A DNA stretch of 64,000 bases, taken from contig NZ_AUFU01000006.1 in the NCBI RefSeq assembly GCF_000426665.1, positions 62,001 through 126,000 of the forward strand. The letters are read 5' to 3'. Below are positions 1-64,000 of this stretch, in pieces. The DNA comes from Centipeda artemidis DSM 19719 (GTDB lineage Bacteria > Bacillota > Negativicutes > Selenomonadales > Selenomonadaceae). The translations under genes and the position numbers were made by a program. A model generated the notes under the pieces. The model was not told the DNA's origin. It made no database searches and worked only from the letters and a program-made list of their open reading frames with translations. How positions within the stretch are numbered: position 1 is the first letter of the stretch; each line of letters begins with the position of its first letter.

Positions 1-662
1 GCGAGGAGGTTGCGCGAACTGTCCGAGGCGAGAAGCGTCTTTGTGTTGGCAAAGCCGAGCTGGAAATTGTTGTGTGCGTGAAAACCGATTTTGATGCCGG
101 GATCGACGTGTGCATCCAAAATCGAGAAGATGTGCATGAGCTGCTCCTCATCGAGCAGTCCGTAGGTGTCCACCATCGACGTTGCATAGGGTTTTATCTT
201 ATTAACCGCCGCTGCGTATTCTCTGAGTTTTTCATCCGTATAGGTCGTCACGGACACCATCTGCGCGAACACCTTGTACCCAAGCGCCTGCACTTCGGCG
301 CAGAAATCCAGCGCTTCATACATGAGATGCTCTTTGAAGATGACGCGGATACCGTCGATGAAGGTCTCGCCCGCAGGCTGAAGATGCTCGATCCCGCATG
401 TGCCGTAGTCGATCATGCCGAGCACAACCGCATCTCCCTTATCGACGCCGGCGAAGATCCGGTTTGCCGCCGCCGTATCCGGCATGATGCTGCGGTTCAT
501 ATCGAAGGGACGCCGCGCGTCAAGAAATCCGATTTCGATATACTCGACCCCGGAACTAACGAGACGTTCAAAAATCTCGATGATCCGGTCATGACCGAAT
601 GCCCAGTCGTTGACATAGCCGCCGTCGCGCAGCGTGCAGTCCAGCAGTTCACGTCGTCCCAT
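1..662 (-). CDS. HMGL-like (DRE-TIM) aldolase family protein, 3' part beyond the window
   Basis: About 220 N-terminal residues are visible; the gene runs off the left edge. The translation opens MGRRELLDCTLRDGGYVNDW, the LDCTLRDGG motif of the HMGL-like/DRE-TIM metallolyases (4-hydroxy-2-oxovalerate aldolase, homocitrate synthase relatives), and later has a GFHAHNN metal-ligand motif. These enzymes make or break C-C bonds next to a keto acid using a divalent metal. An ATG at 668 is also possible, but the AAGGAG ribosome site sits about 9 nt from the ATG at 662 and only 3 from 668. It lies 62 nt downstream of rfbH on the same strand, so a role in building an unusual sugar or its substituent is plausible. 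The substrate is unknown. Confidence 0.8.
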   Translation of the reverse strand, partial: MGRRELLDCTLRDGGYVNDWAFGHDRIIEIFERLVSSGVEYIEIGFLDARRPFDMNRSIMPDTAAANRIFAGVDKGDAVVLGMIDYGTCGIEHLQPAGETFIDGIRVIFKEHLMYEALDFCAEVQALGYKVFAQMVSVTTYTDEKLREYAAAVNKIKPYATSMVDTYGLLDEEQLMHIFSILDAHVDPGIKIGFHAHNNFQLGFANTKTLLASDSSRNLL

Positions 663-724
663 CGTCATACGCTCCTTTTCTGTGCCGCCACATATGATAA
701 AGGCAAGTCCCTCGCTATATTATT

Positions 725-2053
725 CTATTGACGAACCGCCTCTTTGATGATGCGCGCCATGTAGTCGATCTTTTCGTCCGTCATCCCGGGGTAGAGGCCG
801 ACCCAAAAGGTGTCGTTCATGATGCGGTCGGTGTTCGCGAGCGTCCCGACGATGCGATAGCCTTCGCCCGACGCGCGCATCTCGTCAAAGCACGGGTGCT
901 TCGTGAGATTCCCGGCAAAGAGCATCCGTGTCTGCACGCCGTGTTCCTCGACGTATTGCACCACGGCTTTACGGTCAACGCCTTTCCTACATGTGAGCAG
1001 GAAGCCGAACCAGCTCGGTTTTGCCCCGGGGCACGGCTCCGGCAGAATGAGCCTGTCCGCAATATCCCGAAGCCCCGCCGTCATGCGGTCAAAATTCCGA
1101 CGGCGGCGTTCCGTGAACAAGGGGAGCTTCCTCAGCTGCGCACAGCCGACTGCCGCCTGCATATCCGTCGCCTGCAAATTGTAGCCGAAGTGCGAGTAGA
1201 CGTATTTATGATCGTACCCGTACGGCAGATCGCCGTGCCGCCCCTCGAACCGCCGCCCGCAGAAATCGTCGTGCCCCGGCGGACATACGCAGTCGCGCCC
1301 CCAGTCGCGGAAAGAGCGCACGATCTTGTGCAGCTTCGGATTGTTCGTATAGACCGCGCCGCCCTCGCCCATCGTCATGTGATGCGGCGGATAAAAACTC
1401 GACGTGCCGATGTCGCCGATCGTCCCCGTAAACCGCTTCGCGCCGTCGATCGTATAGGTCGATCCCAGCGCGTCGCAGTTGTCCTCCACGAGCCACAGAT
1501 CATGCCGCCTGCAAAAATCGCGCACCGCTGTGAGGTCAAACGGATTCCCAAGGGTATGCGCGACCATCACCGCCTTCGTCCGCTCCGAACGTGCCTTCTC
1601 CAACATCGTCACGTCGATATTGTACTGCGGGATCGTCACATCGACAAATACGGGGACGACGCCGTACTGCACCATCGGTGCGACCGTCGTCGGGAAGCCC
1701 GCCGCGACGGTAATGACCTCGTCGCCGCGCCGCACGCGCCGATCTCCGAGCAGAGGCGAGGTGAGTGCCATGAACGCCGCGAGATTTGCCGACGAGCCGG
1801 AGCTCACGAGCGAGACGTATTTCACGCCGAGATACGCGGCGAAGTCCTTTTCAAACGCGGCGGCATACCGCCCCGCCGTCAGCCAAAACTCGAGCGCGCT
1901 GTCCACGAGATTGCACATCTCCTCGTGATCGTAGACGCGCGAAGCGTAGGGAATCCGATCCCCCTCATGAAATTCCGTACGCTTCCTGTGATAAGTATCG
2001 CAGTATTCCTTCGTGAGTGCGATGATCCTGTCGTGCAGTTCCTGCTGTGTCAT
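725..2053 (-). CDS. rfbH: CDP-4-keto-6-deoxyglucose 3-dehydrase (E1), RfbH
   Basis: PMP-dependent iron-sulfur enzyme that removes the C3 hydroxyl of CDP-4-keto-6-deoxyglucose, the committed step to CDP-3,6-dideoxyhexoses. It has the DegT/DnrJ aminotransferase fold (SSGSSAN near residue 85, GDEVITVAAGFPTT near 110), but the PLP lysine is replaced by histidine (SFYPPHHMTMGEGG, His at about 224), the hallmark of E1. Cysteines at about 193, 255, 257 and 265 match the known spaced cluster motif ending C-X-C-X7-C. The 442-residue length fits. The ATG at 2053 overlaps the rfbG stop by 4 bp (ATGA), so the genes are translationally coupled; longer in-frame starts would lie deep inside rfbG. The E1 reductase partner (E3) is not in the window. 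Confidence 0.93.
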   Translation of the reverse strand: MTQQELHDRIIALTKEYCDTYHRKRTEFHEGDRIPYASRVYDHEEMCNLVDSALEFWLTAGRYAAAFEKDFAAYLGVKYVSLVSSGSSANLAAFMALTSPLLGDRRVRRGDEVITVAAGFPTTVAPMVQYGVVPVFVDVTIPQYNIDVTMLEKARSERTKAVMVAHTLGNPFDLTAVRDFCRRHDLWLVEDNCDALGSTYTIDGAKRFTGTIGDIGTSSFYPPHHMTMGEGGAVYTNNPKLHKIVRSFRDWGRDCVCPPGHDDFCGRRFEGRHGDLPYGYDHKYVYSHFGYNLQATDMQAAVGCAQLRKLPLFTERRRRNFDRMTAGLRDIADRLILPEPCPGAKPSWFGFLLTCRKGVDRKAVVQYVEEHGVQTRMLFAGNLTKHPCFDEMRASGEGYRIVGTLANTDRIMNDTFWVGLYPGMTDEKIDYMARIIKEAVRQ

Positions 2054-3129
2054 TCTGCGCCCTCTCTGTCTGCGGAGAGAAACTCCTCTATCTGTGCGCG
2101 CATGAGGGCGCTGATGTCCGCGCCGCGCCGCCATGCCTTCGCCCATGCGATCGTCTTTTCTACCGCCGTATCGATATGCCAACGCGGCAGCCAATCAAAC
2201 GTATTTCGCATCTTCGCGCAGTCTAGTCTCAGGAACTGCGCCTCGTGCGGTCCCTCCGTGCTCGCATCTTCCCATACCTGTCCCGCGCCCCACAGACGGC
2301 AAAAGAGATTCATGAGCGCCCCCGTCGTCACGCAGTCGGCATCGTCGGGGCCAACATTGTAGGCGTCCGCATACGAGCCGTCCTTATACTGCACCTGTGC
2401 GATCAGGAGATAGGCATATAGGGGTTCAAGGACATGCTGATAGGGGCGCGTCGAATGCGGCCGGCGCACTCGTATGGGCACCCCCTCATATGCCGCACGG
2501 ACGGCATCCGGAATAATACGATGCTCTGCGAAGTCGCCGCCGCCGATCACGTTGCCCGCGCGCGCCGTGGATACGGCGCACCGACCGTCCGCGAAGAAAC
2601 TCCGCCGATAGCTCGCCGTCACGAGTTCCGCACAGCTCTTGCTGTTCGAATACGGGTCAAAGCCATCGAGCCGCTCGTTTTCCCGATAGCCCCACATCCA
2701 TTCGTTATTTTGATACACCTTATCCGTTGTGACGTTCACGAGAGAGCGGACACACGGCGTCCGGCGCACGCACTCCAGGACATGTACCGTCCCCATGACG
2801 TTCGCGGCGTATGTCCCGACGGGATCGCGATAACTTTCGAGGACGATCGGCTGTGCCGCGAGATGAACGACGATCTCCGGGCGGGCGATCTCGAACGTCC
2901 TTTGGAGCGCGTCAAGATCTCGTATATCGCCCGTAATGCTTTTCATCCCCGTGGTAATCCCGGCGGCTTTTAGTACCTTGCCGCCTTCCTCCGTCGGTGT
3001 CGGCAGCGAAAAGCCCGTCACCTCGGCGCCAAGCGACTGCAAGAGGAGCGAAAGCCACATCCCCTTAAAACCGGTATGCCCCGTAACGAGGACGCGTTTC
3101 CCACGATAAAAATCAGGACTTACCTTCAA
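2050..3129 (-). CDS. rfbG: CDP-glucose 4,6-dehydratase RfbG
   Basis: Extended short-chain dehydrogenase that converts CDP-glucose to CDP-4-keto-6-deoxyglucose with bound NAD+. The N-terminus reads KRVLVTGHTGFKGMWL (dinucleotide-binding GxxGxxG), and NVTTDKVYQNNEW plus the downstream YSNSK stretch supply the catalytic Thr/Asp/Lys-Tyr elements. About 359 residues. The open frame extends upstream inside rfbF, but homology starts at LKVSPDFYRGKR; the best start is a TTG at 3129 that overlaps the rfbF stop, with GTG codons slightly upstream as alternatives. It lies between rfbF and rfbH, so the three genes form a coupled CDP-dideoxysugar operon. Confidence 0.92.
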   Translation of the reverse strand: MKVSPDFYRGKRVLVTGHTGFKGMWLSLLLQSLGAEVTGFSLPTPTEEGGKVLKAAGITTGMKSITGDIRDLDALQRTFEIARPEIVVHLAAQPIVLESYRDPVGTYAANVMGTVHVLECVRRTPCVRSLVNVTTDKVYQNNEWMWGYRENERLDGFDPYSNSKSCAELVTASYRRSFFADGRCAVSTARAGNVIGGGDFAEHRIIPDAVRAAYEGVPIRVRRPHSTRPYQHVLEPLYAYLLIAQVQYKDGSYADAYNVGPDDADCVTTGALMNLFCRLWGAGQVWEDASTEGPHEAQFLRLDCAKMRNTFDWLPRWHIDTAVEKTIAWAKAWRRGADISALMRAQIEEFLSADREGAE

Positions 3130-3905
3130 TCTTCCCACACCTTCCACGGCGCATGACCGCTCTTCCAGAGTTCCTCCAGCTCGAGTTTTTCTCGCAGTGT
3201 ATCCATGCACTGCCAAAAACCGCGGTGCTGATAGCTCATAAGTTCCCCTTCCTCCGCCAGCCGGCACAGCGGTTCCTGCTCCAGTACGCAGTCGTCTCCG
3301 CCCAGATACTCAAAGATCTGCGGCTCAAACACCATGAACCCCGCGTTGATCGGCGCACTGTCCTGCTGGGACTTTTCACGGAAGGAGCGCACCGCGTTGT
3401 CTCCGCCGATGTTCAGGACGCCCTTTGACTCTTCCTGCCAAACGGCGGTGAGCGTCGCGATTTTCCCATGCGTGCGGTGAAACGCAAGAAGTTTTCCGAT
3501 GTCGACATCGCAAACGCCGTCCCCGTAGGTCATACAGAACGGCTCGTTGCCGACATAGCGCCGGACGCGGTTGATGCGCCCCCCGGTCATCGTGCCGTCG
3601 CCCGTATCGACGACCGTCACGCGCCATGGTTCCGAGTGCTGCTCATGCAGGATCACCTGCTGTCCGTGGGTCATGTCGAAGGTCACATCGCTTGTGTAGA
3701 GGAAGTAGTTGTTGAACCACTCCTTGAACATGTACTGCTTATAGCCTGCGCAGATGATGAAATCGTGAATACCGTACGCCGAATAGCCCTTCATGATATG
3801 CCATATGACGGGCATACCGCCGATCTCCACCATCGGCTTCGGGCGGTACTGTGATTCCTCGGTGATCCTCGTGCCGTACCCACCCGCTAAGATGACAGCC
3901 TTCAA
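3126..3905 (-). CDS. rfbF: Glucose-1-phosphate cytidylyltransferase RfbF
   Basis: Makes CDP-glucose from CTP and glucose-1-phosphate, the entry step of the CDP-sugar branch. The 259-residue protein starts MKAVILAGGYGTRITEES, the nucleotidyltransferase signature, followed by RPKPMVEIGG; YGDGVCDVDI carries the metal-binding acidic residues. Length matches RfbF/AscA. First of the rfbF-G-H trio in transcription order, 43 nt downstream of a glycosyltransferase gene. Confidence 0.95.
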   Translation of the reverse strand: MKAVILAGGYGTRITEESQYRPKPMVEIGGMPVIWHIMKGYSAYGIHDFIICAGYKQYMFKEWFNNYFLYTSDVTFDMTHGQQVILHEQHSEPWRVTVVDTGDGTMTGGRINRVRRYVGNEPFCMTYGDGVCDVDIGKLLAFHRTHGKIATLTAVWQEESKGVLNIGGDNAVRSFREKSQQDSAPINAGFMVFEPQIFEYLGGDDCVLEQEPLCRLAEEGELMSYQHRGFWQCMDTLREKLELEELWKSGHAPWKVWED

Positions 3906-3948
3906 GCGCGCTCCTCCTTCTCAAACAACGGCAATACCAATATTATGT

Positions 3949-6096
3949 TTATGAACCGGCGGGATCCAATATTGCCTTCATTTCAGAGACAATTCGATCG
4001 TAATATGGTTCCTGTCCATAATATTCCGCAAGGATCTTATCCCAGTCGTCAAAAGATAAGTCAATGTGCGTTTTGGTAATATGCTCACACCACGGAATTA
4101 CAAGTTCCTCGATCAAGCATTTCTTATCCGATGCCAAAATCTCCGGCGGCAGCTCCACTGTCGCCGCCAAAATATCAAAGTAATTCTTGACGAAAACCTC
4201 CATAAAGTTAAACCCTGAAGCCGGATGATCTCCGCCTCCGCTTGCAAGAAATGCCCCCCTAAGGATCGCATACCTTGGTTTTCTCTTGAGAATTTCCATC
4301 TGAAGATACACTTGAGGAATATGCGTATAATTATATCGCTGCGGATCTTGAATAGATAGGTATGCATCTTTATTCATTACAATGCAAGTGATCCACGTCA
4401 TGTAGCATCCCACCCGCAGTATATAGTCCGCATATCCTGCCCCCTCGCAGGCGGGCAAAAACAGTTCATCGGTGCGGTTTGTCATAAAAATGATTCCCAT
4501 ATCGCGGTGCCGGCTGATATAGTCGATCACAAGATACAACATTCCGTCCGCAAGATAGTCGTCGTCGCCCGCTGTAACGACGTATTCTCCTTTGCTGTGC
4601 CTCAGCGCCGCATGGATGTTCCCCTCTGCCCCGACGTTCGTCTCGTTGCAGTGATACCGCAGATTCTTGTACTTCTTTTGAAACTCCTGTACAACCTCTT
4701 TCGTATCGTCCTCAGAGCAGTTATCCGACACGAGTACCTCGACGAGCTCGTCGTTGCCGACTTGCTCCAGTACGCTTTTCAGCGATTTCTTCAGATACTT
4801 GCTGCGGTTGTAGGTGATGATTCCGTAGGTGAGGATCGGACGCGTTTCTTTCCGCTCTCGCAGCAGCGCGCGCAGTTCTTCCTCATCCGCCACGCTTTGC
4901 CATGTTCCCGTTTTTGCGGAGAATGCCTCGATAACACGCGCAGGGTTTCCCTCCGCGAGGCAGTAATCCGGTATATCCGATCGCACAATGCTGTTCGCAC
5001 GGACAAGACAACCGCGCCCGATATGCACGTTCCCGCGGATCGAGACGTTCTCTTCGATGCGCGTCGCTCGTCCGATGATCACTTCGCTTATGTCGTCGGT
5101 GCTTTCCTGCATTTCAAGGAAGCTGCACAAATGCCGGTGTCTAAATATACTATCGGAGATATGGACGGCTTCACTAATATGAACGAAATTTTCTATTTCA
5201 ATGCGCCTTGTTGCCGTGATCACGGAATACGCACCGATACTGCAGTTGTCCCCGATGACGACACGCGGCGTACCGTCGTAATTGTCCTCTGCAAGTCCGC
5301 AAATAACCGTCTCGTGAATCTGCGTATGCGCCCCGATCGAAATCCCCTCGGGATGAGAAAAATTTTCCCATCCCGGCACAGCTGAATCTTCTCCGCAGGC
5401 ATAGAGTAAATGCTTCTCCGCATCGCACTCCGCAGGATCGGCATAAGGCGCACAGACGGCAAAGAAGTGTTCTCGATCCGCCGCCTCGGTCTCAAAGGAA
5501 ATCTCTGCCGATCGATAAGCGCAAAACGGCGTCCCCTGCATCGGCACGACGACGCGATAACCGTGCCGCGTAAAATTCCGGCACTGTGCCTGCACGGCAT
5601 AATACTGCCCCGTATAGTCCGCGTCCCACGGGAGATCGTTCTGCGTGACAAAGAGCGACGGCAGGATCGCCCGAACATCTGCAACAGCATCCGCAGTACC
5701 TTCTCCGAACCTCATCTCCTCGAGCGCGCCGTCCGCCGGCATGAACACGCTGCCGTATTTGTGCGGGGCATCCATGATATTCGCGCTTAGGGGCATCTCT
5801 GCACTCCCAAAAAAACCGATCATGCCGATCGTGCGGTCTGCAAATATATTGAGCATATCCTGTACAAAGGTCGGCGCTGTGATGAGTATTTCGTCGCTCA
5901 GATAGATCTTATACTTTGCATCTGTCTCTGCTAAGACGCTGTTGCACTGTTTTGTAAAGACATCCTGCTCCGTGAGCGTATATACCTGAACCTCACAGCC
6001 CGCAGGATACTGTAAATTTCTTAATCCCTCGATGCAGTTCGCGTAATGTTCTTCATTCCGTTTCCATACGAGAATTGCGATCCCTTTTTCATTCAT
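3949..6096 (-). CDS. Three-domain glycosyltransferase / hexapeptide (LbH) / family-2 glycosyltransferase protein B
   Basis: About 715 residues in three parts: a GT2-like N-terminal half-domain (IAILVWKRNEEHYANCIEGL, about 1-235), a left-handed beta-helix segment with isoleucine-rich hexapeptides (about 270-400: IGDNCSIGAYSVI, IRGNVHIGRGCLV), and a GT-A domain (about 430-600: LTYGIITYNRSKYLKKSL, VLVSDNCSEDDT, DXD-like AGDDDYLADG). LbH domains usually belong to O-acetyltransferases. The ATG at 6096 is chosen because GGGGAG lies 8 nt upstream and because the neighbouring paralogue begins with the same MNEKGIAIL. It sits between that paralogue and rfbF. Probable role: adding and perhaps acetylating a residue of a surface glycan; acceptor and donor are unknown. 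Confidence 0.85.
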   Translation of the reverse strand: MNEKGIAILVWKRNEEHYANCIEGLRNLQYPAGCEVQVYTLTEQDVFTKQCNSVLAETDAKYKIYLSDEILITAPTFVQDMLNIFADRTIGMIGFFGSAEMPLSANIMDAPHKYGSVFMPADGALEEMRFGEGTADAVADVRAILPSLFVTQNDLPWDADYTGQYYAVQAQCRNFTRHGYRVVVPMQGTPFCAYRSAEISFETEAADREHFFAVCAPYADPAECDAEKHLLYACGEDSAVPGWENFSHPEGISIGAHTQIHETVICGLAEDNYDGTPRVVIGDNCSIGAYSVITATRRIEIENFVHISEAVHISDSIFRHRHLCSFLEMQESTDDISEVIIGRATRIEENVSIRGNVHIGRGCLVRANSIVRSDIPDYCLAEGNPARVIEAFSAKTGTWQSVADEEELRALLRERKETRPILTYGIITYNRSKYLKKSLKSVLEQVGNDELVEVLVSDNCSEDDTKEVVQEFQKKYKNLRYHCNETNVGAEGNIHAALRHSKGEYVVTAGDDDYLADGMLYLVIDYISRHRDMGIIFMTNRTDELFLPACEGAGYADYILRVGCYMTWITCIVMNKDAYLSIQDPQRYNYTHIPQVYLQMEILKRKPRYAILRGAFLASGGGDHPASGFNFMEVFVKNYFDILAATVELPPEILASDKKCLIEELVIPWCEHITKTHIDLSFDDWDKILAEYYGQEPYYDRIVSEMKAILDPAGS

Positions 6097-6135
6097 AACA
6101 TGCGCTCCCCGACAGACAAAATGCCGCACAATTTT

Positions 6136-8265
6136 TTATGATTCTGATGTCCCTACGATCTCTTTCAGTTTTTCAACAACTTCATCATAATATGGTTCTT
6201 TGCCATAGTACTCGGCAACGATGTCAAATATTCCGTCGAGAGATAACTCTACTCCTTGATTTTTGATTCTCCAACACCAGGGATAGATCATCTCTTCCAT
6301 CACTCGCTGCTTCTCTCTCGACAGGCGGGCAGGGGGAATCTCTACTGTCGCCGCCAATATATTAAAGTAATTTTTGATAAATACTTCCGCGAGATTGTAT
6401 CCTCTCGGCAGATGCCCTTCTTGATTCAACACGAATAGCGAACCATAAACAATAGAGAATTTTGGATTCCTCTTAAGCATTTCCATTTGGATATATACTT
6501 GCGGAATACGCGAGTCATTGAACTTCTCCGGGTTGGAAATGGACATATATACATCTTTTTTAATTACTACACCGGTAATCCATGTAATGTAAAAGCTCAT
6601 TTTTTCAAGAACATCCAAATATCCCTGCCCCTCATAGGTGCCAAACTCGCCTTCTTTATTTGCCATATAAAAGAGCGCGCAATCGCGATGCGCATATATA
6701 TGTGTGAGCAGAATATACAGGCTGCCGTCTGCTTGGTAATCGTCATCGCCCGCCACAACGACATATTCTCCTTTGCTGTGCCTCAGCGCCGCATGGATGT
6801 TCCCCTCTGCCCCGACGTTCGTCTCGTTGCAGTGATACCGCAGATTCTTGTACTTCTTTTGAAACTCCTGTACAACCTCTTTCGTATCGTCCTCAGAGCA
6901 GTTATCCGACACGAGTACCTCGACGAGCTCGTCGCTGCCGACTTGATCCAAGACACTCTTGAGAGATTTTCTTAGGTATTTACTGCGGTTGTAGGTGATA
7001 ATCCCATAGGTCAGGATCGGGCGCGTCTCTTTCCGCTCCCTGAAGAGTGCGCACAGCTCTTCTTCATTCGCCGCGCTTTGCCATGTTCCCGTTTTCGCGG
7101 AGAACGCCTCGACAATGCGCGCGGGATTCCCCTCTGCGACGCAGTAATCCGGGATATCCGACCGTACAACAGTGTTCGCTCGGATGAGACAGCCGCGCCC
7201 GATATGTACGTTGCCGCGAATAGAGACGTTCTCTTCGATGCGCGTTGCTCGCCCGATGCATATTTCGCTCGTGTCGTCAGCGCTCTCCTGCATTTTGAGA
7301 AAGCTGCACAGATGCCGGTGCTTACATATCGTATCGGAGATATGGACGTTTTCGCTAATATGTACAAAATTTTCTATAGCGATATGCTGTGCCGCCGTGA
7401 TGATGGAATACGCGCCGATTTGGCAGTTGTCCCCGATGACGATACGCGGCGTACCGTCGTAATTGTCCTCGCTCAGCCCGCAAATTGCCGTCTCGTGAAT
7501 CCGCGTGTGCGCCCCGACTGCAATCCCCTCGGGATGAGAAAAGTTTCTCCATCCCGGCACGGAGGATCCTTCGCCGCAGGCATAGAGCAAAGCCTTTTCC
7601 GCAGCGTCCGCCGCGGAAGTATTGGCGGAAAAGAAGCGATCCCGATCCGCTCCGCCGATCTCAAAGGAAATTTCCTCCGATTGATAACCGCAAAACGGCG
7701 TCTCTACGATCGGCACGACAACACGATAGCCGCGCCGCGTAAAATTCCGGCACTGTGCCTGCACGGCATAATACTGTCCGGTATAGTTTGCGTCCCACGG
7801 GACATCATACTGCGTGACAAAAAGCGACGGCAGTATCGCCCGAACATCCGCAACAGCTTCCGCCGTTCCTTCTCCGAATCTCATCTCCTCGAGCGCGCCG
7901 CTTACCGGCATGAGCACACTGCCGTATTTGTGCGGAGCGTCCATGATATTCGCGCTTAGGGGCATCTCTGCACTCCCAAAAAAACCGATCATGCCGATCG
8001 AAGTGTCTGCAAATATATTCAGCATGTCCTGCACAAAGGTCGGCGCGGCGATGCGCATCTCGTCGCTCAGATAGATCTTATACTTTGCATCCGTCTCCGC
8101 CAGGACGCTGTTGCACTGTTTTGTAAAGACATCCTGCTCCGTGAGCGTATATACCTGAACCTCACAGCCCGTAGGATACTGTAAATTTCTTAATCCCTCG
8201 ATGCAGTTCGCGTAATGTTCTTCATTCCGTTTCCATACGAGAATTGCGATCCCTTTTTCATTCAT
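6136..8265 (-). CDS. Three-domain glycosyltransferase / hexapeptide (LbH) / family-2 glycosyltransferase protein A
   Basis: Paralogue of the next gene downstream (3949-6096), with the same domain order and near-identical residues over roughly the first 540 positions. After the AGDDDY motif the C-terminal ~170 residues diverge strongly (one reads MANKEGEFGTYEGQGY, the other MTNRTDELFLPACEG), so the acceptor-binding part appears to have been exchanged or relaxed. The start at MNEKGIAIL is placed by comparison; an in-frame ATG 18 nt upstream is possible. It is the first visible gene of the minus-strand polysaccharide cluster, separated from the divergent mutY by about 190 bp. Confidence 0.84.
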   Translation of the reverse strand: MNEKGIAILVWKRNEEHYANCIEGLRNLQYPTGCEVQVYTLTEQDVFTKQCNSVLAETDAKYKIYLSDEMRIAAPTFVQDMLNIFADTSIGMIGFFGSAEMPLSANIMDAPHKYGSVLMPVSGALEEMRFGEGTAEAVADVRAILPSLFVTQYDVPWDANYTGQYYAVQAQCRNFTRRGYRVVVPIVETPFCGYQSEEISFEIGGADRDRFFSANTSAADAAEKALLYACGEGSSVPGWRNFSHPEGIAVGAHTRIHETAICGLSEDNYDGTPRIVIGDNCQIGAYSIITAAQHIAIENFVHISENVHISDTICKHRHLCSFLKMQESADDTSEICIGRATRIEENVSIRGNVHIGRGCLIRANTVVRSDIPDYCVAEGNPARIVEAFSAKTGTWQSAANEEELCALFRERKETRPILTYGIITYNRSKYLRKSLKSVLDQVGSDELVEVLVSDNCSEDDTKEVVQEFQKKYKNLRYHCNETNVGAEGNIHAALRHSKGEYVVVAGDDDYQADGSLYILLTHIYAHRDCALFYMANKEGEFGTYEGQGYLDVLEKMSFYITWITGVVIKKDVYMSISNPEKFNDSRIPQVYIQMEMLKRNPKFSIVYGSLFVLNQEGHLPRGYNLAEVFIKNYFNILAATVEIPPARLSREKQRVMEEMIYPWCWRIKNQGVELSLDGIFDIVAEYYGKEPYYDEVVEKLKEIVGTSES

Positions 8266-8455
8266 CCCCGCGGCTTCTCCCATCCCTTACAAATTGATGC
8301 CTACGACATCCCAACACAACGAAAATGCATATTGTATATATTCTCTAAATAGTCTCGATCCCCTGCCGCACCGAGATTTTTGTATGCATAAAGCAGCGCT
8401 CCCTAACATTTTTCATTCCCCTGTGCTAAAATAACCGAAAAGGAGAGTTAAACGA

Positions 8456-9556
8456 ATGAAGATACAGCCTTGGGAGGGGAGCGCCGTCTTCCCCGACCTC
8501 TGTGATACACTGTTGACCTGGCGGCGATCTGCGCCCGACACACGCGATCTGCCGTGGCGCGACGAGCCGGCGCCGTACCATGTGTGGATCTCGGAGATCA
8601 TGCTCCAGCAGACGCGCGCGAGCGTCGTACGCGGCTACTATCTGCGCTTCCTTGCCGCCCTGCCGACCGTCCGGGATCTCGCGGACGTGGACGACGATGC
8701 GCTGATGAAGCTCTGGCAGGGACTCGGCTACTACAGCCGCGCGCGCAACCTCAAGCGCGCGGCACAGGCGATTGTCGAAAAACACGGCGGCGACCTCCCC
8801 GACGATTTTGATGCGCTCCTTGCGCTCCCGGGCATCGGGCGGTATACCGCGAGCGCAATCTCATCATTTGCCTACGGTCGCCCATGCCCCGCGGTCGACG
8901 GCAACTTCCTCCGCGTCGCCGCGCGCGTGACGGCAAATTCCATCGACATCGCAAAGGACGCGAGTAAACGCGCCCTTGAGGAGTCGCTCCGCCCTTGCTA
9001 TCCGACCGGAAAAGACGCCGGGTTGCTCAACGAAGCGTTCATGGATCTCGGCGCGACCGTCTGCCTGCCGAACGGTGCGCCGCTCTGCCACGCCTGTCCC
9101 GCCGTGCGTCTTTGCCTTGCCCACGACCGGGGTACGGAACTTGACTATCCGGTGAAGAGCGCACTGAAGGCGCGGCGCAAAGAGCATCGCACCGTCCTCC
9201 TCCTGCGCTGCGGCGATCGCTGTGCCATACGAAAAAGACCCGCAAGGGGACTCCTCGCGGGTCTTTGGGAATATCCGAATCTCGAAGGAAAATGGGGCAA
9301 GCGCAAGGTGCTCGAACACCTCGCCGCGGCGGGCTTCGCCGTCCGCTCCATCGCCCCGCTCCCGCCCGCATGCCACGTGTTCACGCATATTGAGTGGAAC
9401 CTCACGGGCTGGGAAGTCTATGTCGAAGAGACGAACGACGCGCCGCTCTGCGCCGCCGAGGACGATGCCCCCTCCGCCCTCCTCTGGGTGCGCCGCGCGG
9501 ATCTCGCCGATACTTACAGCATCCCCGCAGCGTTCGGGTACTTTACGCCGCGTTAG
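8456..9556 (+). CDS. mutY: A/G-specific adenine DNA glycosylase MutY
   Basis: Removes adenine mispaired with 8-oxoguanine. HhH-GPD fold: LPWR near residue 27, ISEIMLQQTR, the helix-hairpin-helix LPGIGRYTASAI followed by the catalytic-Asp region PAVDGNFLRVAARV. A [4Fe-4S] loop reads C-X7-C-X2-C-X5-C (VCLPNGAPLCHACPAVRLC); the first gap is one residue longer than the usual X6. The C-terminal Nudix-like 8-oxoG recognition domain includes GLLAGLWEYPN. GGAGA lies 9 nt before the ATG. Its stop overlaps the stop region of the convergent TonB receptor gene. Confidence 0.95.
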   Translation: MKIQPWEGSAVFPDLCDTLLTWRRSAPDTRDLPWRDEPAPYHVWISEIMLQQTRASVVRGYYLRFLAALPTVRDLADVDDDALMKLWQGLGYYSRARNLKRAAQAIVEKHGGDLPDDFDALLALPGIGRYTASAISSFAYGRPCPAVDGNFLRVAARVTANSIDIAKDASKRALEESLRPCYPTGKDAGLLNEAFMDLGATVCLPNGAPLCHACPAVRLCLAHDRGTELDYPVKSALKARRKEHRTVLLLRCGDRCAIRKRPARGLLAGLWEYPNLEGKWGKRKVLEHLAAAGFAVRSIAPLPPACHVFTHIEWNLTGWEVYVEETNDAPLCAAEDDAPSALLWVRRADLADTYSIPAAFGYFTPR

Positions 9557-11616
9557 AAGGTCATGTTGATCCCGCCGCGCCAAATGCGTCCGTCATAATA
9601 GAGCGTCGTATTTTCCTCGTTGAGCAGATTGTTCACGCCGAAGTAGGCACTCAAGTGATCGTTGATCTTCTTGTTGATGACCAGGTTGAGCACCGTCGCG
9701 GAGGTATTCTTCTTCACCGCAGCGTTGCCGCGCCCCTCCGCATAGTAGTAATCACTCATCCAGTCGTTCCAGAGGACGCCGCTCCACCCGTGCTTAAAGT
9801 CATCGTAAATGAGCTGCAGCGAGAGTTTGTGCCGCGCTCGTCCGGTCAGCCGATCCCCCGTCATATCGTTCTTGGCATCGAGATAGGTATAGGTGGACCG
9901 CAGCGTAAATTGATCGCCAAGGCGCTGCCTGCCTTCAAACTCAATCCCCTGCAGCGTCGCCTTATCGACATTTTCATAATGTCCGATGTTGCGTATTGCG
10001 ATCGGATGCGGCGGCGGCGGTGTGGACGACATAATCGTCCTGCTTATGGTATTGAGATTGATCAGATCATCCACCTTATTGTGGAAGTAGGTTATTTTCC
10101 CCGAGCTGCGTTTTCCTTCCGCTTCGAAGCTGAGGTCGAAGTTCACCGCCTTCTCGGGCTTCAGGTTCGGGTTCCCGTCGATATGTACCTGCGTTGGCAC
10201 GAGCCACGACCTTATGCGCGCAACTGCGGGCACATGATCCCAATGCATATAGAGTTCGCTCGCCGTGGGCGCGCGGTACGCCGATCCGACATTCATCTTG
10301 ACACGGCTGCGGTCACTGATCCGGTAGGTCGTCCCGAGCTGTGCCGTTACCTTATTGCCGAATTTATTATTGTGATCCCAACGCACGGACGGCACGATGT
10401 AAAGGCGCTTGTTCGCGCGCCATTCATCCTGCAGATACAGCGCGGCGTAATCAAGGTCTGCCTTCGACTCAGTTTTCGAAATACCGTTCCTCGTGACGAT
10501 ATGCCCGCCGCCCACATCGATACGTGTACTCTCGTACTCCTCCTTCCGGTACTCCCCGCCAAACGTGAGTTTATGATCCGCACCGACGTTCCAGGTGCGT
10601 TTTCCGTCCGCGATATAAGATCGGAAGACCATGTCGTCAAAGTCCGAGAGTATGCCGTTTGATCGCAGATGTGTCTCTTGTTTTTTATCAAAGAGCGTAT
10701 AGTAGACCTGCATCTCGTAGGCGCCCCTGCGATCCTCCCCCGCATAGCGCAGCCCTGTCGAATACCGTTTATGATTATAGTCCACGGTTCCCGGATTGGA
10801 TCTGTAGTTGCCGCCCGTCTGCGTCACGGCCTCGGACTTCTGATCCAGATCTTCGTTCATGTAGTCGAAGAAGAAATCCAAATGCTTACGCTGCGCAATA
10901 TCCATCCGTCCGTCTAGGTTGAAATAGTATTTTCTCCCATATTGATTGGAGGCCGTTTCCGCACCGCGTTCGCGGATATCACTCACCTTGAAACTCGTGC
11001 GCCATGCCCATTTCCCCGTCTTGCCGAAGTCGACGGATACGCCGCCGTCCTTTTGCCGGCTCGTCCAATCGGCGGAAACGCCGACCTGTTTTTTCTCAGG
11101 ATGTTTGCGGATGATATTAATGACGCCGCCCAGTGCCTCCGAGCCGTACAGAGAGCTGACCGAACCGCGGACGATCTCAATGCGCTCCACATCGTCCATA
11201 TTGATACGCTGCAGCTCATAGTAATTCGCCGTCTGGCTCGTATCCTCCGTGCGTATGCGCCGTCCGTCGATGAGGATCAGCGTCTGATTGGTACTCATGC
11301 CGCGCAGCGCCGCCTGATTCCCGACCATGCCGTTTTCCGTCACATCCAGCCCGACGGTGAGCGCAAGTGCCTGTGCCAACGTCTCCGCACCGAGGCGGTC
11401 GATATCCTCACGCGTCACGATCTCAACCGAAGCGGGGGCTTCTTTCACACTCTGCTCTGTACGCGATGCCGTGACAACAACATCATCGAGCGTATAGACG
11501 GGCATCTCCCGGTCTGCGGCAGCCGCCTGTACCGAATGAAACGACGCCGCCGTCAATGCGCCTAAAACAGCAGCGGTCAAGGCCGTTCGGTGATGCCTTA
11601 CATGAAAACTCCTCAT
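9553..11616 (-). CDS. TonB-dependent outer-membrane receptor, probably for heme
   Basis: 687 residues with an N-terminal signal peptide (cleavage near residue 31, VQAAA), a TonB-box-like TLDDVVVTASR, a plug domain (LRGMSTNQTLILIDGRRI; VERIEIVRGSVSSLYGSEALGGVINII) and a C-terminal beta-barrel ending in phenylalanine (GGINMTF), as expected for BamA recognition. Size and motifs fit heme/hemoglobin or catecholate-siderophore receptors. The downstream-adjacent hutW-flavodoxin operon favours heme, but that is inference. A -10/-35 pair and a 23-bp palindrome lie upstream (11665-11707), pointing to metal-dependent repression. TonB-ExbBD are not in the window. Confidence 0.92.
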   Translation of the reverse strand: MRSFHVRHHRTALTAAVLGALTAASFHSVQAAAADREMPVYTLDDVVVTASRTEQSVKEAPASVEIVTREDIDRLGAETLAQALALTVGLDVTENGMVGNQAALRGMSTNQTLILIDGRRIRTEDTSQTANYYELQRINMDDVERIEIVRGSVSSLYGSEALGGVINIIRKHPEKKQVGVSADWTSRQKDGGVSVDFGKTGKWAWRTSFKVSDIRERGAETASNQYGRKYYFNLDGRMDIAQRKHLDFFFDYMNEDLDQKSEAVTQTGGNYRSNPGTVDYNHKRYSTGLRYAGEDRRGAYEMQVYYTLFDKKQETHLRSNGILSDFDDMVFRSYIADGKRTWNVGADHKLTFGGEYRKEEYESTRIDVGGGHIVTRNGISKTESKADLDYAALYLQDEWRANKRLYIVPSVRWDHNNKFGNKVTAQLGTTYRISDRSRVKMNVGSAYRAPTASELYMHWDHVPAVARIRSWLVPTQVHIDGNPNLKPEKAVNFDLSFEAEGKRSSGKITYFHNKVDDLINLNTISRTIMSSTPPPPHPIAIRNIGHYENVDKATLQGIEFEGRQRLGDQFTLRSTYTYLDAKNDMTGDRLTGRARHKLSLQLIYDDFKHGWSGVLWNDWMSDYYYAEGRGNAAVKKNTSATVLNLVINKKINDHLSAYFGVNNLLNEENTTLYYDGRIWRGGINMTF

Positions 11617-11664
11617 AAGGAGAACACCTCTTTTCTGTTATAGAGTTAACGATTTGCTTTCTCA

Positions 11665-11707
11665 ATTATAACATCAATAGAGAAATAATGAAATATATTT
11701 TCATTAT
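11665..11707 (-). promoter_or_regulatory. Promoter and Fur-like palindrome of the TonB receptor gene
   Basis: On the minus strand TATAAT (11665-11670) is preceded at 17 bp by TTTCAT (11688-11693). The -35 lies inside a perfect palindrome, ATAATGAAA-N5-TTTCATTAT (11685-11707). The A/T-rich arms resemble Fur-family operators, and the position over the -35 fits repression. Confidence 0.6.
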
Positions 11708-11756
11708 CTTCTGATCTAATGTGTGGATTCACAGCTATGATTTCCTCGACAAATAC

Positions 11757-11806
11757 AAAACTGCCCGTCTGCGCTGCATCTCTGCAGCCGCAAACGGGCA
11801 GTTTTT
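11757..11806 (-). terminator. Intrinsic terminator after hutW
   Basis: AAACTGCCCGT and ACGGGCAGTTTT arms form a strong hairpin with an inner small stem; T-runs on both sides make it potentially bidirectional. It lies just past the hutW stop and before the TonB receptor promoter. Confidence 0.8.
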
Positions 11807-11819
11807 TATATAAAATACA

Positions 11820-13475
11820 CTACACAGCTTTTCCAAGGTCACGCGCGGAGGTGCGCATGACGGTGTTGAGGTCGGGGGCGGATGCCGCTGCGGCGGCACG
11901 CTCTTTCTCCCGGCTCTTTTCGATGAGGTTCTTCAGCATTTGCATATGCGGATGGTTCTCGAGCTCCGGCGAGGGCTTGCCTTCGAGCGCCGCCGCCATC
12001 TGCGGGGGCATTCCGTCGGGGAACATCGCCTCGAGCATAGAGCGGATATCCTTGGGGATCATGTCTTGCAGGGCGACGTTCTCCTTGCGCAGCTTCACCT
12101 CATCCTCCTGCGTGAGCGCGTACGCTTCGAGGAATCCCTGAATGAGGTTGTCGTGCCAGAACTCTCCCGCCTGCGTCAGACGGAAGCCCGTCTCCGTGCG
12201 CGTGACGAGTCCGTTCTCCGCCCACGCGGCGAGGAGCGGTTCCATCGTATCGAGGAGCTCCACGCCGTATTTTTTCTCAAAAAAGGGCGCGTAGAAATAT
12301 CCGTGCTCGATCTGATCGCCGATCTCGCTGTGCATCCGGTGCTCGTCCGCCTGCTCACCCATGAACTGGAAGGGCTTTGCGCCCTCTTCGACCATCTTCT
12401 CATAGGCGGCAAGTCCGCCGTGATTGCGCCACATGATTTGACCGATGAACCCGCCCGCGCCCGAGCCGAACGCGAGGATGTCGTTGCCGCGCTTGGCGAG
12501 CGTGTTATACAGGCTGCGCTCGCGGTGATCCGTCGTCCAGTGCGTCGTGTCGATGCGCCGCGCCATCGGGTTCTCGTCGACGATCGCGATGCCGCGCGCG
12601 AAGTATTCGGACTGTTCCTCCGTTGTCGGGAGCATCGGGAGGTCGCCCGACTTGATGCGCGCCGCAAGCTCGCTCGCCGGGAACACATTCAACTGGTAGA
12701 GGTCGCCGCCCGCGATGCCGATCTCGAACTGCGTGCGCACGTCGTTCTCCCAGACCTCCGGGGACTGATAGGGCAGCCCATAGATGAGGTCGGCGATGAC
12801 GACCGCGCCCTGCTTCTCCACCATGCGGCGCAGTGTCGCGACAACGGTATCATGATCGTCGATGCGCCCGATCGACTGCCGCACGCGCGTGTCAAAGGAC
12901 TGTACGCCGAGCGAGAATCGGTTGACGCCCGCACGCATCGCCGCCTCAACCTTGCTCTCCGTGAGGTCATGGATGCGTCCCTCGAGCGTGATCTCGGCGT
13001 CGCTCGTCAGCGGCAGACGCTCCCGCACTGCACGCACGAGTCGTGTGAGGTCGGCGTCCGAGAGCGCGGTCGGCGTGCCGCCGCCGAAGAACACCGCCTG
13101 AAAAGGCGCCCCCTGCACATAGGGGGTCTCCGCCGCCGCGTCGAGCTCCTGCAGGAGCACGTCGACATAGCGGTGCGCCGCTTCTTCCTTCGTATAGTTC
13201 TGGAAAAATCCGCAGTAGCTGCATTTCTTATCGCAGAACGGGATGTGAATGTACGCCGCGCGCTCGTCGGCGGGATCGGGCGTCTGCGCCATGAGCTCCG
13301 CCCACACCTGCGCCTGCTCCGCCTTGTCCATGATCATGCGCTTGCCGCCCGCGCCGGGATGCACGACACGTTTCTTCGTAAAGGCGCAGCCGAGCGGATT
13401 CTCCGACTTCGTGCCGAGCAGCCAACCGCGCGACTCCGTTGAGAGCTCCGCGAGTTTTGTCTCTAGGCTGTTCAT
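11820..13475 (-). CDS. hutW: HutW/ChuW-family anaerobic heme-degrading radical SAM protein
   Basis: 551 residues, related to HemW but longer. The radical-SAM motif CDKKCSYCGF follows AYIHIPF, and [11 protein letters not shown] is the SAM-binding GGGTP. The N-terminal ~65-residue extension and long C-terminal region distinguish it from the true hemW at 25.9 kb and match the HutW/ChuW group, which opens heme anaerobically by methyl-radical chemistry to release iron. Its start overlaps the stop of the flavodoxin gene by 4 bp with GGAGG 7 nt upstream, so the two are coupled; flavodoxin is the known type of electron donor for such enzymes. It ends with a C-terminal Lys/Glu/Ala-rich helical tail. 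Confidence 0.88.
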   Translation of the reverse strand: MNSLETKLAELSTESRGWLLGTKSENPLGCAFTKKRVVHPGAGGKRMIMDKAEQAQVWAELMAQTPDPADERAAYIHIPFCDKKCSYCGFFQNYTKEEAAHRYVDVLLQELDAAAETPYVQGAPFQAVFFGGGTPTALSDADLTRLVRAVRERLPLTSDAEITLEGRIHDLTESKVEAAMRAGVNRFSLGVQSFDTRVRQSIGRIDDHDTVVATLRRMVEKQGAVVIADLIYGLPYQSPEVWENDVRTQFEIGIAGGDLYQLNVFPASELAARIKSGDLPMLPTTEEQSEYFARGIAIVDENPMARRIDTTHWTTDHRERSLYNTLAKRGNDILAFGSGAGGFIGQIMWRNHGGLAAYEKMVEEGAKPFQFMGEQADEHRMHSEIGDQIEHGYFYAPFFEKKYGVELLDTMEPLLAAWAENGLVTRTETGFRLTQAGEFWHDNLIQGFLEAYALTQEDEVKLRKENVALQDMIPKDIRSMLEAMFPDGMPPQMAAALEGKPSPELENHPHMQMLKNLIEKSREKERAAAAASAPDLNTVMRTSARDLGKAV

Positions 13476-13975
13476 GCGAGCGCCTCCTTTGCTGCGCCGA
13501 TGACCTTTTCAAAATCCGCCGCATCCGGATGGGACGCCGCCGCCGCATAGCGCTCCGCGTTCTCCTCGGTGTAGGCGTGGACATTGTCGAGCGGCATACT
13601 CTTAAACATCTCGATGATCATCGGATCAATCGCGCCCTGCACGAGGATCGCGCCGAGGATCTCGTTCGACGGATCAAAGAGCGCCTTGATATTCGCGATG
13701 CACTTTGCGCAGTGCTCAGAATTCGGGTCGGCGCCGAGCGTTCCATAGATGAACACCCGACGTCCGCGCACGGTCTCGATGTATTTGCGTGCGGCGGCAT
13801 CCGCCGTACCGCGGTCAATCCATGTGCCGATGCAGAGATCGGCGGTATCCGAAATCCCCGCCGTATCCTTCACGCTGTGGCAGGATGCGCCGAGCGCCTG
13901 CGCCAGATGCTCCGCGACCTTCTGCGTGTTCCCCGTGCGCGATGAGTAGACGACCGCGATATCTTGATTCTGCAT
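13472..13975 (-). CDS. Flavodoxin-family protein, probable electron donor of HutW
   Basis: 167 residues, starting at 13975 (MQNQDIAVVY) behind an AGGAG site 8 nt upstream; an upstream in-frame ATG lacks one. The FMN phosphate-binding loop reads VVYSSRTGNTQKVAEHL, and GTWIDRGTAD and YGTLGADPNSEHC fit the other flavin loops of the flavodoxin-like BilS/HemG-type group. Co-transcription with hutW suggests it passes electrons to the radical SAM enzyme. Expression probably depends on the promoter and palindrome at 14000-14058. Confidence 0.85.
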   Translation of the reverse strand: MQNQDIAVVYSSRTGNTQKVAEHLAQALGASCHSVKDTAGISDTADLCIGTWIDRGTADAAARKYIETVRGRRVFIYGTLGADPNSEHCAKCIANIKALFDPSNEILGAILVQGAIDPMIIEMFKSMPLDNVHAYTEENAERYAAAASHPDAADFEKVIGAAKEALA

Positions 13976-13999
13976 GATTGATTCTCCTAATATCTCAAT

Positions 14000-14058
14000 A
14001 TGAATATCTTGCATTCATGATTCACCCGTATCATAGCGCAAGGCATCAAAAAAATCAA
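14000..14058 (-). promoter_or_regulatory. Promoter and operator-like palindrome of the flavodoxin-hutW operon
   Basis: TTGATT (14053-14058), a 17-bp spacer and TATGAT (14030-14035) on the minus strand. Just past the expected start lies ATGAAT-N7-ATTCAT (14000-14018), a candidate repressor site. The remaining stretch to 14335 is AT-rich and shows no gene. Confidence 0.55.
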
Positions 14059-14335
14059 GTGTTTTTATCGTTTTTCATAAATAAAAATTATGAATTAAGT
14101 TCATCTTTTTCAACAGGGTTTCTCTGTACAGAATATATAGATACTCTCTATCAAATAGAATTCCCATATCAAAAGATAAAGAGAAGAGCCTCTTTCAAAA
14201 ATCATCCCATCCCTTCTGTCTACAAAAAACGAATTCATCAATTTCATATTCTATTCTATATATAAATAGATAAATATTAATTATATTATTTGCAGGTATT
14301 TTTCAGGGAGAATAACCTCTCACATCCCGTTCTTC

Positions 14336-14364
14336 TTGACAGTCGTGATAGAACGTGATAGAAT
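14336..14364 (+). promoter_or_regulatory. Strong sigma-70 promoter of the Cys-rich peptide gene
   Basis: TTGACA (14336-14341), exactly 17 bp, then TAGAAT (14359-14364). Transcription would start near 14371, about 30 nt before the ATG at 14400. Confidence 0.75.
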
Positions 14365-14399
14365 AAAGGAAAACAACATGACAAGGAGGAAAAACACAT

Positions 14400-14615
14400 A
14401 TGAAGAAAATACTCTCCGCACTCTCCGCCGCACTCATTCTCGGAGCTGGCGCACAGGCACTTGCCGCCGGATGCGAGGACGGCGCGTGCGAGCTGCCGCA
14501 AAAACAGGATCAAGCCTACTGTATCGGCAATGCGAGCGCATATTGCGCTGCCAACGTCGTACAGGACACACGCAGCACGCAGCGCGGAACCTGCGGATGC
14601 TATAACGGACGCTGA
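14400..14615 (+). CDS. Small exported Cys-rich protein
   Basis: 71 residues. MKKILSALSAALILGAGAQA is a clear signal peptide; cleavage could be by signal peptidase I after ALA, or by lipoprotein peptidase before the Cys in LAAGC (a weak lipobox with Ala at -3). The mature part of about 47 residues contains six cysteines (near 25, 30, 41, 49, 64 and 66), suggesting disulfides or metal binding. GGAGG lies 10 nt upstream and the gene has its own promoter and terminator, so it is a real monocistronic gene. No family is recognised. Confidence 0.8.
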   Translation: MKKILSALSAALILGAGAQALAAGCEDGACELPQKQDQAYCIGNASAYCAANVVQDTRSTQRGTCGCYNGR

Positions 14616-14620
14616 GACAA

Positions 14621-14675
14621 AAAAGGCTTACTGCACAAATATACCAACAGGTATTCGTGCGGTAAGCCTATTTTT
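14621..14675 (+). terminator. Terminator of the Cys-rich peptide gene
   Basis: AGGCTTACTGCAC pairs with GTGCGGTAAGCCT (one mismatch), then ATTTTTA. Confidence 0.8.
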
Positions 14676-14708
14676 ATGGAGCAGTCATCTAAACACAATT
14701 TTCTCTAT

Positions 14709-14742
14709 GCAAAAATCCCCCTCCCGAAGGAGGGGGATTTTG
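14709..14742 (-). terminator. Terminator of the first ompM gene
   Basis: AAATCCCCCTCC-CGAA-GGAGGGGGATTT, a near-perfect stem with T-run on the minus strand. The same C-run/G-run hairpin design follows the other two ompM genes. Confidence 0.85.
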
Positions 14743-14779
14743 TTATGCGGCATATGCCGCTCTGTGTACCGAGAATCGA

Positions 14780-16126
14780 TTAGAAGAAGAACTCGACGCG
14801 GCCGAAGAGCTTCTGAACCTTGTCTTTGCCGTTGTCTGGTGCCTCAAGCTGCTTTCCTCTGTAGTACTTCGCGGAGAGCACAACATTCTTGAACAGCGTA
14901 TAGTTCGTGCCAAGCTCAACGCCCTTCGTTCCGAAGAGAGCACCGTCCGTCGTCGGGAAAGCAAGTGATGCGCCGCCGAGGTAACGGTAGGAAGCATATG
15001 CGCCCCACGAGCCCTTATCCGCAGCGTCTGCACCCTTGTACTCATAGGTGACCTGATAAGATTTCTTGTAGTCTTCCAGATCGCTGTTATTTGCATAAGC
15101 GCCGGAGAGCATATTGTTCTTATCAAAGCGGTAGCCAAGGTTCGCCGCCCAGATATTCATCTTATCCTTATTATAATCCTTGGTGAATGCACGAAGCGAT
15201 TCAGCGCTGAGACGATAGTAACCAACGCCCGCCATCAGATTGTCCTTGTTATACTGGAGCTCAACGCCCTGGTAGTTGGCTTTGGTATCGTTCAAGGCTC
15301 TAGCCGCCTCTGCCGCCGACATCTGACCGGTAGCAACGGCATCCGCAATATTCTTGGCAAAAAGATCTGCTCCGGCCGAATCCGCGAGGTCGAGACGACC
15401 TGCCTGCAGCTTGAGCTGGACATCCTTGCCGAAGGAAACCTCCGCGCCCGAGAACTCGTCGTCGAAAACGAGCGCGCCCGGTGCGGCATATGCTTCAGCC
15501 GTCAGGAGCTCCATCTTGCCGAGCTTGACGGTAAAGTTGTCATAATCGCCCTGCGCCCATGCGCGTTTGAGTTTAACGTTGCTGTCGCTGTTGCGGCCGG
15601 ACGCATCATCCTTCATATTCGTCGACGCATCGAGACGCGCGTTTACGTGCCAGTGGCTGTTGACCTCAGCCGACGGCTCAAGACGGAACAGGAGATGGTC
15701 ATCATTCACACGGCTGTGATCCTCATCTTTACGCTCGCTCGTGTAAGTATACTCGAGTTTGCCGTTCCACTTCACCATGTCGGCATTGCGCTCAAGGTTC
15801 GAGACACGGACGCCGAGGTTGTTGAGCTCATCCGCGAACTCAGCAGCAAGGCGGTCAACGAGCGCGCGATCCGATGCGGACATGTCGCCCTTTGCCATTG
15901 CCTTTGCGACCATCTGCGCCATCTCATAACGCGTGATGTTGCGGTCGCCGCGGAACGTGCCGTCGCCGTAGCCCTCAACAACGCCGTCGGCGGCGAGCTG
16001 GGTCACAGCATCGTATGCCCAGTGATCACGGGGCACATCGGAGAACGGGTTTGCAGCAGCGAACGTCGTGCTTGCTGCGCCGACAACGAGAGCCGTTGCC
16101 AGGGCGGATACGAGAGTCTTCTTCAT
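14780..16126 (-). CDS. ompM: OmpM-type outer-membrane porin with SLH domain (copy 1)
   Basis: 448 residues. Signal peptide to about residue 23 (STTFAAANP); one SLH domain at about 25-80 (NPFSDVPRDHWAYDAV, GYGDGTFRGDRNITRYEMAQM), which in Selenomonas and Veillonella binds polyamine-modified peptidoglycan; a short helix (about 83-118, DRLAAEFADELNNLGVRVSNLE) that can trimerise; then a beta-barrel of alternating strands ending VEFFF with a terminal Phe. OmpM proteins tether the outer membrane to the wall and act as porins. It is monocistronic, with a 110-nt leader and its own terminator. The N-terminal 120 residues are nearly identical to the two paralogues upstream; the barrels differ in loops. 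Confidence 0.95.
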   Translation of the reverse strand: MKKTLVSALATALVVGAASTTFAAANPFSDVPRDHWAYDAVTQLAADGVVEGYGDGTFRGDRNITRYEMAQMVAKAMAKGDMSASDRALVDRLAAEFADELNNLGVRVSNLERNADMVKWNGKLEYTYTSERKDEDHSRVNDDHLLFRLEPSAEVNSHWHVNARLDASTNMKDDASGRNSDSNVKLKRAWAQGDYDNFTVKLGKMELLTAEAYAAPGALVFDDEFSGAEVSFGKDVQLKLQAGRLDLADSAGADLFAKNIADAVATGQMSAAEAARALNDTKANYQGVELQYNKDNLMAGVGYYRLSAESLRAFTKDYNKDKMNIWAANLGYRFDKNNMLSGAYANNSDLEDYKKSYQVTYEYKGADAADKGSWGAYASYRYLGGASLAFPTTDGALFGTKGVELGTNYTLFKNVVLSAKYYRGKQLEAPDNGKDKVQKLFGRVEFFF

Positions 16127-16236
16127 GAGAAACTCCTCCTTCTGATAAATAGAAACATCTGATTTCCAAGAAGGAGCGAAACGCCGCTGAAGTGTCCATG
16201 TTTCCTTTTAGCGAAACGTTCTCATCCTCTTGGAAT
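16127..16236 (-). promoter_or_regulatory. Structured 5' leader of ompM copy 1
   Basis: From the predicted start at about 16236 to the ATG. Its 5' end (16228-16235) and a segment at 16164-16171 pair as TTCCAAGA/TCTTGGAA, extended by GGA/TCC past a bulge. In mRNA sense an AGGAAACAUGGACAC block lies between the arms. The same layout is in front of copies 2 and 3. GGAGGAG is the ribosome site. Confidence 0.6.
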
Positions 16237-16242
16237 GGTTTC

Positions 16243-16271
16243 ATCATAGCACGTGAATTAATAAATTGCAA
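16243..16271 (-). promoter_or_regulatory. Promoter of ompM copy 1
   Basis: TTGCAA (16266-16271), 17 bp, TATGAT (16243-16248) on the minus strand, with an A/T-rich upstream stretch. About 85 bp here are almost identical to the promoter of copy 2. The rest of the gap to 16420 shows no gene. Confidence 0.75.
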
Positions 16272-16420
16272 GCATTTCCATGTAAAAAATTTTATACCAG
16301 ACTATAATTTTCACCTTATTTTCAGTGTTTTATATACCGTACTCATCTCTGTTAAAGCGGTATTCGGCACAACGCCCTCTAAAACCTTGAAAAATATCTG
16401 CATCTATTGCAGCGGACAGT

Positions 16421-16455
16421 AAAAATCCCCCTCCAACGATGAAGGGGGATTTTGT
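16421..16455 (-). terminator. Terminator of ompM copy 2
   Basis: AAATCCCCCT and AGGGGGATTT arms around a 10-nt loop, with T-run on the minus strand. Confidence 0.8.
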
Positions 16456-16480
16456 TTTGAGGCGGATGCCGCAAGTATTT

Positions 16481-17827
16481 TTAGAAGAAGAACTCGACGC
16501 GACCGAAGAGCTTCTCCGCCTTGTCGTCAGCCGTCGGTCCGACATAGATCTCCTTGCCGCGGAAATATTTCGCCGAGAGCACCACGTTTTTGAAAAGCGT
16601 GTAGTCCGTACCAACTTCTACGCCCTTCGTATCCCACATAGCACCGTCGCTTGTCGGGAACGGGGAAGCGAATCCGCCGAGTTTGCGGTAGGCAACATAA
16701 GCGCCCCACGATCCCTTATCCTCCGGGTCAGCCCCCTTGTACTCATAGGTGACCTGCCAGGAACTCTTTGCGTTGTCCGCCTTTGTGTTCTCTGCGTAAG
16801 CGCCGGAGAGCATTGCTGCGTCGCCGAATCGGACGCCGCCGTTCACAGCCCAGATATCCGCCTTCGTGTTTCTAAGATTCTCGGCGCTGTTGTTAAGATA
16901 CCGAACCGTATTTCTCCTGTGGAAATGCATCCCTCTGAAATAATTGGAGCCCAGATGGTAGTAGCCCGCCCCCAGCAGGACATTATTCTTGTCATACTGC
17001 AGTTCGACGCCCTGATAGTTCGCCACGTCTTCATCACCCGGCAGGTTGTGCGCACCATGGCCGCCGCCCGGCGCACCGAACGCATCGTCCAGATCAATGC
17101 GGCCGGCCTGCAGTTTGAACTTCAAATCCTTGCCAAAGCTGACCTCGGCACCCGAGAACTCATCGTCGAACACGAGGGCGCCGGGTTTCGCATACGCCTC
17201 GGCAGAGAGCAGTTCCATCTTACCGAGTTTCACCTGGAAGTTGCCGTAGTCTCCCTGTGCATAGAGACGTTTAAGCGTGACCTTGTCCCCGTTGTCATCT
17301 CCCGCGTCCGTGTTCATCTTGGTCTCCGCATCAAGACGTGCGTTCACGTGCCAGTGGCTGTTGATCTCAGCCGACGGCTCGAGACGGAACAAAAGGTTGT
17401 TGTCGTTCGTCTTTGTGTGATTAAACTTCTTGCGCTGACTTGTATATGTATACTCAAGTTTGCCGTTCCACTTCACCATGTCGGCGTTGCGCTCGAGGTT
17501 CGAGACGCGGACGCCGAGGTTGTTGAGCTCGTCTGCGAACTCAGCGGCAAGGCGGTCAACGAGCGCGCGATCCGATGCGGACATATCGCCCTTTGCCATC
17601 GCCTTTGCGACCATCTGCGCCATCTCGTAGCGCGTAATGTTGCGGTCACCGCGGAATGTGCCGTCGCCGTAGCCCTCAACGACACCGTCGGCGGCGAGCT
17701 GCGTCACGGCATCGTATGCCCAGTGATCACGGGGCACATCGGAGAACGGGTTCGCTGCGGCGAACGTCGTGCTTGCTGCACCGACAACGAACGCCGCTGC
17801 CAGCGTGGATACAAAAGTCTTCTTCAT
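16481..17827 (-). CDS. ompM: OmpM-type outer-membrane porin with SLH domain (copy 2)
   Basis: 448 residues from MKKTFVSTLAAAF; the ATG at 17827 has GGAGG upstream and aligns with copies 1 and 3, while the longer open frame starts inside the leader. Same architecture: signal peptide, one SLH domain, connecting helix, beta-barrel ending VEFFF. The barrel has its own features, such as a His/Gly-rich loop (GAPGGGHGAHNL, about residue 250) and a loop FRGMHFHRRN, which could bind metal or reflect antigenic variation. Own promoter, leader and terminator. Confidence 0.94.
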   Translation of the reverse strand: MKKTFVSTLAAAFVVGAASTTFAAANPFSDVPRDHWAYDAVTQLAADGVVEGYGDGTFRGDRNITRYEMAQMVAKAMAKGDMSASDRALVDRLAAEFADELNNLGVRVSNLERNADMVKWNGKLEYTYTSQRKKFNHTKTNDNNLLFRLEPSAEINSHWHVNARLDAETKMNTDAGDDNGDKVTLKRLYAQGDYGNFQVKLGKMELLSAEAYAKPGALVFDDEFSGAEVSFGKDLKFKLQAGRIDLDDAFGAPGGGHGAHNLPGDEDVANYQGVELQYDKNNVLLGAGYYHLGSNYFRGMHFHRRNTVRYLNNSAENLRNTKADIWAVNGGVRFGDAAMLSGAYAENTKADNAKSSWQVTYEYKGADPEDKGSWGAYVAYRKLGGFASPFPTSDGAMWDTKGVEVGTDYTLFKNVVLSAKYFRGKEIYVGPTADDKAEKLFGRVEFFF

Positions 17828-17937
17828 GAGAACCTCCTCCTTCTGATCCATAGAATCTGATCGTGTTCCAAAATGATTACAGGTCAGCGGCAGTGTCCTT
17901 ATTTTCCTATCGCGAACCATTCTCATTCTCTTGGAAC
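17828..17937 (-). promoter_or_regulatory. Structured 5' leader of ompM copy 2
   Basis: Arms at 17865-17871 and 17931-17937 pair GTTCCAA/TTGGAAC, and inside them AATGA pairs with TCATT where the other leaders have AGGA/TCCT, a compensatory difference. The AGGAAAATAAGGACAC block is conserved between the arms. Confidence 0.6.
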
Positions 17938-17943
17938 GTTTTC

Positions 17944-17972
17944 ATCATAGCACGTGGATTAATAAATTGCAA
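17944..17972 (-). promoter_or_regulatory. Promoter of ompM copy 2
   Basis: TTGCAA (17967-17972), 17 bp, TATGAT (17944-17949). The surrounding region repeats the copy 1 promoter with about two mismatches over 85 bp. Confidence 0.75.
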
Positions 17973-18059
17973 GCATTTCTATGTAAAAAATTTTATACCA
18001 GACTATAATTTTCACCTTATTTTCAGTTGAATGTGACTCTGTGTCCGTCAACAGACAGC

Positions 18060-18095
18060 AAAAATCCCCCTCCCTAAGGAGGGGGATGGATTTTG
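18060..18095 (-). terminator. Terminator of ompM copy 3
   Basis: ATCCCCCTCC-CTAA-GGAGGGGGAT hairpin flanked by A/T runs, about 35 nt past the stop. Confidence 0.8.
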
Positions 18096-18127
18096 CGATA
18101 TCCGCTCCGACCGGTGCCGGATGCGGG

Positions 18128-19411
18128 TTAGAACATGAACTGTACGCGGCCGAAAAGCTTCTGCACCTTGTCGTTCTGCTGTGCTTCAATGGTCTTGCCG
18201 TTGAAGTACTTCGCAGAAAGTACAACGTTCTTGAACGGCGTATAGTTCGTACCGATCTCAAGCCCCTTCGAGCCAATGAGCGCGCCGTCGTCCGTTGCAA
18301 AGATTGACGCGCCGCCGAGGTAACGATACGCGGCGTATGCGCCCCACGAGCCTTTATCCGCAGCATCGGCACCCTTGTACTCATAGCCGAACTGATAGGA
18401 CTTCTTGTTTTTGCTGCCGTCAATATCGTTGTTGTTGGCATATGCACCGGAGAGCATACTGTTCTTGTCAAAGCGATAGCCAAGGTTCGCCGCCCAGATA
18501 TTCATCTTATCCTTGCCGTTCTTCGTCACAGCAGTGAAATTGTCCGATCCGAGACGGTAGTACGCGGCACCCGCCATGAGACCGCCCTTGTTGTACTGGA
18601 GTTCCGCACCCTGATAGTTCGCGGTATCGCTGCTCCCGAGCTGATTCGTCTTAACGCCGTCATACGCGCCGTCGAGGTTCAGGCGGCCTGCCTGGAGTTT
18701 CAGCTTGACATCCCCGCCAAAGCTCGCCTCTGCACCGGAGAACTCCTTATCGAATACGAGAGCGCCGGGGGCTGCATAGCCCTCTGCAGAATAGAGCTCC
18801 ATTTTACCGAGCTTGACGTCGAAGTTGTCATAGGCACCCTCTGCCCATGCGCGCTTGAGTTTGACATTGCTGTCGCTGTTGTTGCCGGACGCGTCGTCTT
18901 TCATATTCGTAGAGGCATCAAGACGTGCGTTCACGTGCCAGTGGTCATTGATCTCAGCGGACGGGTCGAGACGGAACAAGAGGTTGTTGTCGTTCTTGCG
19001 ATCCTGTCCCTCAAGGCGATTGCTGGTGTAGGTATAGCGGAGCTGTCCTCTCCACTGCACCATGTCGGCATTGCGCTCGAGGTTGGAGACACGGACGCCG
19101 AGGTTGTTGAGTTCATCGGCGAACTCAGCGGCAAGGCGGTCAACGAGCGCGCGATCCGACGCGGACATATCGCTCTTTGCCATCGCCTTTGCGACCATCT
19201 GCGCCATCTCGTAACGGGTGATGTTGCGGTCACCGCGGAATGTACCGTCGCCGTACCCCTCGACAACGCCGTCAGCGGCAAGTTTGGTTACGGCATCGTA
19301 TGCCCAGTGGTCACGGGGCACATCGGAAAACGGGTTGGACGCGGCGAAGGTTGTGCTTGCTGCACCGACAACAAGTGCCGTCGCCAGCGCAGATACGAGA
19401 GTCTTTTTCAT
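18128..19411 (-). CDS. ompM: OmpM-type outer-membrane porin with SLH domain (copy 3)
   Basis: 427 residues from MKKTLVSALATALVVG; the ATG at 19411 is set by GGAGGAG upstream and by alignment with the other copies. Signal peptide, one SLH domain (NPFSDVPRDHWAYDAV), connecting helix and beta-barrel ending GRVQFMF. The shared NMKDDASG..SDSNVKLKRAWA segment makes it closer to copy 1 than copy 2 in the barrel. As the most upstream copy it has a less similar promoter but a matching leader hairpin. Confidence 0.94.
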   Translation of the reverse strand: MKKTLVSALATALVVGAASTTFAASNPFSDVPRDHWAYDAVTKLAADGVVEGYGDGTFRGDRNITRYEMAQMVAKAMAKSDMSASDRALVDRLAAEFADELNNLGVRVSNLERNADMVQWRGQLRYTYTSNRLEGQDRKNDNNLLFRLDPSAEINDHWHVNARLDASTNMKDDASGNNSDSNVKLKRAWAEGAYDNFDVKLGKMELYSAEGYAAPGALVFDKEFSGAEASFGGDVKLKLQAGRLNLDGAYDGVKTNQLGSSDTANYQGAELQYNKGGLMAGAAYYRLGSDNFTAVTKNGKDKMNIWAANLGYRFDKNSMLSGAYANNNDIDGSKNKKSYQFGYEYKGADAADKGSWGAYAAYRYLGGASIFATDDGALIGSKGLEIGTNYTPFKNVVLSAKYFNGKTIEAQQNDKVQKLFGRVQFMF

Positions 19412-19519
19412 GATAAACTCCTCCTTTTGATCCATAGAATCTGATCGTGTTCCAAAAGGATTGCCGGCCGCGAAAGTGTCCTTGTTTCCTTTTCGCACCT
19501 TGTGCTTTCCTCTTGGATT
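19412..19519 (-). promoter_or_regulatory. Structured 5' leader of ompM copy 3
   Basis: Arms at 19451-19460 and 19508-19517 pair TCCAA-A-AGGA with TCCT-C-TTGGA, nine pairs and one mismatch. The internal AGGAAACAAGGACAC block matches the other leaders although the flanking sequence has diverged. Confidence 0.6.
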
Positions 19520-19525
19520 GTCTTT

Positions 19526-19554
19526 ATCATACCCCGTGATGTTTGGAAATACAA
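19526..19554 (-). promoter_or_regulatory. Promoter of ompM copy 3
   Basis: TTGTAT (19549-19554), 17 bp, TATGAT (19526-19531) on the minus strand. Confidence 0.65.
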
Positions 19555-19661
19555 TGTTAATCGGATTAGATTTTTAGCACTAGGTAATAATTTTTCTGTT
19601 ATTTTCAAGAGAAGATGCTCACGCCTGTTTTATATGAACAAATGTTTTTCAAACCACAAAA

Positions 19662-19709
19662 AGTAAAAACCTCCGCCGCACCTTGTATTCTCTAGGTGCA
19701 GCGGAGGTT
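19662..19709 (-). terminator. Terminator of the cbiL-ABC transporter operon
   Basis: AACCTCCGCCGCACCT and AGGTGCAGCGGAGGTT arms (one mismatch), followed on the minus strand by TTTTTACTTTTT. Confidence 0.8.
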
Positions 19710-19794
19710 AAAGGCGGATGCGATATGTGAGAAAGTCCCGTTGTCCGCGGGGCATATCAGAAAGAGTGCAATATCATGCGCGCGGCACAAGAGA

Positions 19795-19877
19795 ACACAA
19801 GGGAAGGCGTAGATGAAACCTACGTCGACCGCAGTGTCCGACGATATGACACAGCAATGCGCGAAAATCCCGCGTCA
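19795..19877 (-). repeat. Dispersed intergenic repeat, copy next to the ABC ATPase stop
   Basis: Contains GGCGTAGATG, ACCTACGTCGAC and, at the end, GCGCGAAAATCCCGCGTCAC, all shared with copies at 25.8, 29.8, 41.7, 43.2, 53.3 and 56.1 kb. Read on the minus strand its GTGACGCGGG end overlaps the ATPase stop codon. Similarity may begin further left, to about 19731. Confidence 0.6.
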
Positions 19878-20660
19878 CACTAAAGACACGGGGGACGGCA
19901 CACGCACTCCTAGGCTGTTCGTAAATATCTCCACCCGCACGCCGAATACGTCCGCGATCCGCTCCTCTGTGAGGACGTCGGCGGGCGCCCCTGTAGCGAC
20001 GATCTCGCCGTGCCGCATGAGCACGATGTCGTCGGCGTACTGCATGGCGTGCGCCATGTCGTGCAGTACCATGAGGATGGTGATGCCGCTGTCGCGGTTG
20101 AGGTTCGTGATGATCTCCATGACGCGCAGCTGATGCGCGACGTCGAGATAGGTTGTCGGCTCATCGAGCAGGAGCAGACGCGGGCGCTGGCTGAGCGCCA
20201 TGGCGAGGTAGACGCGCTGCCGCTCGCCGCCCGAGAGTGTATGCACCTCACGCTCTGCAAAGGCGTCGACATGCGCGGTCTCCATCGCCCACGCGACCGC
20301 CGCACGGTCGTCCGCACCGTCACGCGCCTGAAAAACGCTGCGATGGGAGAACCGCCCATAGGAGACAAGCTGTCCCACCGTCAGTCCCTGCGCCGCGCCG
20401 CGCTCCTGCGGCAGAATGGCACGCACGCGCGCGAGTTCTTTTTCCGCGTAGCTCCCCAGCTCTTTGCCGCCGAGCAGGATCTCTCCGGTATAGCGTGCGT
20501 TCAGCCCCGAGAGGGCGCGCAGGAGCGTCGTTTTCCCCGCTCCGTTGGGGCCGATGATGGCGGTGCGCCGCCCCGGTGCGACCGAGACATTCAGCCCGTG
20601 CAGGATCTCTTTGCCGCCAATTTTGACGCGCAGGTTCTGCGCCGCAACCCCCGCACTCAT
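19875..20660 (-). CDS. ABC transporter ATP-binding protein (BtuD/FecE-like)
   Basis: 261 residues. Walker A GPNGAGKTT near residue 40, signature LSGGERQR near 145, Walker B LLLLDEP, and the H-loop VLHDMAH. It belongs to the FecE/BtuD group that energises uptake of corrinoids, heme or ferric siderophores. The start at 20660 overlaps the permease stop by 4 bp with GGAGG 5 nt upstream. The operon order cbiL-binding protein-permease-ATPase argues for a corrinoid transporter, but iron-complex uptake is possible. The stop codon lies inside a dispersed repeat. Confidence 0.9.
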   Translation of the reverse strand: MSAGVAAQNLRVKIGGKEILHGLNVSVAPGRRTAIIGPNGAGKTTLLRALSGLNARYTGEILLGGKELGSYAEKELARVRAILPQERGAAQGLTVGQLVSYGRFSHRSVFQARDGADDRAAVAWAMETAHVDAFAEREVHTLSGGERQRVYLAMALSQRPRLLLLDEPTTYLDVAHQLRVMEIITNLNRDSGITILMVLHDMAHAMQYADDIVLMRHGEIVATGAPADVLTEERIADVFGVRVEIFTNSLGVRVPSPVSLV

Positions 20661-21628
20661 AGCTGCCTCCTGAGGAGATATAGGAAGAACGGCGCGCCGA
20701 GCGCCGCCATGATGATGCCGACAGGCAGCTCCATCGGTGAAAAGAGCAGGCGCGCTGCCGTATCGCTGAGTGTCAGCGTCGTCACGCCGAGCAGCGCCGC
20801 CGCCGGCAGGAGGAACCGATAGTCCGAGCCGATCATGAGACGCGCGGCGTGCGGGACGATGAGCCCGACAAATCCGAGCAGTCCGACGACCGAGACCGCA
20901 CTCGCCGCGAGCAGCGCCGCAAGGGCTGTCAGGAGGATGCGCGTGCGCTCCACGGCAAGCCCGATGCCGCGCGCCATATCGTCCCCGAGCTGGAGAATGT
21001 TCAGACGCTGTGCGGCACAGAGGGTGAGCAGTCCCGCCCCAATGGTATACGGCAGAAGCATGTCGACATGCGGCCATGTGCGCGCGGAGAGCCCGCCGAC
21101 CATCCACATGAGTGCGCCCTGCACGCGGTCGCTGTAGAGGATCATCATCGCCGAGATGCCCGCGCCGAGGAACGCCGACACCGCAACGCCTGCGAGGATG
21201 ATGCGGGTCGGGCGAATCCCGTCCTTCCATGCAAGGATATAGATGAGCGCGGCGGCGATCATCGCGCCGACGAATGCCCCCGGCGTGATGAGCAGTGCAG
21301 CCCCGGGCAGAACAAGCATGATAAAGATGCCCGCAAGCCCCGCGCCCGAGGAGATGCCGATGATGTGCGGATCGGCGAGCGGATTGCGCAGAATCGCCTG
21401 CAGGATCGCGCCCGAGAGCGAAAGGTTGATGCCGACGAGTGCGGCAACGATCGTGCGCGGCAGACGGATATTCCAGAGGATCTGCGCGTGCGCCGTATCG
21501 CGCGTGCCGCCGAGGATGGCAAAGATTTCCCCAAGGGGAATATCGGCGGTTCCCTTTGCCGTCGAGATCAGGATCGAGCCTCCCGCGAGCACGGCAAAGA
21601 GGAGGAGGAGTGCGAGACGTTTCTTCAT
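20657..21628 (-). CDS. FecCD/BtuC-family ABC transporter permease
   Basis: 323 residues, about ten membrane helices. Motifs include LSGAILQAILRNPLADPHIIGISSGAGL, the BtuC/FecCD signature, and GLLGFVGLIVPHAARLMIG, the loop that meets the ATPase. It transports a corrinoid or iron chelate across the inner membrane. Start and stop overlap its neighbours by 4 bp each. Confidence 0.93.
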   Translation of the reverse strand: MKKRLALLLLFAVLAGGSILISTAKGTADIPLGEIFAILGGTRDTAHAQILWNIRLPRTIVAALVGINLSLSGAILQAILRNPLADPHIIGISSGAGLAGIFIMLVLPGAALLITPGAFVGAMIAAALIYILAWKDGIRPTRIILAGVAVSAFLGAGISAMMILYSDRVQGALMWMVGGLSARTWPHVDMLLPYTIGAGLLTLCAAQRLNILQLGDDMARGIGLAVERTRILLTALAALLAASAVSVVGLLGFVGLIVPHAARLMIGSDYRFLLPAAALLGVTTLTLSDTAARLLFSPMELPVGIIMAALGAPFFLYLLRRQL

Positions 21629-22566
21629 GGGTAAACGAGATGCGCCATGTAACGCACCGCCGCGGGGAAGTCAATGCCGGGGCTGAAGAGGAAGAGTGCC
21701 TGCGGCAGATAATACACTTTGTTCTCACGCACGGCGGCAACGCTCTGCCACGCGGGGCTCTCGTTGAACATCGCCTCCATAGACGCGCGGATCTCCGCCT
21801 CCTCGCCCATACTCGTGACGAAGATGATGTCGGGGTTCTGCGCGACCAGCGCCTCCATGCTGTAGGGGGCGGCGTCGGGGTTCTTGTCGAGCGCGGTCAT
21901 GCCGCTCGCCGTGTTTTCCCACCCGAGCATATGCGCGATCGATCCCGCGATGCTGCCGTCGAGCTGGACGGAAAGCCCCTGTCCCGTGCTGTGAATGATA
22001 GTGATGCGCTTCTTCTCGTGCGGGATGCTGTTCTTGACATCCTCGATGTCCGCATCCATCTTCGCGATGAGCTCCGCGCCTTTTTCCGGTTGCCCTGTGA
22101 GCGCGGCAAACGTCGTCAGCGTACGCTTCACGTCGTCGTAGCTCTTCATATCGACGACAATGCTCTTGATCCCGTTCGCGTCGAGCGTGTCGATGAGCTT
22201 TTCATTGATGCCCTTGATGATCATGACGAGATCGGGTTTGAGCGAAATGACCTTTTCCATGTCGATCTGATAGACGGGGCCGATCTCTGCAGCACTTGCC
22301 GCCTCAGCAAGTACCTTCGCCTTCGTCGTGGGGCGCCCGACCACCTCGCCGCCGACGGCATAGAACGGCGCGAGATAGGAGGCGGACGTAACGACGACGC
22401 GCTGCGGTTTCTCCGCAAAGGTCACCGTCCGCCCATTATCGTCCGTGATGGTCGCAAATGCGGCGTTTTCCGCCGCCGTTGCCGCCGGTTTCTCGTTCGG
22501 TGCGCCGCACGCGGAGAAGAGAAGAGTGGATGCCGCGAGGAATGCGGCTGCGCATTGTTTGAACAT
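21625..22566 (-). CDS. BtuF/FhuD-family substrate-binding lipoprotein
   Basis: 313 residues. Lipoprotein signal with the lipobox at LFSACG (Cys about residue 20), so it is membrane-anchored in the periplasm. The mature part has the helical-backbone binding fold (PQRVVVTSASYLAPFYAVGG; ISLKPDLVMIIKG; NPDIIFVTS). It delivers substrate to the permease encoded next to it. It starts 3 nt after the cbiL stop, so it is in the same operon as a cobalamin biosynthesis gene. Confidence 0.9.
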   Translation of the reverse strand: MFKQCAAAFLAASTLLFSACGAPNEKPAATAAENAAFATITDDNGRTVTFAEKPQRVVVTSASYLAPFYAVGGEVVGRPTTKAKVLAEAASAAEIGPVYQIDMEKVISLKPDLVMIIKGINEKLIDTLDANGIKSIVVDMKSYDDVKRTLTTFAALTGQPEKGAELIAKMDADIEDVKNSIPHEKKRITIIHSTGQGLSVQLDGSIAGSIAHMLGWENTASGMTALDKNPDAAPYSMEALVAQNPDIIFVTSMGEEAEIRASMEAMFNESPAWQSVAAVRENKVYYLPQALFLFSPGIDFPAAVRYMAHLVYP

Positions 22567-22569
22567 GAT

Positions 22570-23268
22570 TTAACTCCTTCGTGTCAAGATAGTGGAAAGG
22601 TAGTTCAGTTTCTCATCTGCATGTTCTTCCAGGTTCTCAATGATGCGTTCGTCGTCCAGCCCCGCACGGCTGACGAGCACCGCCTGCTCTGTCATGTTGT
22701 TGCGGTGCAGGAGATCGACGATCTCGGGGTAGTTGCGGTAGACCTTCATAATGACGGCGCTGGATGCGACCTTCATAATCTCCTCAAGCCGCTCCTTCGG
22801 CGCGGTCGCCGGGATGATGGCGAGCACGTCGTTCCCCTCGACGATGGGGCGCCCGATGCGGCTGCCGATCGCCGCAAACGCCGGCACCCCCGGGATGGTC
22901 ACGATGTCGATGTCCTCATGCTCGAGCAGACGGAACACATAGATATAGGTGCTGAAAAACATCGGATCGCCGAGTGTCAGGAACGCGACGTTCTTGCCTG
23001 CATTCAGGAGCACCAGGATTTCCTCCTTGTTCGCCTCCCATGCGTCCGTGCTGTCCGCAAAATCCTTGACCATTGGAAACACCTGATAGACGATCTCGAT
23101 GTGTTCCTTGAGATAGGGGCGCGCGATCTCGAGGGCGACGCTGCCCTCTTTTTTCTCCGTCTTGGGTGCGATGAGGACGTCCACCTGCTCGATCGCCTTA
23201 ATCGCCTTGACCGTTAAAAGTTCCGGATCTCCCGGTCCGACGCCGATGCCAAAAAAGGTTCCGCGCAT
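22570..23268 (-). CDS. cbiL: Precorrin-2 / cobalt-precorrin-2 C20-methyltransferase
   Basis: 232 residues. SAM-dependent tetrapyrrole methylase: GIGVGPGDPELLTVKAIKAI at the N-terminus, TLGDPMFFSTYIYVFRLL mid-protein, and IPGVPAFAAIGSRIGRP for SAM binding. These fit CbiL/CobI, which adds the C20 methyl in corrin-ring synthesis. The ATG at 23268 follows GGAAGG by 6 nt; an upstream ATG lacks a ribosome site. First gene of the operon feeding the BtuFCD-like transporter. Other cbi genes are not in the window. Confidence 0.88.
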   Translation of the reverse strand: MRGTFFGIGVGPGDPELLTVKAIKAIEQVDVLIAPKTEKKEGSVALEIARPYLKEHIEIVYQVFPMVKDFADSTDAWEANKEEILVLLNAGKNVAFLTLGDPMFFSTYIYVFRLLEHEDIDIVTIPGVPAFAAIGSRIGRPIVEGNDVLAIIPATAPKERLEEIMKVASSAVIMKVYRNYPEIVDLLHRNNMTEQAVLVSRAGLDDERIIENLEEHADEKLNYLSTILTRRS

Positions 23269-23355
23269 ATATTTCCTTCCTTCCAAAACAATCATAATAT
23301 CGGATGCGCTGCTCCGCGGTGGAAGAACGCCGGAGCAATCGAAAAATCCTACTCC

Positions 23356-23384
23356 ATATTAGCCGTGACAACAGTTTTTGTCAA
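23356..23384 (-). promoter_or_regulatory. Promoter of the cbiL operon
   Basis: TTGACA (23379-23384), 17 bp, TAATAT (23356-23361) on the minus strand. The leader of about 80 nt holds a 7-bp hairpin (TGCTCCG/CGGAGCA) but is too short for, and lacks the conserved boxes of, a cobalamin riboswitch. Confidence 0.65.
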
Positions 23385-23387
23385 ATG

Positions 23388-23426
23388 GTGTGACGCAGGA
23401 TTTTCGTGCCCAGCTTTGTCACTTAC
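23388..23426. repeat. Short fragment of the dispersed GTGACGCGGG repeat
   Basis: GTGTGACGCAGGATTTTCGT followed by a degenerate tail ending GTCAC; it matches one end of the longer copies elsewhere. Confidence 0.45.
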
Positions 23427-23458
23427 AACAATGCGGGATACTATTACGACACAACATC

Positions 23459-23494
23459 AAAAAAGGGACTCCGTACCTTCGTACGAAATCCCTT
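23459..23494 (-). terminator. Terminator of the decarboxylase beta subunit gene
   Basis: AAGGGA..GTAC-CTTC-GTAC..TCCCTT hairpin with TTTTTT on the minus strand, 20 nt past the stop. Confidence 0.75.
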
Positions 23495-23514
23495 AATCAG
23501 CAATGTATGCCGAA

Positions 23515-24645
23515 TTACATCAGCATTGCAAGCATCGTGCCCGCTGCAACAGCGGTACCGATAACACCGGCAACGTTCGGTCCCATGGCGTGCATGAGGA
23601 GGTAGTTGCCCGGCTTTGCCTTGATGCCGACGATCTGGCTGACGCGCGCCGCCATCGGAACGGCGGAAACGCCCGCGGAGCCGATGAGCGGGTTGATCTT
23701 CCAGCCCGTCGCACGGCACATGATCTTGCCGAGCCAGACACCTGCAGCGGTACCGAAGATGAATGCGACAAGACCAAGGAAGATGATCTCAAGCGTCTCT
23801 TTGACAAGGAAGCTCTCGGCGCTCATCGTGAGACCTGTGCCGAGTGCAAGGAAGATCGTGACCGTGTTGATCAGCGAGTTCTGCGCCGTGTCGGAGAGAC
23901 GATCCGTCACACCGCTCTCACGGAAGAGGTTGCCCAGCATGAGCATACCGAGCAGGGCTGCGATAGACGGGAGGAGAAGGCTGATGAAGATCGTCGAAAC
24001 GATCGGGAACGCAATGCGCTCGAACTTCGTGACTTCGCGTGCCTGCTCCATCACGACTTCGCGCTCTTTCTTGCTCGTGAAGAACTTCATAACGGGCGGC
24101 TGAATCAGCGGAACGAGCGCCATGTAGGTGTACGCTGCCACCGCGATCGCGCCGAGCAGCTCCGGCGCCATCTTAGAAGCGAGGTAGATGGAGGTCGGGC
24201 CGTCCGCACCGCCGATGATCCCGATCGCACCCGCCTGCTGTGCGGTGAAGCCGAGCACCATCGCACCGAGCAGCGCAATGAACACGCCGAACTGCGCGGC
24301 AGCGCCCATGAGCAGACTCGAGGGACGCGCAATCAGCGGACCGAAGTCCGTCATCGCGCCGACACCGAGGAAGATGAGCGGCGGGAAGATTTCATACTTG
24401 ATACCGAATCCGATGGCGGACATGACGCCCATCTCATCGTAGAATCCCGTGAGAGGGATGTTTGCGAGAATACAGCCGAATGCGATCGGACTGAGAAGCA
24501 GCGGCTCGAAGTCCTTTGCAAATGCGAGATAAAGGAGCACGAGACCAACAATGATCATAATCAGGTTGCCGCCGGTGAACGCCGAAAATCCGCTGCTCTC
24601 AGCGATTGCCTGCAGCGAGACAGAAAACGCGCTAAAAAAGTCCAT
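23515..24645 (-). CDS. Na+-translocating decarboxylase beta subunit (OadB/MmdB/GcdB family)
   Basis: 376 residues, highly hydrophobic. This subunit decarboxylates the carboxybiotin carrier and exports Na+. Family motifs: [40 protein letters not shown] (ion-channel Asp region) and [18 protein letters not shown]. The substrate of the whole complex (oxaloacetate, methylmalonyl-CoA or glutaconyl-CoA) is set by the carboxyltransferase, which is not encoded here; methylmalonyl-CoA would fit a propionate-forming selenomonad. 21 nt downstream of the small subunit gene. Confidence 0.92.
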
Positions 24646-24666
24646 TGTGTCAATACCTCCCCGTCA

Positions 24667-25011
24667 TCACGAGCGCATGCCGCTGACGCGACCAAAGCCC
24701 GTCCATGCAGGCTGCTCAGCGGGACGAATCGCCTGAATCTGGTCTGCGCTGCATCCGCACGCACTGACAGCTGCCGCAATGACGGCGACCGTCTCTGCGT
24801 TCAGACCGCCGGTCTTAGCAGCGGGCGCAGCCGGAGCGGCGGGAGCCGCACCGCCTACGGGCTGTGCCGCAGGAGGATCCGACTTCTTCTTCGTCGGGTC
24901 GATCATGTGCGTGATCTCAATCAGTCCCCATACTGCAGTGAGCACGGCGAAGACGATGACCATGTTGATGAACATGATAACTAGTGGGTCATTGGTTACC
25001 GGTTGATGCAT
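24667..25011 (-). CDS. Small membrane subunit of the Na+-pump decarboxylase (OadG/MmdD-like)
   Basis: 114 residues. One N-terminal membrane helix (VIMFINMVIVFAVLTAVWGL), then DPTKKKSD, an Ala/Pro-rich linker (GGAAPAAPAAPAAKTGG), and a conserved C-terminal block (LNAETVAVIAAAVSACGCSADQIQAIRP) seen in OadG/MmdD proteins. It holds the cytoplasmic subunits to the beta subunit. AGGTGAG precedes the ATG. Co-transcribed with the beta subunit. Confidence 0.85.
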   Translation of the reverse strand: MHQPVTNDPLVIMFINMVIVFAVLTAVWGLIEITHMIDPTKKKSDPPAAQPVGGAAPAAPAAPAAKTGGLNAETVAVIAAAVSACGCSADQIQAIRPAEQPAWTGFGRVSGMRS

Positions 25012-25188
25012 AAACTCACCTCATCCTTAGATTTTAGGAACTCTCAGATTTATTTGATAGTTCCTCCTATACATGCTCTCTCCACGGAGCAATATGCTTA
25101 ATATTATGCTTTATTTCAGACGATTTTACAAGTAGTTTTTTCATTTTTCTTTCATGAAAAATATGCATAATTTTTATGCATAAAAGTT

Positions 25189-25475
25189 TTAACTCTTTGT
25201 TATGGTGTCAAAAGCAACACGTACCGCCGCGAGAATCGTCTCATAGTCGTGTCCCGGCTGCGCTTCGTAGTATTTTCGCCGCCGACGAAGAGGCTCGGAA
25301 CGTAGTAGTACATGCCGGCATACGGCTTCGTGCGCTCGGGCTCGGCGTTCTCGTCAATGTATTCGACAGGGACATCCGCATAGGCGCCGCCCTCCGCCTT
25401 GAGGGCGTTAATGGCACGATGCGCATTCGCGCAGTACGGGCAGCCCGCCATCTCGATCATGGTTAGTGTTTTCAT
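25189..25475 (-). CDS. Glutaredoxin-like thiol-redox protein with a probable frameshift
   Basis: Thioredoxin-fold protein with the redox motif CPYC near residues 12-15 (MIEMAGCPYCANAHRAINAL) and the cis-Pro in YVPSLFVGGE. As written, the frame shifts after VGGE and ends early at 25200 with a basic, unrelated tail. One extra A in the run at 25273-25276 restores KYYEAQPGHDYETILAAV and a stop at 25189, giving about 95 residues of normal family length. So this is either a real mutation or a base-calling slip. AGAGG lies upstream of the ATG. Confidence 0.75.
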
Positions 25476-25548
25476 ATGGATACCTCTTTCTAGTATGACC
25501 TTGTTTGAAATAAAGCGGCACGTTGCAAAGCGCGCATAACTCGTTCAA

Positions 25549-25720
25549 GGGCACGGCAGCGCCGTGCCCCTACAGGACGCGCGATCATCGCGGGACTTCC
25601 CCACGATGCAAGCTGCATCGCAATCACACGTGAATATATACGATGATTCCGCCAAACCGTCGTCTTTAACAAATACAATCAAGCTATGCCGCCCCGGTAG
25701 GGGCACGGCGCTGCCGCCCC
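25549..25720. repeat. Element bounded by inverted GGGCACGGC..GCCGTGCCC palindromes
   Basis: Two palindromes (25549-25569 and about 25698-25720), each continuing into CTAC or its inverse GTAG, face each other across about 130 bp. The same pairs occur at 53.1-53.3 and 55.95-56.09 kb, so this is a MITE-like unit. No open frame is convincing. Confidence 0.55.
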
Positions 25721-25744
25721 CTCCGTCTCGCCATGGCGGCGTAA

Positions 25745-25918
25745 CTTATCGCCGTACGAAATAACGACGCTAGGCGCGAAAATCCTGCGACACTGTGACG
25801 CAGAAGTTTCGATGCATAGCGAAGAATGAGGAGAATGCGAGCGACGGCGTAGTTAAAAGCTACTCCTAGCGAAGCATTCGACGATATGACAAAGCTAGGC
25901 GCCAAGATCGTGCGTCCC
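25745..25918. repeat. Dispersed GTGACGCGGG-family repeat
   Basis: Carries GACGCTAGGCGCGAAAATCC, a GTGACGCAGAAGTTTCGATG junction, GGCGTAGTTAAAAGCTAC and a CATTCGACGATATGAC stretch, in the same order as the copy at 43.15-43.30 kb. It fills the gap between the glutaredoxin and hemW genes together with the palindrome element. Confidence 0.6.
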
Positions 25919-25940
25919 AATCATAGCATATTTTTTTATG

Positions 25941-27104
25941 CTACGACAACAAAAATTCCGCAAACACCTCGTTCCCATATTTCATACCAAGAGGTGTGAG
26001 CGCGGTAAACCCGTCTGCGCGTTTCAGCAATCCCTTTTCAATAAGGCGCGGCAGGACTGCGCCGTAGACTTCCTCGAACGGCACGCTCCATGTGCGGTGA
26101 AAATCCGTCTCGTCGATGCCCGCAGCGGTGCGCAGGGCGAGGAACGCATACTCCTCCATCGCAGCCGTCCGCGTGCGCGCTCCATTCTCGGTGCGGCGCA
26201 CATCCTCACCCGCCATCACCCTGCGGATATAGGCGGCGGTGTCGCGCTCGTTCTCCCAACGGACGTTATCGACGTATCCGTGCGCCGCCGCGCCGACGCC
26301 GAGATACGGAACGCTTCGCCAGTAACCGAGGTTGTGCCGGCTCTCAAAGCCCCGCCGCGCAAAATTCGAAATCTCATAGCGCAGGCAGCCGCGCGCAGGC
26401 AGCTCCGCCACGAGATAGTCGTACATCTCCTCCGCCGTCTCCTCCGTCGGCAGGTCGAGCCGCCCCGCCGCCTGTGCGGCGGCAAAGGGCGTCCCCTCCT
26501 CGACGGTCAGCCCGTAGACCGATATGTGTTCGGGCGCGAGTGCAATCACAGCGCGGACACTCTCCTGCAGATCGTGCAGCGTCTGCCCCGGCAGTCCGTA
26601 CATAAGGTCAATGCTGATATTCGTAAAGCCCGCGGCGCGCGCCGCACGAAACGCCGCGCGTGCTTCCTCCGCCGTATGGACGCGCCCGATGCGGCGAAGG
26701 AGCGCGTCGTCAAAGGTCTGCACGCCGAGACTGATGCGGTTCACGCCTGCCGCACGAAGCTGCGCAAAACATTCCTCGTCCACCGTCCCCGGGTTCGCCT
26801 CAACGGTCAGCTCTGCGGGCGTTCCTGCCGCCGCCTGCACCGCACGGATGATGCCGGTGAGCAGATGCGCGGGGAGCGCGGTCGGCGTGCCGCCGCCGAA
26901 GTAAACGGTCGCCGCGTCTCCGAAGCGCGCGAAAAGCGGCGGCGCCGTGCGCATGATCTCTGCGCGCAGCGCCGCCGCATATTGTTCCTGTTCGCGCGCT
27001 GTGTCCCCCCCCATCGACGCGGAGGCGAAGTCACAATACGCGCATTTTTTCACACAATAGGGAATGTGGACGTAAACGCCCCACGCCTTTTTTTTATTCG
27101 TCAA
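25941..27104 (-). CDS. hemW: Radical SAM family heme chaperone HemW
   Basis: 387 residues. [17 protein letters not shown] holds the CxxxCxxC cluster motif; [10 protein letters not shown] binds SAM; LSLGVQTF-type SLGVQTFDD and [13 protein letters not shown] complete the HemN/HemW core. Length and the lepA neighbour fit HemW, which inserts heme into respiratory proteins, rather than the coproporphyrinogen dehydrogenase HemN. Its start overlaps the lepA stop by 11 bp. Confidence 0.92.
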
Positions 27105-28893
27105 TTTTCAGCACCGCCATGAACGCTTCCTGCGGGAGCTCCACGCTGCCGACCGCCTTCATGCGCTTCTTGCCCTCTTTTTGCTTTTCGAGGAGTTTGC
27201 GCTTGCGCGTGATGTCGCCGCCGTAGCATTTTGCGAGGACGTCCTTGCGGCGGGCGCGCACGTTCTCGCGCGCAATGATCTTGCTCCCGATCGCGGCTTG
27301 GATGGGGATCTCGAACATCTGCTGCGGGATGATGCCCTTGAGCTTCACGGCGAGCTGACGCCCGCGCGCCACGGCGCGGTCGCGGTGGACAATGGTCGAG
27401 AGCGCGTCTACGGGGTCGCCGTTGAGGAGAATGTCGAGCTTCACGAGACTGCCCGTCCGATAGTCGATGAGTTCGTAGTCGAGCGAGGCATAGCCGCGTG
27501 TGGCGGATTTCAGCCGGTCGAAATAGTCGTAAAGGATCTCGTTGAGCGGGATTTCGTAGATGATCATGACGCGCGTCGCGTCGAGGTAGTCCATGGTCTT
27601 AAAGATGCCGCGCTTTTCCTGCGAAATCTCCATGACCGCGCCGACGTAGTCCTTCGGCACGATGACAGTCGCCTTGACATACGGCTCCTCAATGTGATCA
27701 ATCTCGGTCTGCGGCGGCAGGTCTGCGGGGTTGCTGACCTCGCGCATGGTGCCGTCCGTGCGGTAGACGTGGTAGACGACGGACGGCGCGGTCATGATGA
27801 GTCCGAGGTTGTACTCGCGCTCAAGCCGCTCCTGTATGACGTCCATGTGCAGGAGTCCGAGGAAGCCGCAGCGGAAGCCGAAGCCGAGCGCGATGGAAGT
27901 CTCGGGTTCAAAGACGAGCGCAGCGTCATTGAGCTGGAGCTTTTCGAGCGCTTCACGCAGATTGTCATAGTCCTTGCTGTCCTCGGGGTAAAGCCCGCAA
28001 AAGACCATCGGCGTCACGCCGCGGTAGCCGGGCAGAGCCTCGGCGGCGGGGCGCTCCGCGCTCGTCACGGTGTCGCCGACGCGCACGTCGCGCACATCCT
28101 TCAATGCACCCGCAATGAACCCGACCTCGCCTGTGCCAAGTGCGCCCGTATCCACGGGCTGCGGGCGGAAACACCCGACGTCCGTCACCTCAAAGGTCTT
28201 GCCCGTCGCCATGAGCTTTAGCTTCATGCCCTTTTTAATGACGCCCTCCTTCACGCGGACGTTCGCGATGACGCCCTTGTATGGGTCGAAGTAGGAGTCA
28301 AAGATGAGCGCGCGCAGGGGCGCGTTCGCATCTCCCTCAGGTGCGGGGACGTAGGCGACGATGGCGTCGAGGATCTCCTTGATGCCGATGCCGGTTTTTG
28401 CAGACGCGAGTACCGCCGCGCTCGTATCGAGCCCGATGGTGTCCTCGATCTCGTGGGCGACACGTTCGGGTTCGGCGCTCGGCAGGTCGATTTTGTTGAT
28501 GACGGGGAGGATCTCGAGGTCGTGTTCGAGCGCGAGGTAGACGTTCGCGAGCGTTTGCGCCTCCACGCCCTGCGCCGCGTCCACAACGAGGAGCGCGCCC
28601 TCGCACGCGGCAAGGCTGCGCGAGACCTCGTAATTAAAGTCGACGTGTCCCGGTGTGTCGATGAGGTTCAGCTCGTACATCTCACCATCCTCACCGCGGT
28701 AGTCGAGCCGGACGGTCTGCGCCTTGATGGTGATGCCGCGCTCCCGCTCAAGATCCATGCTGTCAAGCACCTGCGCCTCCATCTCGCGCTCGCTGAGCGT
28801 GCCCGTGTACTCGATGAGACGGTCGGCGATGGTCGATTTGCCGTGATCAATATGGGCAATGATGGAAAAATTGCGGATATGCGTCCGGTTCAT
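27094..28893 (-). CDS. lepA: Elongation factor 4 (LepA)
   Basis: 599 residues. Translational GTPase: G1 [10 protein letters not shown]2 [10 protein letters not shown]3 DTPGHVDF, G4 NKIDLPSA. The family-specific C-terminal domain is complete ([21 protein letters not shown]). It back-translocates or remodels stalled ribosomes. Length is the standard size and it is paired with hemW as in many Firmicutes. Confidence 0.97.
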
Positions 28894-28944
28894 GGAACTC
28901 CCCTTCTCCTCTGCGATAGCTTTTCGTGATCGTTTCTTACTATA

Positions 28945-29754
28945 TTATGTAATCACTTGAAAGACGTCCTGCTGTCTGTTTGTGATAAAAATCTCAATCT
29001 CCCCGTGCTCGTTCTCAAGTTCCGCGCGCAGATGCCCCGCGAGAACGGAGACGACGGGAAACTCCGTGCCAAAATGCCCGGCGTCGATAATGTGCATCCC
29101 CTGCTCAACGGCGCGCTGGGCATCGTGGTACTTCACATCCCCCGTGACGTAGACGTCCGCGCCGCGGATCGCCGCCTTGTCGATGAACTCCGCGCCCGCG
29201 CCGCCGCAGACCGCGACGCGCCGCACGGGACGGTCGGGAACGGCGGCAAGGCGCACATGGGAGACATGGAGCGCATTTTTTACATGGTCGGCAAATTCCT
29301 CGATGGAGACGGGCGCGGGCAGTGTGCCGATGCGCCCGAGGCTGTCCACTTCGCCGTCCGACTCTCCCGTCACGACGAACGCGGCGAGTTTTTCGAGTCC
29401 GAGGTGCGCGGCGAGGACATCGTTGACCCCGCCGCGCGTGATGTCGAGATTCGTATGCGCGGCGGCGACGGCAATGTGATGCGTCACGAGTTTCGCGAGG
29501 CGCCGCCCGAGCGGGAGGTCGGTGCGCAGATGCTTCATGCCGCGGAAAATCGCCGGATGGTGCGCGATGATCATGTCCGCCCTGCGTTCGATCGCCTCAT
29601 CCACGACGGCATCGTCCACGTCGAGCGCGACCATGAGGCGGTGTACTTTCTGCGCAAAGCTCCCGACGAGAAGCCCGGGATTGTCCCAGTCCTCGGCAAG
29701 GCGGCGGGGCGCGATGCGTTCGAGGGCGTTCATGATGGTTTGACAGCTTAACAT
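28945..29754 (-). CDS. Nif3-like dinuclear metal centre protein
   Basis: 269 residues from MLSCQTIMNALERIAP. The ATG at 29754 has GGAG 5 nt upstream; the longer frame begins inside a dispersed repeat. Metal ligands are visible in IIAHHPAIFR, AAHTNLD and DAGHFGTE. Nif3/YbgI proteins form hexameric rings; their activity is unsettled (GTP cyclohydrolase I type 2-like). Usually next to trmK and rpoD; here a 600-bp repeat-rich gap separates it from trmK. Confidence 0.9.
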   Translation of the reverse strand: MLSCQTIMNALERIAPRRLAEDWDNPGLLVGSFAQKVHRLMVALDVDDAVVDEAIERRADMIIAHHPAIFRGMKHLRTDLPLGRRLAKLVTHHIAVAAAHTNLDITRGGVNDVLAAHLGLEKLAAFVVTGESDGEVDSLGRIGTLPAPVSIEEFADHVKNALHVSHVRLAAVPDRPVRRVAVCGGAGAEFIDKAAIRGADVYVTGDVKYHDAQRAVEQGMHIIDAGHFGTEFPVVSVLAGHLRAELENEHGEIEIFITNRQQDVFQVIT

Positions 29755-29769
29755 ATTTTCTCCTTTACA

Positions 29770-29945
29770 GTGACGCGGGATTTTGGCGCATCGCTGTGTC
29801 ATTTTGTCGACCGCTTCGTCGACGTAGGTTTCATCTACGCCATCCTCGCGTTCACCTCAATTCCTAGCTATGCATCGAAACTTCCGCGTCACTTAGGTTA
29901 CGGTGTTAGGCGGCGGGATTTTCGCACATTGCTGTGTCATTTTGT
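29770..29945. repeat. Dispersed GTGACGCGGG-family repeat
   Basis: Starts GTGACGCGGGATTTTGGCGC and includes CTTCGTCGACGTAGGTTTC and CCTAGCTATGCATCGAAAC, as in the copy at 41.63 kb, then a second GGCGGGATTTTCGCAC end. Confidence 0.6.
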
Positions 29946-29949
29946 GCAG

Positions 29950-30142
29950 CGTAGGACGGTATGTTTTTCGTTGAACGGATATGACGTTACACATGGTCGT
30001 TGCCGTGTGCCGCGCGGCGTTTGCCGCAGCGATTTTTAAGCCCCGCTTTTTTCGCAAGGCAAATGCCAAGCGGCAATCATATGGTCGTCATTTTGTACGG
30101 CGTAGGACGGTATGTTTCCCGTTGAACGGATATGACGTTACA
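29950..30142. repeat. Two direct repeats of about 43 bp
   Basis: A CGTAGGACGGTATGTTT...GTTGAACGGATATGACG unit occurs at about 29950-29992 and again at 30101-30142, separated by about 108 bp containing TTGCCGTGTGCCGCGCGGCG. From here to the trmK stop at 30368 no gene is seen. Confidence 0.6.
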
Positions 30143-30367
30143 TATCGTGCGGCGAAGGGGATGCGTTCTCACGCCGCTTAGCACTCCCCGCAGGGGCGGC
30201 GCGCATCGGATACATACGGGAACATGCGATGTCGCCGCGCCGTGGAACTGCCCGGCGCATGATCGACCGCCGGGCGGTGCGGCGCAGTCGCGTTCACAGC
30301 ATATCTCACGCGCGCGTCGTTTGCGCCGCGGCGTGAAATGCGCCCCTGAGCCCTCTTTAAAACTACA

Positions 30368-31060
30368 TCACACCGTTTTCAAAACCCCTTCAAGCGCCTC
30401 GATTCGCTCCAGTACCGCGCTATATGCGGCGCTCGTGCGCGCCGATGCCCCGCGTTCCATGCCGGATGCCGCGCGGCGCAGCTTTTCGAGCTTCTCCGTG
30501 ACAAAATCTCTGAGCAGCGGATCGCGGCGGGCGAGAAGTTTTTCCCCCACATGTAGGAACACGTCCGCGGGCATCGCCGCGTGCCCGCGCTCGACGCGGA
30601 TCACCTCGTAGATGCGCCCGCCCGCGCGTGCCAGCGTCTCGTCCGCTGTATGCCACCCGTTCTCGTAGAGCCACGCGCGGAGCTTTGCCCCCGCATTCAT
30701 TGGCTGCAGGACGAGCGCCTTTACATGCGCGAGCACATCGGGACTTTGCGCCAAAATCTGCACGATGAGCGCGCCGCCCATCCCCGCAATCACGACCGCC
30801 TCCGCCTCGCCCGGCACGAGCACCGAAAGCCCGTCGCCCTGCCGCACGGCGATGCGGTCAGCGAGCACGCGCGCCTCCACCGTCCGCCGCGCCGCCGCAC
30901 ACGCACCCGCGCTCAGATCGCCGACAACAGCGCACGGCGCATGTCCTTCCTTGACCAATGCCGCCGCAAGATAGGCATGATCCCCGCCAATATCCGCAAA
31001 CGACATCCCCGCGGGAACGAACGCCGCAATCGCCGCAAGGCGCGCATCCAGTTGCATCAT
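30368..31060 (-). CDS. trmK: tRNA (adenine(22)-N1)-methyltransferase TrmK
   Basis: 230 residues. Class I SAM-dependent methyltransferase: LDARLAAIAAFVPAGMSFADIGGDHAYLAAAL (SAM-binding GxD), and the family motif VIAGMGGALIVQIL with LVLQPMN. A C-terminal helical domain follows, as in TrmK/YqfN. Normally next to rpoD; here tRNA-Asn and an LDH gene intervene. Confidence 0.9.
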   Translation of the reverse strand: MMQLDARLAAIAAFVPAGMSFADIGGDHAYLAAALVKEGHAPCAVVGDLSAGACAAARRTVEARVLADRIAVRQGDGLSVLVPGEAEAVVIAGMGGALIVQILAQSPDVLAHVKALVLQPMNAGAKLRAWLYENGWHTADETLARAGGRIYEVIRVERGHAAMPADVFLHVGEKLLARRDPLLRDFVTEKLEKLRRAASGMERGASARTSAAYSAVLERIEALEGVLKTV

Positions 31061-31085
31061 AGCCCCTCAAAATATAACAACAGAT

Positions 31086-31118
31086 AAAAAGAAAGGGTGT
31101 AACGCTGCGTTACACCCT
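31086..31118 (-). terminator. Terminator of tRNA-Asn
   Basis: AGGGTGTAACG-CTG-CGTTACACCCT, a perfect 11-bp stem followed on the minus strand by TTCTTTTTA. Confidence 0.85.
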
Positions 31119-31130
31119 CGCATATACAAA

Positions 31131-31206
31131 TGGCTCCTCGAACAGGACTCGAACCTGTGACATTCTGATTAACAGTCAGACGCTCTACCGACTGAGCTAT
31201 CGAGGA
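31131..31206 (-). tRNA. tRNA-Asn (anticodon GTT)
   Basis: 76 nt including an encoded CCA. The acceptor stem TCCTCGA pairs with TCGAGGA, the D loop carries AGTCGGTAGA, the anticodon loop CTGTTAA has GTT, and the T arm is CAGGTTCGAGTCCTG. Confidence 0.97.
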
Positions 31207-31274
31207 ATGTGTCAGACGCGCTTATTATAAAGGCAATGCGCCGTCCTGTCAAGGAAAATTATAAGGAAGCCCCT

Positions 31275-32234
31275 TTACTTCACCCCGGCGCCGTCGAGCG
31301 CGCTGCGAACACTCTTTTGCGCGCGGCGCAGCTTCTCCATCTCCTCCTCGGGCAGGCGCACCTCAAAGGAGCGCACGACGCCCTCGCGCGTGAGCATCCG
31401 CGGAATGGAAAGCGCAACGTCGCTGATGCCGTACTCGCCCTTCATCGCGGCAGCGCACGGCAAAATCGTGTGCTCGTTGAAGAGGATCGCCTTGATGAAG
31501 CGGCAGACGACCATCGCGATGCCCGTATTCGTATATCCCTTGAGATTGATGACGTCGTACGCGGTCTGAATCAGCCCCTTTTCGACGTCCTCGCGGCGCA
31601 GCGTCTCCTTTGCATGGAAATATTCGTCGAGATGCTCGATGCCAAAGCCCGCGCAGTTGACCGTCGACCACGCGACAAAGGCGTCGTTGCCGTGCTCGCC
31701 GAGGACATAGCCGTGGATGTTCTTCGGATCCATGTCGTAGTGCTCGGCGAGGATGTAGCGGAACCGATAGGTCTCAAGCATCGTGCCCGTGCCGAGAATC
31801 TTTTCGCGCGGATAGTCGAACTCGGTCGAGACGACGTAGGTCGCGACATCGAGCGGATTTGTAACCATGATGATCATGGCGTCCTTCGTCTGCTTTGTAA
31901 TCTCGCCGAAGATGGAGCGCATGATCTTCGTGTTCGTGCTCGCGAGCTTCAGCCGGTCGGGCGTCTGCCCCGGCAGGATGGACGGTCCCGCCGTGATGAC
32001 GATGAACGCCGCGTCTTTGCAGTCCTCATAGCTGCCCGGATGAATCTTGATATTCGTGCTGTAGGGCGAGGACATCGCGTGACTCGTGTCGAGTGCCTCG
32101 CCGCGCGCACGATCCATGTCGAGATCGATGAGCGCAATCTCGGATGCGAGCTGAAAATCCGCAATCTTGTTGAGCACGGCGGAGCCGACATTGCTCGTCC
32201 CGATGATGACAATTTTCCCCTGATTGACCGGCAT
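31275..32234 (-). CDS. L-lactate dehydrogenase-like L-2-hydroxyacid dehydrogenase
   Basis: 319 residues. Rossmann start KIVIIGTSNVGSAV, NPLDVATY, GTGTMLETYRFR and the catalytic His in GEHGND (about residue 181) place it in the L-LDH/MDH superfamily. The substrate loop is unusual: TAGPSILPGQTPDRLKL (about 81-97) does not match the NQK-PGETRLDL loop of classic L-LDH; Arg94 in the DR pair may be the catalytic arginine, as in L-2-hydroxyisocaproate dehydrogenases. Lactate is a usual Selenomonas product, so LDH is the likely role, but substrate range is uncertain. GGGGG precedes the ATG. Confidence 0.85.
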   Translation of the reverse strand: MPVNQGKIVIIGTSNVGSAVLNKIADFQLASEIALIDLDMDRARGEALDTSHAMSSPYSTNIKIHPGSYEDCKDAAFIVITAGPSILPGQTPDRLKLASTNTKIMRSIFGEITKQTKDAMIIMVTNPLDVATYVVSTEFDYPREKILGTGTMLETYRFRYILAEHYDMDPKNIHGYVLGEHGNDAFVAWSTVNCAGFGIEHLDEYFHAKETLRREDVEKGLIQTAYDVINLKGYTNTGIAMVVCRFIKAILFNEHTILPCAAAMKGEYGISDVALSIPRMLTREGVVRSFEVRLPEEEMEKLRRAQKSVRSALDGAGVK

Positions 32235-32249
32235 AAAATTACCCCCTTA

Positions 32250-32291
32250 AAAAATAATAAAACCCGACTGCACACAGTCCTGTGGAGTCGG
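32250..32291 (-). terminator. Terminator-like hairpin in the LDH leader, past the rpoD stop
   Basis: ACCCGACT and AGTCGGGT arms (about 32261-32291), then TTTTATTATTTTTT on the minus strand, ending 20 nt before the LDH start. It can stop rpoD read-through, but the likely LDH promoter lies upstream of it, so it may also act as an attenuator. Confidence 0.65.
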
Positions 32292-32372
32292 GTGTCGTAA
32301 ACGAATATCAATGGTGAAAAGCATCGCGCAGCACTTCTTTCCGGCAGACGCTGCAGGATCGCCTGCATGGTC

Positions 32373-32401
32373 ATCGTAGCACCTTGGTGCGCGCTTGTCA
32401 A
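32373..32401 (-). promoter_or_regulatory. Promoter of the LDH-like gene
   Basis: TTGACA (32396-32401), 17 bp, TACGAT (32373-32378) on the minus strand, just past the rpoD stop. The predicted leader is about 130 nt and contains the terminator-like hairpin. Confidence 0.65.
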
Positions 32402-32408
32402 TGGATTT

Positions 32409-33521
32409 TTATTCTAAGAAATCCCGGAGTACTTTACTGCGGCTCGGATGGCGCAGCTTGCGCAGCGCCTTTGCCTCGATCTGTCGGATGCGCTCACGCG
32501 TGACGCCAAAGCTCTGTCCGACCTCTTCGAGCGTGCGCGACCGTCCGTCCTCAAGCCCGAAGCGCAGACGCAGGACATTCTTTTCGCGGTCAGTGAGGGT
32601 TTCGAGCACCTCTTCCAGCTGCTCTCTAAGGAGCATAAACGAGGCGGCTTCGGCGGGCGCCGGTGCTGCCTCGTCCTCGATGAAGTCGCCGAGGTGGGAG
32701 TCCTCCTCCTCGCCGATGGGCGTCTCGAGGGAGACGGGTTCCTGCGCGATCTTCATGATCTCATGGACACGGGCGACACTGATGCCCATCTCCTTGGCGA
32801 TTTCCTCGGGGCGCGGGTCACGTCCGAGCTCCTGCAGGAGCTGCCGCGAGATGCGCACCAGCTTGTTGATGGTCTCCACCATGTGGACGGGGATGCGGAT
32901 CGTCCGCGCCTGATCCGCGATCGCGCGCGTGATCGCCTGCCGGATCCACCACGTCGCATAGGTGCTGAACTTATAGCCCTTGCTGTAGTCGAATTTCTCG
33001 ACTGCCTTAAGGAGACCGAGATTCCCTTCCTGAATGAGGTCAAGAAAGAGCATCCCGCGCCCGACGTAGCGTTTTGCAATGCTGACGACGAGCCGCAAAT
33101 TTGCCTCCTCAAGGCGATGGCGCGCTTCCTCGTCGCCCGCCTCCATGAGCTGAGCGAGCTCGACTTCCTCCTCTGCCGTGAGGAGGGGAACATGCCCGAT
33201 TTCCTTGAGGTACATACGGACAGGGTCGTCGAGGCTGACACCCTCGGGAATGGAGAGGTCGATCTCGACCTCTTCTTCTTTTTCAGCCGGCTCTTCAGGT
33301 GCGGGTTCATCCGCCGCCGAGGCCTCGTCTACGATGTCGACACCCTCGTCGGTGAACCGCTGGTACATATCGTCCATTTCGTCGGGGGACATATCCTGTT
33401 TTTGGAGTGCGTCGATCAACTCGCCGTATGTCAGCGAGCCGCCGTTCTTTTTGCCCTTTGCAAGCAGGCGTTCAATGATTTCGGTGCTCGGCGCCTTTTT
33501 TTGCTCCGTCCCCTCTGCCAT
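32409..33521 (-). CDS. rpoD: RNA polymerase primary-type sigma factor RpoD (second tandem copy)
   Basis: 370 residues. Region 1.1 at the N-terminus ([27 protein letters not shown]), a short acidic linker ([15 protein letters not shown]), regions 1.2-2.4 ([16 protein letters not shown]; the core-binding [33 protein letters not shown]), region 3 and region 4.2 ([30 protein letters not shown]). No large non-conserved insert, as normal in Firmicutes. It follows a second complete rpoD by 60 nt. Promoter-recognition segments of the two look identical; differences lie in region 1.1, the linker and the last ~15 residues. Confidence 0.93.
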
Positions 33522-33581
33522 AACGCTGTCCTCCTACCGTAAATTGGTTCCGTGTAAAATCGCTCTATTGCCGATCCAATG

Positions 33582-34727
33582 TCAAAATTCAAAATTTCCC
33601 TGCAGTTTTCGCAGACGCACAGGATGGCGCAGTTTGCGCAGCGCCTTTGCCTCGATCTGGCGAATACGCTCACGCGTGACGCCGAAGCTCTGTCCGACCT
33701 CCTCAAGAGTACGGGAGCGTCCGTCCTCGAGACCGAAGCGCAGACGCAGCACCTCCGCTTCCCGCGGGGCAAGCGTCTTTAACACCTCCGAGATCTGCTC
33801 TTTCAGCAGCATCATCGACGCCGCGTCTGCGGGATCGAGCGCCGCTTCGTCCTCGATGAAATCGCCAAGATGGGAATCCTCCTCCTCGCCGACCGGCGTC
33901 TCGAGAGACACGGGTTCCTGTGCGATCTTCATGATTTCGCGTACGCGCACGACGCTGAGACCCATTTCCTTGGCGATCTCCTCCGCTGTCGCGTCGCGCC
34001 CGAGTTCCTGCAGCAGGCTGCGCGAAACACGTACGAGTTTATTGATGGTCTCGACCATATGCACGGGGATGCGGATCGTCCGCGCCTGATCGGCAAGCGC
34101 GCGCGTGATTGCCTGACGGATCCACCATGTCGCATAGGTGCTGAATTTATAGCCTTTGCTGTAGTCGAATTTCTCGACTGCTTTGAGGAGCCCCAAATTC
34201 CCCTCCTGGATGAGATCGAGAAAGAGCATCCCGCGCCCGACGTAACGCTTTGCAATGCTCACGACGAGACGCAGATTCGCCTCCTCGAGCCGGTGCCGCG
34301 CACTCGCGTCGCCCGCCTCCATGCGCCGCGCGAGCTCGACTTCCTCCTCCGCCGTGAGAAGCGGCACACGCCCGATCTCTTTGAGGTACATGCGGACGGG
34401 ATCGTCAAGCGCAACGCCCTCAGGGACGGAGAGATCAATCTCGACCGCTTCCTCCTGCTCCATATCCGCATCGTCCGCCGCGAGACTCTCGGCATCCTCC
34501 GCCGCCATTGCTTCCATATCCGTATCGTCGACAATCTCGACGCCGAACTCCTGGAAGCGCCCGTACAAATCATCCATCTCATCGGGGGACATATCGCTTT
34601 TTTCCAATTCTTCGATGAGTTCGCTGAACGTCAGTGTGCCGCCGTTCTCTTTGCCTCTCTTGAGCAGTTCGTCAATGCGCCCGATAACGCGGTCTTCTTC
34701 CGGCACGCGCTGTGCTGCTGCCTGCAT
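33582..34727 (-). CDS. rpoD: RNA polymerase primary-type sigma factor RpoD (first tandem copy)
   Basis: 381 residues, full-length group 1-like sigma with region 1.1 ([27 protein letters not shown]), an acidic linker ([21 protein letters not shown]), regions 2-4 as in the other copy, and a tail [22 protein letters not shown] lies 7 nt upstream of the ATG. Directly downstream of dnaG (73 nt), the classical place of rpoD, so this may be the ancestral copy and the next one the duplicate. Confidence 0.93.
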
Positions 34728-34800
34728 TTTGTCCCCTCCTTTCAGTTCTCTCTTGCCGTATGATCAGCGTATATTGTCTATCGTCTATGTGCCCGGATTC

Positions 34801-36585
34801 CTAAAGGGCGGAAAGTTCGTCTTGTATCTTCTTCACTTCGTTTAATTCGTCAATATATGCCTGTTTTCCTTCTTGCATCATTTCTTCCGCGCGCCTCGTA
34901 TGCAGGGCGAGCCGCGCCGTCAGATGCATCCGGTGAAATGTCCGGAGGGCGTCTTGAAAACTTTCTTCGGATCGTCCCTCCTCAACGAGTGCGCGTGAAA
35001 TTGCCGCGCCCGCCGCCGCAGGGAGTCCCGCGATAAAATCCGCATCGAGCGCGCCGCCCGCCACCGTATGCTCCGCCGCCGCCCGCAAAATATCTCCGAA
35101 AAAGGCATCGGGAAATTCCGTCAGCGGGACTGCAGCATCGATCTCCGCGAGCGTCGTCACATCCCGCCAGACGGCGGCAAGCAGTTCACGCCCCGCGCGC
35201 TCCGCCGCAGTGCCGCGCTCCCGCCGCACGGGACGCTGCGGGACTGCGCCGCTCTGCGCCCGCGGCGCCGGCTCCTCCGTACCGCCGTGCATCCGGAACC
35301 GACGCAGGGCATCTCCGATCACGCCCTCGTCGAGAAAGAGTTCCGCCGCCGTGCGGCGCACATAGGCGAAGCGCGTTACATCATCAAGCTCTGCGAGCAC
35401 GGGCAGCATCTCCCGGAGTGCCGCGCGCTGTCCCTCCGCCCCCGGCGCCATCCGGGCGGCGATGTGGCGCAGCCGGTACTCGGGCACAGGAAGCGCCGCG
35501 TCGATGAGCGCGCGGAACGCATCGGCACCGTGTGTGCGGATATATTCGTCGGGATCCTTGCCGTCCGGGAGCAGCAGGACGCGCAGCTCCGCCGCACGTC
35601 CGCGCACCGCGGTGAGCGCGCGCAGCGTCGCCTCCTGCCCCGCCGCATCGCTGTCATAGCAGAACACAATGCGCGGCGCGCGGCGCAGGAGGAGCGCCGC
35701 ATGATCCTCCGTGAACGCCGTGCCAAGCGTCGCAACGACGTTCGTGACGCCCGCCTCGGCGACCGCGATGGCGTCCATGTACCCCTCGACCACAACGGCA
35801 TAGCCCTCATGCGCGATGGCACGGTGCGCGCGTTCGAGTCCAAAGAGAAGCTTCCGCTTGTTGAACACGGGGGTCTCCGCCGTGTTCAGATATTTCGGCG
35901 TCCCGTCCCCGAGCACGCGCCCGCCAAACCCGACGATGCGCCCGCGCTCGTCCGCGATCGGGATCATCACACGATTGCGAAATCTGTCGTAGATGCCGCC
36001 GCTGCGCTCGCGTGCGGAGCAAAGCCCCGCCTCAAGGAGCAATTTTTCCGAGATGCCGCGCTTTTGAAAGGCGTCGGCGAGCTTTGACCACGCGCCGGGC
36101 GCAAAGCCGATGCCCCAGCGCGCGATCGTCTCCTCCGTCATGCCGCGCCCTGCGAGATACGCTTTGCCCGGCGCACCGTAACGCGTCATCGTAAGGCAGT
36201 TGTGGAAGAAATCGCGCGCGAGCGCATTCACGCGGCGCAGATCATCGAGCGCGCGCAGACGTGCCTCTTCGCGTGCGTCGCGTTTTCGCTCGGGGACAGG
36301 GATACCCAGCTGCTCCGCCTGCCGTTTGATCGCCTCGAACGGCGTGATGTGCTCCATGAGCGATATGAACTTGAATGCGTCGCCCCCCGCGTGACAGCCG
36401 AAGCAGTAGAAAAATCCCTCGGCGGGCACGACGGAGAACGACGGCGTCTTTTCGCTGTGGAACGGGCAGCAGCCCCAGTAACGTCCACCCTTGCGCCGGA
36501 GCGGCACATAGCTCTGCACGACGGCGAGGATGTCGGTCGCTGCGCGCACCTGCTGCACGAACGCCTCCATCCTCGGGTCTTTCAT
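34801..36585 (-). CDS. dnaG: DNA primase DnaG
   Basis: 594 residues. The zinc-binding domain has CPFHSEKTPSFSV and FFYCFGCHAGGDAFKF; the TOPRIM domain has VVEGYMDAIAVAEAG and YDSDAAGQEA. The C-terminal helicase-interacting domain is present but Ala/Arg-rich. It synthesises primers for Okazaki fragments. Between dgt (11 nt) and rpoD, the macromolecular-synthesis order of many Firmicutes. Confidence 0.96.
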   Translation of the reverse strand: MKDPRMEAFVQQVRAATDILAVVQSYVPLRRKGGRYWGCCPFHSEKTPSFSVVPAEGFFYCFGCHAGGDAFKFISLMEHITPFEAIKRQAEQLGIPVPERKRDAREEARLRALDDLRRVNALARDFFHNCLTMTRYGAPGKAYLAGRGMTEETIARWGIGFAPGAWSKLADAFQKRGISEKLLLEAGLCSARERSGGIYDRFRNRVMIPIADERGRIVGFGGRVLGDGTPKYLNTAETPVFNKRKLLFGLERAHRAIAHEGYAVVVEGYMDAIAVAEAGVTNVVATLGTAFTEDHAALLLRRAPRIVFCYDSDAAGQEATLRALTAVRGRAAELRVLLLPDGKDPDEYIRTHGADAFRALIDAALPVPEYRLRHIAARMAPGAEGQRAALREMLPVLAELDDVTRFAYVRRTAAELFLDEGVIGDALRRFRMHGGTEEPAPRAQSGAVPQRPVRRERGTAAERAGRELLAAVWRDVTTLAEIDAAVPLTEFPDAFFGDILRAAAEHTVAGGALDADFIAGLPAAAGAAISRALVEEGRSEESFQDALRTFHRMHLTARLALHTRRAEEMMQEGKQAYIDELNEVKKIQDELSAL

Positions 36586-36596
36586 GCGGTACTCCT

Positions 36597-37604
36597 CTAT
36601 ATTGGCTGTATACTCATCTCGCCGACGGGCGGCACAAAGATCTCGTGAAAGAGCGCGACTGCATAGCTGTCCGTCAGCCCCGCCACATAGTCGACGACGC
36701 TCTGCTCTTTACCCCAGCGCTCGGCGCGCACAATGAAGGCGCGCGGAAGCGCATCAAAATGCTCCATAAAATGTGTCACCAGCGCCCGCAGGACAAATCC
36801 CGCCTGTTCGCGCTCGTGGGCAAGCGTTTTGGAGTGATAGATACGCTCAAACATAAAGCTGCGGAACAGATCCATCACACGCTGCATCTCCTCCGACAGC
36901 CCGGCGTCGCCGCGCTGCTCGGAGGTCACAATCATATCCGATACCATGCGTGTAATCATCGCGGACGTATCCGCGCCAAAGCACTCGATCACCTCGCGCG
37001 GCAGGTCGCTCGCATGGAGGAGTCCCGCGCGCAGGCTGTCGTCATAGTCGTGGCAGAGGTAGGCAATGCGGTCGGCGATGCGCACGATGCGTCCCTCGAA
37101 CGTCGACGGCATCCCCTTTCCCGTATGGTTGAGGATGCCGTCGCGCACCGCGCCGGTCAGGTTCAGGCCGCGCCCGCCGCGCTCCAAGATCTCGACCATG
37201 CGCAGGCTCTGCTCGTTGTGGGCAAAATGCCCGATGATCTCCGCCATCACCGCCTCGCCCGCATGACCGAAAGGCGTATGCCCCACATCATGCCCGAGCG
37301 CGATCGCCTCCGTCAGATCCTCGTTGAGCCTGAGCCCGCGCGCAATCGTGCGTGAGATCTGCGCCACCTCGAGGCTGTGCGTCATGCGCGTACGGTAATG
37401 ATCCCCTGCGACGATGTAGACCTGCGTCTTGTGCTTGAGCCGACGAAACGATTTGGAATGCAGGATGCGGTCACGGTCGCGTTGGAACTTCGTGCGGAAC
37501 GGACACTCCTCCATCGCGTGGCTGCGCTTTGCATCCCGGCTGCGCGCCGCCAGCGGCGAGAGAAGTTCGTCCTCCTGCGCCTCAAGACGCTCCCGGACGG
37601 TCAC
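36597..37604 (-). CDS. dgt: Deoxyguanosinetriphosphate triphosphohydrolase-like protein
   Basis: 335 residues. HD-domain dNTPase: RILHSKSFRRLKHKTQV, RMTHSLEVAQISRTIAR (first His), IALGHDVGHTPFGHAGE (HD pair) and RIVRIADRIAYLCHDYDD. It cleaves dNTPs to nucleoside and triphosphate. The start is a GTG at 37604 with AGGTG 5 nt upstream. Lies between uspA and dnaG in one transcription unit. Confidence 0.93.
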   Translation of the reverse strand: MTVRERLEAQEDELLSPLAARSRDAKRSHAMEECPFRTKFQRDRDRILHSKSFRRLKHKTQVYIVAGDHYRTRMTHSLEVAQISRTIARGLRLNEDLTEAIALGHDVGHTPFGHAGEAVMAEIIGHFAHNEQSLRMVEILERGGRGLNLTGAVRDGILNHTGKGMPSTFEGRIVRIADRIAYLCHDYDDSLRAGLLHASDLPREVIECFGADTSAMITRMVSDMIVTSEQRGDAGLSEEMQRVMDLFRSFMFERIYHSKTLAHEREQAGFVLRALVTHFMEHFDALPRAFIVRAERWGKEQSVVDYVAGLTDSYAVALFHEIFVPPVGEMSIQPI

Positions 37605-37612
37605 GGCGTCAC

Positions 37613-37993
37613 CTACTTAATCACCATGACGGGAATCTTCGATTCCTCAATGACCTTTTGGCTGACGCTGCCGATAAAGACCCCTTTGAGGAGACCAAGC
37701 CCGCGGCTGCCCATGATGATGATGTCGCTGTGCTCCTCCTCCGCAACGGCGAGGATGGTCTTAGCGATATTACCCGTCTTGACGTGCTTGCGCGCGGCGC
37801 GTCCCGCGGGAATCTTCTCCCAGATGCGGTCAAATACGATATGGCTCGGAATATCCTTGTTGATGTTGCTCGCAACGTAGACGAAATCAAGCTCTGCATC
37901 GCATTTCTCCGCAAAGAACAGCGCCTCGTCAACCGCCTTGCATCCGCTCACGGAGCCGTCCACGGGCACGAGGATCTTTTTGATCTCGCTCAT
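37613..37993 (-). CDS. Universal stress protein, UspA family
   Basis: 126 residues from MSEIKKILVPVDGS. The C-terminal nucleotide-binding motif G-x2-G-x9-G-S reads GSRGLGLLKGVFIGSV, so it probably binds ATP. GGAGG lies 7 nt upstream of the ATG at 37993 (another ATG at 37996 is adjacent). First gene before dgt-dnaG-rpoD, possibly sharing the promoter at 38045-38072. Confidence 0.88.
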   Translation of the reverse strand: MSEIKKILVPVDGSVSGCKAVDEALFFAEKCDAELDFVYVASNINKDIPSHIVFDRIWEKIPAGRAARKHVKTGNIAKTILAVAEEEHSDIIIMGSRGLGLLKGVFIGSVSQKVIEESKIPVMVIK

Positions 37994-38027
37994 CATAATC
38001 CCTCCTAATCGTTTCTTCATCTGCATT

Positions 38028-38072
38028 GATAAATAGGGTTTATCAGTATATTTCGATGATTAGGGCGTGAAA
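38028..38072 (-). promoter_or_regulatory. Promoter with operator-like palindrome before the usp gene
   Basis: TTTCAC (38067-38072), 16 bp, TATACT (38045-38050), and immediately after it GATAAA-N5-TTTATC (38028-38044), which overlaps the expected start point. Confidence 0.45.
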
Positions 38073-38099
38073 TCCTCTCTCCTCGAAAAAAAACTGTAC

Positions 38100-38777
38100 T
38101 TAAATCAAACCGTGCTCGGCAAAGCTGTAATATCCCTCGCTTCCGAGCACAATGTGGTCGACCACAGGGATCGAAAGCAGCCGCCCCGCTTCCACGAGAA
38201 TACGCGTGATGCGGTGATCCTCGGCGCTCGGCATCGGATCGCCGCTCGGGTGGTTATGCACGAGGATAACGCGTGCGGCGGCGCATCGGATCGCGGGAAC
38301 GAACACTTCGCGCGGGTGGACAAGCGTCCGTGTGAGCGTCCCTCTTGATACCTCCGCCTCCATGATGATGTCGTTCTTCGACGTCAGCGGGAGCACGAGA
38401 AAATGCTCGTGAATCTCCGTACGATACCGCGGCAGAAGGAGATCGGCAACAACCTGCGCCTCGTCCACGCGGATGCGCGCGCCTGCACGCCGCTGCGCCC
38501 TGCTGCCGAGCTCGAGCGCGGCGAGCACCGTCGCCGCCTTGGCTAGACCGAGCCCGTCGATGCGCGCAAGCTCCTGCGCGGGCATGTAAAGCAGCGCCGA
38601 TATGCGCTGCTCAGGCAGCTCGCTGATGATGCGGCGCGCCATGTCGAGCACATTCTCACCCCGCCGCCCTGTCCGAAGGAGGATCGCCAGCAGCTCCGCA
38701 TCGGTGAGCTCTTGCGCTCCCTTTTCGATCAGCCGCTCACGCGGCATCTCTCCCGCCGGGAGCTCACGCATCTGCAT
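38100..38777 (-). CDS. radC: RadC family protein (MPN+/JAMM)
   Basis: 225 residues from MQMRELPAGEMPRERL; several ATGs lie close together (38786, 38777, 38771) and none has a strong ribosome site, so the start is by family alignment. N-terminal helix-hairpin-helix (LARIDGLGLAKAATVLAALELG) and the JAMM metal motif in LVHNHPSGDPMPSAEDHRIT. The historical role in DNA repair is doubtful; the activity is unknown. Overlaps the 3' end of maf, so the two are coupled. Confidence 0.9.
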   Translation of the reverse strand: MQMRELPAGEMPRERLIEKGAQELTDAELLAILLRTGRRGENVLDMARRIISELPEQRISALLYMPAQELARIDGLGLAKAATVLAALELGSRAQRRAGARIRVDEAQVVADLLLPRYRTEIHEHFLVLPLTSKNDIIMEAEVSRGTLTRTLVHPREVFVPAIRCAAARVILVHNHPSGDPMPSAEDHRITRILVEAGRLLSIPVVDHIVLGSEGYYSFAEHGLI

Positions 38778-39342
38778 GATCGTCATAGAGGCTGATGCCC
38801 GCCTCCCGCGCCAGCGCCGCAACATTTTGCAGCGGCAGGCCGACCACATTGGAATACGATCCGTGAATCTCCTCGATATACATTGCCGCACGTCCCTGGA
38901 TCGCATAGCCGCCCGCCTTACCCATCGGCTCGCCCGATCTGACATAGCGTTCGATCTCTGCGGGGGGCATCGGTGCGAACTGTACTATGGTCTTCATCAC
39001 ATCCGTATACGCGCGCCCGCGATAGACCCACGCCACGCCCGTATAGACCTCATGCCGCCGCCCCGCGAGAAGCCCGATGATGCGGCGCGCATCGGCGAGA
39101 TCGTGCGGTTTGCCGAACGCACGGCCGTCCACAACGACCGCCGTGTCCGCACCGAGCACCGCGTGCTCCGGATACTCAGCCGCAACCGCGCGCGCCTTCG
39201 CGAGCGCATTGCGCACAACCGCCTCATGCGGCACGGCCTCCTCCAGCGACTCCTCGGCACCGCTCGTCACAGCGGCAAAGTCAGCCCCGATTTGAAGCAG
39301 CAGATCCCGCCTGCGCGGCGAAGCAGATGCAAGAATAAACAT
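38764..39342 (-). CDS. maf: Maf-family nucleoside triphosphate pyrophosphatase
   Basis: 192 residues. FILASASPRRRDLL at the N-terminus, GADTAVVVDGRAFGKP with the catalytic Asp, and GYAIQGRAAMYIEEIHGSYSNVVGLPL near the end are the Maf/YhdE signatures. It hydrolyses dTTP/UTP and modified nucleotides. GGAGGGG lies 5 nt upstream. Confidence 0.94.
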   Translation of the reverse strand: MFILASASPRRRDLLLQIGADFAAVTSGAEESLEEAVPHEAVVRNALAKARAVAAEYPEHAVLGADTAVVVDGRAFGKPHDLADARRIIGLLAGRRHEVYTGVAWVYRGRAYTDVMKTIVQFAPMPPAEIERYVRSGEPMGKAGGYAIQGRAAMYIEEIHGSYSNVVGLPLQNVAALAREAGISLYDDHADA

Positions 39343-39361
39343 GAGCCCCTCCTGAACTCTG

Positions 39362-39392
39362 AAAAAAATAAAGCCGCCGAAATTCGGCAGCT
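39362..39392 (-). terminator. Terminator of the NhaD/ArsB-type transporter gene
   Basis: GC-T-GCCGAA and TTCGGC-G-GC arms, then TTTATTTTTTT on the minus strand. Confidence 0.7.
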
Positions 39393-39460
39393 TCGCAAAT
39401 TTCTATATTTTCTATTCGCCTTCCGGAATATTTTTCCTGCAAGGAAGTTCGTCCCTTTTT

Positions 39461-40738
39461 TTACAGAAGATATCGCAGATAGACGTATACGGTCGAGAGC
39501 ACGATTGTCAGCAGCATCAGCGGGAAACCGATCTTAAAGTAACGCACGAACGAGATGCGCACGCCGCGCTCGGACGCCATGCCCGCGACAATGAGGTTTG
39601 CCGACGCGCCAACAAGCGTACCGTTGCCGCCGAGACATGCGCCGAGGGCGAGCGACCACCAGAGCGGCTCGAGATGCTCGATGCCCATCGCGCCCATGCC
39701 TTGAATAAGCGGAATCATCGTCGCCACAAACGGAATGTTGTCCAGCACGGAGGAAACGATCGCGCTCATCCAGAGGATCAACATCGACGTCGCCATGAGA
39801 TCGCCGCCCGTCGCCGCCACCGCGTGCTCGGCAAGCTCTGCGATGATGCCCGTCTCGATCAGACCGCCGACCGCGATGAACAGCCCGATGAAGAAGAAAA
39901 TCGTGGGCCATTCCACCGCGTGCATCGCCTTTTCAACCAGCTGCTCGCTCCCGCCCGCAAGTAGAAGGAGGAGGAATCCGCCCGTGAGCGCGATCAGAGA
40001 GGACTCGATGTGCGTGAAGGAATGCGTGAAAAATCCGAGGATCGTCAGCCCGAGCACGAAGAGCGCGCGTTTGAGGAGGGCGTGATCGCGGATCGCCGTC
40101 TTTTCGTCCATGCGCATGAGTTTTTCCCGGCGCTCCGGCGTCGTCACAAGATCTTTATGATAGATGCGCTCCATGATAAAGAGTACGGCGAGCATACAGA
40201 TGACTGCAATCGGCGCGAGGTGCTCGATGAACATGACGAACGTCAGCTCCTTCACCGCACTGCCGATCATGATGTTCGGCGGGTCGCCGATGAGCGTCGC
40301 CGTGCCGCCGATGTTCGACGCGATGATCTGCGTCAGGAGATATGGCATCGGATCGAGCCGCAGGATGCTCGTGATGCTGAACGTCACCGGCACCATGAGA
40401 AGTACCGTCGTCACATTGTCGAGGAACGCCGAGAACAGCGCCGTGATGAGACAGAGATAGACGAGGATGCGGCGCGGCTCCGCCTTTGCCGACTTTGCCG
40501 CCTTGATCGCCACGTAATCAAAGAGTCCCGTCTCCTTCGTCACGCCGACGAGCACCATCATGCCGACGAGCAGCCCGAGTGTCTCAAAGTCCACATGATG
40601 CAGCGCCGTCTCCTGCGAGAGAATGCCGAGCAGCATCATGAGCACCGCGCCGATCATTGCCGCGACCGTTCGGTGAATCTTTTCCGAGACGATCACCATA
40701 TACATGACGACGAAAATAATGCCTGCAATTGTTGCCAT
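39461..40738 (-). CDS. ArsB/NhaD-family ion transporter
   Basis: 425 residues, about 11-12 membrane helices. MATIAGIIFVVMYMVIVSEKIHRTVAAMIGA, FLDNVTTVLLMVPVTFSI, GGTATLIGDPPNIMIGS and a second SSVLDNIPFVATMIPL are the duplicated ion-transporter motifs. Na+/H+ antiport (NhaD) fits a host relying on sodium pumps, but arsenite or citrate/anion relatives share these motifs. The start at 40738 follows GGAGG by 7 nt; the longer frame has no ribosome site. Confidence 0.87.
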   Translation of the reverse strand: MATIAGIIFVVMYMVIVSEKIHRTVAAMIGAVLMMLLGILSQETALHHVDFETLGLLVGMMVLVGVTKETGLFDYVAIKAAKSAKAEPRRILVYLCLITALFSAFLDNVTTVLLMVPVTFSITSILRLDPMPYLLTQIIASNIGGTATLIGDPPNIMIGSAVKELTFVMFIEHLAPIAVICMLAVLFIMERIYHKDLVTTPERREKLMRMDEKTAIRDHALLKRALFVLGLTILGFFTHSFTHIESSLIALTGGFLLLLLAGGSEQLVEKAMHAVEWPTIFFFIGLFIAVGGLIETGIIAELAEHAVAATGGDLMATSMLILWMSAIVSSVLDNIPFVATMIPLIQGMGAMGIEHLEPLWWSLALGACLGGNGTLVGASANLIVAGMASERGVRISFVRYFKIGFPLMLLTIVLSTVYVYLRYLL

Positions 40739-40890
40739 CAAAACGCCTCCTTTGGCAGGGGGTGTGATATGCACGGAACCGGCGGCGTATCGCCCGAACC
40801 TGCATGCGATTTCGTTCATTTTATCACATGGAAAGAAAGTATGACAAGTTTTTTATAATGTACAATTTGCTCGGTCGTATTTTGCAGGCA

Positions 40891-40933
40891 AGCAAAAAGC
40901 GCTCCCACGACGGCATCTGCCGCACATAAGAGC
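40891..40933 (-). terminator. Terminator of the hypothetical gene at 41 kb
   Basis: GCGCTC and GAGCGC arms with an inner GGCA/TGCC-type stem, then TTTTTGC on the minus strand. Confidence 0.6.
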
Positions 40934-40977
40934 GCATTCTCTCTTTTTCTCTATCCGGTAGTTCGTCGAGCCGCAGC

Positions 40978-41298
40978 TCACTTCGTCTTCTTCGCATCGG
41001 CATGGTTCAGCTCAACCGCATACGGATCGCCGAAGATCGCGCGCGACGCCGCCTTGTGGATGTCCTCGTCCAGCGAGTCCAGCGAACGCGCAAGATTTTC
41101 GATGTCGACCCGATACGCATCGCTGTCCATACGATCCAGACGGCGAATCTGCTCCCGATACGAAAAATGCTCCGCGCGCATGTTCTCGAAGAGCGCGTCG
41201 TCCTTCGCAGGAGACACCGCCGCAGCACGCACCATCGCATAGATCGGAATCTGTTTTGCCGGATCGTCGAGCACCGACGCAAGTGATAATACCGACAT
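40978..41298 (-). CDS. Hypothetical protein
   Basis: 106 residues from MSVLSLASVLDDPAKQIP, with GAGGTG 6 nt before the ATG; a GTG nine nt upstream is less likely. No signal peptide or membrane helix. Central heptad-like helices (FSYREQIRRLDRMDSDAYRVDIENLARSLDSLDEDIHKAASRAIF) suggest a small helical bundle. Own terminator downstream. I do not recognise a family. Confidence 0.6.
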   Translation of the reverse strand: MSVLSLASVLDDPAKQIPIYAMVRAAAVSPAKDDALFENMRAEHFSYREQIRRLDRMDSDAYRVDIENLARSLDSLDEDIHKAASRAIFGDPYAVELNHADAKKTK

Positions 41299-41481
41299 CA
41301 CTGCCACCTCATTTCCTTATGAGTATGTGTGAAGGGCGTCCGCCCTTCGGATGAGACACTTCCCTTGTCTCCCATGTATTATAAAGTGTTTCTCCGTTCT
41401 TGAACATAGTTCATTTTTCCTATTTTTTTGTATTTCGGCATTTTCTCCTGAAATTTTTATGAAAATATTTTTATTAGGGTA

Positions 41482-41510
41482 TTGATTTTCATTCTCTTAA
41501 GTGCTATAGT
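41482..41510 (+). promoter_or_regulatory. Promoter of an orphan small RNA
   Basis: TTGATT (41482-41487), 17 bp, TATAGT (41505-41510). No coding frame follows on the plus strand before the terminator at 41627. Confidence 0.65.
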
Positions 41511-41516
41511 ATCCAT

Positions 41517-41629
41517 AGGCTTTCGTTAGAGATCGTATCCTGCGGATAGGATGCGGTTTTCCAAAGCTCTCCTAAAATATAATACACAGCAAAAATAACC
41601 CGCATCTGCTCATTGCGGGTTATTTTTGT
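41517..41629 (+). ncRNA. Candidate small RNA, about 112 nt
   Basis: Predicted from promoter to terminator. A first hairpin is CGTATCCT-GCGGAT-AGGATGCG (41534-41555, eight pairs with one wobble), enclosed by GCTTT/AAAGC. The end is a strong terminator, AAATAACCCGCA/TGCGGGTTATTT (41591-41627). No open frame or neighbouring plus-strand gene explains it, and I do not recognise an Rfam class. Confidence 0.5.
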
Positions 41630-41632
41630 GGC

Positions 41633-41825
41633 GTGACGCGGGATTCTCGCGCACGGCGTTGTCATATCGTCGAACGCTTCGTCGACGTAGGTTTCATCTA
41701 CGCCTTTCTCGCATTCTCCTTATTCCTAGCTGTGCATCAAAGCTTGCGCCTCACTCAGATTATGATGTGACGCGGGATTCTCGCGCATCGCAGTGACACA
41801 GTTATGCGCCAAAATCGCACGTCAC
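41633..41825. repeat. Dispersed GTGACGCGGG-family repeat overlapping the fic stop
   Basis: Begins GTGACGCGGGATTCTCGCGC, contains CTTCGTCGACGTAGGTTTC and CCTAGCTGTGCATC, has an internal second GTGACGCGGGATTCTCGCGC, and ends GCCAAAATCGCACGTCAC. The last bases form the fic stop codon on the minus strand. Confidence 0.65.
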
Positions 41826-43036
41826 ATCGGTTCATCCAAAGCTCTAAGGTTCAGTGCATAACTAAACGGACGCACGGTTCTGTTCTCCCTGAGCACGCCG
41901 CTTGGCATCGCCTTCATGCGCGCGGTAATCGTGTTCTCGGACTTGTCGAGCATCCGCATGAGTTCCTTTTTACTGACGCCCGCACCGGAGAAGATCGTTG
42001 CTTGGAGCAATACATCGTACAGCTCCTTGAGCGTGCGGTCGACCTCTAATTTTTGGATGCGGCTATAATAAACGTCATAGCGGTCTTTCTTTTCTCTCAG
42101 ATTTTTTTCCGTACCGCTGACGGCGGCATTCACAAATTCGAGCGTTCCCAATATAAACGGCGTGAGGTCGCCGCAGTTGATCGAGGCGTTTGTCATGGCG
42201 AAGAGGTCGTAGTACCTCTTTTTATTTTGCTTAAGCAGGATAGAAAGCCGCAGTGCAACCGTCGGATGCAGTGTGCGCGCGAGCATGTACGAGGTAATGA
42301 AGCGCGACATGCGCCCGTTGCCGTCATAAAACGGATGAATATAGCCGAACAGATAGTGAAACACGGCGATCCGGACGAGTGCGGGCATCGACGCGTCATG
42401 CAGTATGAGGAGCGCCGCATCCATCGCATGTATGATTTGGGGTTCCGGATAGATACCGCGATGGATCACCTTCTGCGTACCCGTGATAATGTCCACGCTT
42501 TCTTTGCGAAAGAGCATACCGTCCGGGAGGTTCTTCGGATCGCTGCGCCCAATTTCTTCGGCGAGGAAGGAATCGAATAGAACGCGCATATCACGGCTGT
42601 TTTCCATCGCAATATGCGCCCCGTCTATGATGCGCGCATATTTATCGACGATACCGCCGAGACGCATCCGCACGCGCGCGGCATCTCCGGCAGTAAGCGC
42701 GCTGCGGATCTCTCTGCGCGTACTTCGAACTCCCTCAATATCGTTGCTTGCCTTGATTTCATCAACAAGGCAGTCGTGAAGATATTGATCAATCCCCGCC
42801 TGAGGAATGTTCAGCAGTGTTTTTTGCAGAGCGGCGAAATCGATCATAATACGCTCCTGCCGGAGCGACATATCTTCACAGTAACAGAAAAAGCCGTCGT
42901 AACCGTTCGAGCGATTGTACTCTTTGATACGAATCCCGAGATGCTTTGTAAACGGACTGCCACAGCGCGCGTGATAGACTTCCTCCCATACCGCGGGATT
43001 TTTACGATAAAGACGAAAAAGGCTCTCGTAGGACAT
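41822..43036 (-). CDS. Fic-domain protein with N-terminal inhibitory motif
   Basis: 404 residues from MSYESLFRLYRKNPAVW; the ATG at 43036 follows GGAGG by 6 nt. The active motif HPFYDGNGRMSR (about 234-245) is intact, so AMP transfer from ATP is expected. SNDIEG (about 97-102) matches the (S/T)xxxE(G/N) inhibitory helix, whose Glu blocks productive ATP binding. The C-terminal part has a winged-helix look (GVSKKELMRMLDKSENTITARMKAM), so it could bind DNA, perhaps its own twin operators upstream. No antitoxin gene is adjacent. The stop codon lies in a dispersed repeat. Confidence 0.9.
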   Translation of the reverse strand: MSYESLFRLYRKNPAVWEEVYHARCGSPFTKHLGIRIKEYNRSNGYDGFFCYCEDMSLRQERIMIDFAALQKTLLNIPQAGIDQYLHDCLVDEIKASNDIEGVRSTRREIRSALTAGDAARVRMRLGGIVDKYARIIDGAHIAMENSRDMRVLFDSFLAEEIGRSDPKNLPDGMLFRKESVDIITGTQKVIHRGIYPEPQIIHAMDAALLILHDASMPALVRIAVFHYLFGYIHPFYDGNGRMSRFITSYMLARTLHPTVALRLSILLKQNKKRYYDLFAMTNASINCGDLTPFILGTLEFVNAAVSGTEKNLREKKDRYDVYYSRIQKLEVDRTLKELYDVLLQATIFSGAGVSKKELMRMLDKSENTITARMKAMPSGVLRENRTVRPFSYALNLRALDEPM

Positions 43037-43064
43037 CGTTACCTCCTTTCCAAAGATTATTAAG

Positions 43065-43130
43065 ACCTCAAAAAACGCCAATTTTGAGGTGTCCGAAAAT
43101 TCAAACCTCAAAAAACGCAATTTTTGAGGT
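43065..43130 (-). promoter_or_regulatory. Twin 26-bp inverted-repeat operators before fic
   Basis: Two palindromes with arms ACCTCAAAA/TTTTGAGGT (43065-43090 and 43105-43130), spaced 40 bp start to start. A promoter candidate on the minus strand, TTGGCG-16-TAATCT, overlaps the gene-proximal one. Confidence 0.65.
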
Positions 43131-43149
43131 TTGGGGGAGGGTACGAAAA

Positions 43150-43304
43150 TCCCGCGCCCTATTGCCGTAACCTGAGTGACGCAGAAGTTTCGATGCATAG
43201 CTAGGCATGAGGAGAACCCAAGCGCCGGCGTAGTTAAAAGCTACGTCAAGCGCAGGATTCGACGAATAACGACGCTAGGCGCGAAAATCCCGCGTCACGC
43301 CTGA
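43150..43304. repeat. Dispersed GTGACGCGGG-family repeat overlapping the hemerythrin stop
   Basis: Carries CGTAACCTGAGTGACGCAG, AAGTTTCGATGCATAGCTAG, GGCGTAGTTAAAAGCTACG and ends GACGCTAGGCGCGAAAATCC plus CGCGTCAC, whose inverse GTGACGCGGG contains the bacteriohemerythrin TGA stop. Confidence 0.65.
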
Positions 43305-43696
43305 GCCTTGGGGATGCGGCAGTCCATCCCCTTAATATGCCCAAACAACCACCGCGCCAGGAAATCCAATATCTTCAGCAGTTCTTCCTGCTGGTTTTCA
43401 TCGATGGCATCGAGATCGAGGCTGTCGACTTTTTGTATGAAGCGCAGGTGCTGATACCGCTCGCTGAAACGCTTGTCGTAGTTGATCTTCTCCATGTACG
43501 CTTCTTCGTTCGCGAAATGGGTCGCGGCGTAGTCGCGCAGCTCGCCGAGCAGGGCGACGATTTGGTCGTATTTATCCTCGGCGGCGCTCTCCATGACGAG
43601 CTCGTAGCATTCGTTTGTGAGGTCAAAGAGTTTTTGATGCTCGGCGTCGATCTCGTCGATCCCGGTCAGATAGTCTTTCGTAAATTCGTATTTCAT
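43295..43696 (-). CDS. Bacteriohemerythrin
   Basis: 133 residues from MKYEFTKDYLTGIDEIDAEH; the ATG at 43696 has GGAG upstream, and the longer frame lies in the next gene. A four-helix diiron O2 carrier: His20, His60-x3-Glu64, His83, His120-x4-Asp125 are seen. The canonical H-x3-H pair of helix C appears as E79-x3-H83, so one usual histidine ligand is Glu. It may buffer O2 or sense redox state in an anaerobe. The stop codon is supplied by a dispersed repeat. Confidence 0.88.
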   Translation of the reverse strand: MKYEFTKDYLTGIDEIDAEHQKLFDLTNECYELVMESAAEDKYDQIVALLGELRDYAATHFANEEAYMEKINYDKRFSERYQHLRFIQKVDSLDLDAIDENQQEELLKILDFLARWLFGHIKGMDCRIPKAQA

Positions 43697-43721
43697 CTTT
43701 CGTTTCTCTCCTTTTTCGCAA

Positions 43722-44408
43722 TTAGTCCCAGCCCTGCAATGCCCAGTAACGCTCGGCGCCGTCGACGAATGCGTAAAAGCCGTTGTCCGAGCGGTCACTT
43801 GTTTCAATTTGAACGAGTTTCCAATGCCCCGTGTCCTGCTTCTCCAGCACGAGCCGGACATTGCCCTCGGGCATCAGGCGTCCGTAAGTACTCTCATCCC
43901 CCCGAACGCTGCACAGATAGACGGCGTGCGCTTCGTCCGCGGCAGTCAGCGAGATCGATGCGGCGGTATAATGCGCGGCAAACACGCGCATCTCGTCCGC
44001 GCCCCAGCGTGCGGCGCCGTCTTCACGCGTGACGGGGACGCGTTTCTCATCGAAATAATAGTCCAGCATGGCGCGCGCCGATGCGACATCGCGTGTGCGC
44101 CGCTCCGCCATATAGCGTGTCATAAAGGCGGCGTCGTGGCGGAAAAACCAATCGTCCGGGTACCGCTCGTGCAGTGCGTCAATATGCGCGGCAAGGAGTT
44201 CCGACGCGTTCTCGTGCATCCCGTAAAGAACGCGCTCCACGTCGACGTACTCTGCAAAACCTGCGGCGTCCTTTTTCTCGATCGCCGCACGAATCTGCAT
44301 CAGTGCATATTCGTGTGTGTGCTCTTTCCAATAGCTCTTCGCGCAGACAAAACCGCCCACGGCAATCACCACGAGCAGGAGTGCCGCACACAGATATTGT
44401 TTCTTCAT
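43722..44408 (-). CDS. Membrane-anchored protein resembling DUF2939
   Basis: 228 residues. One N-terminal membrane or signal segment (YLCAALLLVVIAVGGFVCA), then YALMQIRAAIEKKDAAGFAEYVDVERVLYGM, a pattern seen in DUF2939 proteins (tentative). The rest is a soluble extracytoplasmic domain ending with LVQIETSDRSDNGFYAFVDG. It lies 24 nt downstream of the SGNH hydrolase gene and 25 nt upstream of bacteriohemerythrin, so co-transcription is likely. Function unknown. Confidence 0.7.
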   Translation of the reverse strand: MKKQYLCAALLLVVIAVGGFVCAKSYWKEHTHEYALMQIRAAIEKKDAAGFAEYVDVERVLYGMHENASELLAAHIDALHERYPDDWFFRHDAAFMTRYMAERRTRDVASARAMLDYYFDEKRVPVTREDGAARWGADEMRVFAAHYTAASISLTAADEAHAVYLCSVRGDESTYGRLMPEGNVRLVLEKQDTGHWKLVQIETSDRSDNGFYAFVDGAERYWALQGWD

Positions 44409-44432
44409 AAAGTCCCTCCGGAGGACACGCCG

Positions 44433-45764
44433 TTATTTGCCGTCCTCCGCTGCGGCGGCTGCCTTTCCCCGCTGCGCATGATGCAGCGCCTCATAACTTG
44501 TCCACTCGAAGTGCTCGCGCAGATAGAGATCAACCTGCTCGCCGATGTATTTTTTCCCCATGAGATCGGGATGCAGTCCGTCCGTTGTGTACGCCTCCTC
44601 GAGCTGCCCGTTCGCATCGGAGAGCACGGTCGCGACGTCGATGCAGTATTCCTGCTGCATGACCCAGTTGTTGATGTAGTCGCGGTGTGCCCACCAGTCG
44701 GACGGCGGCGCCATGATGTCCATGCGCGCGCGCATGAGCGCGGGGCGAATGGGGGGTGCGGTGAGAAAAATCGGCGTGATGCCGTGCGCCGCGCACCGGT
44801 CGCGCAGGGCGGCGAGATTGCGGACGCTCTCCGCACCGTAGACACCCGATCGATAGTCGTTCACCCCTGCCATGATGATGAGCACATGCGGGGCAAAGGG
44901 GAGCACATCGCTGTCAAACCGTGCAAGGAGATCGGCAGTCGTGTCGCCGCTTCTGCCGAGATTTTTCACCGGCACGGCGCAGTAGGTCTCCCAGTCATAT
45001 AGTGTATAGGACGGCGGCAGGGTAATCGCGCCGCCGCCGTGCGTGATGCTGTCGCCGAGGGCGGCGATCGGCGTGTTGCCCGCAACGTCAAAGGAGCCCT
45101 CCTCCGACCAGTCCGAGAGCGGCGCGCCCGCAGCTGTCACGCCGCGTACGCGGTAAACGTAATGCCCCGGCGTGCGGTAGGCGCGATCGTCGTAGACGTC
45201 ATATTCCCCCGCGCGCAGTGTGCTCACATGGACGCTCCGCGCGCCGTCCCGCCGCTCAACCTCCACCTCGTGATGCTGCATCCCGGGCAGGGGGATCCAC
45301 GAGTACACCGGGTAGAGCGGTGCGTATGCCATCGCATCAAACTCTGTGGTTAGAAGCGGCGCGGTCGGATTCTTCTCCTCCTGCGAGAGTGCACGCGGCT
45401 CGCTCTCACGCCCGATCGGCGTGCCGTCGTAGGAGAGCGGCTGCACCGTCCAGTACAGCTCCGCCGCATCGCCATACGCCGCAAGAGGTACGGCAACGCC
45501 CGTCGTATAGACGCGGCTGAGCAGAGCGACCTCTTTCATCCCCGCGCTCGGACTGCCGCGCATGATGCGCACAGCGTAGCGGACTGCTCCCGCAAAGGGC
45601 TTCCAGTGCAGCCGCACGGATGTTATTTTTTTCTCCGCCACAGGATTCACCTGCGCTGCTCCGCGCGGCACCTGCCTTGCCGCAGCGTCTGTATGCACTG
45701 CGCCGCATAAAACAAGAACGGCAAGGAGCAGATAGGTGCCCCGCCGCAGTATCTCAAATCGCAT
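44433..45764 (-). CDS. Secreted SGNH/GDSL-family hydrolase
   Basis: 443 residues. Signal peptide to about residue 28; two fibronectin-like beta segments (ITSVRLHWKPFAGAVRYAVRI; YSWIPLPGMQHHEVEVERRDG); then an SGNH esterase domain with block I ALGDSITHGGG (Ser), NLGRSGDTT (Gly), MAGVNDYRSG (Asn) and DGLHPD (Asp-His). Probably a periplasmic or cell-surface esterase acting on acetylated glycans. Its ATG directly follows the cinA stop. Confidence 0.88.
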   Translation of the reverse strand: MRFEILRRGTYLLLAVLVLCGAVHTDAAARQVPRGAAQVNPVAEKKITSVRLHWKPFAGAVRYAVRIMRGSPSAGMKEVALLSRVYTTGVAVPLAAYGDAAELYWTVQPLSYDGTPIGRESEPRALSQEEKNPTAPLLTTEFDAMAYAPLYPVYSWIPLPGMQHHEVEVERRDGARSVHVSTLRAGEYDVYDDRAYRTPGHYVYRVRGVTAAGAPLSDWSEEGSFDVAGNTPIAALGDSITHGGGAITLPPSYTLYDWETYCAVPVKNLGRSGDTTADLLARFDSDVLPFAPHVLIIMAGVNDYRSGVYGAESVRNLAALRDRCAAHGITPIFLTAPPIRPALMRARMDIMAPPSDWWAHRDYINNWVMQQEYCIDVATVLSDANGQLEEAYTTDGLHPDLMGKKYIGEQVDLYLREHFEWTSYEALHHAQRGKAAAAAEDGK

Positions 45765-46553
45765 TTAGTCCTCTTCCACATATTTGATATACTCTGCGCC
45801 AATCGCTTCTTTCGCGGCGGCAACGGTCGGCGCCATGAGGGCGCGCCCCTCCTCGTGCGTGGGGGCGGCGGCGGTCACGCGCACGAGCACGCCGTCCTCC
45901 TTCGCATAAGTCGCAACGGTCGGGTTCGCTCCGTCCACGAGTGCGCCGAGCCGGTCGGCGACAGGCGACTCTCCGACGGGCAATCCCTTTTCCGCCATTG
46001 TGAAGAGTTTGATATTCATGGATACGAATACCTTGTCACTCTTTGCCCGGAGAAAGACGCTGCACGCCTCGTCGAACATCGGGATCATCTCTTTCGGCGG
46101 TCCCGGGAGCATGATGCACGCGCGCCCGTCCTTCTCGATGATGACGCCGGGGGCGGTACCGTTGTTGTTCTGGAGGACGATCGCGCCCGCAGGCACGGTC
46201 GCCTGTTTGCGCATACTCTCCGTGAGCGGGACGCCCCGGCGCGCAGCACGCTCCTCGAGACGGCGCAGGGCTTCGGGGTCTTCTGCAGGCGTACAGCCGA
46301 AATAGGAGATCAGCATCTCCTTGGTCAGGTCGTCCTTCGTAGGGCCAAGACCGCCTGTCGTGATCACGCAGTCACAACGCGTAAAAGCCACGTCAAGAGC
46401 GGCGCGCAGACGCTCAGGGTTGTCCCCGACAACCGTCTGATAGTACGCGTCGAGTCCCATGTGCGCGAGCCGCCGCGCGATATGGCGCGCATTCGTATTC
46501 ACGATGCTGCCCATCAGGAGCTCCGTTCCCACACTGACGATTTCAACGACCAT
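45765..46553 (-). CDS. CinA-type molybdopterin-binding domain protein, short form
   Basis: 262 residues from MVVEIVSVGTELLMGSIVNTNA, with GGAGGG 7 nt before the ATG. It has the MoCF/CinA N-terminal domain (TTGGLGPTKDDLTKE; NNNGTAPGVIIE; MLPGPPKEMIPMF) and the following small alpha/beta domain, but it ends before the C-terminal nicotinamide-nucleotide amidase domain of full CinA (about 410 residues). The predicted activity is ADP-ribose or NMN-related pyrophosphatase only. Directly upstream of the SGNH hydrolase gene. Confidence 0.88.
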   Translation of the reverse strand: MVVEIVSVGTELLMGSIVNTNARHIARRLAHMGLDAYYQTVVGDNPERLRAALDVAFTRCDCVITTGGLGPTKDDLTKEMLISYFGCTPAEDPEALRRLEERAARRGVPLTESMRKQATVPAGAIVLQNNNGTAPGVIIEKDGRACIMLPGPPKEMIPMFDEACSVFLRAKSDKVFVSMNIKLFTMAEKGLPVGESPVADRLGALVDGANPTVATYAKEDGVLVRVTAAAPTHEEGRALMAPTVAAAKEAIGAEYIKYVEED

Positions 46554-46630
46554 ATCGTTCCCTCCGTGCATTTTAATTCCACGTTATTTTACTATATCGG
46601 GCGCAGGGATACAAGAGGGACAGGACGTTA

Positions 46631-46671
46631 GAAACGGGCTGCTGCACACATTTGTGCAACAGCCCTGTTTC
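46631..46671 (-). terminator. Terminator of the coiled-coil membrane protein gene
   Basis: GAAACGGGCTG-C-TGCACA and TGTGCA-A-CAGCCCTGTTTC form a long stem near the stop at 46681. Confidence 0.75.
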
Positions 46672-46680
46672 ATAAATTCT

Positions 46681-47571
46681 CTATTCCTCGAGTTTAATGA
46701 GTCCCGGCTGCTCGATGTTCCACTTGTCATTTTTCTGCGAGAAGAGCGCGGGCATATCCACCGTGAGTTTTTCGTAGGTCTTGCCGTCCTCGTAGCGCGC
46801 GGCGAACGTCTCCTTCATGCCGCCTTCGTCATGCATATGCTTGTCATACGGAACCATGGGACTCGGCACGACGGCAAAATCCCCCGGCTGTCCCGGGATG
46901 TCGTACGCCCAGAACGTCGCCGCGTCGATGTCCTCAACCGTCTCGAATTTCGGCATATTCTTGCCGTTCTCCACCGCCGCATGGTCGCTGCACATGAGCA
47001 GCTGCAATCCATATTTGGCAATGAGCGGCAGGCAGAGCTCCGCACCGCGCTCGGCGGAAAATGTCTCACGCAGCGCGTGATAGTCGTCGAGAAATTCCTG
47101 CCAAATCGGCTTGCTCTCAAGGAGCGCATCGAGATCGATCTCCTCCTCCGGCTCCGGGTCGGGGGCGGGCGGCGGGGCAGGCTCCGGTTCGGGTTCCGGC
47201 TCCGGTGCGAGCGCCGCAGCGGGACGCTCCTTCAATTCCGCAACGTCCGTATCAATCTGCGCGATGCGTGCGCCAAGGCTTTCAATTTCATCTCTGAGCG
47301 ACTGCACCTTTGCCGCGGTTTCCGAATCCTTTTGCACGGACGCCTGTATCTCCGCCGAAAGGCGCTCTGCCTCCGTGCGCAGCCACGAGACATGTCCCTC
47401 AATCGTATCCACCGTGCCGCCCGTCTGCCGCCACGCGTAGTATGTCGCGACGGAGGCGATCCCAACACTCGCCACGACAAGGACAAACGACAGTATCGTC
47501 ATCACATCCGCCATGACGGGGTGAATGAACCCAACCGCCTGCACAGCGCTTGATGCTGCCTCAGTCTCCAT
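46681..47571 (-). CDS. Single-pass membrane protein with coiled coil and Glu-Pro repeats
   Basis: 296 residues from METEAASSAVQAVGF; GGGGAA precedes the ATG. Membrane helix at about 22-46 (MTILSFVLVVASVGIASVATYYAW), coiled coil at about 60-105 (EAERLSAEIQASVQKDSETAAKVQSLRDEIESL), a rigid Glu-Pro linker (PEPEPEPEPAPPPAPDPEPEEE) and a C-terminal soluble domain of about 145 residues. The linker resembles those that span the periplasm (TonB-like), but no TonB C-terminal motif is visible. Function unknown. Confidence 0.75.
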   Translation of the reverse strand: METEAASSAVQAVGFIHPVMADVMTILSFVLVVASVGIASVATYYAWRQTGGTVDTIEGHVSWLRTEAERLSAEIQASVQKDSETAAKVQSLRDEIESLGARIAQIDTDVAELKERPAAALAPEPEPEPEPAPPPAPDPEPEEEIDLDALLESKPIWQEFLDDYHALRETFSAERGAELCLPLIAKYGLQLLMCSDHAAVENGKNMPKFETVEDIDAATFWAYDIPGQPGDFAVVPSPMVPYDKHMHDEGGMKETFAARYEDGKTYEKLTVDMPALFSQKNDKWNIEQPGLIKLEE

Positions 47572-47699
47572 AGATGTTCCCCTTCCCGATTCCCTCATAT
47601 CTCTCATATGTGATCAGCCGCAGCAAGGCACTGCGGCAAAATGCACAAAATACTTGGTATATATTTCGCCGCCCTCCTTGAAAAATCCTCCACAGATGA

Positions 47700-47738
47700 G
47701 ACACAAAAAAGAGCCGCTCCGCGCGAAGCGACTCTTTT
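47700..47738 (-). terminator. Terminator of the DUF3793-flavodoxin operon
   Basis: AAAAGAG-CCGCT and AGCGA-CTCTTTT arms around GCGC, with TTTTTTGTG on the minus strand. Confidence 0.8.
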
Positions 47739-47757
47739 CCCTATGTGCGTCTATGGC

Positions 47758-48192
47758 TTAGAGTGCGCCGGCAAGGGCAGCGCCGAGGTTCTTGCACCCC
47801 TCCATACCCTCGTCATCCGGCTCGTTCTCTACAATGAACGTATCGACGAGTTTTGCGCCGGCATCCGTCGTGCGCTCTTTCCACGTCTCCATCCAAGCGC
47901 CTGCGCCCCAGCCCCACGAGCCGAAGAGCACGACCGGCTTGCCGGAGAGCTTTCCGCTGTCGACGGCGCCTGCGAAGAACGGCTCAAACGAACCTTCCTC
48001 GAGCTCCTCGGCACCCATCGAGGGGCATCCGAGCGCGAGACCGTCAAAGCCGTCAATCTGGTCGACGGAGAAGCTGTCCACTTCGAAGAGCTCAACCTCC
48101 GCGCCTGCACCTTCGATACCTGCGCGAACGCCCTCCGCCATCTTTTCCGTGTTGCCCGTGCCCGACCAATACACAACCGCTGCTTTTGCCAT
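47758..48192 (-). CDS. Flavodoxin
   Basis: 144 residues, classic short-chain flavodoxin: FMN phosphate loop VVYWSGTGNTEKMAEGV, GCPSMGAEELEEG and GSWGWGAGAWMETW around the isoalloxazine ring. It replaces ferredoxin under iron limitation, which agrees with the Fur-like box before its operon. 44 nt downstream of the DUF3793 gene. Confidence 0.95.
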   Translation of the reverse strand: MAKAAVVYWSGTGNTEKMAEGVRAGIEGAGAEVELFEVDSFSVDQIDGFDGLALGCPSMGAEELEEGSFEPFFAGAVDSGKLSGKPVVLFGSWGWGAGAWMETWKERTTDAGAKLVDTFIVENEPDDEGMEGCKNLGAALAGAL

Positions 48193-48236
48193 GTGAAATC
48201 CTCCTCAAAAGAACTGCGAAGCGCGATGCGCTCCTG

Positions 48237-48803
48237 CTAAACCGCCTGCACCAGCTCTGCGAGCGGACGTCCCGCCTCGAGCCGCGTACAGAACTCCTGC
48301 GTGCAGGCAGAGTACCGCTCAAAGAGCGCACGCGCCTCTGCCTCGTTCGTGTAGACCTTCCAATATCCGCTGTAGACAAAATCCTGTCCCCGCCGCGCAA
48401 TAAAAGCCTGCACATCCTCCGGCGGATAGCCGAGGAACAGCCCCACCTCCGGCGGCAGTGTCTTGCGCACGCGCATCCGCAGGCGCAGGAACTCCAGTCG
48501 GTCTTCCATGCTGTCCGTATCGCGGTAGCCCGCGCCCGCAAGGATCTCCTTTGCCCCGGAAGTGGTGAGCGCACGCTCGACGAGCTCCGCCCGGTAAAAG
48601 AGAATGAGGACGTACTCCGTCCCCTCCGCAACGCGGAACGTCGAGATACCTTTGCAGGAAAAACAGGGCTCATAAGAGGCGAGCAGCCCCTCAAAATCCT
48701 CAAACCGGCTCTTTTGGAACGACAAGAGACTCCCTGACGTCAGCCCTGCGAGCAGGGGTGCGGCATGATAGCCAAGCAAATGCTCAAAGTCCGGGCAGCG
48801 CAC
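48237..48803 (-). CDS. DUF3793 family protein
   Basis: 188 residues from a GTG at 48803 with GGAG 6 nt upstream. CFSCKGISTFRVAEGTEYVLILFYRAELV and GLFLGYPPEDVQAFI with FVYSGYWKVYTNEAEA match the DUF3793 family, which is commonly next to flavodoxin genes in anaerobic Firmicutes. Function unknown; the location and Fur-like control suggest a part in the iron-limitation response. No membrane helix or signal. Confidence 0.85.
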   Translation of the reverse strand: MRCPDFEHLLGYHAAPLLAGLTSGSLLSFQKSRFEDFEGLLASYEPCFSCKGISTFRVAEGTEYVLILFYRAELVERALTTSGAKEILAGAGYRDTDSMEDRLEFLRLRMRVRKTLPPEVGLFLGYPPEDVQAFIARRGQDFVYSGYWKVYTNEAEARALFERYSACTQEFCTRLEAGRPLAELVQAV

Positions 48804-48873
48804 GAATATCTCCCCCTTTTGCTAAGTGCGCGCTGCAAAGCAGCACACATCGATAAAATCCCAGTCTCTCGCT

Positions 48874-48902
48874 ATTATAGCCGAAGTGATTCTCATTAGC
48901 AA
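48874..48902 (-). promoter_or_regulatory. Fur-box promoter of the DUF3793-flavodoxin operon
   Basis: TTGCTA (48897-48902), 17 bp, TATAAT (48874-48879) on the minus strand. TGCTAAT-G-AGAATCA (48887-48901) lies over the -35 and spacer and matches the 7-1-7 Fur consensus at most positions. Confidence 0.7.
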
Positions 48903-48946
48903 TAGGTCAATTCGTCACAGGAGTGTCCGAATATTGGTCTTTCCCT

Positions 48947-48975
48947 ATTATAGCGAAGTTTTTTTACCATGACAA
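48947..48975 (-). promoter_or_regulatory. Second upstream promoter of the DUF3793-flavodoxin operon
   Basis: TTGTCA (48970-48975), 17 bp, TATAAT (48947-48952) on the minus strand; no clear Fur box. It may give basal expression. Confidence 0.5.
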
Positions 48976-49030
48976 CAGGTCACAGTATAATCTTTTCCTA
49001 TATGAAATGAAACCCCTTTCAATACCGCAC

Positions 49031-49828
49031 TCATCGCTTGCAGGAGGGCTGCTTCTGATTCCTGCTCGAATTACCCGCATAGGGAAGGAGGGGAGCCGTG
49101 AGTTCGAACTCGTACGTCTCGCGGTTGACGCGCCCGAGAATCTTGTCGCTGTCATAAAGCCGCAGGAGGAAGTCCGCCATCTGCTCCGCCGTGTGATACG
49201 TCCCGAACCGCGCGTCGTAGTCGTACTCCGCCGCGTCGTTGGCGACCTTGCCGAACTCGGTGCGCGTCGCCGCGGGTGCAAGTACCTTCGCGCGCAGTTT
49301 TGCGCCGGATGCGATGAGTTCCTGTGCCAGCCCCTCTGTGAACGCGCTCACATAGAACTTCGTCGCGCAGTAGGTGACCGCCGTCGGCACGATCGTATAG
49401 CCGCCGCAGGAGGAGATGTTGATGAGCTGCGCGCCCGCCGCATCGCGGTAGTCGTGCACAAAGAGGGTCGAGAGAATCGTCAGCGCCTCGATGTTGAGCC
49501 GCAGAATGGATTCGATTTTTGTGAGATTCTGCTCCGCGACGCTCCCGTAGCTGCCGAATCCCGCGTTGTTCACCCACGTCTCGATCTCATAAGCGCGCAG
49601 CTCGTCATAGAGCCGGTGCGCATTCTCCGGCACGGACAGATCCGCCGTCCGGATCACGACGTCCACATCGGGATGCGCCGCCGTGATCTCATCGCGCAGT
49701 CGTGCGAGCTGTGCCTCACGCCGTGCAGTGACGATGAGGTTCTTGCCGCGTGCCGCGAACGCCTTTGCCGCCGCATAGCCGATGCCGGAGCTTGTGCCCG
49801 TGATGACCGTATATTTTTTATTGCTCAT
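49031..49828 (-). CDS. Short-chain dehydrogenase/reductase
   Basis: 265 residues. Cofactor loop TGTSSGIG, NNAGFGSYG, active-site Ser in INISSCGG and YCATK for Tyr-x3-Lys, followed by PAATRTEFGK. NAD(P)-dependent oxidoreductase acting on an unknown alcohol or ketone; closest in style to the YqjQ/DltE-like group. GGAGG precedes the ATG. Monocistronic by position. Confidence 0.9.
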   Translation of the reverse strand: MSNKKYTVITGTSSGIGYAAAKAFAARGKNLIVTARREAQLARLRDEITAAHPDVDVVIRTADLSVPENAHRLYDELRAYEIETWVNNAGFGSYGSVAEQNLTKIESILRLNIEALTILSTLFVHDYRDAAGAQLINISSCGGYTIVPTAVTYCATKFYVSAFTEGLAQELIASGAKLRAKVLAPAATRTEFGKVANDAAEYDYDARFGTYHTAEQMADFLLRLYDSDKILGRVNRETYEFELTAPLLPYAGNSSRNQKQPSCKR

Positions 49829-49891
49829 TTGAAAAACCTCCTTTGATTTATTTTTATCATATACCTTAGTGTGTACTTCATGTCAAGCGTC

Positions 49892-52082
49892 TCATGCGCC
49901 GATGCCCGCGGCTTCGGGCGCGTGCAGTGCGAATGTCGGCGGGGCGGTGCGGACGGGCGCGCCGCAGTCCGCCCAGCCAAGTGCCGCGCGCGCGGCGTCG
50001 ATGTCCTCGATGATCTTTGCCGCGAGTGCCTTCGGATCGGTGTTGACGGTCATGACCGCGCCGAGCGTCTCTGCCGTGTCGCGCTTAAGAAAGTTCTCGA
50101 CGTTGGTTGATCCCTGTACGGGCGGTTCGACACAGTGATAGGAGTTGATGCCGAACAGGCGGAACGCGAGCGATGCGTCGAGCCCCTTTTCATTCGCCCA
50201 CTCGGGGCTCGTGAACGCATACGGCATGTCCTTGATGTCGATGCCCGCGGCTGCCGCCGTCGCGCCCAGGATCGTCGAGGCGCGCGTGTTGTCCACGCAC
50301 TCGCCCATGTGCCAGACGGGCGGCTGATCCTCACCGAGGAAAGCGCGCAGTCCCGCACCCGTCTTGTCGAGCGCAGAGAGGCTGCAATAGCCGAGTTTCA
50401 GCAGGGGGAAGGAGGCGCATCCGTTGGTAAAGATGAGGATGTCGTTCTTGATGAGCTCCTCGGCGATGTCAACGATGGCGCGCTCGTAAACGACGCGCGG
50501 ATTGTTGCAGCCGACCATGTTGACGATGCCGCGAATCTGCCCGGACTTGAGTGCCTTTGCAAGCGCGCCGAACCCGCGGTAGCGTTCCTGCACGGACTCC
50601 GCGCTGAACCCGATCTCCGCCGTCACCTCGTACGCGGGGATAAAGACGGGGACGTCGCGCCGCGCGGCAAAGCTTTCGACGGCGCGCGTGACAATCTTCT
50701 TCGCGATGTTCTCCGTCTCGCCGATGTTCGAATGGTGATGGTCGTAGGCGTAGTGCTCCGCGCCCGGCAGGCGCGCGGCGTCGCTCGTCGTGACGACCGT
50801 GGTCTTAAAGCAGCGCGCGACATCCATAATCGACGGGAATACGTCCTGCACGTCCGCAACCCAGAGATCTAGCGCGCCCGTGCCGAGGACAAGCTCCGCG
50901 CCGACCGCGTTCGAGAGCGGAATGACGCCCTCGTAGCGGTACATCGCCGCAAGGCAGGAGCAGCAGATGCCGTAGAACTGTATGCCCTCCGCGCCGTGCT
51001 CCTTCGCGAGCGCAGTCATCTCCGCGGAGCGTCCGATACGGACGATCTCGCTGACGAGCGTCGGCAGATGCCCGTGGACGGCGATGTTGACCCAGCCCTT
51101 TTTGAGCGCGCCGACGTTGACCTTCGAGGTGGCGCGGTGTCCGACGCCAAAGAGCGCGTCCGTCGCAATGTTTGCTGCGACGACGCCCGTATAGCAAAAC
51201 GCGAGCCCGCAGCGCAGGAACTGTTTCATAACGCTCTCCCAGTCGCCGTCCGTGCCGCAGCCCGTGCGGTGAAAGGCGTCGAACACCTCGTTGTACGCGC
51301 TGATGGGGAGGATGTCGAGCTTCTTCCAAACCTTTTTCCGCTCGGCGGGCGCGAGCGCGGCGATGGAGCGGTACTCCTCGGGGAGCGCGCGCGAAAGATC
51401 CGCGAGGAGGACGTCGGCGAGTTTGCCCGCGAGCCGCTTTGTGCTCTGTCCGCGCGTCGTGATGCCGAATGCGTGCGCGATCACGAATGCGCTTTGCGCC
51501 GAGCAGCGGCAGCTTCAGCTTTCCCTCAGCGGCAAATTTCAGCGAGAGGAGCACCTCGCGCGCATGTGCGCCGTGCTGTGCGACGCCGCCCGCCGCGCTG
51601 CGCAGGAGGTTGCGCGCCACGATGAGGTCGGCATCCGCGCCGCAGACGCCGCGCGGGCTCTTCGGCGTAATTTTGCAGGGTCCCATGTTGCAGTTCTTGC
51701 AGCAGACGCCCGCCATGCCGAACGCGCACTGCGGCTGCTGCTTGTCGAACCGGTCGAACGCCGTGTCGCAGCCGATCTGCTCCATGTAGAGCAGCATCTC
51801 GCGCACCGCGGGGTCGGGCGTCTGCTCGAGCACCTGCTGACGCGACGGAAACGTCTTGCGGTACGCCGAGATCGCCTGCATGTAGTCGTTCACGCCGCCG
51901 TGCGTATGCGGATGCGCCGCATCATGCGTGTGCGCATGCCACTTGTCCTGCGCGTGCTCATGATCATGCGGATGCACATGATCATGATCGTGCGTGTGGT
52001 CATGTCCATGATCGTGCGCATGGGTGTGGTCATGCCCATGCGTGTGGATGTGCTCATGTCCTGCTTCTCGTGTCGCAGCCAT
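49892..52082 (-). pseudogene. cooS: Ni-type carbon monoxide dehydrogenase catalytic subunit (CooS) with His-rich N-terminus, frameshifted
   Basis: About 729 residues if one frameshift is repaired. From MAATREAG (ATG 52082, GGAG 8 nt upstream) come some 60 residues with about 25 His and many Asp, a nickel-binding-type tail; then a helical part and the B/D-cluster motif [18 protein letters not shown]. At about 51493-51495 the frame breaks; removing one base from the AAA run restores [19 protein letters not shown]. The second half keeps C-cluster ligands (HGHLP, GICC, GCNNP, NGCAS, HMGECVDN), but the cysteine expected in DVQC is Asp (codon 50843-50845). CooS oxidises CO to CO2. No cooC, cooF or acetyl-CoA synthase gene is nearby. 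The fault could be real decay or sequencing error. Confidence 0.85.
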
Positions 52083-52156
52083 CGTCATCTCTCCTAACAT
52101 TCTCAAACATATAGTTTTACTATGTATCATGTACTTTATAACATATATGTTTTTCT

Positions 52157-52171
52157 GTCAACTGTGTTGAC
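52157..52171. promoter_or_regulatory. Palindrome between divergent cooS and lppM-like promoters
   Basis: GTCAAC-TGT-GTTGAC. Each arm reads as a TTGACA -35 outwards: toward cooS (followed by TATAAA at 15 bp) and toward the lipoprotein gene. Could be a shared operator. Confidence 0.45.
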
Positions 52172-52200
52172 AAAGAAAATAACGGTTCTCAATGTACACC

Positions 52201-52229
52201 TTGCCAAAGTATTTCCGCTCTGCTAGAAT
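52201..52229 (+). promoter_or_regulatory. Promoter of the LppM-like lipoprotein gene
   Basis: TTGCCA (52201-52206), 17 bp, TAGAAT (52224-52229); start near 52236, 31 nt before the ATG. Confidence 0.65.
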
Positions 52230-52266
52230 ACAAACGGAAGCAACGGTGAACCGATGGGAGGAAATC

Positions 52267-52986
52267 ATGGTACGGAAGGAATACGCACAGAGCGTGCGCA
52301 CGGCGCTTGCCGCGCTGCTCTTTGGACTGCTCGCGGTGACGAGCGGCTGTTTCAGCGGCGACGTGAACCTCGTCGTCAACGACGACGGCAGCGCGGATCT
52401 GAAGACGACGCTCGTCAGCGTGCCGATGCTCGCGGAGATCGTAGAGCAGAGCAAGGCGGCGGCGGTGGAGAAAAATCCGGATGCGCAGGTGACGCCCGTG
52501 ACGAAGGACAACAATATGTCGGGCTACGAGATCTCGGAGCATTACGCGACACTCGATAAGCTCTCCGACGTGGACTTTTTCGCCGCACACGAGGGCAAAA
52601 ACGCGGGGATTACGGCGGCAAAGTCGTTCTTCTACGACGACTGGAATTTTGATCTCATCTTCAGCGGGACGGAGAGGGGCGGCGGCGCGGGCGCGTTCGC
52701 GAGCAACATCACGTTCACCTATGAGATGACGCTGCCGGTCACGCCGACCTCCTCGAACGCCGACCGCATCTCCGATGACGGCAAGACGCTGACGTGGAAC
52801 CTCGGCAAGACGCTCACCACGGGCGAATCCACAAAGATCGAGGTCGCGTTCCGCATGTGGCACAAGCCCGCCCTCATCGGCACCGCCGCCCTCCTCTTTC
52901 TCCTCGTCGCCGGCACGGTATACGCTGTCCTGCGCCGGAAGAAATCGCCCGAGGATGCGGCGGAAGACACATCGCAAAACGCATGA
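52267..52986 (+). CDS. LppM/DUF3153-like membrane lipoprotein
   Basis: 239 residues from MVRKEYAQSVRTALAALL, with GGGAGG 5 nt upstream. A signal peptide ends in the lipobox TSGC (Cys about 27). The mature part starts VNLVVNDDGSADLKTTLVS, typical of the LppM-type beta domain, and a C-terminal membrane helix (LIGTAALLFLLVAGTVYAVL) followed by RRKK gives a second anchor. Divergent from cooS. A long open frame on the opposite strand (Arg/His-rich) is a shadow. Confidence 0.8.
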   Translation: MVRKEYAQSVRTALAALLFGLLAVTSGCFSGDVNLVVNDDGSADLKTTLVSVPMLAEIVEQSKAAAVEKNPDAQVTPVTKDNNMSGYEISEHYATLDKLSDVDFFAAHEGKNAGITAAKSFFYDDWNFDLIFSGTERGGGAGAFASNITFTYEMTLPVTPTSSNADRISDDGKTLTWNLGKTLTTGESTKIEVAFRMWHKPALIGTAALLFLLVAGTVYAVLRRKKSPEDAAEDTSQNA

Positions 52987-52989
52987 GAA

Positions 52990-53046
52990 CGCAAAAAGAG
53001 CCAGAGTGAGATTGTGTAAAATACAGTCTCGCTCCGGCTTTTTTAT
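52990..53046 (+). terminator. Terminator of the LppM-like gene
   Basis: AGCC-A-GAGTGAGA and TCTCGCTC-C-GGCT arms, then TTTTTTATT. Confidence 0.8.
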
Positions 53047-53090
53047 TGCCGTCATCCCCTCTTGGAGATACGCGCGCATTATTTGCAAGA

Positions 53091-53390
53091 GGGCACGGCA
53101 CGCCGTGCCCCTACAAGGCGCGCATATGTCGATAGTTTTCCCACGATGTAATGACAGGGCGATGCGCAAAAATCGCACGCCAAACCGTAACCTGAGTGAT
53201 GCGGAAGTTTCGATGCATAGTTAGGAACTCCAGTGAACGCGAGGAAGGCGCCCTCTTTACGAAATCCGATCAACCCATGCCGCCCCCGTAGGGGCACGGC
53301 GTGCCGTGCCCTCAAACGATTTAGGGCGGCGTAACGTATCGCCGTACGAATAACGACGCTAGGCACAAAAGCCCGCGTCACTCAAACCTC
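53091..53390. repeat. Composite repeat: facing palindromes plus GTGACGCGGG-family end
   Basis: GGGCACGGCACGCCGTGCCC (53091-53110) and its inverse copy near 53292-53311 face each other; between them lie CCGTAACCTGAGTGATGCGG and GAAGTTTCGATGCATAG, and after them ACGACGCTAGGCACAAAAGC with CGCGTCAC. No gene between 52987 and 53516. Confidence 0.6.
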
Positions 53391-53472
53391 CGTGTGATAC
53401 CAACTTCATGCACGAACGGAACTAACGTCTATGATGGCGCACAGTTCATATTCTATCAACATTATCTGCTTG

Positions 53473-53512
53473 TAAAAAAATCCCCCGGCGATGCGATGCA
53501 TTGCCGGGGGAA
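53473..53512 (-). terminator. Terminator of the short gene at 53.6 kb
   Basis: CCCCCGGC and GCCGGGGG arms around GATGCGATGCATT, with TTTTTT on the minus strand. Confidence 0.85.
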
Positions 53513-53516
53513 AGCG

Positions 53517-53738
53517 TTACTGCGCTTCGTTTTTCAGGATACCGCTTGCCTGCGGCGCGCGCCGGAAGGACTTCATGTCTTTGAGCGGCAAGGGGTTCTT
53601 TCGGCTCTGTCCCACTTGCCTGATGTCCGTCTCCGCATGTACTGCGTTCTCCGTGCTGTAAAATGGAACCGTCGCCGACAAAGTCCCCTTCACGTCACCG
53701 GTTTTCCCCTTCCCAATGACCGTCTGTGCATGTGCCAC
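53517..53738 (-). CDS. Short basic hypothetical protein
   Basis: About 73 residues from a GTG at 53738 (GGGGTGAGGGGA upstream) or 79 from an ATG at 53756. A -35/-10 pair and terminator bracket it tightly, which is why I accept it as a gene. Hydrophilic; no helix or signal (HAQTVIGKGKTGDVKGTLSA near the N-terminus, PLPLKDMKSFRRAPQASG near the C-terminus). No family recognised; it could also be a structured RNA. Confidence 0.5.
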   Translation of the reverse strand: MAHAQTVIGKGKTGDVKGTLSATVPFYSTENAVHAETDIRQVGQSRKNPLPLKDMKSFRRAPQASGILKNEAQ

Positions 53739-53771
53739 TCCCCTCACCCCTTTCATGCATCATATGCGCAT

Positions 53772-53800
53772 ATCATAGCACACGAATGCCGCTATGGCAA
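53772..53800 (-). promoter_or_regulatory. Promoter of the short gene
   Basis: TTGCCA (53795-53800), 17 bp, TATGAT (53772-53777) on the minus strand. Confidence 0.7.
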
Positions 53801-53837
53801 ATCATTTGTTTCAAAACGACGATTTTCCTCCATAATT

Positions 53838-53879
53838 AAAAAACAAGCGCTGTCGCCAGTCGGATGCGCCTGTTTTCAT
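53838..53879 (-). terminator. Terminator of the TRAP permease gene
   Basis: AAAACA-A-GCGC and GCGC-C-TGTTTT arms; TTTTTTAATT follows on the minus strand, right after the stop. Confidence 0.75.
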
Positions 53880-53881
53880 AT

Positions 53882-55810
53882 TTATTCGCGATTTTTTCTC
53901 TTTTTCCGCAGATTCTGTATCACAAGTATCGCGGCAAAGAGGACAAGTCCGATCATATCGGTCGTACTGCCGGGCTTGATCATCAGCAGCCCCGCCATGA
54001 TGAGCAGAACGCGCTCATAAAGCTTGCAGTCGTCCGCAAGGAATCCGCAAAGTGCGGAGCTGACGGCGATCATGCCGACGAGCGCGGTAAGCGTCGCCGT
54101 GACGAGTGCGAACGGCGTCGCATCCACCATGAGAATGACGGGCGAGAGCACGAAGATGTACGGGATGATGAACGCCGCGACTGCGAGTTTCGACGCGTGG
54201 ACGCCTGTTTTCAGAGGATTGCCGCCGCTGATCCCCGCGCCTGCATAAGCAGCAAGTGCGACGGGCGGCGTGACGTCCGCAATGATACCGAAGTAGAACA
54301 CAAACATGTGTGCGGCGAGGATTGGCACGCCCATCTGCACGAGCGCGGGCGCGGCGATGGTCGAGGTAATGACGTAGTTCGCCGTCGTCGGCACGCCCAT
54401 GCCGAGCACGATGGCGGTGATCATCGTGAAGAACATCGCGGGGAGCAGCATCCCGCCCGCCGCATCAATGAGCCCCGAGGCGAGGCGCAGCCCGACGCCC
54501 GTCTTGGTCACAACACCGATGATGATGCCTGCCGCTGCGCACGCGATGAGGACGCCGAGGACAGCCTTTGCCCCGCGCTCGAGGCCATAGACAATCTCCA
54601 TCGGCTTCATCCGTGTGGAACTCCGCAGCATGGCGCAGATGATGGAGAGCACGATCGCGACGAGCGCCGCGCGCATCGGCGTATAGCCGGAGACGAGGAG
54701 GTAGACGATGACGACGAGGGGAATAGCGAGGTGTCCGCGCTCCTTGAGCAGGGTCAAGGGATTCGGCAGCTCGCTGCGCGGGATTCCCTTGAGGTTTTTG
54801 CGCTTTGCTTCAAAGTGGACGCCGAGCCAAACGCCTGTGAAATAGAGGAGTGCGGGGATCGCCGCCGCCTTGACCACCTCAATGTAGGGTACGCCGACGA
54901 ACTCCGCCATGAGGAACGCCGCCGCCCCCATGACGGGCGGCATGAGCTGTCCGCCCGTCGACGACGCCGCCTCGACCGCGCCCGCGAAATTTGCGTTGTA
55001 GCCGAGTTTTTTCATCATCGGGATCGTGAGCGAACCCGTCCCGACGACGTTGGCGACCGAGCTGCCGGAAACGGTGCCCATGAGCCCGCTCGAAAGCACA
55101 GCCACCTTTGCGGGGCCGCCGCTCGCCCAGCCCGCTACGGCATTGGCAAGATCGATGAAGAATTTTCCGAGTCCCGTGCTCTCAAGATACGCGCCGAAGA
55201 GGATGAAGAGGAAGATGAACGTCGAGGAGACGCCGAGCGGAATACCGAAGATGCCCTCCGTCGTGAAGTAGAGATGCCCGACGAGCTGCTCGAGGGTAAG
55301 CCCGCGGTGCGCGAAGACGCCCGGCATATAGGGGCCGAGGAACGCGTACGCGAGGAACGCGAGGACGACCGTGACCATCGGCAGCCCCACGACGCGCCGT
55401 GCCGCCTCGACAACAAGCAGAATCCCGATGATGCCGACGACGGTATCCGCTCCCGAGACGGAGCCCGCGCGCGTCACGAGCTCGCGATACTGGACGACGA
55501 TGTACGCGGGCGCGGCGGCACCGAGCACGGCAAAGAGGACGTCGACAGGGTGAAAGAAATTGTCCCGCGTCCAAGCCCGCCGCAGCGGATAGAGCAGATA
55601 TGCGAGCGCAAGTCCAAAGCCGAGATGCACCGCGCGCTGAAGCTGCGCGTCGAGCACGCCGAACGTCGCCGTATAGAGCTGGAATACGGAGAACGTGATC
55701 GCAATCGCAGCGATGATCTTCTTCGGAATTCCCGTGTAGTGTACGGTGTCCGACTCGCGGTCGTATTTCTTCAGGATCTCATCCGTGTTCACTGTATTCT
55801 TATCGTTCAT
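53882..55810 (-). CDS. TRAP transporter fused permease, TAXI family
   Basis: 642 residues, about 17-18 membrane helices. The small (DctQ-like) and large (DctM-like) subunits are fused, as is usual in TAXI systems. Motifs: GTVSGSSVANVVGTGSLTIPMMKKLGY, AGAVEAASSTGGQLMPPVMGAAAFLMAEF and GMGVPTTANYVI. It imports an organic acid driven by Na+ or H+ gradients. The binding protein and DUF1850 genes lie upstream on the same strand, separated by a repeat-filled gap of about 370 bp. Confidence 0.94.
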   Translation of the reverse strand: MNDKNTVNTDEILKKYDRESDTVHYTGIPKKIIAAIAITFSVFQLYTATFGVLDAQLQRAVHLGFGLALAYLLYPLRRAWTRDNFFHPVDVLFAVLGAAAPAYIVVQYRELVTRAGSVSGADTVVGIIGILLVVEAARRVVGLPMVTVVLAFLAYAFLGPYMPGVFAHRGLTLEQLVGHLYFTTEGIFGIPLGVSSTFIFLFILFGAYLESTGLGKFFIDLANAVAGWASGGPAKVAVLSSGLMGTVSGSSVANVVGTGSLTIPMMKKLGYNANFAGAVEAASSTGGQLMPPVMGAAAFLMAEFVGVPYIEVVKAAAIPALLYFTGVWLGVHFEAKRKNLKGIPRSELPNPLTLLKERGHLAIPLVVIVYLLVSGYTPMRAALVAIVLSIICAMLRSSTRMKPMEIVYGLERGAKAVLGVLIACAAAGIIIGVVTKTGVGLRLASGLIDAAGGMLLPAMFFTMITAIVLGMGVPTTANYVITSTIAAPALVQMGVPILAAHMFVFYFGIIADVTPPVALAAYAGAGISGGNPLKTGVHASKLAVAAFIIPYIFVLSPVILMVDATPFALVTATLTALVGMIAVSSALCGFLADDCKLYERVLLIMAGLLMIKPGSTTDMIGLVLFAAILVIQNLRKKRKNRE

Positions 55811-55904
55811 ACGGCATCATTCACTTCCTTTATGTTTTTTAGCGCAGCAAATAATCATGAAATCACGGGATACCAGACGCCCCTGTTATCGGTGCGCATG
55901 GAGA

Positions 55905-56154
55905 GCTGCATTTACCCACGATGTAAGGCGCGCGTTGATTGATCAAGGGCACGGGCACGGCACGCCGTGCCCCTACCATACGCGCGTATTTGGTAATCTC
56001 CCCCACGATGAAAGAACTCCTATAAGTGCCAAAATCCCGTGTCACGATCCATGCCGCCCCCGTAGGGGCACGGCGTGCCGTGCCCTGTAACGATATACGG
56101 CGGCGTAACGTGTCATTGTGACACAGCTAGGCGCCAAAATCCCGCGTCACGCCT
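55905..56154. repeat. Composite repeat within the TRAP transporter gene group
   Basis: Facing palindromes at 55953-55972 and about 56066-56085, with AGTGCCAAAATCCCGTGTCAC between and GCTAGGCGCCAAAATCCCGC plus GTCAC at the end. Same parts as the 25.5-25.9 and 53.1-53.4 kb loci. Confidence 0.6.
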
Positions 56155-56179
56155 AAATCATGCTGCATCTGCTCCGAGA

Positions 56180-56647
56180 TTAAAATATCCCCCGATACAG
56201 CGGGGCAACAAACAGATCAATCTTCGTCCCCGGTGCGTACATCTCATAGAGCGGGATCTCGCGCCCCGCGACCTCGATGCGCAGTTGCGTCCCGACACCC
56301 GTTCGGAGACTCAGTGACGGGTAGTCGCGCTCCATATCGAGGACAAAATAGTCGCCTTCGCGGCGAAACTGCCCCTCCTCGGGGAGGAAGGGCAGCCCCA
56401 CGCCGTGTGATTGATAGCGCGTCCCCGTCAGGTGAAACCGGCCGTCCGCGTGTACCGTCAGAAATTCCTCGACAGGCGTTTTCTGTACCGAATGGATGAA
56501 CCGGATCGTGAGCGGTACCTCATCCTTCACCTGTGCCGCGAGCACCTCCCGATGCCCGTCCACCTCCATGAGGAGTGCGGGCGCCGATAGGATGTCAAAC
56601 GCGACCAGCCCCGCCGCAGCAAGGAGCGCGATCAGATAGGCTCTCAT
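56180..56647 (-). CDS. DUF1850 domain protein of a TAXI-TRAP system
   Basis: 155 residues. One N-terminal membrane segment or signal (YLIALLAAAGLVAFDIL), then the DUF1850 pattern: PLTIRFIHSVQKTPVEEFLTV, GTRYQSHGVGLP and a final YEMYAPGTKIDLFVAP. Regularly encoded between the TAXI binding protein and permease; its role is unknown. Starts directly after the binding-protein stop. Confidence 0.85.
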   Translation of the reverse strand: MRAYLIALLAAAGLVAFDILSAPALLMEVDGHREVLAAQVKDEVPLTIRFIHSVQKTPVEEFLTVHADGRFHLTGTRYQSHGVGLPFLPEEGQFRREGDYFVLDMERDYPSLSLRTGVGTQLRIEVAGREIPLYEMYAPGTKIDLFVAPLYRGIF

Positions 56648-57619
56648 TTACTCGCCAAAATACTTCTCCGCGCCCGCGTTCATTGGGAGTGACATGCCCG
56701 CTTTTGCAGTTTCTTTCGTAATCTGCTTGCCGACGGCGTGCGCGCCCTGCAGGCGGTCGAGATGGGTGAAGATCGCTTTCGTGATGTCGTACCCCATCGC
56801 CGCATCGACCGAGGGTCCCGCCACGAGCATCGCCATCACGGAGACGCTCGGCACCGCCTCGTCAAAGCCCGCATATGTCCCCGCAGGGATGACGGTCTTG
56901 GTATAGAACGGATACTTGGCGATGAGCCCGTCCGCGACGCTCTCATCCACGGGGAGCAGACGCACTGGGTTCTGCGAAGCGATGTCCTGCACCGACGCCG
57001 TCGGGTAGCCGGCCGTCAGGACGGCAACATCCACGTTGCCGTCCTTGAGTGCACTCGCGCCCTCAGCAAACGAGAGAAACTGCTCGTCGATGTCATCATA
57101 GGTGATGCCGTATGCCGCGAGGATCTGGCGCGCGTTCGCCTCGACGCCCGAACCCGCCGCACCGACCGCGACGCGCTTGCCCTTCAGCTCGCTGAGGCTC
57201 TTGATGCCGGACGATTGGAGCGTCACGAACTGGCAGGTCTCAGGGTAAAGGGACGCAATCCCCTGCAAGCCCTCCAACTTTTTCCCCTCGAACATCTCCG
57301 TGCCGTTCACGGCGTAAAAGGTGATGTCGTTCTGCACTGTCGCGAGGTCGATGGACTTGTCGCGCAGCATATTGATGTTCGCGACGGATGCGCCTGTGCT
57401 CTGCGCACTCGCATTCATGCCCGGGATCTCCTTATTCAGGATCTCGGCGATCGCGCCGCCGATGGGGTAGTACGTCCCTGCCGTTCCGCCCGTGCCGATG
57501 TTGAGGAACTTCTTTTCTCCGCCGGCGGAGTCCCCGCTGCCGCAGCCGACGAGCAGCGCTGTGGAGAGTGCGGCAATCGCACCCGCCGCAAGGATTTTCT
57601 TCACGGTAGAAATGTTCAT
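56648..57619 (-). CDS. TAXI-family TRAP transporter solute-binding lipoprotein
   Basis: 323 residues. Lipobox LLVGCGSG (Cys about 26). FLNIGTGGTAGTYYPIGGAIAEILN, INMLRDKSIDLATVQNDITFYAVNG and LKGKRVAVGAAGSGVEANARQIL are typical TAXI motifs. It captures a dicarboxylate or glutamate-like ligand outside the inner membrane for the fused permease; the ligand is not known. Confidence 0.94.
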   Translation of the reverse strand: MNISTVKKILAAGAIAALSTALLVGCGSGDSAGGEKKFLNIGTGGTAGTYYPIGGAIAEILNKEIPGMNASAQSTGASVANINMLRDKSIDLATVQNDITFYAVNGTEMFEGKKLEGLQGIASLYPETCQFVTLQSSGIKSLSELKGKRVAVGAAGSGVEANARQILAAYGITYDDIDEQFLSFAEGASALKDGNVDVAVLTAGYPTASVQDIASQNPVRLLPVDESVADGLIAKYPFYTKTVIPAGTYAGFDEAVPSVSVMAMLVAGPSVDAAMGYDITKAIFTHLDRLQGAHAVGKQITKETAKAGMSLPMNAGAEKYFGE

Positions 57620-57688
57620 GGTCTCTTCCTCCTGTACGCAATACCAACATCATCGAAAGCCCCGCTCCCCGCGCGGAATAATGTGGAT

Positions 57689-57718
57689 ATTCTAACACAA
57701 AGCGTCCCATGCCCGCAA
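57689..57718 (-). promoter_or_regulatory. Promoter of the TAXI-TRAP genes
   Basis: TTGCGG (57713-57718), 18 bp, TAGAAT (57689-57694) on the minus strand. Confidence 0.5.
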
Positions 57719-57758
57719 GACAAGGAACGCTTAGTATACAAATATACATGAAGTACGT

Positions 57759-58175
57759 TTAATTTTTCACAAAATCCGTGGACGCGCCGTCCGCTTTTGC
57801 GCGGGCAATGAGTTCCTTCAGCCGCACAATGTTCTTTTTATGCAGATCCATGGCAAAGCGGATGCGCTTCTTCTCCTCCTCGGTGAATTCCGGCTTTTGG
57901 TACGCTTCACTGATGCGCACGAGCCGCGCCTCCACGTCGCGCAGCTCGTCCTCCATCGGACGCACGTGCATGAGCGCGAGACCGTAGACGGCGCGCATCT
58001 GCTCCTCGATGTAGGCGGCATAGCCCGGCTCTCCGGAAGTGCGCTCGAGCCACTGTGCGACATGATAGATGATGTCGTAGGGCGACTCGCCGCCGTGGAT
58101 CATACCGGCGATCTCCATCTTGACCTGCTGCTGACCGCCGTGCGGGAGTGTCCGTGCAGGCTCCGTGTCCGCCAT
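57759..58175 (-). CDS. Hypothetical protein coupled to gamma-carbonic anhydrase
   Basis: 138 residues from MADTEPARTLPHGG; the ATG overlaps the carbonic anhydrase stop (TGATG) and GGAG lies 11 nt before it. Mostly helical: MIHGGESPYDIIYHVAQWLERTSGEPGYAAYIEEQMRAVYGL, then a charged helix (FTEEEKKRIRFAMDLHKKNIVRLKEL). No signal or membrane helix. Translational coupling suggests a related task. No family recognised. Confidence 0.7.
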   Translation of the reverse strand: MADTEPARTLPHGGQQQVKMEIAGMIHGGESPYDIIYHVAQWLERTSGEPGYAAYIEEQMRAVYGLALMHVRPMEDELRDVEARLVRISEAYQKPEFTEEEKKRIRFAMDLHKKNIVRLKELIARAKADGASTDFVKN

Positions 58176-58744
58176 CAGATGATCTTCTCTCCGTGATAGC
58201 GTTCGCCGCCGATCTCGGGATAGACGCCGTACTCGACCGACCACTCGCATTTATATTTCAGCGCCTGCGCGTGGATCGTTGCAATGCGGTCCATGTTCTC
58301 GCGCACGATCTTGCCCGGCACGCCCGCCACGAGCGAGTTCGGTGGGATCACCGCGTTCTCCTTGACGACCGCGCCCGCGGCGATGATCGAGCCGCGCCCG
58401 ATCTTTGCGCCCGTCAGCACCGTCGCGCCCATGCCGATGAGGACGTGATCCTCGATCTCACAGCCGTGGATGCACGCGCAGTGCCCGACGGTCACATAGT
58501 CGCCGATGATGCAGGGCTTGTTGTCCGCCACATGCAGACAGGTCAGGTCTTGAATGTTGGAGCACTCGCCGACCGAGATGTAGTCCACATCGCCGCGTGC
58601 CACAACGCCCGGCCAGAGACTCGCGTATTTTGCAAGACGCACATCGCCCGAGAGGAACACCTGGGGGGCAACGAACGCCTCTTCGTCAATCTGCGGCGTG
58701 ATGCCGTGAAAGCTTGGAAATTGATCACCTTTGAATGTATACAT
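58175..58744 (-). CDS. Gamma-carbonic anhydrase family protein
   Basis: 189 residues from MYTFKGDQFPSFHG; GGAAGGGA precedes the ATG at 58744. Left-handed beta-helix with repeats (IIGDYVTVGHCACIHGCEIEDHVLIGMG) and the metal histidines in CLHVADN and GHCACIHG. Members hydrate CO2 or act as acyl-transferase-like proteins; activity here is not certain. Followed by a coupled hypothetical gene. Confidence 0.9.
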   Translation of the reverse strand: MYTFKGDQFPSFHGITPQIDEEAFVAPQVFLSGDVRLAKYASLWPGVVARGDVDYISVGECSNIQDLTCLHVADNKPCIIGDYVTVGHCACIHGCEIEDHVLIGMGATVLTGAKIGRGSIIAAGAVVKENAVIPPNSLVAGVPGKIVRENMDRIATIHAQALKYKCEWSVEYGVYPEIGGERYHGEKII

Positions 58745-58772
58745 AGCAGTTCCCTTCCATAATAATCTGTCG

Positions 58773-59819
58773 CTACCCGCGCATACTGAAAAATTCCTTA
58801 ACCTGCGCCGTGTGGTAGTACCGCTGCGCCGCCATGAGAATCTCAGCGGGCGTGGGTGCGGGACGCAGTGCAGGGGCATTTTCGCTGTGCGGATATTTTT
58901 TGCGCTTTTTGTCGAGCTCCTTCTTTGCCGCGTCGAGCGGCGTGTCGGGCAGCTCCTTGTACGCCTTCGAGTTCGAATACTCCATCCACTCGCGCTGATA
59001 GGCCCGCAGTTGATAGACGTGCTCCGTATCGAGCGGCGTGAGCTTTGTCCCCGTCAGCGCGGAGCGGCGCAGCTCATCCTTTTCCGCAGGCGTGAGCGCG
59101 CGGTGTCCGCCAAACGCCTGTGTCGCCTGCGGCATTTCCTCGCGCGGGGATTCCTCCGTGCCCGGCGCATCCGTGTCCGCACGCTGCGCCGCGGCATCCG
59201 GCGCGGCATCCTTGCCGATCGCGTCGCCCGCGATCGCGGCGTTCATCTCCGCGCTGCTCGGCTCTGCCGGCATATCCAGAGCGGCGGCTTCTCCGCCCGT
59301 ATCCGGCACGCCGTCAGCTCCTGCGGTAAACGCAACAGATGTCCCCGCCGCAGCTGCACCGCCTCCGCCGCCCTGCACCGCACGCCGGAGACTCGGTGCC
59401 TCTGCACCGCCCGTCGCGCGCATCTCCGCGAGCACCGCGATGTTCGCAAGCGTGACTGCACGCAGTGCCTCCTCCTTTGTCTTGGCACGCTTTAAGGCGC
59501 GGGCGAGTTCCTCGCGGCGTTCCTCAATACGCGATACCTTCTCATAGAGATCGGGATCGTGATCCCTCAGGTACTGCTTATCCGCGCCCGAGAGCTTTTG
59601 CCCCTGCCGCAGCTTCTGCCGGATGCGCATAGAGCGCAACTCATCGCTCTCCTGCACCTGTGGGAGGAGCGCGGCGGACTGCGTTTTCTTCATGTCCTGC
59701 GGCATCCCGAGCGCCTGCGCCAAACTCTGTCCCGTACGCAGACGGTAGTTCATATCACGCCGCAGGTTTTTCATCCGTGTGTAGTCGCCGATGCGGCCGA
59801 TCGTTTCAAACATATGCAT
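58773..59819 (-). CDS. Hypothetical Ala/Arg-rich protein
   Basis: 348 residues from MHMFETIGRIGDYTRMKN, with GGAGG 7 nt before the ATG. Basic helical N-terminal third (RIEERREELARALKRAKTKEEAL), low-complexity Ala/Gly/Pro centre (RAVQGGGGGAAAAGTS to about residue 240), and an ordered C-terminal part (AYQREWMEYSNSKAYKELPDTPLDAAKKELDKKRKKY). No signal or membrane segment. I recognise no family. 28 nt upstream of the carbonic anhydrase gene. Confidence 0.65.
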   Translation of the reverse strand: MHMFETIGRIGDYTRMKNLRRDMNYRLRTGQSLAQALGMPQDMKKTQSAALLPQVQESDELRSMRIRQKLRQGQKLSGADKQYLRDHDPDLYEKVSRIEERREELARALKRAKTKEEALRAVTLANIAVLAEMRATGGAEAPSLRRAVQGGGGGAAAAGTSVAFTAGADGVPDTGGEAAALDMPAEPSSAEMNAAIAGDAIGKDAAPDAAAQRADTDAPGTEESPREEMPQATQAFGGHRALTPAEKDELRRSALTGTKLTPLDTEHVYQLRAYQREWMEYSNSKAYKELPDTPLDAAKKELDKKRKKYPHSENAPALRPAPTPAEILMAAQRYYHTAQVKEFFSMRG

Positions 59820-59932
59820 ATGCTTACCTCCGTGTAATGCAAAACGCAATATTTCTCTATGATATTATCGGCGCAAGCGCCTCATAGATAAAGCATCTCA
59901 GCGCTGTATCCCCTATTTTACCCCATTTTGGG

Positions 59933-60138
59933 CAAAAAGAAAAGCCGGTCGCCCGGCTCGTACTCCCTGCGTCTCCCTTTGGTCGTCCATGCACTCTATT
60001 CTTTCTTAATAAAAAATTGCAGTGTGCAGACACTAATCCCCCCGCCAAGTCCCGAATGCGCGCATTCACCAAGGCGGACAAATCGTTCCGAAGGCATATG
60101 ATTCATCCACGAACCATATGACAGACAGGAAATTTACG
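59933..60138 (-). ncRNA. Candidate structured RNA, about 205 nt
   Basis: Minus-strand transcript from the promoter at 60145-60173 to the terminator AGCCGG-CGAC..CCGGCT with TTTTCTTTTT (59931-59958). Inside: a ten-pair hairpin CATATGGTTC/GAATCATATG (60095-60120) with one G-U pair that exists only on this strand; a second hairpin GAATGC/GCATTC nested near CCGCC/GGCGG (60042-60077); and terminal pairing TTCCTG/CAGGGA with TCT/AGA. Length is like 6S RNA but the fold is branched; no class recognised. Short frames across it are not convincing. Confidence 0.45.
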
Positions 60139-60144
60139 GGTGTT

Positions 60145-60173
60145 AATGTAACACATTTATCATTCTAATGCAA
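60145..60173 (-). promoter_or_regulatory. Promoter of the 205-nt RNA candidate
   Basis: TTGCAT (60168-60173), 17 bp, TACATT (60145-60150) on the minus strand. Confidence 0.5.
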
Positions 60174-60234
60174 GTGATATTGTGAACAAAATTTCATTTT
60201 TTTCATTGCAGGTGAAATTTCAATGAAAAATATA

Positions 60235-60263
60235 TTGACAAAACATCTTAAAAGGTACAGAAT
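60235..60263 (+). promoter_or_regulatory. Promoter candidate of the chemoreceptor gene
   Basis: TTGACA (60235-60240), 17 bp, CAGAAT (60258-60263). The A/T-rich stretch upstream includes TGAAATTT-type short repeats. Confidence 0.5.
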
Positions 60264-60343
60264 AACCTAGTATCATGGATTGTATTTTAGGGATTACGGA
60301 AAGTGGATCGTACCTCTGGGAAAGGTATTAAGGGGGATTTTTT

Positions 60344-62038
60344 ATGGGAAAACGGCTTCCAATCGGTGCACAACTCAGCGGACTTTTGGGCAGCGTTATT
60401 GCGCTGATGGTTTTGCTTCTCGGCGTCGTTCTATACGAATTTGATACGACGAGCGGTGCTTATCAGCACTTGCTCTCCGTAACGGTAGACAACTCCATCA
60501 CCTTGCTGCGTGCGGAAGACGACTTCCATCAAGGGCTCAGCGAGCTCCGCTCTTACGTAGTGACAAAAGACAGTGCCGCTGCAAGCCGTACAGAAGACGC
60601 ATTAAAGAAAGCAGAGGATCAAATCACTCGTTTCTCTGAAAATGCCGTCAATCCGGACAGCAAGCAGCTCGGTCAGCAGCTGCGTACGGGCATACATGAA
60701 TACAACGAACACACCAAGCGCGTCATTGCTGCGTATCAGAGCGGTGATGCCAACGCCTACGAAGCTGCGCGGAGCGAACTCTATAAGCGGACAGAGGATG
60801 TAAACAGTCTCTTTGAAAAGACCGCCGACGTCCAAAAGCAGGTACGCACCGGTCAGATGGAGGATCTGAACGATAACGCGCACCATATCTTTATCATCGC
60901 CCTTGTCGCAAGCCTCGTCGGCATCATCGCCATCATTGCATGCGCGACATGGTACGCGCGCAAACTGGCGCGGCGTCTCATGAACCTGCGCAACGATGTC
61001 GGGAAACTCGGCAAGCTCGACCTCTCCTTCCCCGGCACGCGCGCCACATGGAACGATGAGATCGGCGATATGGCGAATGAGCTGATCGATATGAAGAACG
61101 CCCTGCATGACATCGTCCGCTCCATTCAAAGCGAGGCGGACGGTCTCTCGAAGGAGAGCGAAGCGCTCTCCGGCTCTGTCCAGTCGCAGATGCAGGTCTC
61201 CGAGAGCATCGCGCACACGATCACCGAGGTGGCAGCCGACGCGACGCACAACAACGACAGCATCGGCGAGATCTCGACCGCCATCGAGCAGGTCAGCGCA
61301 CGAACACAGGAGATGAGTGCGAGCGGCGCCTATGTCACGCAGACTGCGGACGACGCCGTCGCCGATGCCAAGGGCGGCATGAAGTACATTCACGAGCTCG
61401 TCCAGCAGAACGAGACGGTCGCCGACTCCATGACGGAAATCTCCCGTGTGTCCGAACAGCTCGTCACAGGATCGGATGCCATCAAGAATGTCGTCACAAC
61501 CATCCGCGAGATCGCCGGGCAGACCAACCTCCTCGCACTCAACGCCGCCATCGAAGCGGCACGCGCGGGCGAAGCAGGACGCGGCTTTGCCGTGGTCGCC
61601 GAGGAAGTGCGCAAGCTCGCCGAGCAGAGTTCCGCCGCGACAAACGAAATCGAGCAGACCATCGGGCGCATGATTGAGAGCATTCAGGTTGCCGCCGGCG
61701 CCATCTCGAACGCCGAGGAAAAAGTGGACGCGAGCAAAGAGGTCACTGTCGAAACGGAGAAGAGTTTCAACTCGATTCAAAAGCGTCTCGAGGATGTCCG
61801 CGCCAGCATCACGCAGATCAGCAAAGCCGTCGACGAAACGGCGGGCGATATGCAGGCTGTCGTCGGCAATGTCCAAAGCATCGGCACCGTCGCCGAAAAG
61901 ACAGGGGCGAACGCCGAAAACGTCGCCGCCGCCTCCGAAGAGCAGAGCGCAAGCCTGCACGACGTGAGCGACAGCGCCGAATCCCTCTCGCACACCGCCT
62001 CGAAACTCAACGACATCACATCAAAATTCAAACTCTAA
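60344..62038 (+). CDS. Methyl-accepting chemotaxis protein
   Basis: 564 residues. Membrane helix (about 9-29), a periplasmic four-helix-bundle sensor (about 30-183), second helix ([25 protein letters not shown]), HAMP ([22 protein letters not shown]) and a long signalling coiled coil with the conserved tip [41 protein letters not shown]. Signals to CheA/CheW. The C-terminus lacks a CheR-tethering pentapeptide. AAGGGGG lies upstream of the ATG. Ligand unknown. Confidence 0.95.
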
Positions 62039-62043
62039 CAAGC

Positions 62044-62096
62044 AAAGGTACATCGTATGCCGGGCATCTCCCCGTGCACGATGTACCTTTTTTTGA
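62044..62096 (+). terminator. Terminator of the chemoreceptor gene
   Basis: AAAGGTACATCGT and ACGATGTACCTTT arms (perfect), then TTTTTT. Confidence 0.85.
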
Positions 62097-62195
62097 TATT
62101 TATGCCCCTTTATCTCCCTACCTACATGGGCAGTCCCAGCCATTGCCTTATGCGAAAAATAAAATAGGGATTTTTATTTTTCTATGATTTTACGC

Positions 62196-62253
62196 TTGAC
62201 ATTTCACGCAGCAGGTCTTATAATCAATACAAATGAACATCTATTCATATGTA
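62196..62253 (+). promoter_or_regulatory. Promoter with ArsR/SmtB-type operator before the metal-export genes
   Basis: TTGACA (62196-62201), 17 bp, TATAAT (62219-62224). A 12-2-12 imperfect palindrome, TACAAATGAACA-TC-TATTCATATGTA (62228-62253), covers the start point and matches the TGAACA-N-TATTCA core bound by CadC/SmtB/ArsR regulators, so metal-induced derepression is expected. Confidence 0.8.
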
Positions 62254-62278
62254 GCATATGAAGGAAGGGGAACTTACC

Positions 62279-62497
62279 ATGAAAAAGGCATTCAAACTGA
62301 GCGAACTCGACTGCGGGCACTGCGCACAGGAGATTGAGGACGCCGTAGCAAAGCTCGACGGCGTAACGAAAGTGCGCGTCAACTTCATGAGTCAGCGTAT
62401 GACGCTCGAGGCTGACGACGCGCGTTTTGACGAGATCCTCGGCGAAATCAGGAAGATCATCAAGACCATCGAACCGGACGCCGTATTCGAAGGCTAA
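62279..62497 (+). CDS. Heavy-metal-associated (HMA) domain protein
   Basis: 72 residues from MKKAFKLSELDCGHC; AAGGGG precedes the ATG at 62279, while an in-frame ATG 21 nt earlier has no site. Ferredoxin-like metal chaperone fold with the CxxC pair in DCGHC and the DGVTKVRVNFMSQRMTLEAD strand pattern. It probably hands metal to the P-type ATPase encoded 23 nt downstream, which itself lacks an N-terminal HMA domain. Confidence 0.9.
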   Translation: MKKAFKLSELDCGHCAQEIEDAVAKLDGVTKVRVNFMSQRMTLEADDARFDEILGEIRKIIKTIEPDAVFEG

Positions 62498-62520
62498 TCT
62501 TTTAGAAGGAGAAGCACGAT

Positions 62521-64000
62521 GTCGAAAAAACAGAAGCGGATGCTCTATCGCATCGGCGGTGCGGCGGCGCTCTTCATTCCCGGCATGATCCTCGAGCACT
62601 CCGGAATCGGCATGGCACTGCTCCTCGCCGCGTATGCGCTCATCGGCTGGGATATTCTCTGGCGTGCCGCCGTCAACATCCGGCATGGGCGCGTCTTTGA
62701 TGAAAACTTCCTCATGTCGATCGCGACCATCGGCGCTATTCTCCTTGGAGACTACTCCGAGGGCGTCGCAGTCATGCTGCTCTATCAGATCGGCGAGTGG
62801 TTCCAAGCCTACGCCGTACAGCGTTCGCGCCGCTCCATCTCTTCTCTCATGGATATTCGTCCCGACACCGCACGTGTCCTGCGCGGCGGCGAGGAAGAAG
62901 AGGTATTCCCGGACGAGGTCGAGGTCGGCGACACGATCCTCGTCCGCCCGGGCGAGCGCGTCCCGCTCGACGGCATCATCCGCAAGGGCGAAGGACTTCT
63001 CGACACCTCCGCACTCACCGGTGAATCCATGCCGCGTGAGGCGCATGAGGGCGACGAGATCATCAGCGGCTGCATCAATCAGACGGGCGTCCTCGAGATC
63101 GAGGTCACAACGCCGTACGAAGAATCCACCGTCGAGCGCATCCTGTCGCTCGTCGAGGAGGCAACGGACAAAAAGGCCACGACCGAGGCGTTCATCACAC
63201 GCTTTGCCCGTTGGTACACGCCCGCCGTCGTCATCGGCGCGCTGCTGCTCGCCATCGTCCCGCCGCTCGTGACAGGCGATCCGTTCGCGGGCTGGATCTA
63301 CCGCGCGCTGACCTTCCTCGTCATCTCGTGCCCGTGCGCACTCGTCATCTCCGTCCCGCTCTCCTTCTTTGCGGGCATCGGCGGCGCGAGCCGCGCCGGC
63401 ATCCTCATCAAGGGCGGCAACTACCTCGAAGCGCTCGCCAAGGCAGACACTGTCGTCTTTGATAAGACCGGCACGCTCACAAAGGGCAGCTTCAGCGTCA
63501 CGGACGTTCTGCCCGCGAACGGGTTCTCAAAGGACGAGGTACTCTTTTACGCAGCGAACGCGGAACGCTACTCCACACATCCCATCGGCGTCTCCATCGT
63601 GCGCGCCTTCACCTCGGGCGGGCACTCGACGGAGGGGACGGACGTGCACGCCCTCGAGGAAAAGGCGGGGCGCGGCATCTCCGCACACATCAACGGACGC
63701 ATCATCCTCCTCGGGACGGTGGACTTCCTCAAGGCAAAGAACACCAAGGATATGCCCGCCATCCCGCACGTCGGTGCGGTTTGCCTTGCCATCAACGGAC
63801 GCTATGCAGGCGTCGTCCACATCGCCGACGAGGTGAAGGATGATGCAAAGGTCGCGGTCAGCGCCCTCAAGGAGCGCGGCATCGGCGAGACCGTCATGCT
63901 GACGGGCGACTCGAAGTGGATCGGCACATCGGTCGGCAAATCGCTCGGCATCGACACCATCCACGCCGAACTCCTCCCGCAGGACAAGGTCGCACAGGTC
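62521..64000 (+). CDS. Heavy-metal translocating P1B-type ATPase (Zn/Cd/Pb type), 3' end beyond the window
   Basis: 493 residues are visible. After an N-terminus without HMA domain come membrane helices, the actuator TGES loop (LDTSALTGESMPREA), the ion-binding SCPCALVIS in helix 6, the phosphorylation site DKTGTLTKG, the HP dipeptide (YSTHPIG) and the hinge region LTGDSKWIG. CPC with this layout fits Zn2+/Cd2+/Pb2+ export. GGAG lies 7 nt before the ATG. Co-transcribed with the HMA protein under an ArsR/SmtB-type operator. Confidence 0.93.

Follow-up and report, generated by a model that had tools for sequence, protein, structure and literature searches.

The 5′ leader of Escherichia coli ompA carries a hairpin on the mRNA of an abundant outer-membrane protein; to our knowledge, it has neither a phylum-wide invariant loop nor a 3′ arm complementary to the Shine–Dalgarno (SD) sequence. 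In other bacteria, porin mRNAs are classic targets of small RNAs (sRNAs). Leaders bound by CsrA, such as those of hag and glgC, present GGA within a hairpin loop and are regulated at the SD. Stav et al. 2019 (PMC6429828) described the 'SLH motif', a riboswitch candidate and predicted cis-regulatory RNA of Synergistaceae, Clostridia and Negativicutes; about 60% of its 80 examples precede SLH-domain genes, and c-di-GMP was proposed as its ligand. The gltD, ldh2, ilvD and potE motifs are further leader RNAs of Negativicutes/Veillonella (PMC8632094), a paper whose main text does not contain the terms outer membrane, porin or S-layer. Our literature search found no paper explaining the control of outer-membrane protein synthesis in two-membrane Firmicutes.

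Here we analysed a 64,000-nucleotide window of the Centipeda artemidis DSM 19719 genome, in which three tandem ompM genes each follow a structured leader. Sequence comparison establishes an RNA element with a conserved loop, a covarying stem, an association with genes for SLH porins and other signal-peptide proteins, and a complementarity to the SD that itself covaries. Like the ompA leader of E. coli, which belongs to a different lineage, it is a 5′ hairpin on the mRNA of an abundant outer-membrane protein. It shares with CsrA-bound leaders a GGA in the hairpin loop and apparent control at the SD, but the distribution of CsrA does not match its own. The gltD, ldh2, ilvD and potE motifs (PMC8632094) occur in the same lineages but precede different genes. 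Like the SLH motif, the element is present in Negativicutes and lies mostly before SLH-type genes (53/66), and it is likely the same element, as compared by gene context and distribution rather than letter by letter; the earlier note on this DNA, which knew of no described element of this kind in Negativicutes, was thus probably wrong. The outer-membrane link and the SD switch proposed below are, however, not named in the excerpt of PMC6429828 that bears on the motif. Rfam 15 gave nothing above the gathering threshold in the whole window except a tRNA, only sub-threshold eukaryotic-type matches in the copy 1 leader, and only a group II intron across 13 loci.

Results

The three ompM leaders of C. 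artemidis

The arms of the hairpin were located in all three leaders, each 5′ end pairing with a segment about 50–60 nt downstream as the earlier note had it (Table 1). Compared with 200 dinucleotide shuffles per leader, the minimum free energy of the hairpin part had z values of −2.8, −3.9 and −4.2 for copies 1, 2 and 3, with 4/200, 0/200 and 0/200 shuffles, respectively, folding equally well. The exchange of AGGA/UCCU for AAUGA/UCAUU between copies is real. The block reported as conserved between the arms does exist, as the apical loop, but an extra base in copy 2 breaks the spacing given for it. The copy 2 leader, which has neither an exact anti-SD nor the exact loop, is not matched by our covariance model (R1). 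The copy 1 protein matches Pfam SLH (7.2e-14), Porin_5 (6.8e-6) and PDB 8bys (E 7.8e-43).

The promoter-like boxes of copies 1 and 2 match 9/12 positions, placing the predicted start about 7 nt on, at the left arm. A scan of the whole region for such boxes found 6 sites versus 4.6 (sd 1.9) in shuffles, that is, no excess. Among related leaders, 92/116 have a −10 match (≥5/6), most commonly ending 36 nt 5′ of the loop, as a raw count made without shuffle comparison.

Table 1 Features of the ompM leaders in the window
Feature	Position	Strand	Basis or remark
Leader RNA, ompM copy 1	16127..16236	-	Predicted start to base preceding ATG; fold −24.7 kcal/mol, z −2.75
Promoter-like TTGCAA-17-TATGAT, copy 1	16243..16271	-	Consensus scan only
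Hairpin 5′ arm, copy 1	16221..16235	-	Pairing/fold
Apical loop AGGAAACATGGACACT, copy 1, conserved	16191..16206	-	R1 match, E 3.0e-6
Hairpin 3′ arm, copy 1	16164..16178	-	Contains anti-SD CTCCTTCT at 16169-16176
SD region AGAAGGAG, copy 1	16136..16143	-	Complementarity to anti-SD
ompM copy 1, 448 aa, SLH + Porin_5	14780..16126	-	Pfam, PDB matches
Leader RNA, ompM copy 2	17828..17938	-	Fold −22.9 kcal/mol, z −3.86
Apical loop AGGAAAATAAGGACACT, copy 2, 17 nt	17892-17908	-	One base longer than usual
Hairpin arms, copy 2	17923-17937 (5′) / 17865-17876 (3′)	-	
Promoter-like TTGCAA-17-TATGAT, copy 2	17944..17972	-	Consensus scan only
ompM copy 2, start MKKTFVS	16481..17827	-	ORF (listing began at upstream in-frame start); protein match
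Leader RNA, ompM copy 3	19412..19519	-	Fold −24.6 kcal/mol, z −4.16; R1 match, E 2.4e-6
Hairpin 5′ arm, copy 3	19508..19517	-	Pairing/fold
Apical loop AGGAAACAAGGACACT, copy 3, conserved	19475..19490	-	Loop motif, R1 match
Hairpin 3′ arm, copy 3	19451..19460	-	Contains anti-SD TCCTTTTG at 19453-19460
SD region CAAAAGGA, copy 3	19422..19429	-	Partner of anti-SD 19453-19460
ompM copy 3, start MKKTLVS	18128..19411	-	ORF (listing began at upstream in-frame start); protein match

A nearly invariant loop

We gathered ompM upstream regions by gene and not by motif, and 144 ompM starts yielded 124 unique regions once duplicates and those with less than 130 nt upstream were removed. The loop AGGAAACAnGGAnACU (14 specified positions) occurs at ≤1 mismatch in 116 of these 124, and the remaining eight have 2 to 6 mismatches; in shuffled controls, one per region, the best match had 3. 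Columns were analysed in 118 leaders with ≤2 mismatches, and arm and SD pairing in 116 with usable spacing. The consensus loop reads AGGAAACA-n-GGA-n-ACU, closed by one A–U and one G–C pair; GGA stands at loop positions 2–4 and 10–12, positions 9 and 13 are variable and A12 varies, and conserved bases extend well past GGA. Conservation of the loop to this degree, across porin-type mRNAs from a wide range of families, would point to one regulator.

CsrA might be thought to be that regulator, given the two ANGGA-like motifs in the loop and a C. artemidis genome that encodes the protein. However, CsrA is found in 101 of 200 genomes of the window's class, whereas R1 matches 186 of the 200 (E ≤ 0.1), and conservation exceeds GGA by far, with A12 varying. 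A hand cross-count of the two listings gave 87 genomes with the element and no CsrA match, on which grounds we rejected CsrA as the general partner; a CsrA site is an extremely improbable reading. Pairing of the loop with a trans-acting sRNA would follow the precedent of porin mRNAs elsewhere, but a single unchanging partner is hard to square with the variation at loop positions 9 and 13, and we consider such pairing improbable.

Covariation of stem and arms

Covariation in the upper stem was scored in two alignments. For A1, 79 representatives drawn from the 118 leaders, the score was 0.347, compared with 0.162 (sd 0.015) for shuffled and 0.10–0.20 for slid alignments. For A2, 96 leaders from other families that passed a motif and signal-peptide filter (the spurious L245 + hit having been removed from 97), it was 0.404, compared with 0.164 (sd 0.016) and 0.07–0.22. 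As rows of both sets were pre-filtered by motif, loop invariance within A1 and A2 is partly built in. The outer arms prefer their own partner over swapped ones (z = −26.8, n = 116; z = −17.5, n = 56), and among tandem paralogues the outer arm pairs better with its own partner in 35/36 comparisons. Covariation in other species, which the earlier note had proposed as a check, is strong in stem and arms alike. That note's suggestion of an RNA element under selection and shared by major outer-membrane proteins is supported.

We rejected one common structure for every leader. The first set fits a bulge at position −3 (69.8% paired when bulged versus 64.4% when continuous), whereas the 96 other leaders favour a continuous stem (79.2% versus 70.2% bulged). 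RNAalifold predicted only the innermost three pairs for the first set.

Distribution across two-membrane Firmicutes

The element reaches far beyond these three genes, into numerous two-membrane Firmicutes that are only distantly related. R1 E-values are approximate, and at E ≤ 0.1 a few of the class matches could be due to chance. Across the phylum, R1 matches 66/299 genomes (E ≤ 0.01), 58 of the 66 lying outside the window's class. Omp85 is encoded in 60/66 element-bearing genomes versus 76/299 overall (Fisher p = 9e-41). The element was not matched in 16/76 Omp85 genomes of the phylum sample or in 14/200 class genomes, and it therefore seems dispensable in some lineages.

In loci L194–L261, 66 elements lie upstream of a signal-peptide-like gene (67 before removal of the spurious L245 + hit), 53 of the SLH type and 13 of other types, as assigned by sequence pattern; the 13 encode other signal-peptide proteins, some porin-like, whose outer-membrane nature is putative for most. 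Eight further loop matches yielded no gene (L200, L204, L206 and L219 at the locus end, L212 and L248 on the opposite strand, and L233 and L250). A strong loop without a gene call was also seen at L163. We judged four R1 matches false: one elsewhere in the C. artemidis genome (C7, E 0.06), within a 627-nt open frame, and L184, L185 and L187, none of which is followed by a gene for an outer-membrane protein.

The 3′ arm is complementary to the SD

In copy 1, the anti-SD within the 3′ arm is a perfect 8-nt complement of the SD region, and when the 5′ part of the leader is deleted in silico, the 3′ arm pairs with the SD. This complementarity extends to other leaders. With 3′ arms trimmed to exclude the linker, pairing to the leader's own SD averaged −11.5 kcal/mol, compared with −9.8 for swapped and −6.3 for shuffled partners (z = −10.5, n = 116). 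Diverse leaders gave z = −5.6 (n = 56, including 3 leaders shared with the first set and one, L185, that was judged a false hit) and a merged nonredundant set z = −11.5 (n = 134). As controls on the merged set, shuffled 3′ arms gave −0.9, −1.4 and −3.3, reversed arms −2.9 and the 5′ arm −1.3; the shuffled set at −3.3 and the reversed arms indicate that composition accounts for a small part of the signal. The linker alone pairs with the SD region slightly beyond chance (z = −5.3). A CTCC/TCCT anti-SD occurs in 75/116 3′ arms versus 18.3 (sd 3.8) in shuffles. Tandem paralogues lend modest support, with 20 comparisons better, 8 worse and 3 ties (Wilcoxon p = 0.011).

Because the 3′ arm is an anti-SD that covaries with its own SD, the hairpin and SD sequestration are mutually exclusive. 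Across 162 leaders, 75% of the SD-pairing bases of the 3′ arm are also bound by the 5′ arm, versus 58% expected. In silico removal of the 5′ arm and loop lowered SD openness from 0.38 to 0.19, with a drop in 100/118 leaders, and from 0.48 to 0.27 in another leader set (drop in 37/43). The computed structures are of the kind expected of a riboswitch or translational attenuator: mutually exclusive, with one covering the SD.

A metabolite riboswitch would account for the conserved loop and the SD-sequestering expression platform, and the SLH motif was published as a riboswitch candidate, with c-di-GMP as the suggested ligand (PMC6429828). The candidate aptamer is, however, very small, and we find a metabolite ligand unlikely. 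c-di-GMP as a general ligand was rejected: GGDEF is unmatched in 13/25 element-bearing genomes and above the family cut-off in just 10/25. Also unlikely is a constitutive stabilizer of the E. coli ompA kind, shielding abundant porin mRNAs from decay without switching. The strong hairpin at the predicted 5′ end and the abundance of the encoded proteins fit such a role, yet a plain stabilizer has no need of a near-invariant loop or of covariation between its 3′ arm and the SD.

Discussion

The function that our analysis makes probable is that of a translation switch, carried by the mRNAs of outer-membrane proteins and built from an anti-SD 3′ arm and a loop read by a factor. A cis-acting element at the start of each ompM mRNA would form a long imperfect hairpin topped by the nearly invariant loop. 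When ON, the 5′ arm would capture the 3′ arm and leave the ribosome site free; when OFF, the freed 3′ arm would mask the SD. At about −21 kcal/mol the hairpin far outweighs the SD pairing, which is worth about −11 kcal/mol, so the OFF state would require an active trigger. We infer both the action of this switch in cells, with the ON and OFF directions given here, and a trans-acting factor, common to two-membrane Firmicutes, that would read the loop and set the balance; an RNA-binding protein is its most likely nature, a small ligand less so. Synthesis of outer-membrane proteins would thereby be tuned as one group. The earlier note's roles (mRNA stability, sRNA target or protein site) lacked the best-supported feature, the anti-SD 3′ arm that competes with the 5′ arm.

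Should the element and the SLH motif be one and the same, an orphan riboswitch candidate would move from the S-layer to the outer membrane, and c-di-GMP, its suggested ligand, would fall away as a general partner. More tentatively, two-membrane Firmicutes may share an ancient post-transcriptional system for the outer membrane, consisting of one porin-mRNA hairpin, a dedicated factor and an anti-SD translation switch. Such a system would be a counterpart, made of unrelated components, to the regulation of porins by sigma-E and small RNAs in proteobacteria.

Start codons in the loop

Loop positions 8–10 read ATG in 75/118 leaders, GTG in 7 and TTG in 3, raising the question of whether the leader is translated, either as an upstream open reading frame (uORF) from the loop or as an N-terminal extension of the porin. 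In this mostly Selenomonadaceae set, the porin frame is open in 32 of the 85 leaders with a start codon, and the other frames in 14 and 11. A diverse set of 55 leaders, 27 with a start codon, has no such excess (the porin frame is open in 3, the other two frames in 3 and 4). Lengths are scattered, from 6 to 27 codons, among the 28 uORFs that end before the porin, and 33/118 leaders have no start codon at these positions. Of the three copies in the window, only copy 1 has a start codon in the loop, and it is out of frame. Translation of the leader is thus very improbable, and we rejected it as the general explanation on the 33 leaders without a start codon and the missing frame excess in the diverse set. 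An in-frame porin extension is possible in some Selenomonadaceae-type leaders (32/118).

A hairpin with a conserved loop leads ompM mRNAs

The three tandem ompM genes of the window (copies 1, 2 and 3) all lie on the minus strand. By its protein sequence, copy 1 is a true OmpM; it carries an SLH domain and Porin_5, and its nearest PDB entry is 8bys (E 7.8e-43). The earlier note had claimed that a hairpin at the 5' end and a conserved block are common to the three leaders, and this held: the hairpin parts have folding energies of -24.7, -22.9 and -24.6 kcal/mol in copies 1, 2 and 3 (z -2.75, -3.86 and -4.16), and the loop is kept family-wide. Promoter-like boxes upstream of copies 1 and 2 place the predicted start at the left arm, by consensus match only, and in the region around them such matches are no more frequent than in shuffles. 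By eye, the promoter regions of these two copies differ at about 2 of about 75 bases, which suggests recent duplication or conversion.

Coordinates of leader features and of two sites at other loci
Feature	Position	Remark
Copy 1 promoter region	16243-16320	
Copy 2 promoter region	17944-18020	
Copy 2 loop	17892-17908	
Copy 2 3' arm	17865-17876	
Group II intron D1-D4-3 match	L031:1977-2149	upstream of ompM gene; E 8.8e-29
Element match	L163:1605	strong loop and stem, no called gene downstream

Loci of ompM were gathered by protein similarity and their upstream regions then inspected. Among 124 unique regions, the loop consensus was matched without mismatch in 92, with one in 24, two in 2 and three to six in 6; the best match in a shuffle control (one per region) had 3 mismatches. 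Across the 118 leaders with at most two mismatches, positions A1, G2, G3, A5, A6, C7, G10, G11, C15 and U16 are invariant and positions 9 and 13 are free to vary, and the loop can be read as GGAnAC repeated at an interval of 8 nt. Five ompM leaders have 3 to 6 loop mismatches (L008, two genes of L013, L020 and L029), and some retain a GGAAACACAG-like block; the upstream sequence of L029 is only 149 nt long.

The -1:+1 pair is present in 98% (z 11 against permuted partners). Stem covariation scored 0.347 in 79 representatives, against 0.162 (s.d. 0.015) when shuffled, and the continuous stem of 96 motif-filtered leaders from other class and phylum families scored 0.404 against 0.164 (s.d. 0.016). 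The outer arms vary between leaders yet fit their own partner, with z -26.8 in the first set (ompM leaders collected by gene, n = 116), -17.5 in a diverse set (n = 56) and -29.5 for the nonredundant merged set of 134.

Distribution and target genes

In the genome that holds the window, a covariance model of the element (R1) matched two of the three window leaders, an ompM pair on another contig and, weakly, one further site within an open frame. Matches occurred in 186 of 200 Negativicutes genomes and 77 of 82 genera (E <= 0.1), and in 66 of 299 Bacillota genomes (E <= 0.01), of which 58 belong to other classes. Omp85, a mark of the outer membrane, was found in 76 of the 299, together with R1 in 60 and alone in 16. 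The six genomes with R1 alone scored weakly, with E of at least 0.0017; at the three examined (L184, L185 and L187) no outer-membrane gene follows the match. Outer-membrane markers or ompM were seen without a model match in G027 and G036 (L188-L190) and in seven genomes of f55; L188 retains a diverged GAGAGGAAATTAGGAACACTC.

When 40 phylum stretches were fetched and inspected, a called gene lay within 250 nt after the element in 37, and 36 of these begin with a signal peptide, as read from the listing. Gene calls gave none after the match at L163, L184 and L187, and the gene at L185 looks unrelated. Loci L194-L261 (13 genomes with 70 R1 matches, and one locus of G222) showed a signal-peptide-like gene start after 66 elements, 53 of SLH type and 13 not, as counted with a permissive pattern and one spurious row dropped. 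Eight additional loop matches there had no gene call: four at a locus end, two on the opposite strand, and those at L233 and L250, the latter, by eye, preceding a broken ompM.

Nine non-SLH target proteins gave Porin_4 above the cut-off in 3, a weak barrel-type match below it in 2 and nothing in 4. On these results, outer-membrane status has good support for SLH-type targets and for some of the others, and for the remaining targets we infer it. The element is a real, widespread cis-regulatory RNA, mostly on outer-membrane porin mRNAs.

The 3' arm is complementary to the Shine-Dalgarno region

In copy 1, CUCCUUCU in the 3' arm complements AGAAGGAG of the Shine-Dalgarno region (SD) exactly, and in copy 3 UCCUUUUG stands opposite CAAAAGGA. 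Three distant leaders keep the complementarity with different letters: CUUCCUUAGG/CCUAAGGAGG at L111 (one G-U pair), CUCCUAGUU/AACUAGGGG at L168 (with a G-U pair) and CCCUCAGUU/AACUGAGGG at L150. We propose a switch in which the 3' arm would pair either with the 5' arm, leaving the SD open, or with the SD, covering it.

Pairing of the 3' arm with its own rather than a swapped SD gave z -10.5 in the first set (n = 116), -5.6 in the diverse set (n = 56, including 3 leaders common with the first set and one match judged false) and -11.5 in the nonredundant set (n = 134). Control pairings of the 5' arm with the SD gave +1.4, -1.2 and -1.3, respectively; in the nonredundant set, reversed 3' arms gave -2.9 and shuffled ones -0.9, -3.3 and -1.4. 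At tandem loci, the 3' arm paired better with its own than with the neighbour's SD in 20 cases, worse in 8 and equally in 3. When the 5' arm and loop were removed in silico, the mean openness of the SD fell from 0.38 to 0.19 in 118 leaders and from 0.48 to 0.27 in 43 others; it returned to 0.37 and 0.38 once the 3' arm of the truncated RNA was shuffled, and was 0.23 and 0.34 when the 5' arm of the full leader was shuffled instead.

Copy 2 has one additional loop base, its hairpin being nonetheless strong, and a 3' arm without a clear anti-SD; this single case may represent joint loss of the two ends of the proposed switch. A second short hairpin (for example, GCGGGA..TCCCGC) lies immediately 5' of the SD at L007, L014, L015 and L018, and own pairing of the linker to the SD had z -5.3 over the first set.

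Leader translation, prior description and candidate partners

A start codon lies within the loop in 85 of the 118 first-set leaders and is absent from 33. It is in the porin frame in 43 of the 85, and 32 of these open into the porin, against 14 and 11 open in the other two frames; some Selenomonadaceae-type genes may have an N-terminal extension. The 27 diverse-set leaders with a loop start codon showed no porin-frame excess (3 open, against 3 and 4). Given this and the leaders that lack the codon, we reject translation as the explanation of the element.

The earlier note's view of a new RNA element stands as to the element being real and falters on novelty, as it has probably been named already: it is likely the SLH motif of Stav et al. 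2019 (PMC6429828), matched by description rather than sequence. That paper counts 80 examples of the motif, from Synergistaceae, Clostridia and Negativicutes; about 60% of them lie upstream of SLH genes and the remainder upstream of genes of unknown function. The words porin, outer membrane and S-layer are absent from the main text of two later papers of the same line (PMC8632094 and PMC11109978), and Rfam 15 gave no above-threshold match. Three things seem to be new within the literature searched: the range of targets, the proposed SD switch and the rejection of two possible partners.

One of these partners, c-di-GMP, was the guess of Stav et al. at the ligand (PMC6429828); a GGDEF match is missing in 13 of 25 element bearers, and we reject it as a general ligand. 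CsrA, found in 101 of the 200 class genomes, is rejected as a general partner because 87 element-bearing genomes have no CsrA match. Since loop positions 9 and 13 are free and GGAnAC is doubled, we favour a loop that would be read by a protein.
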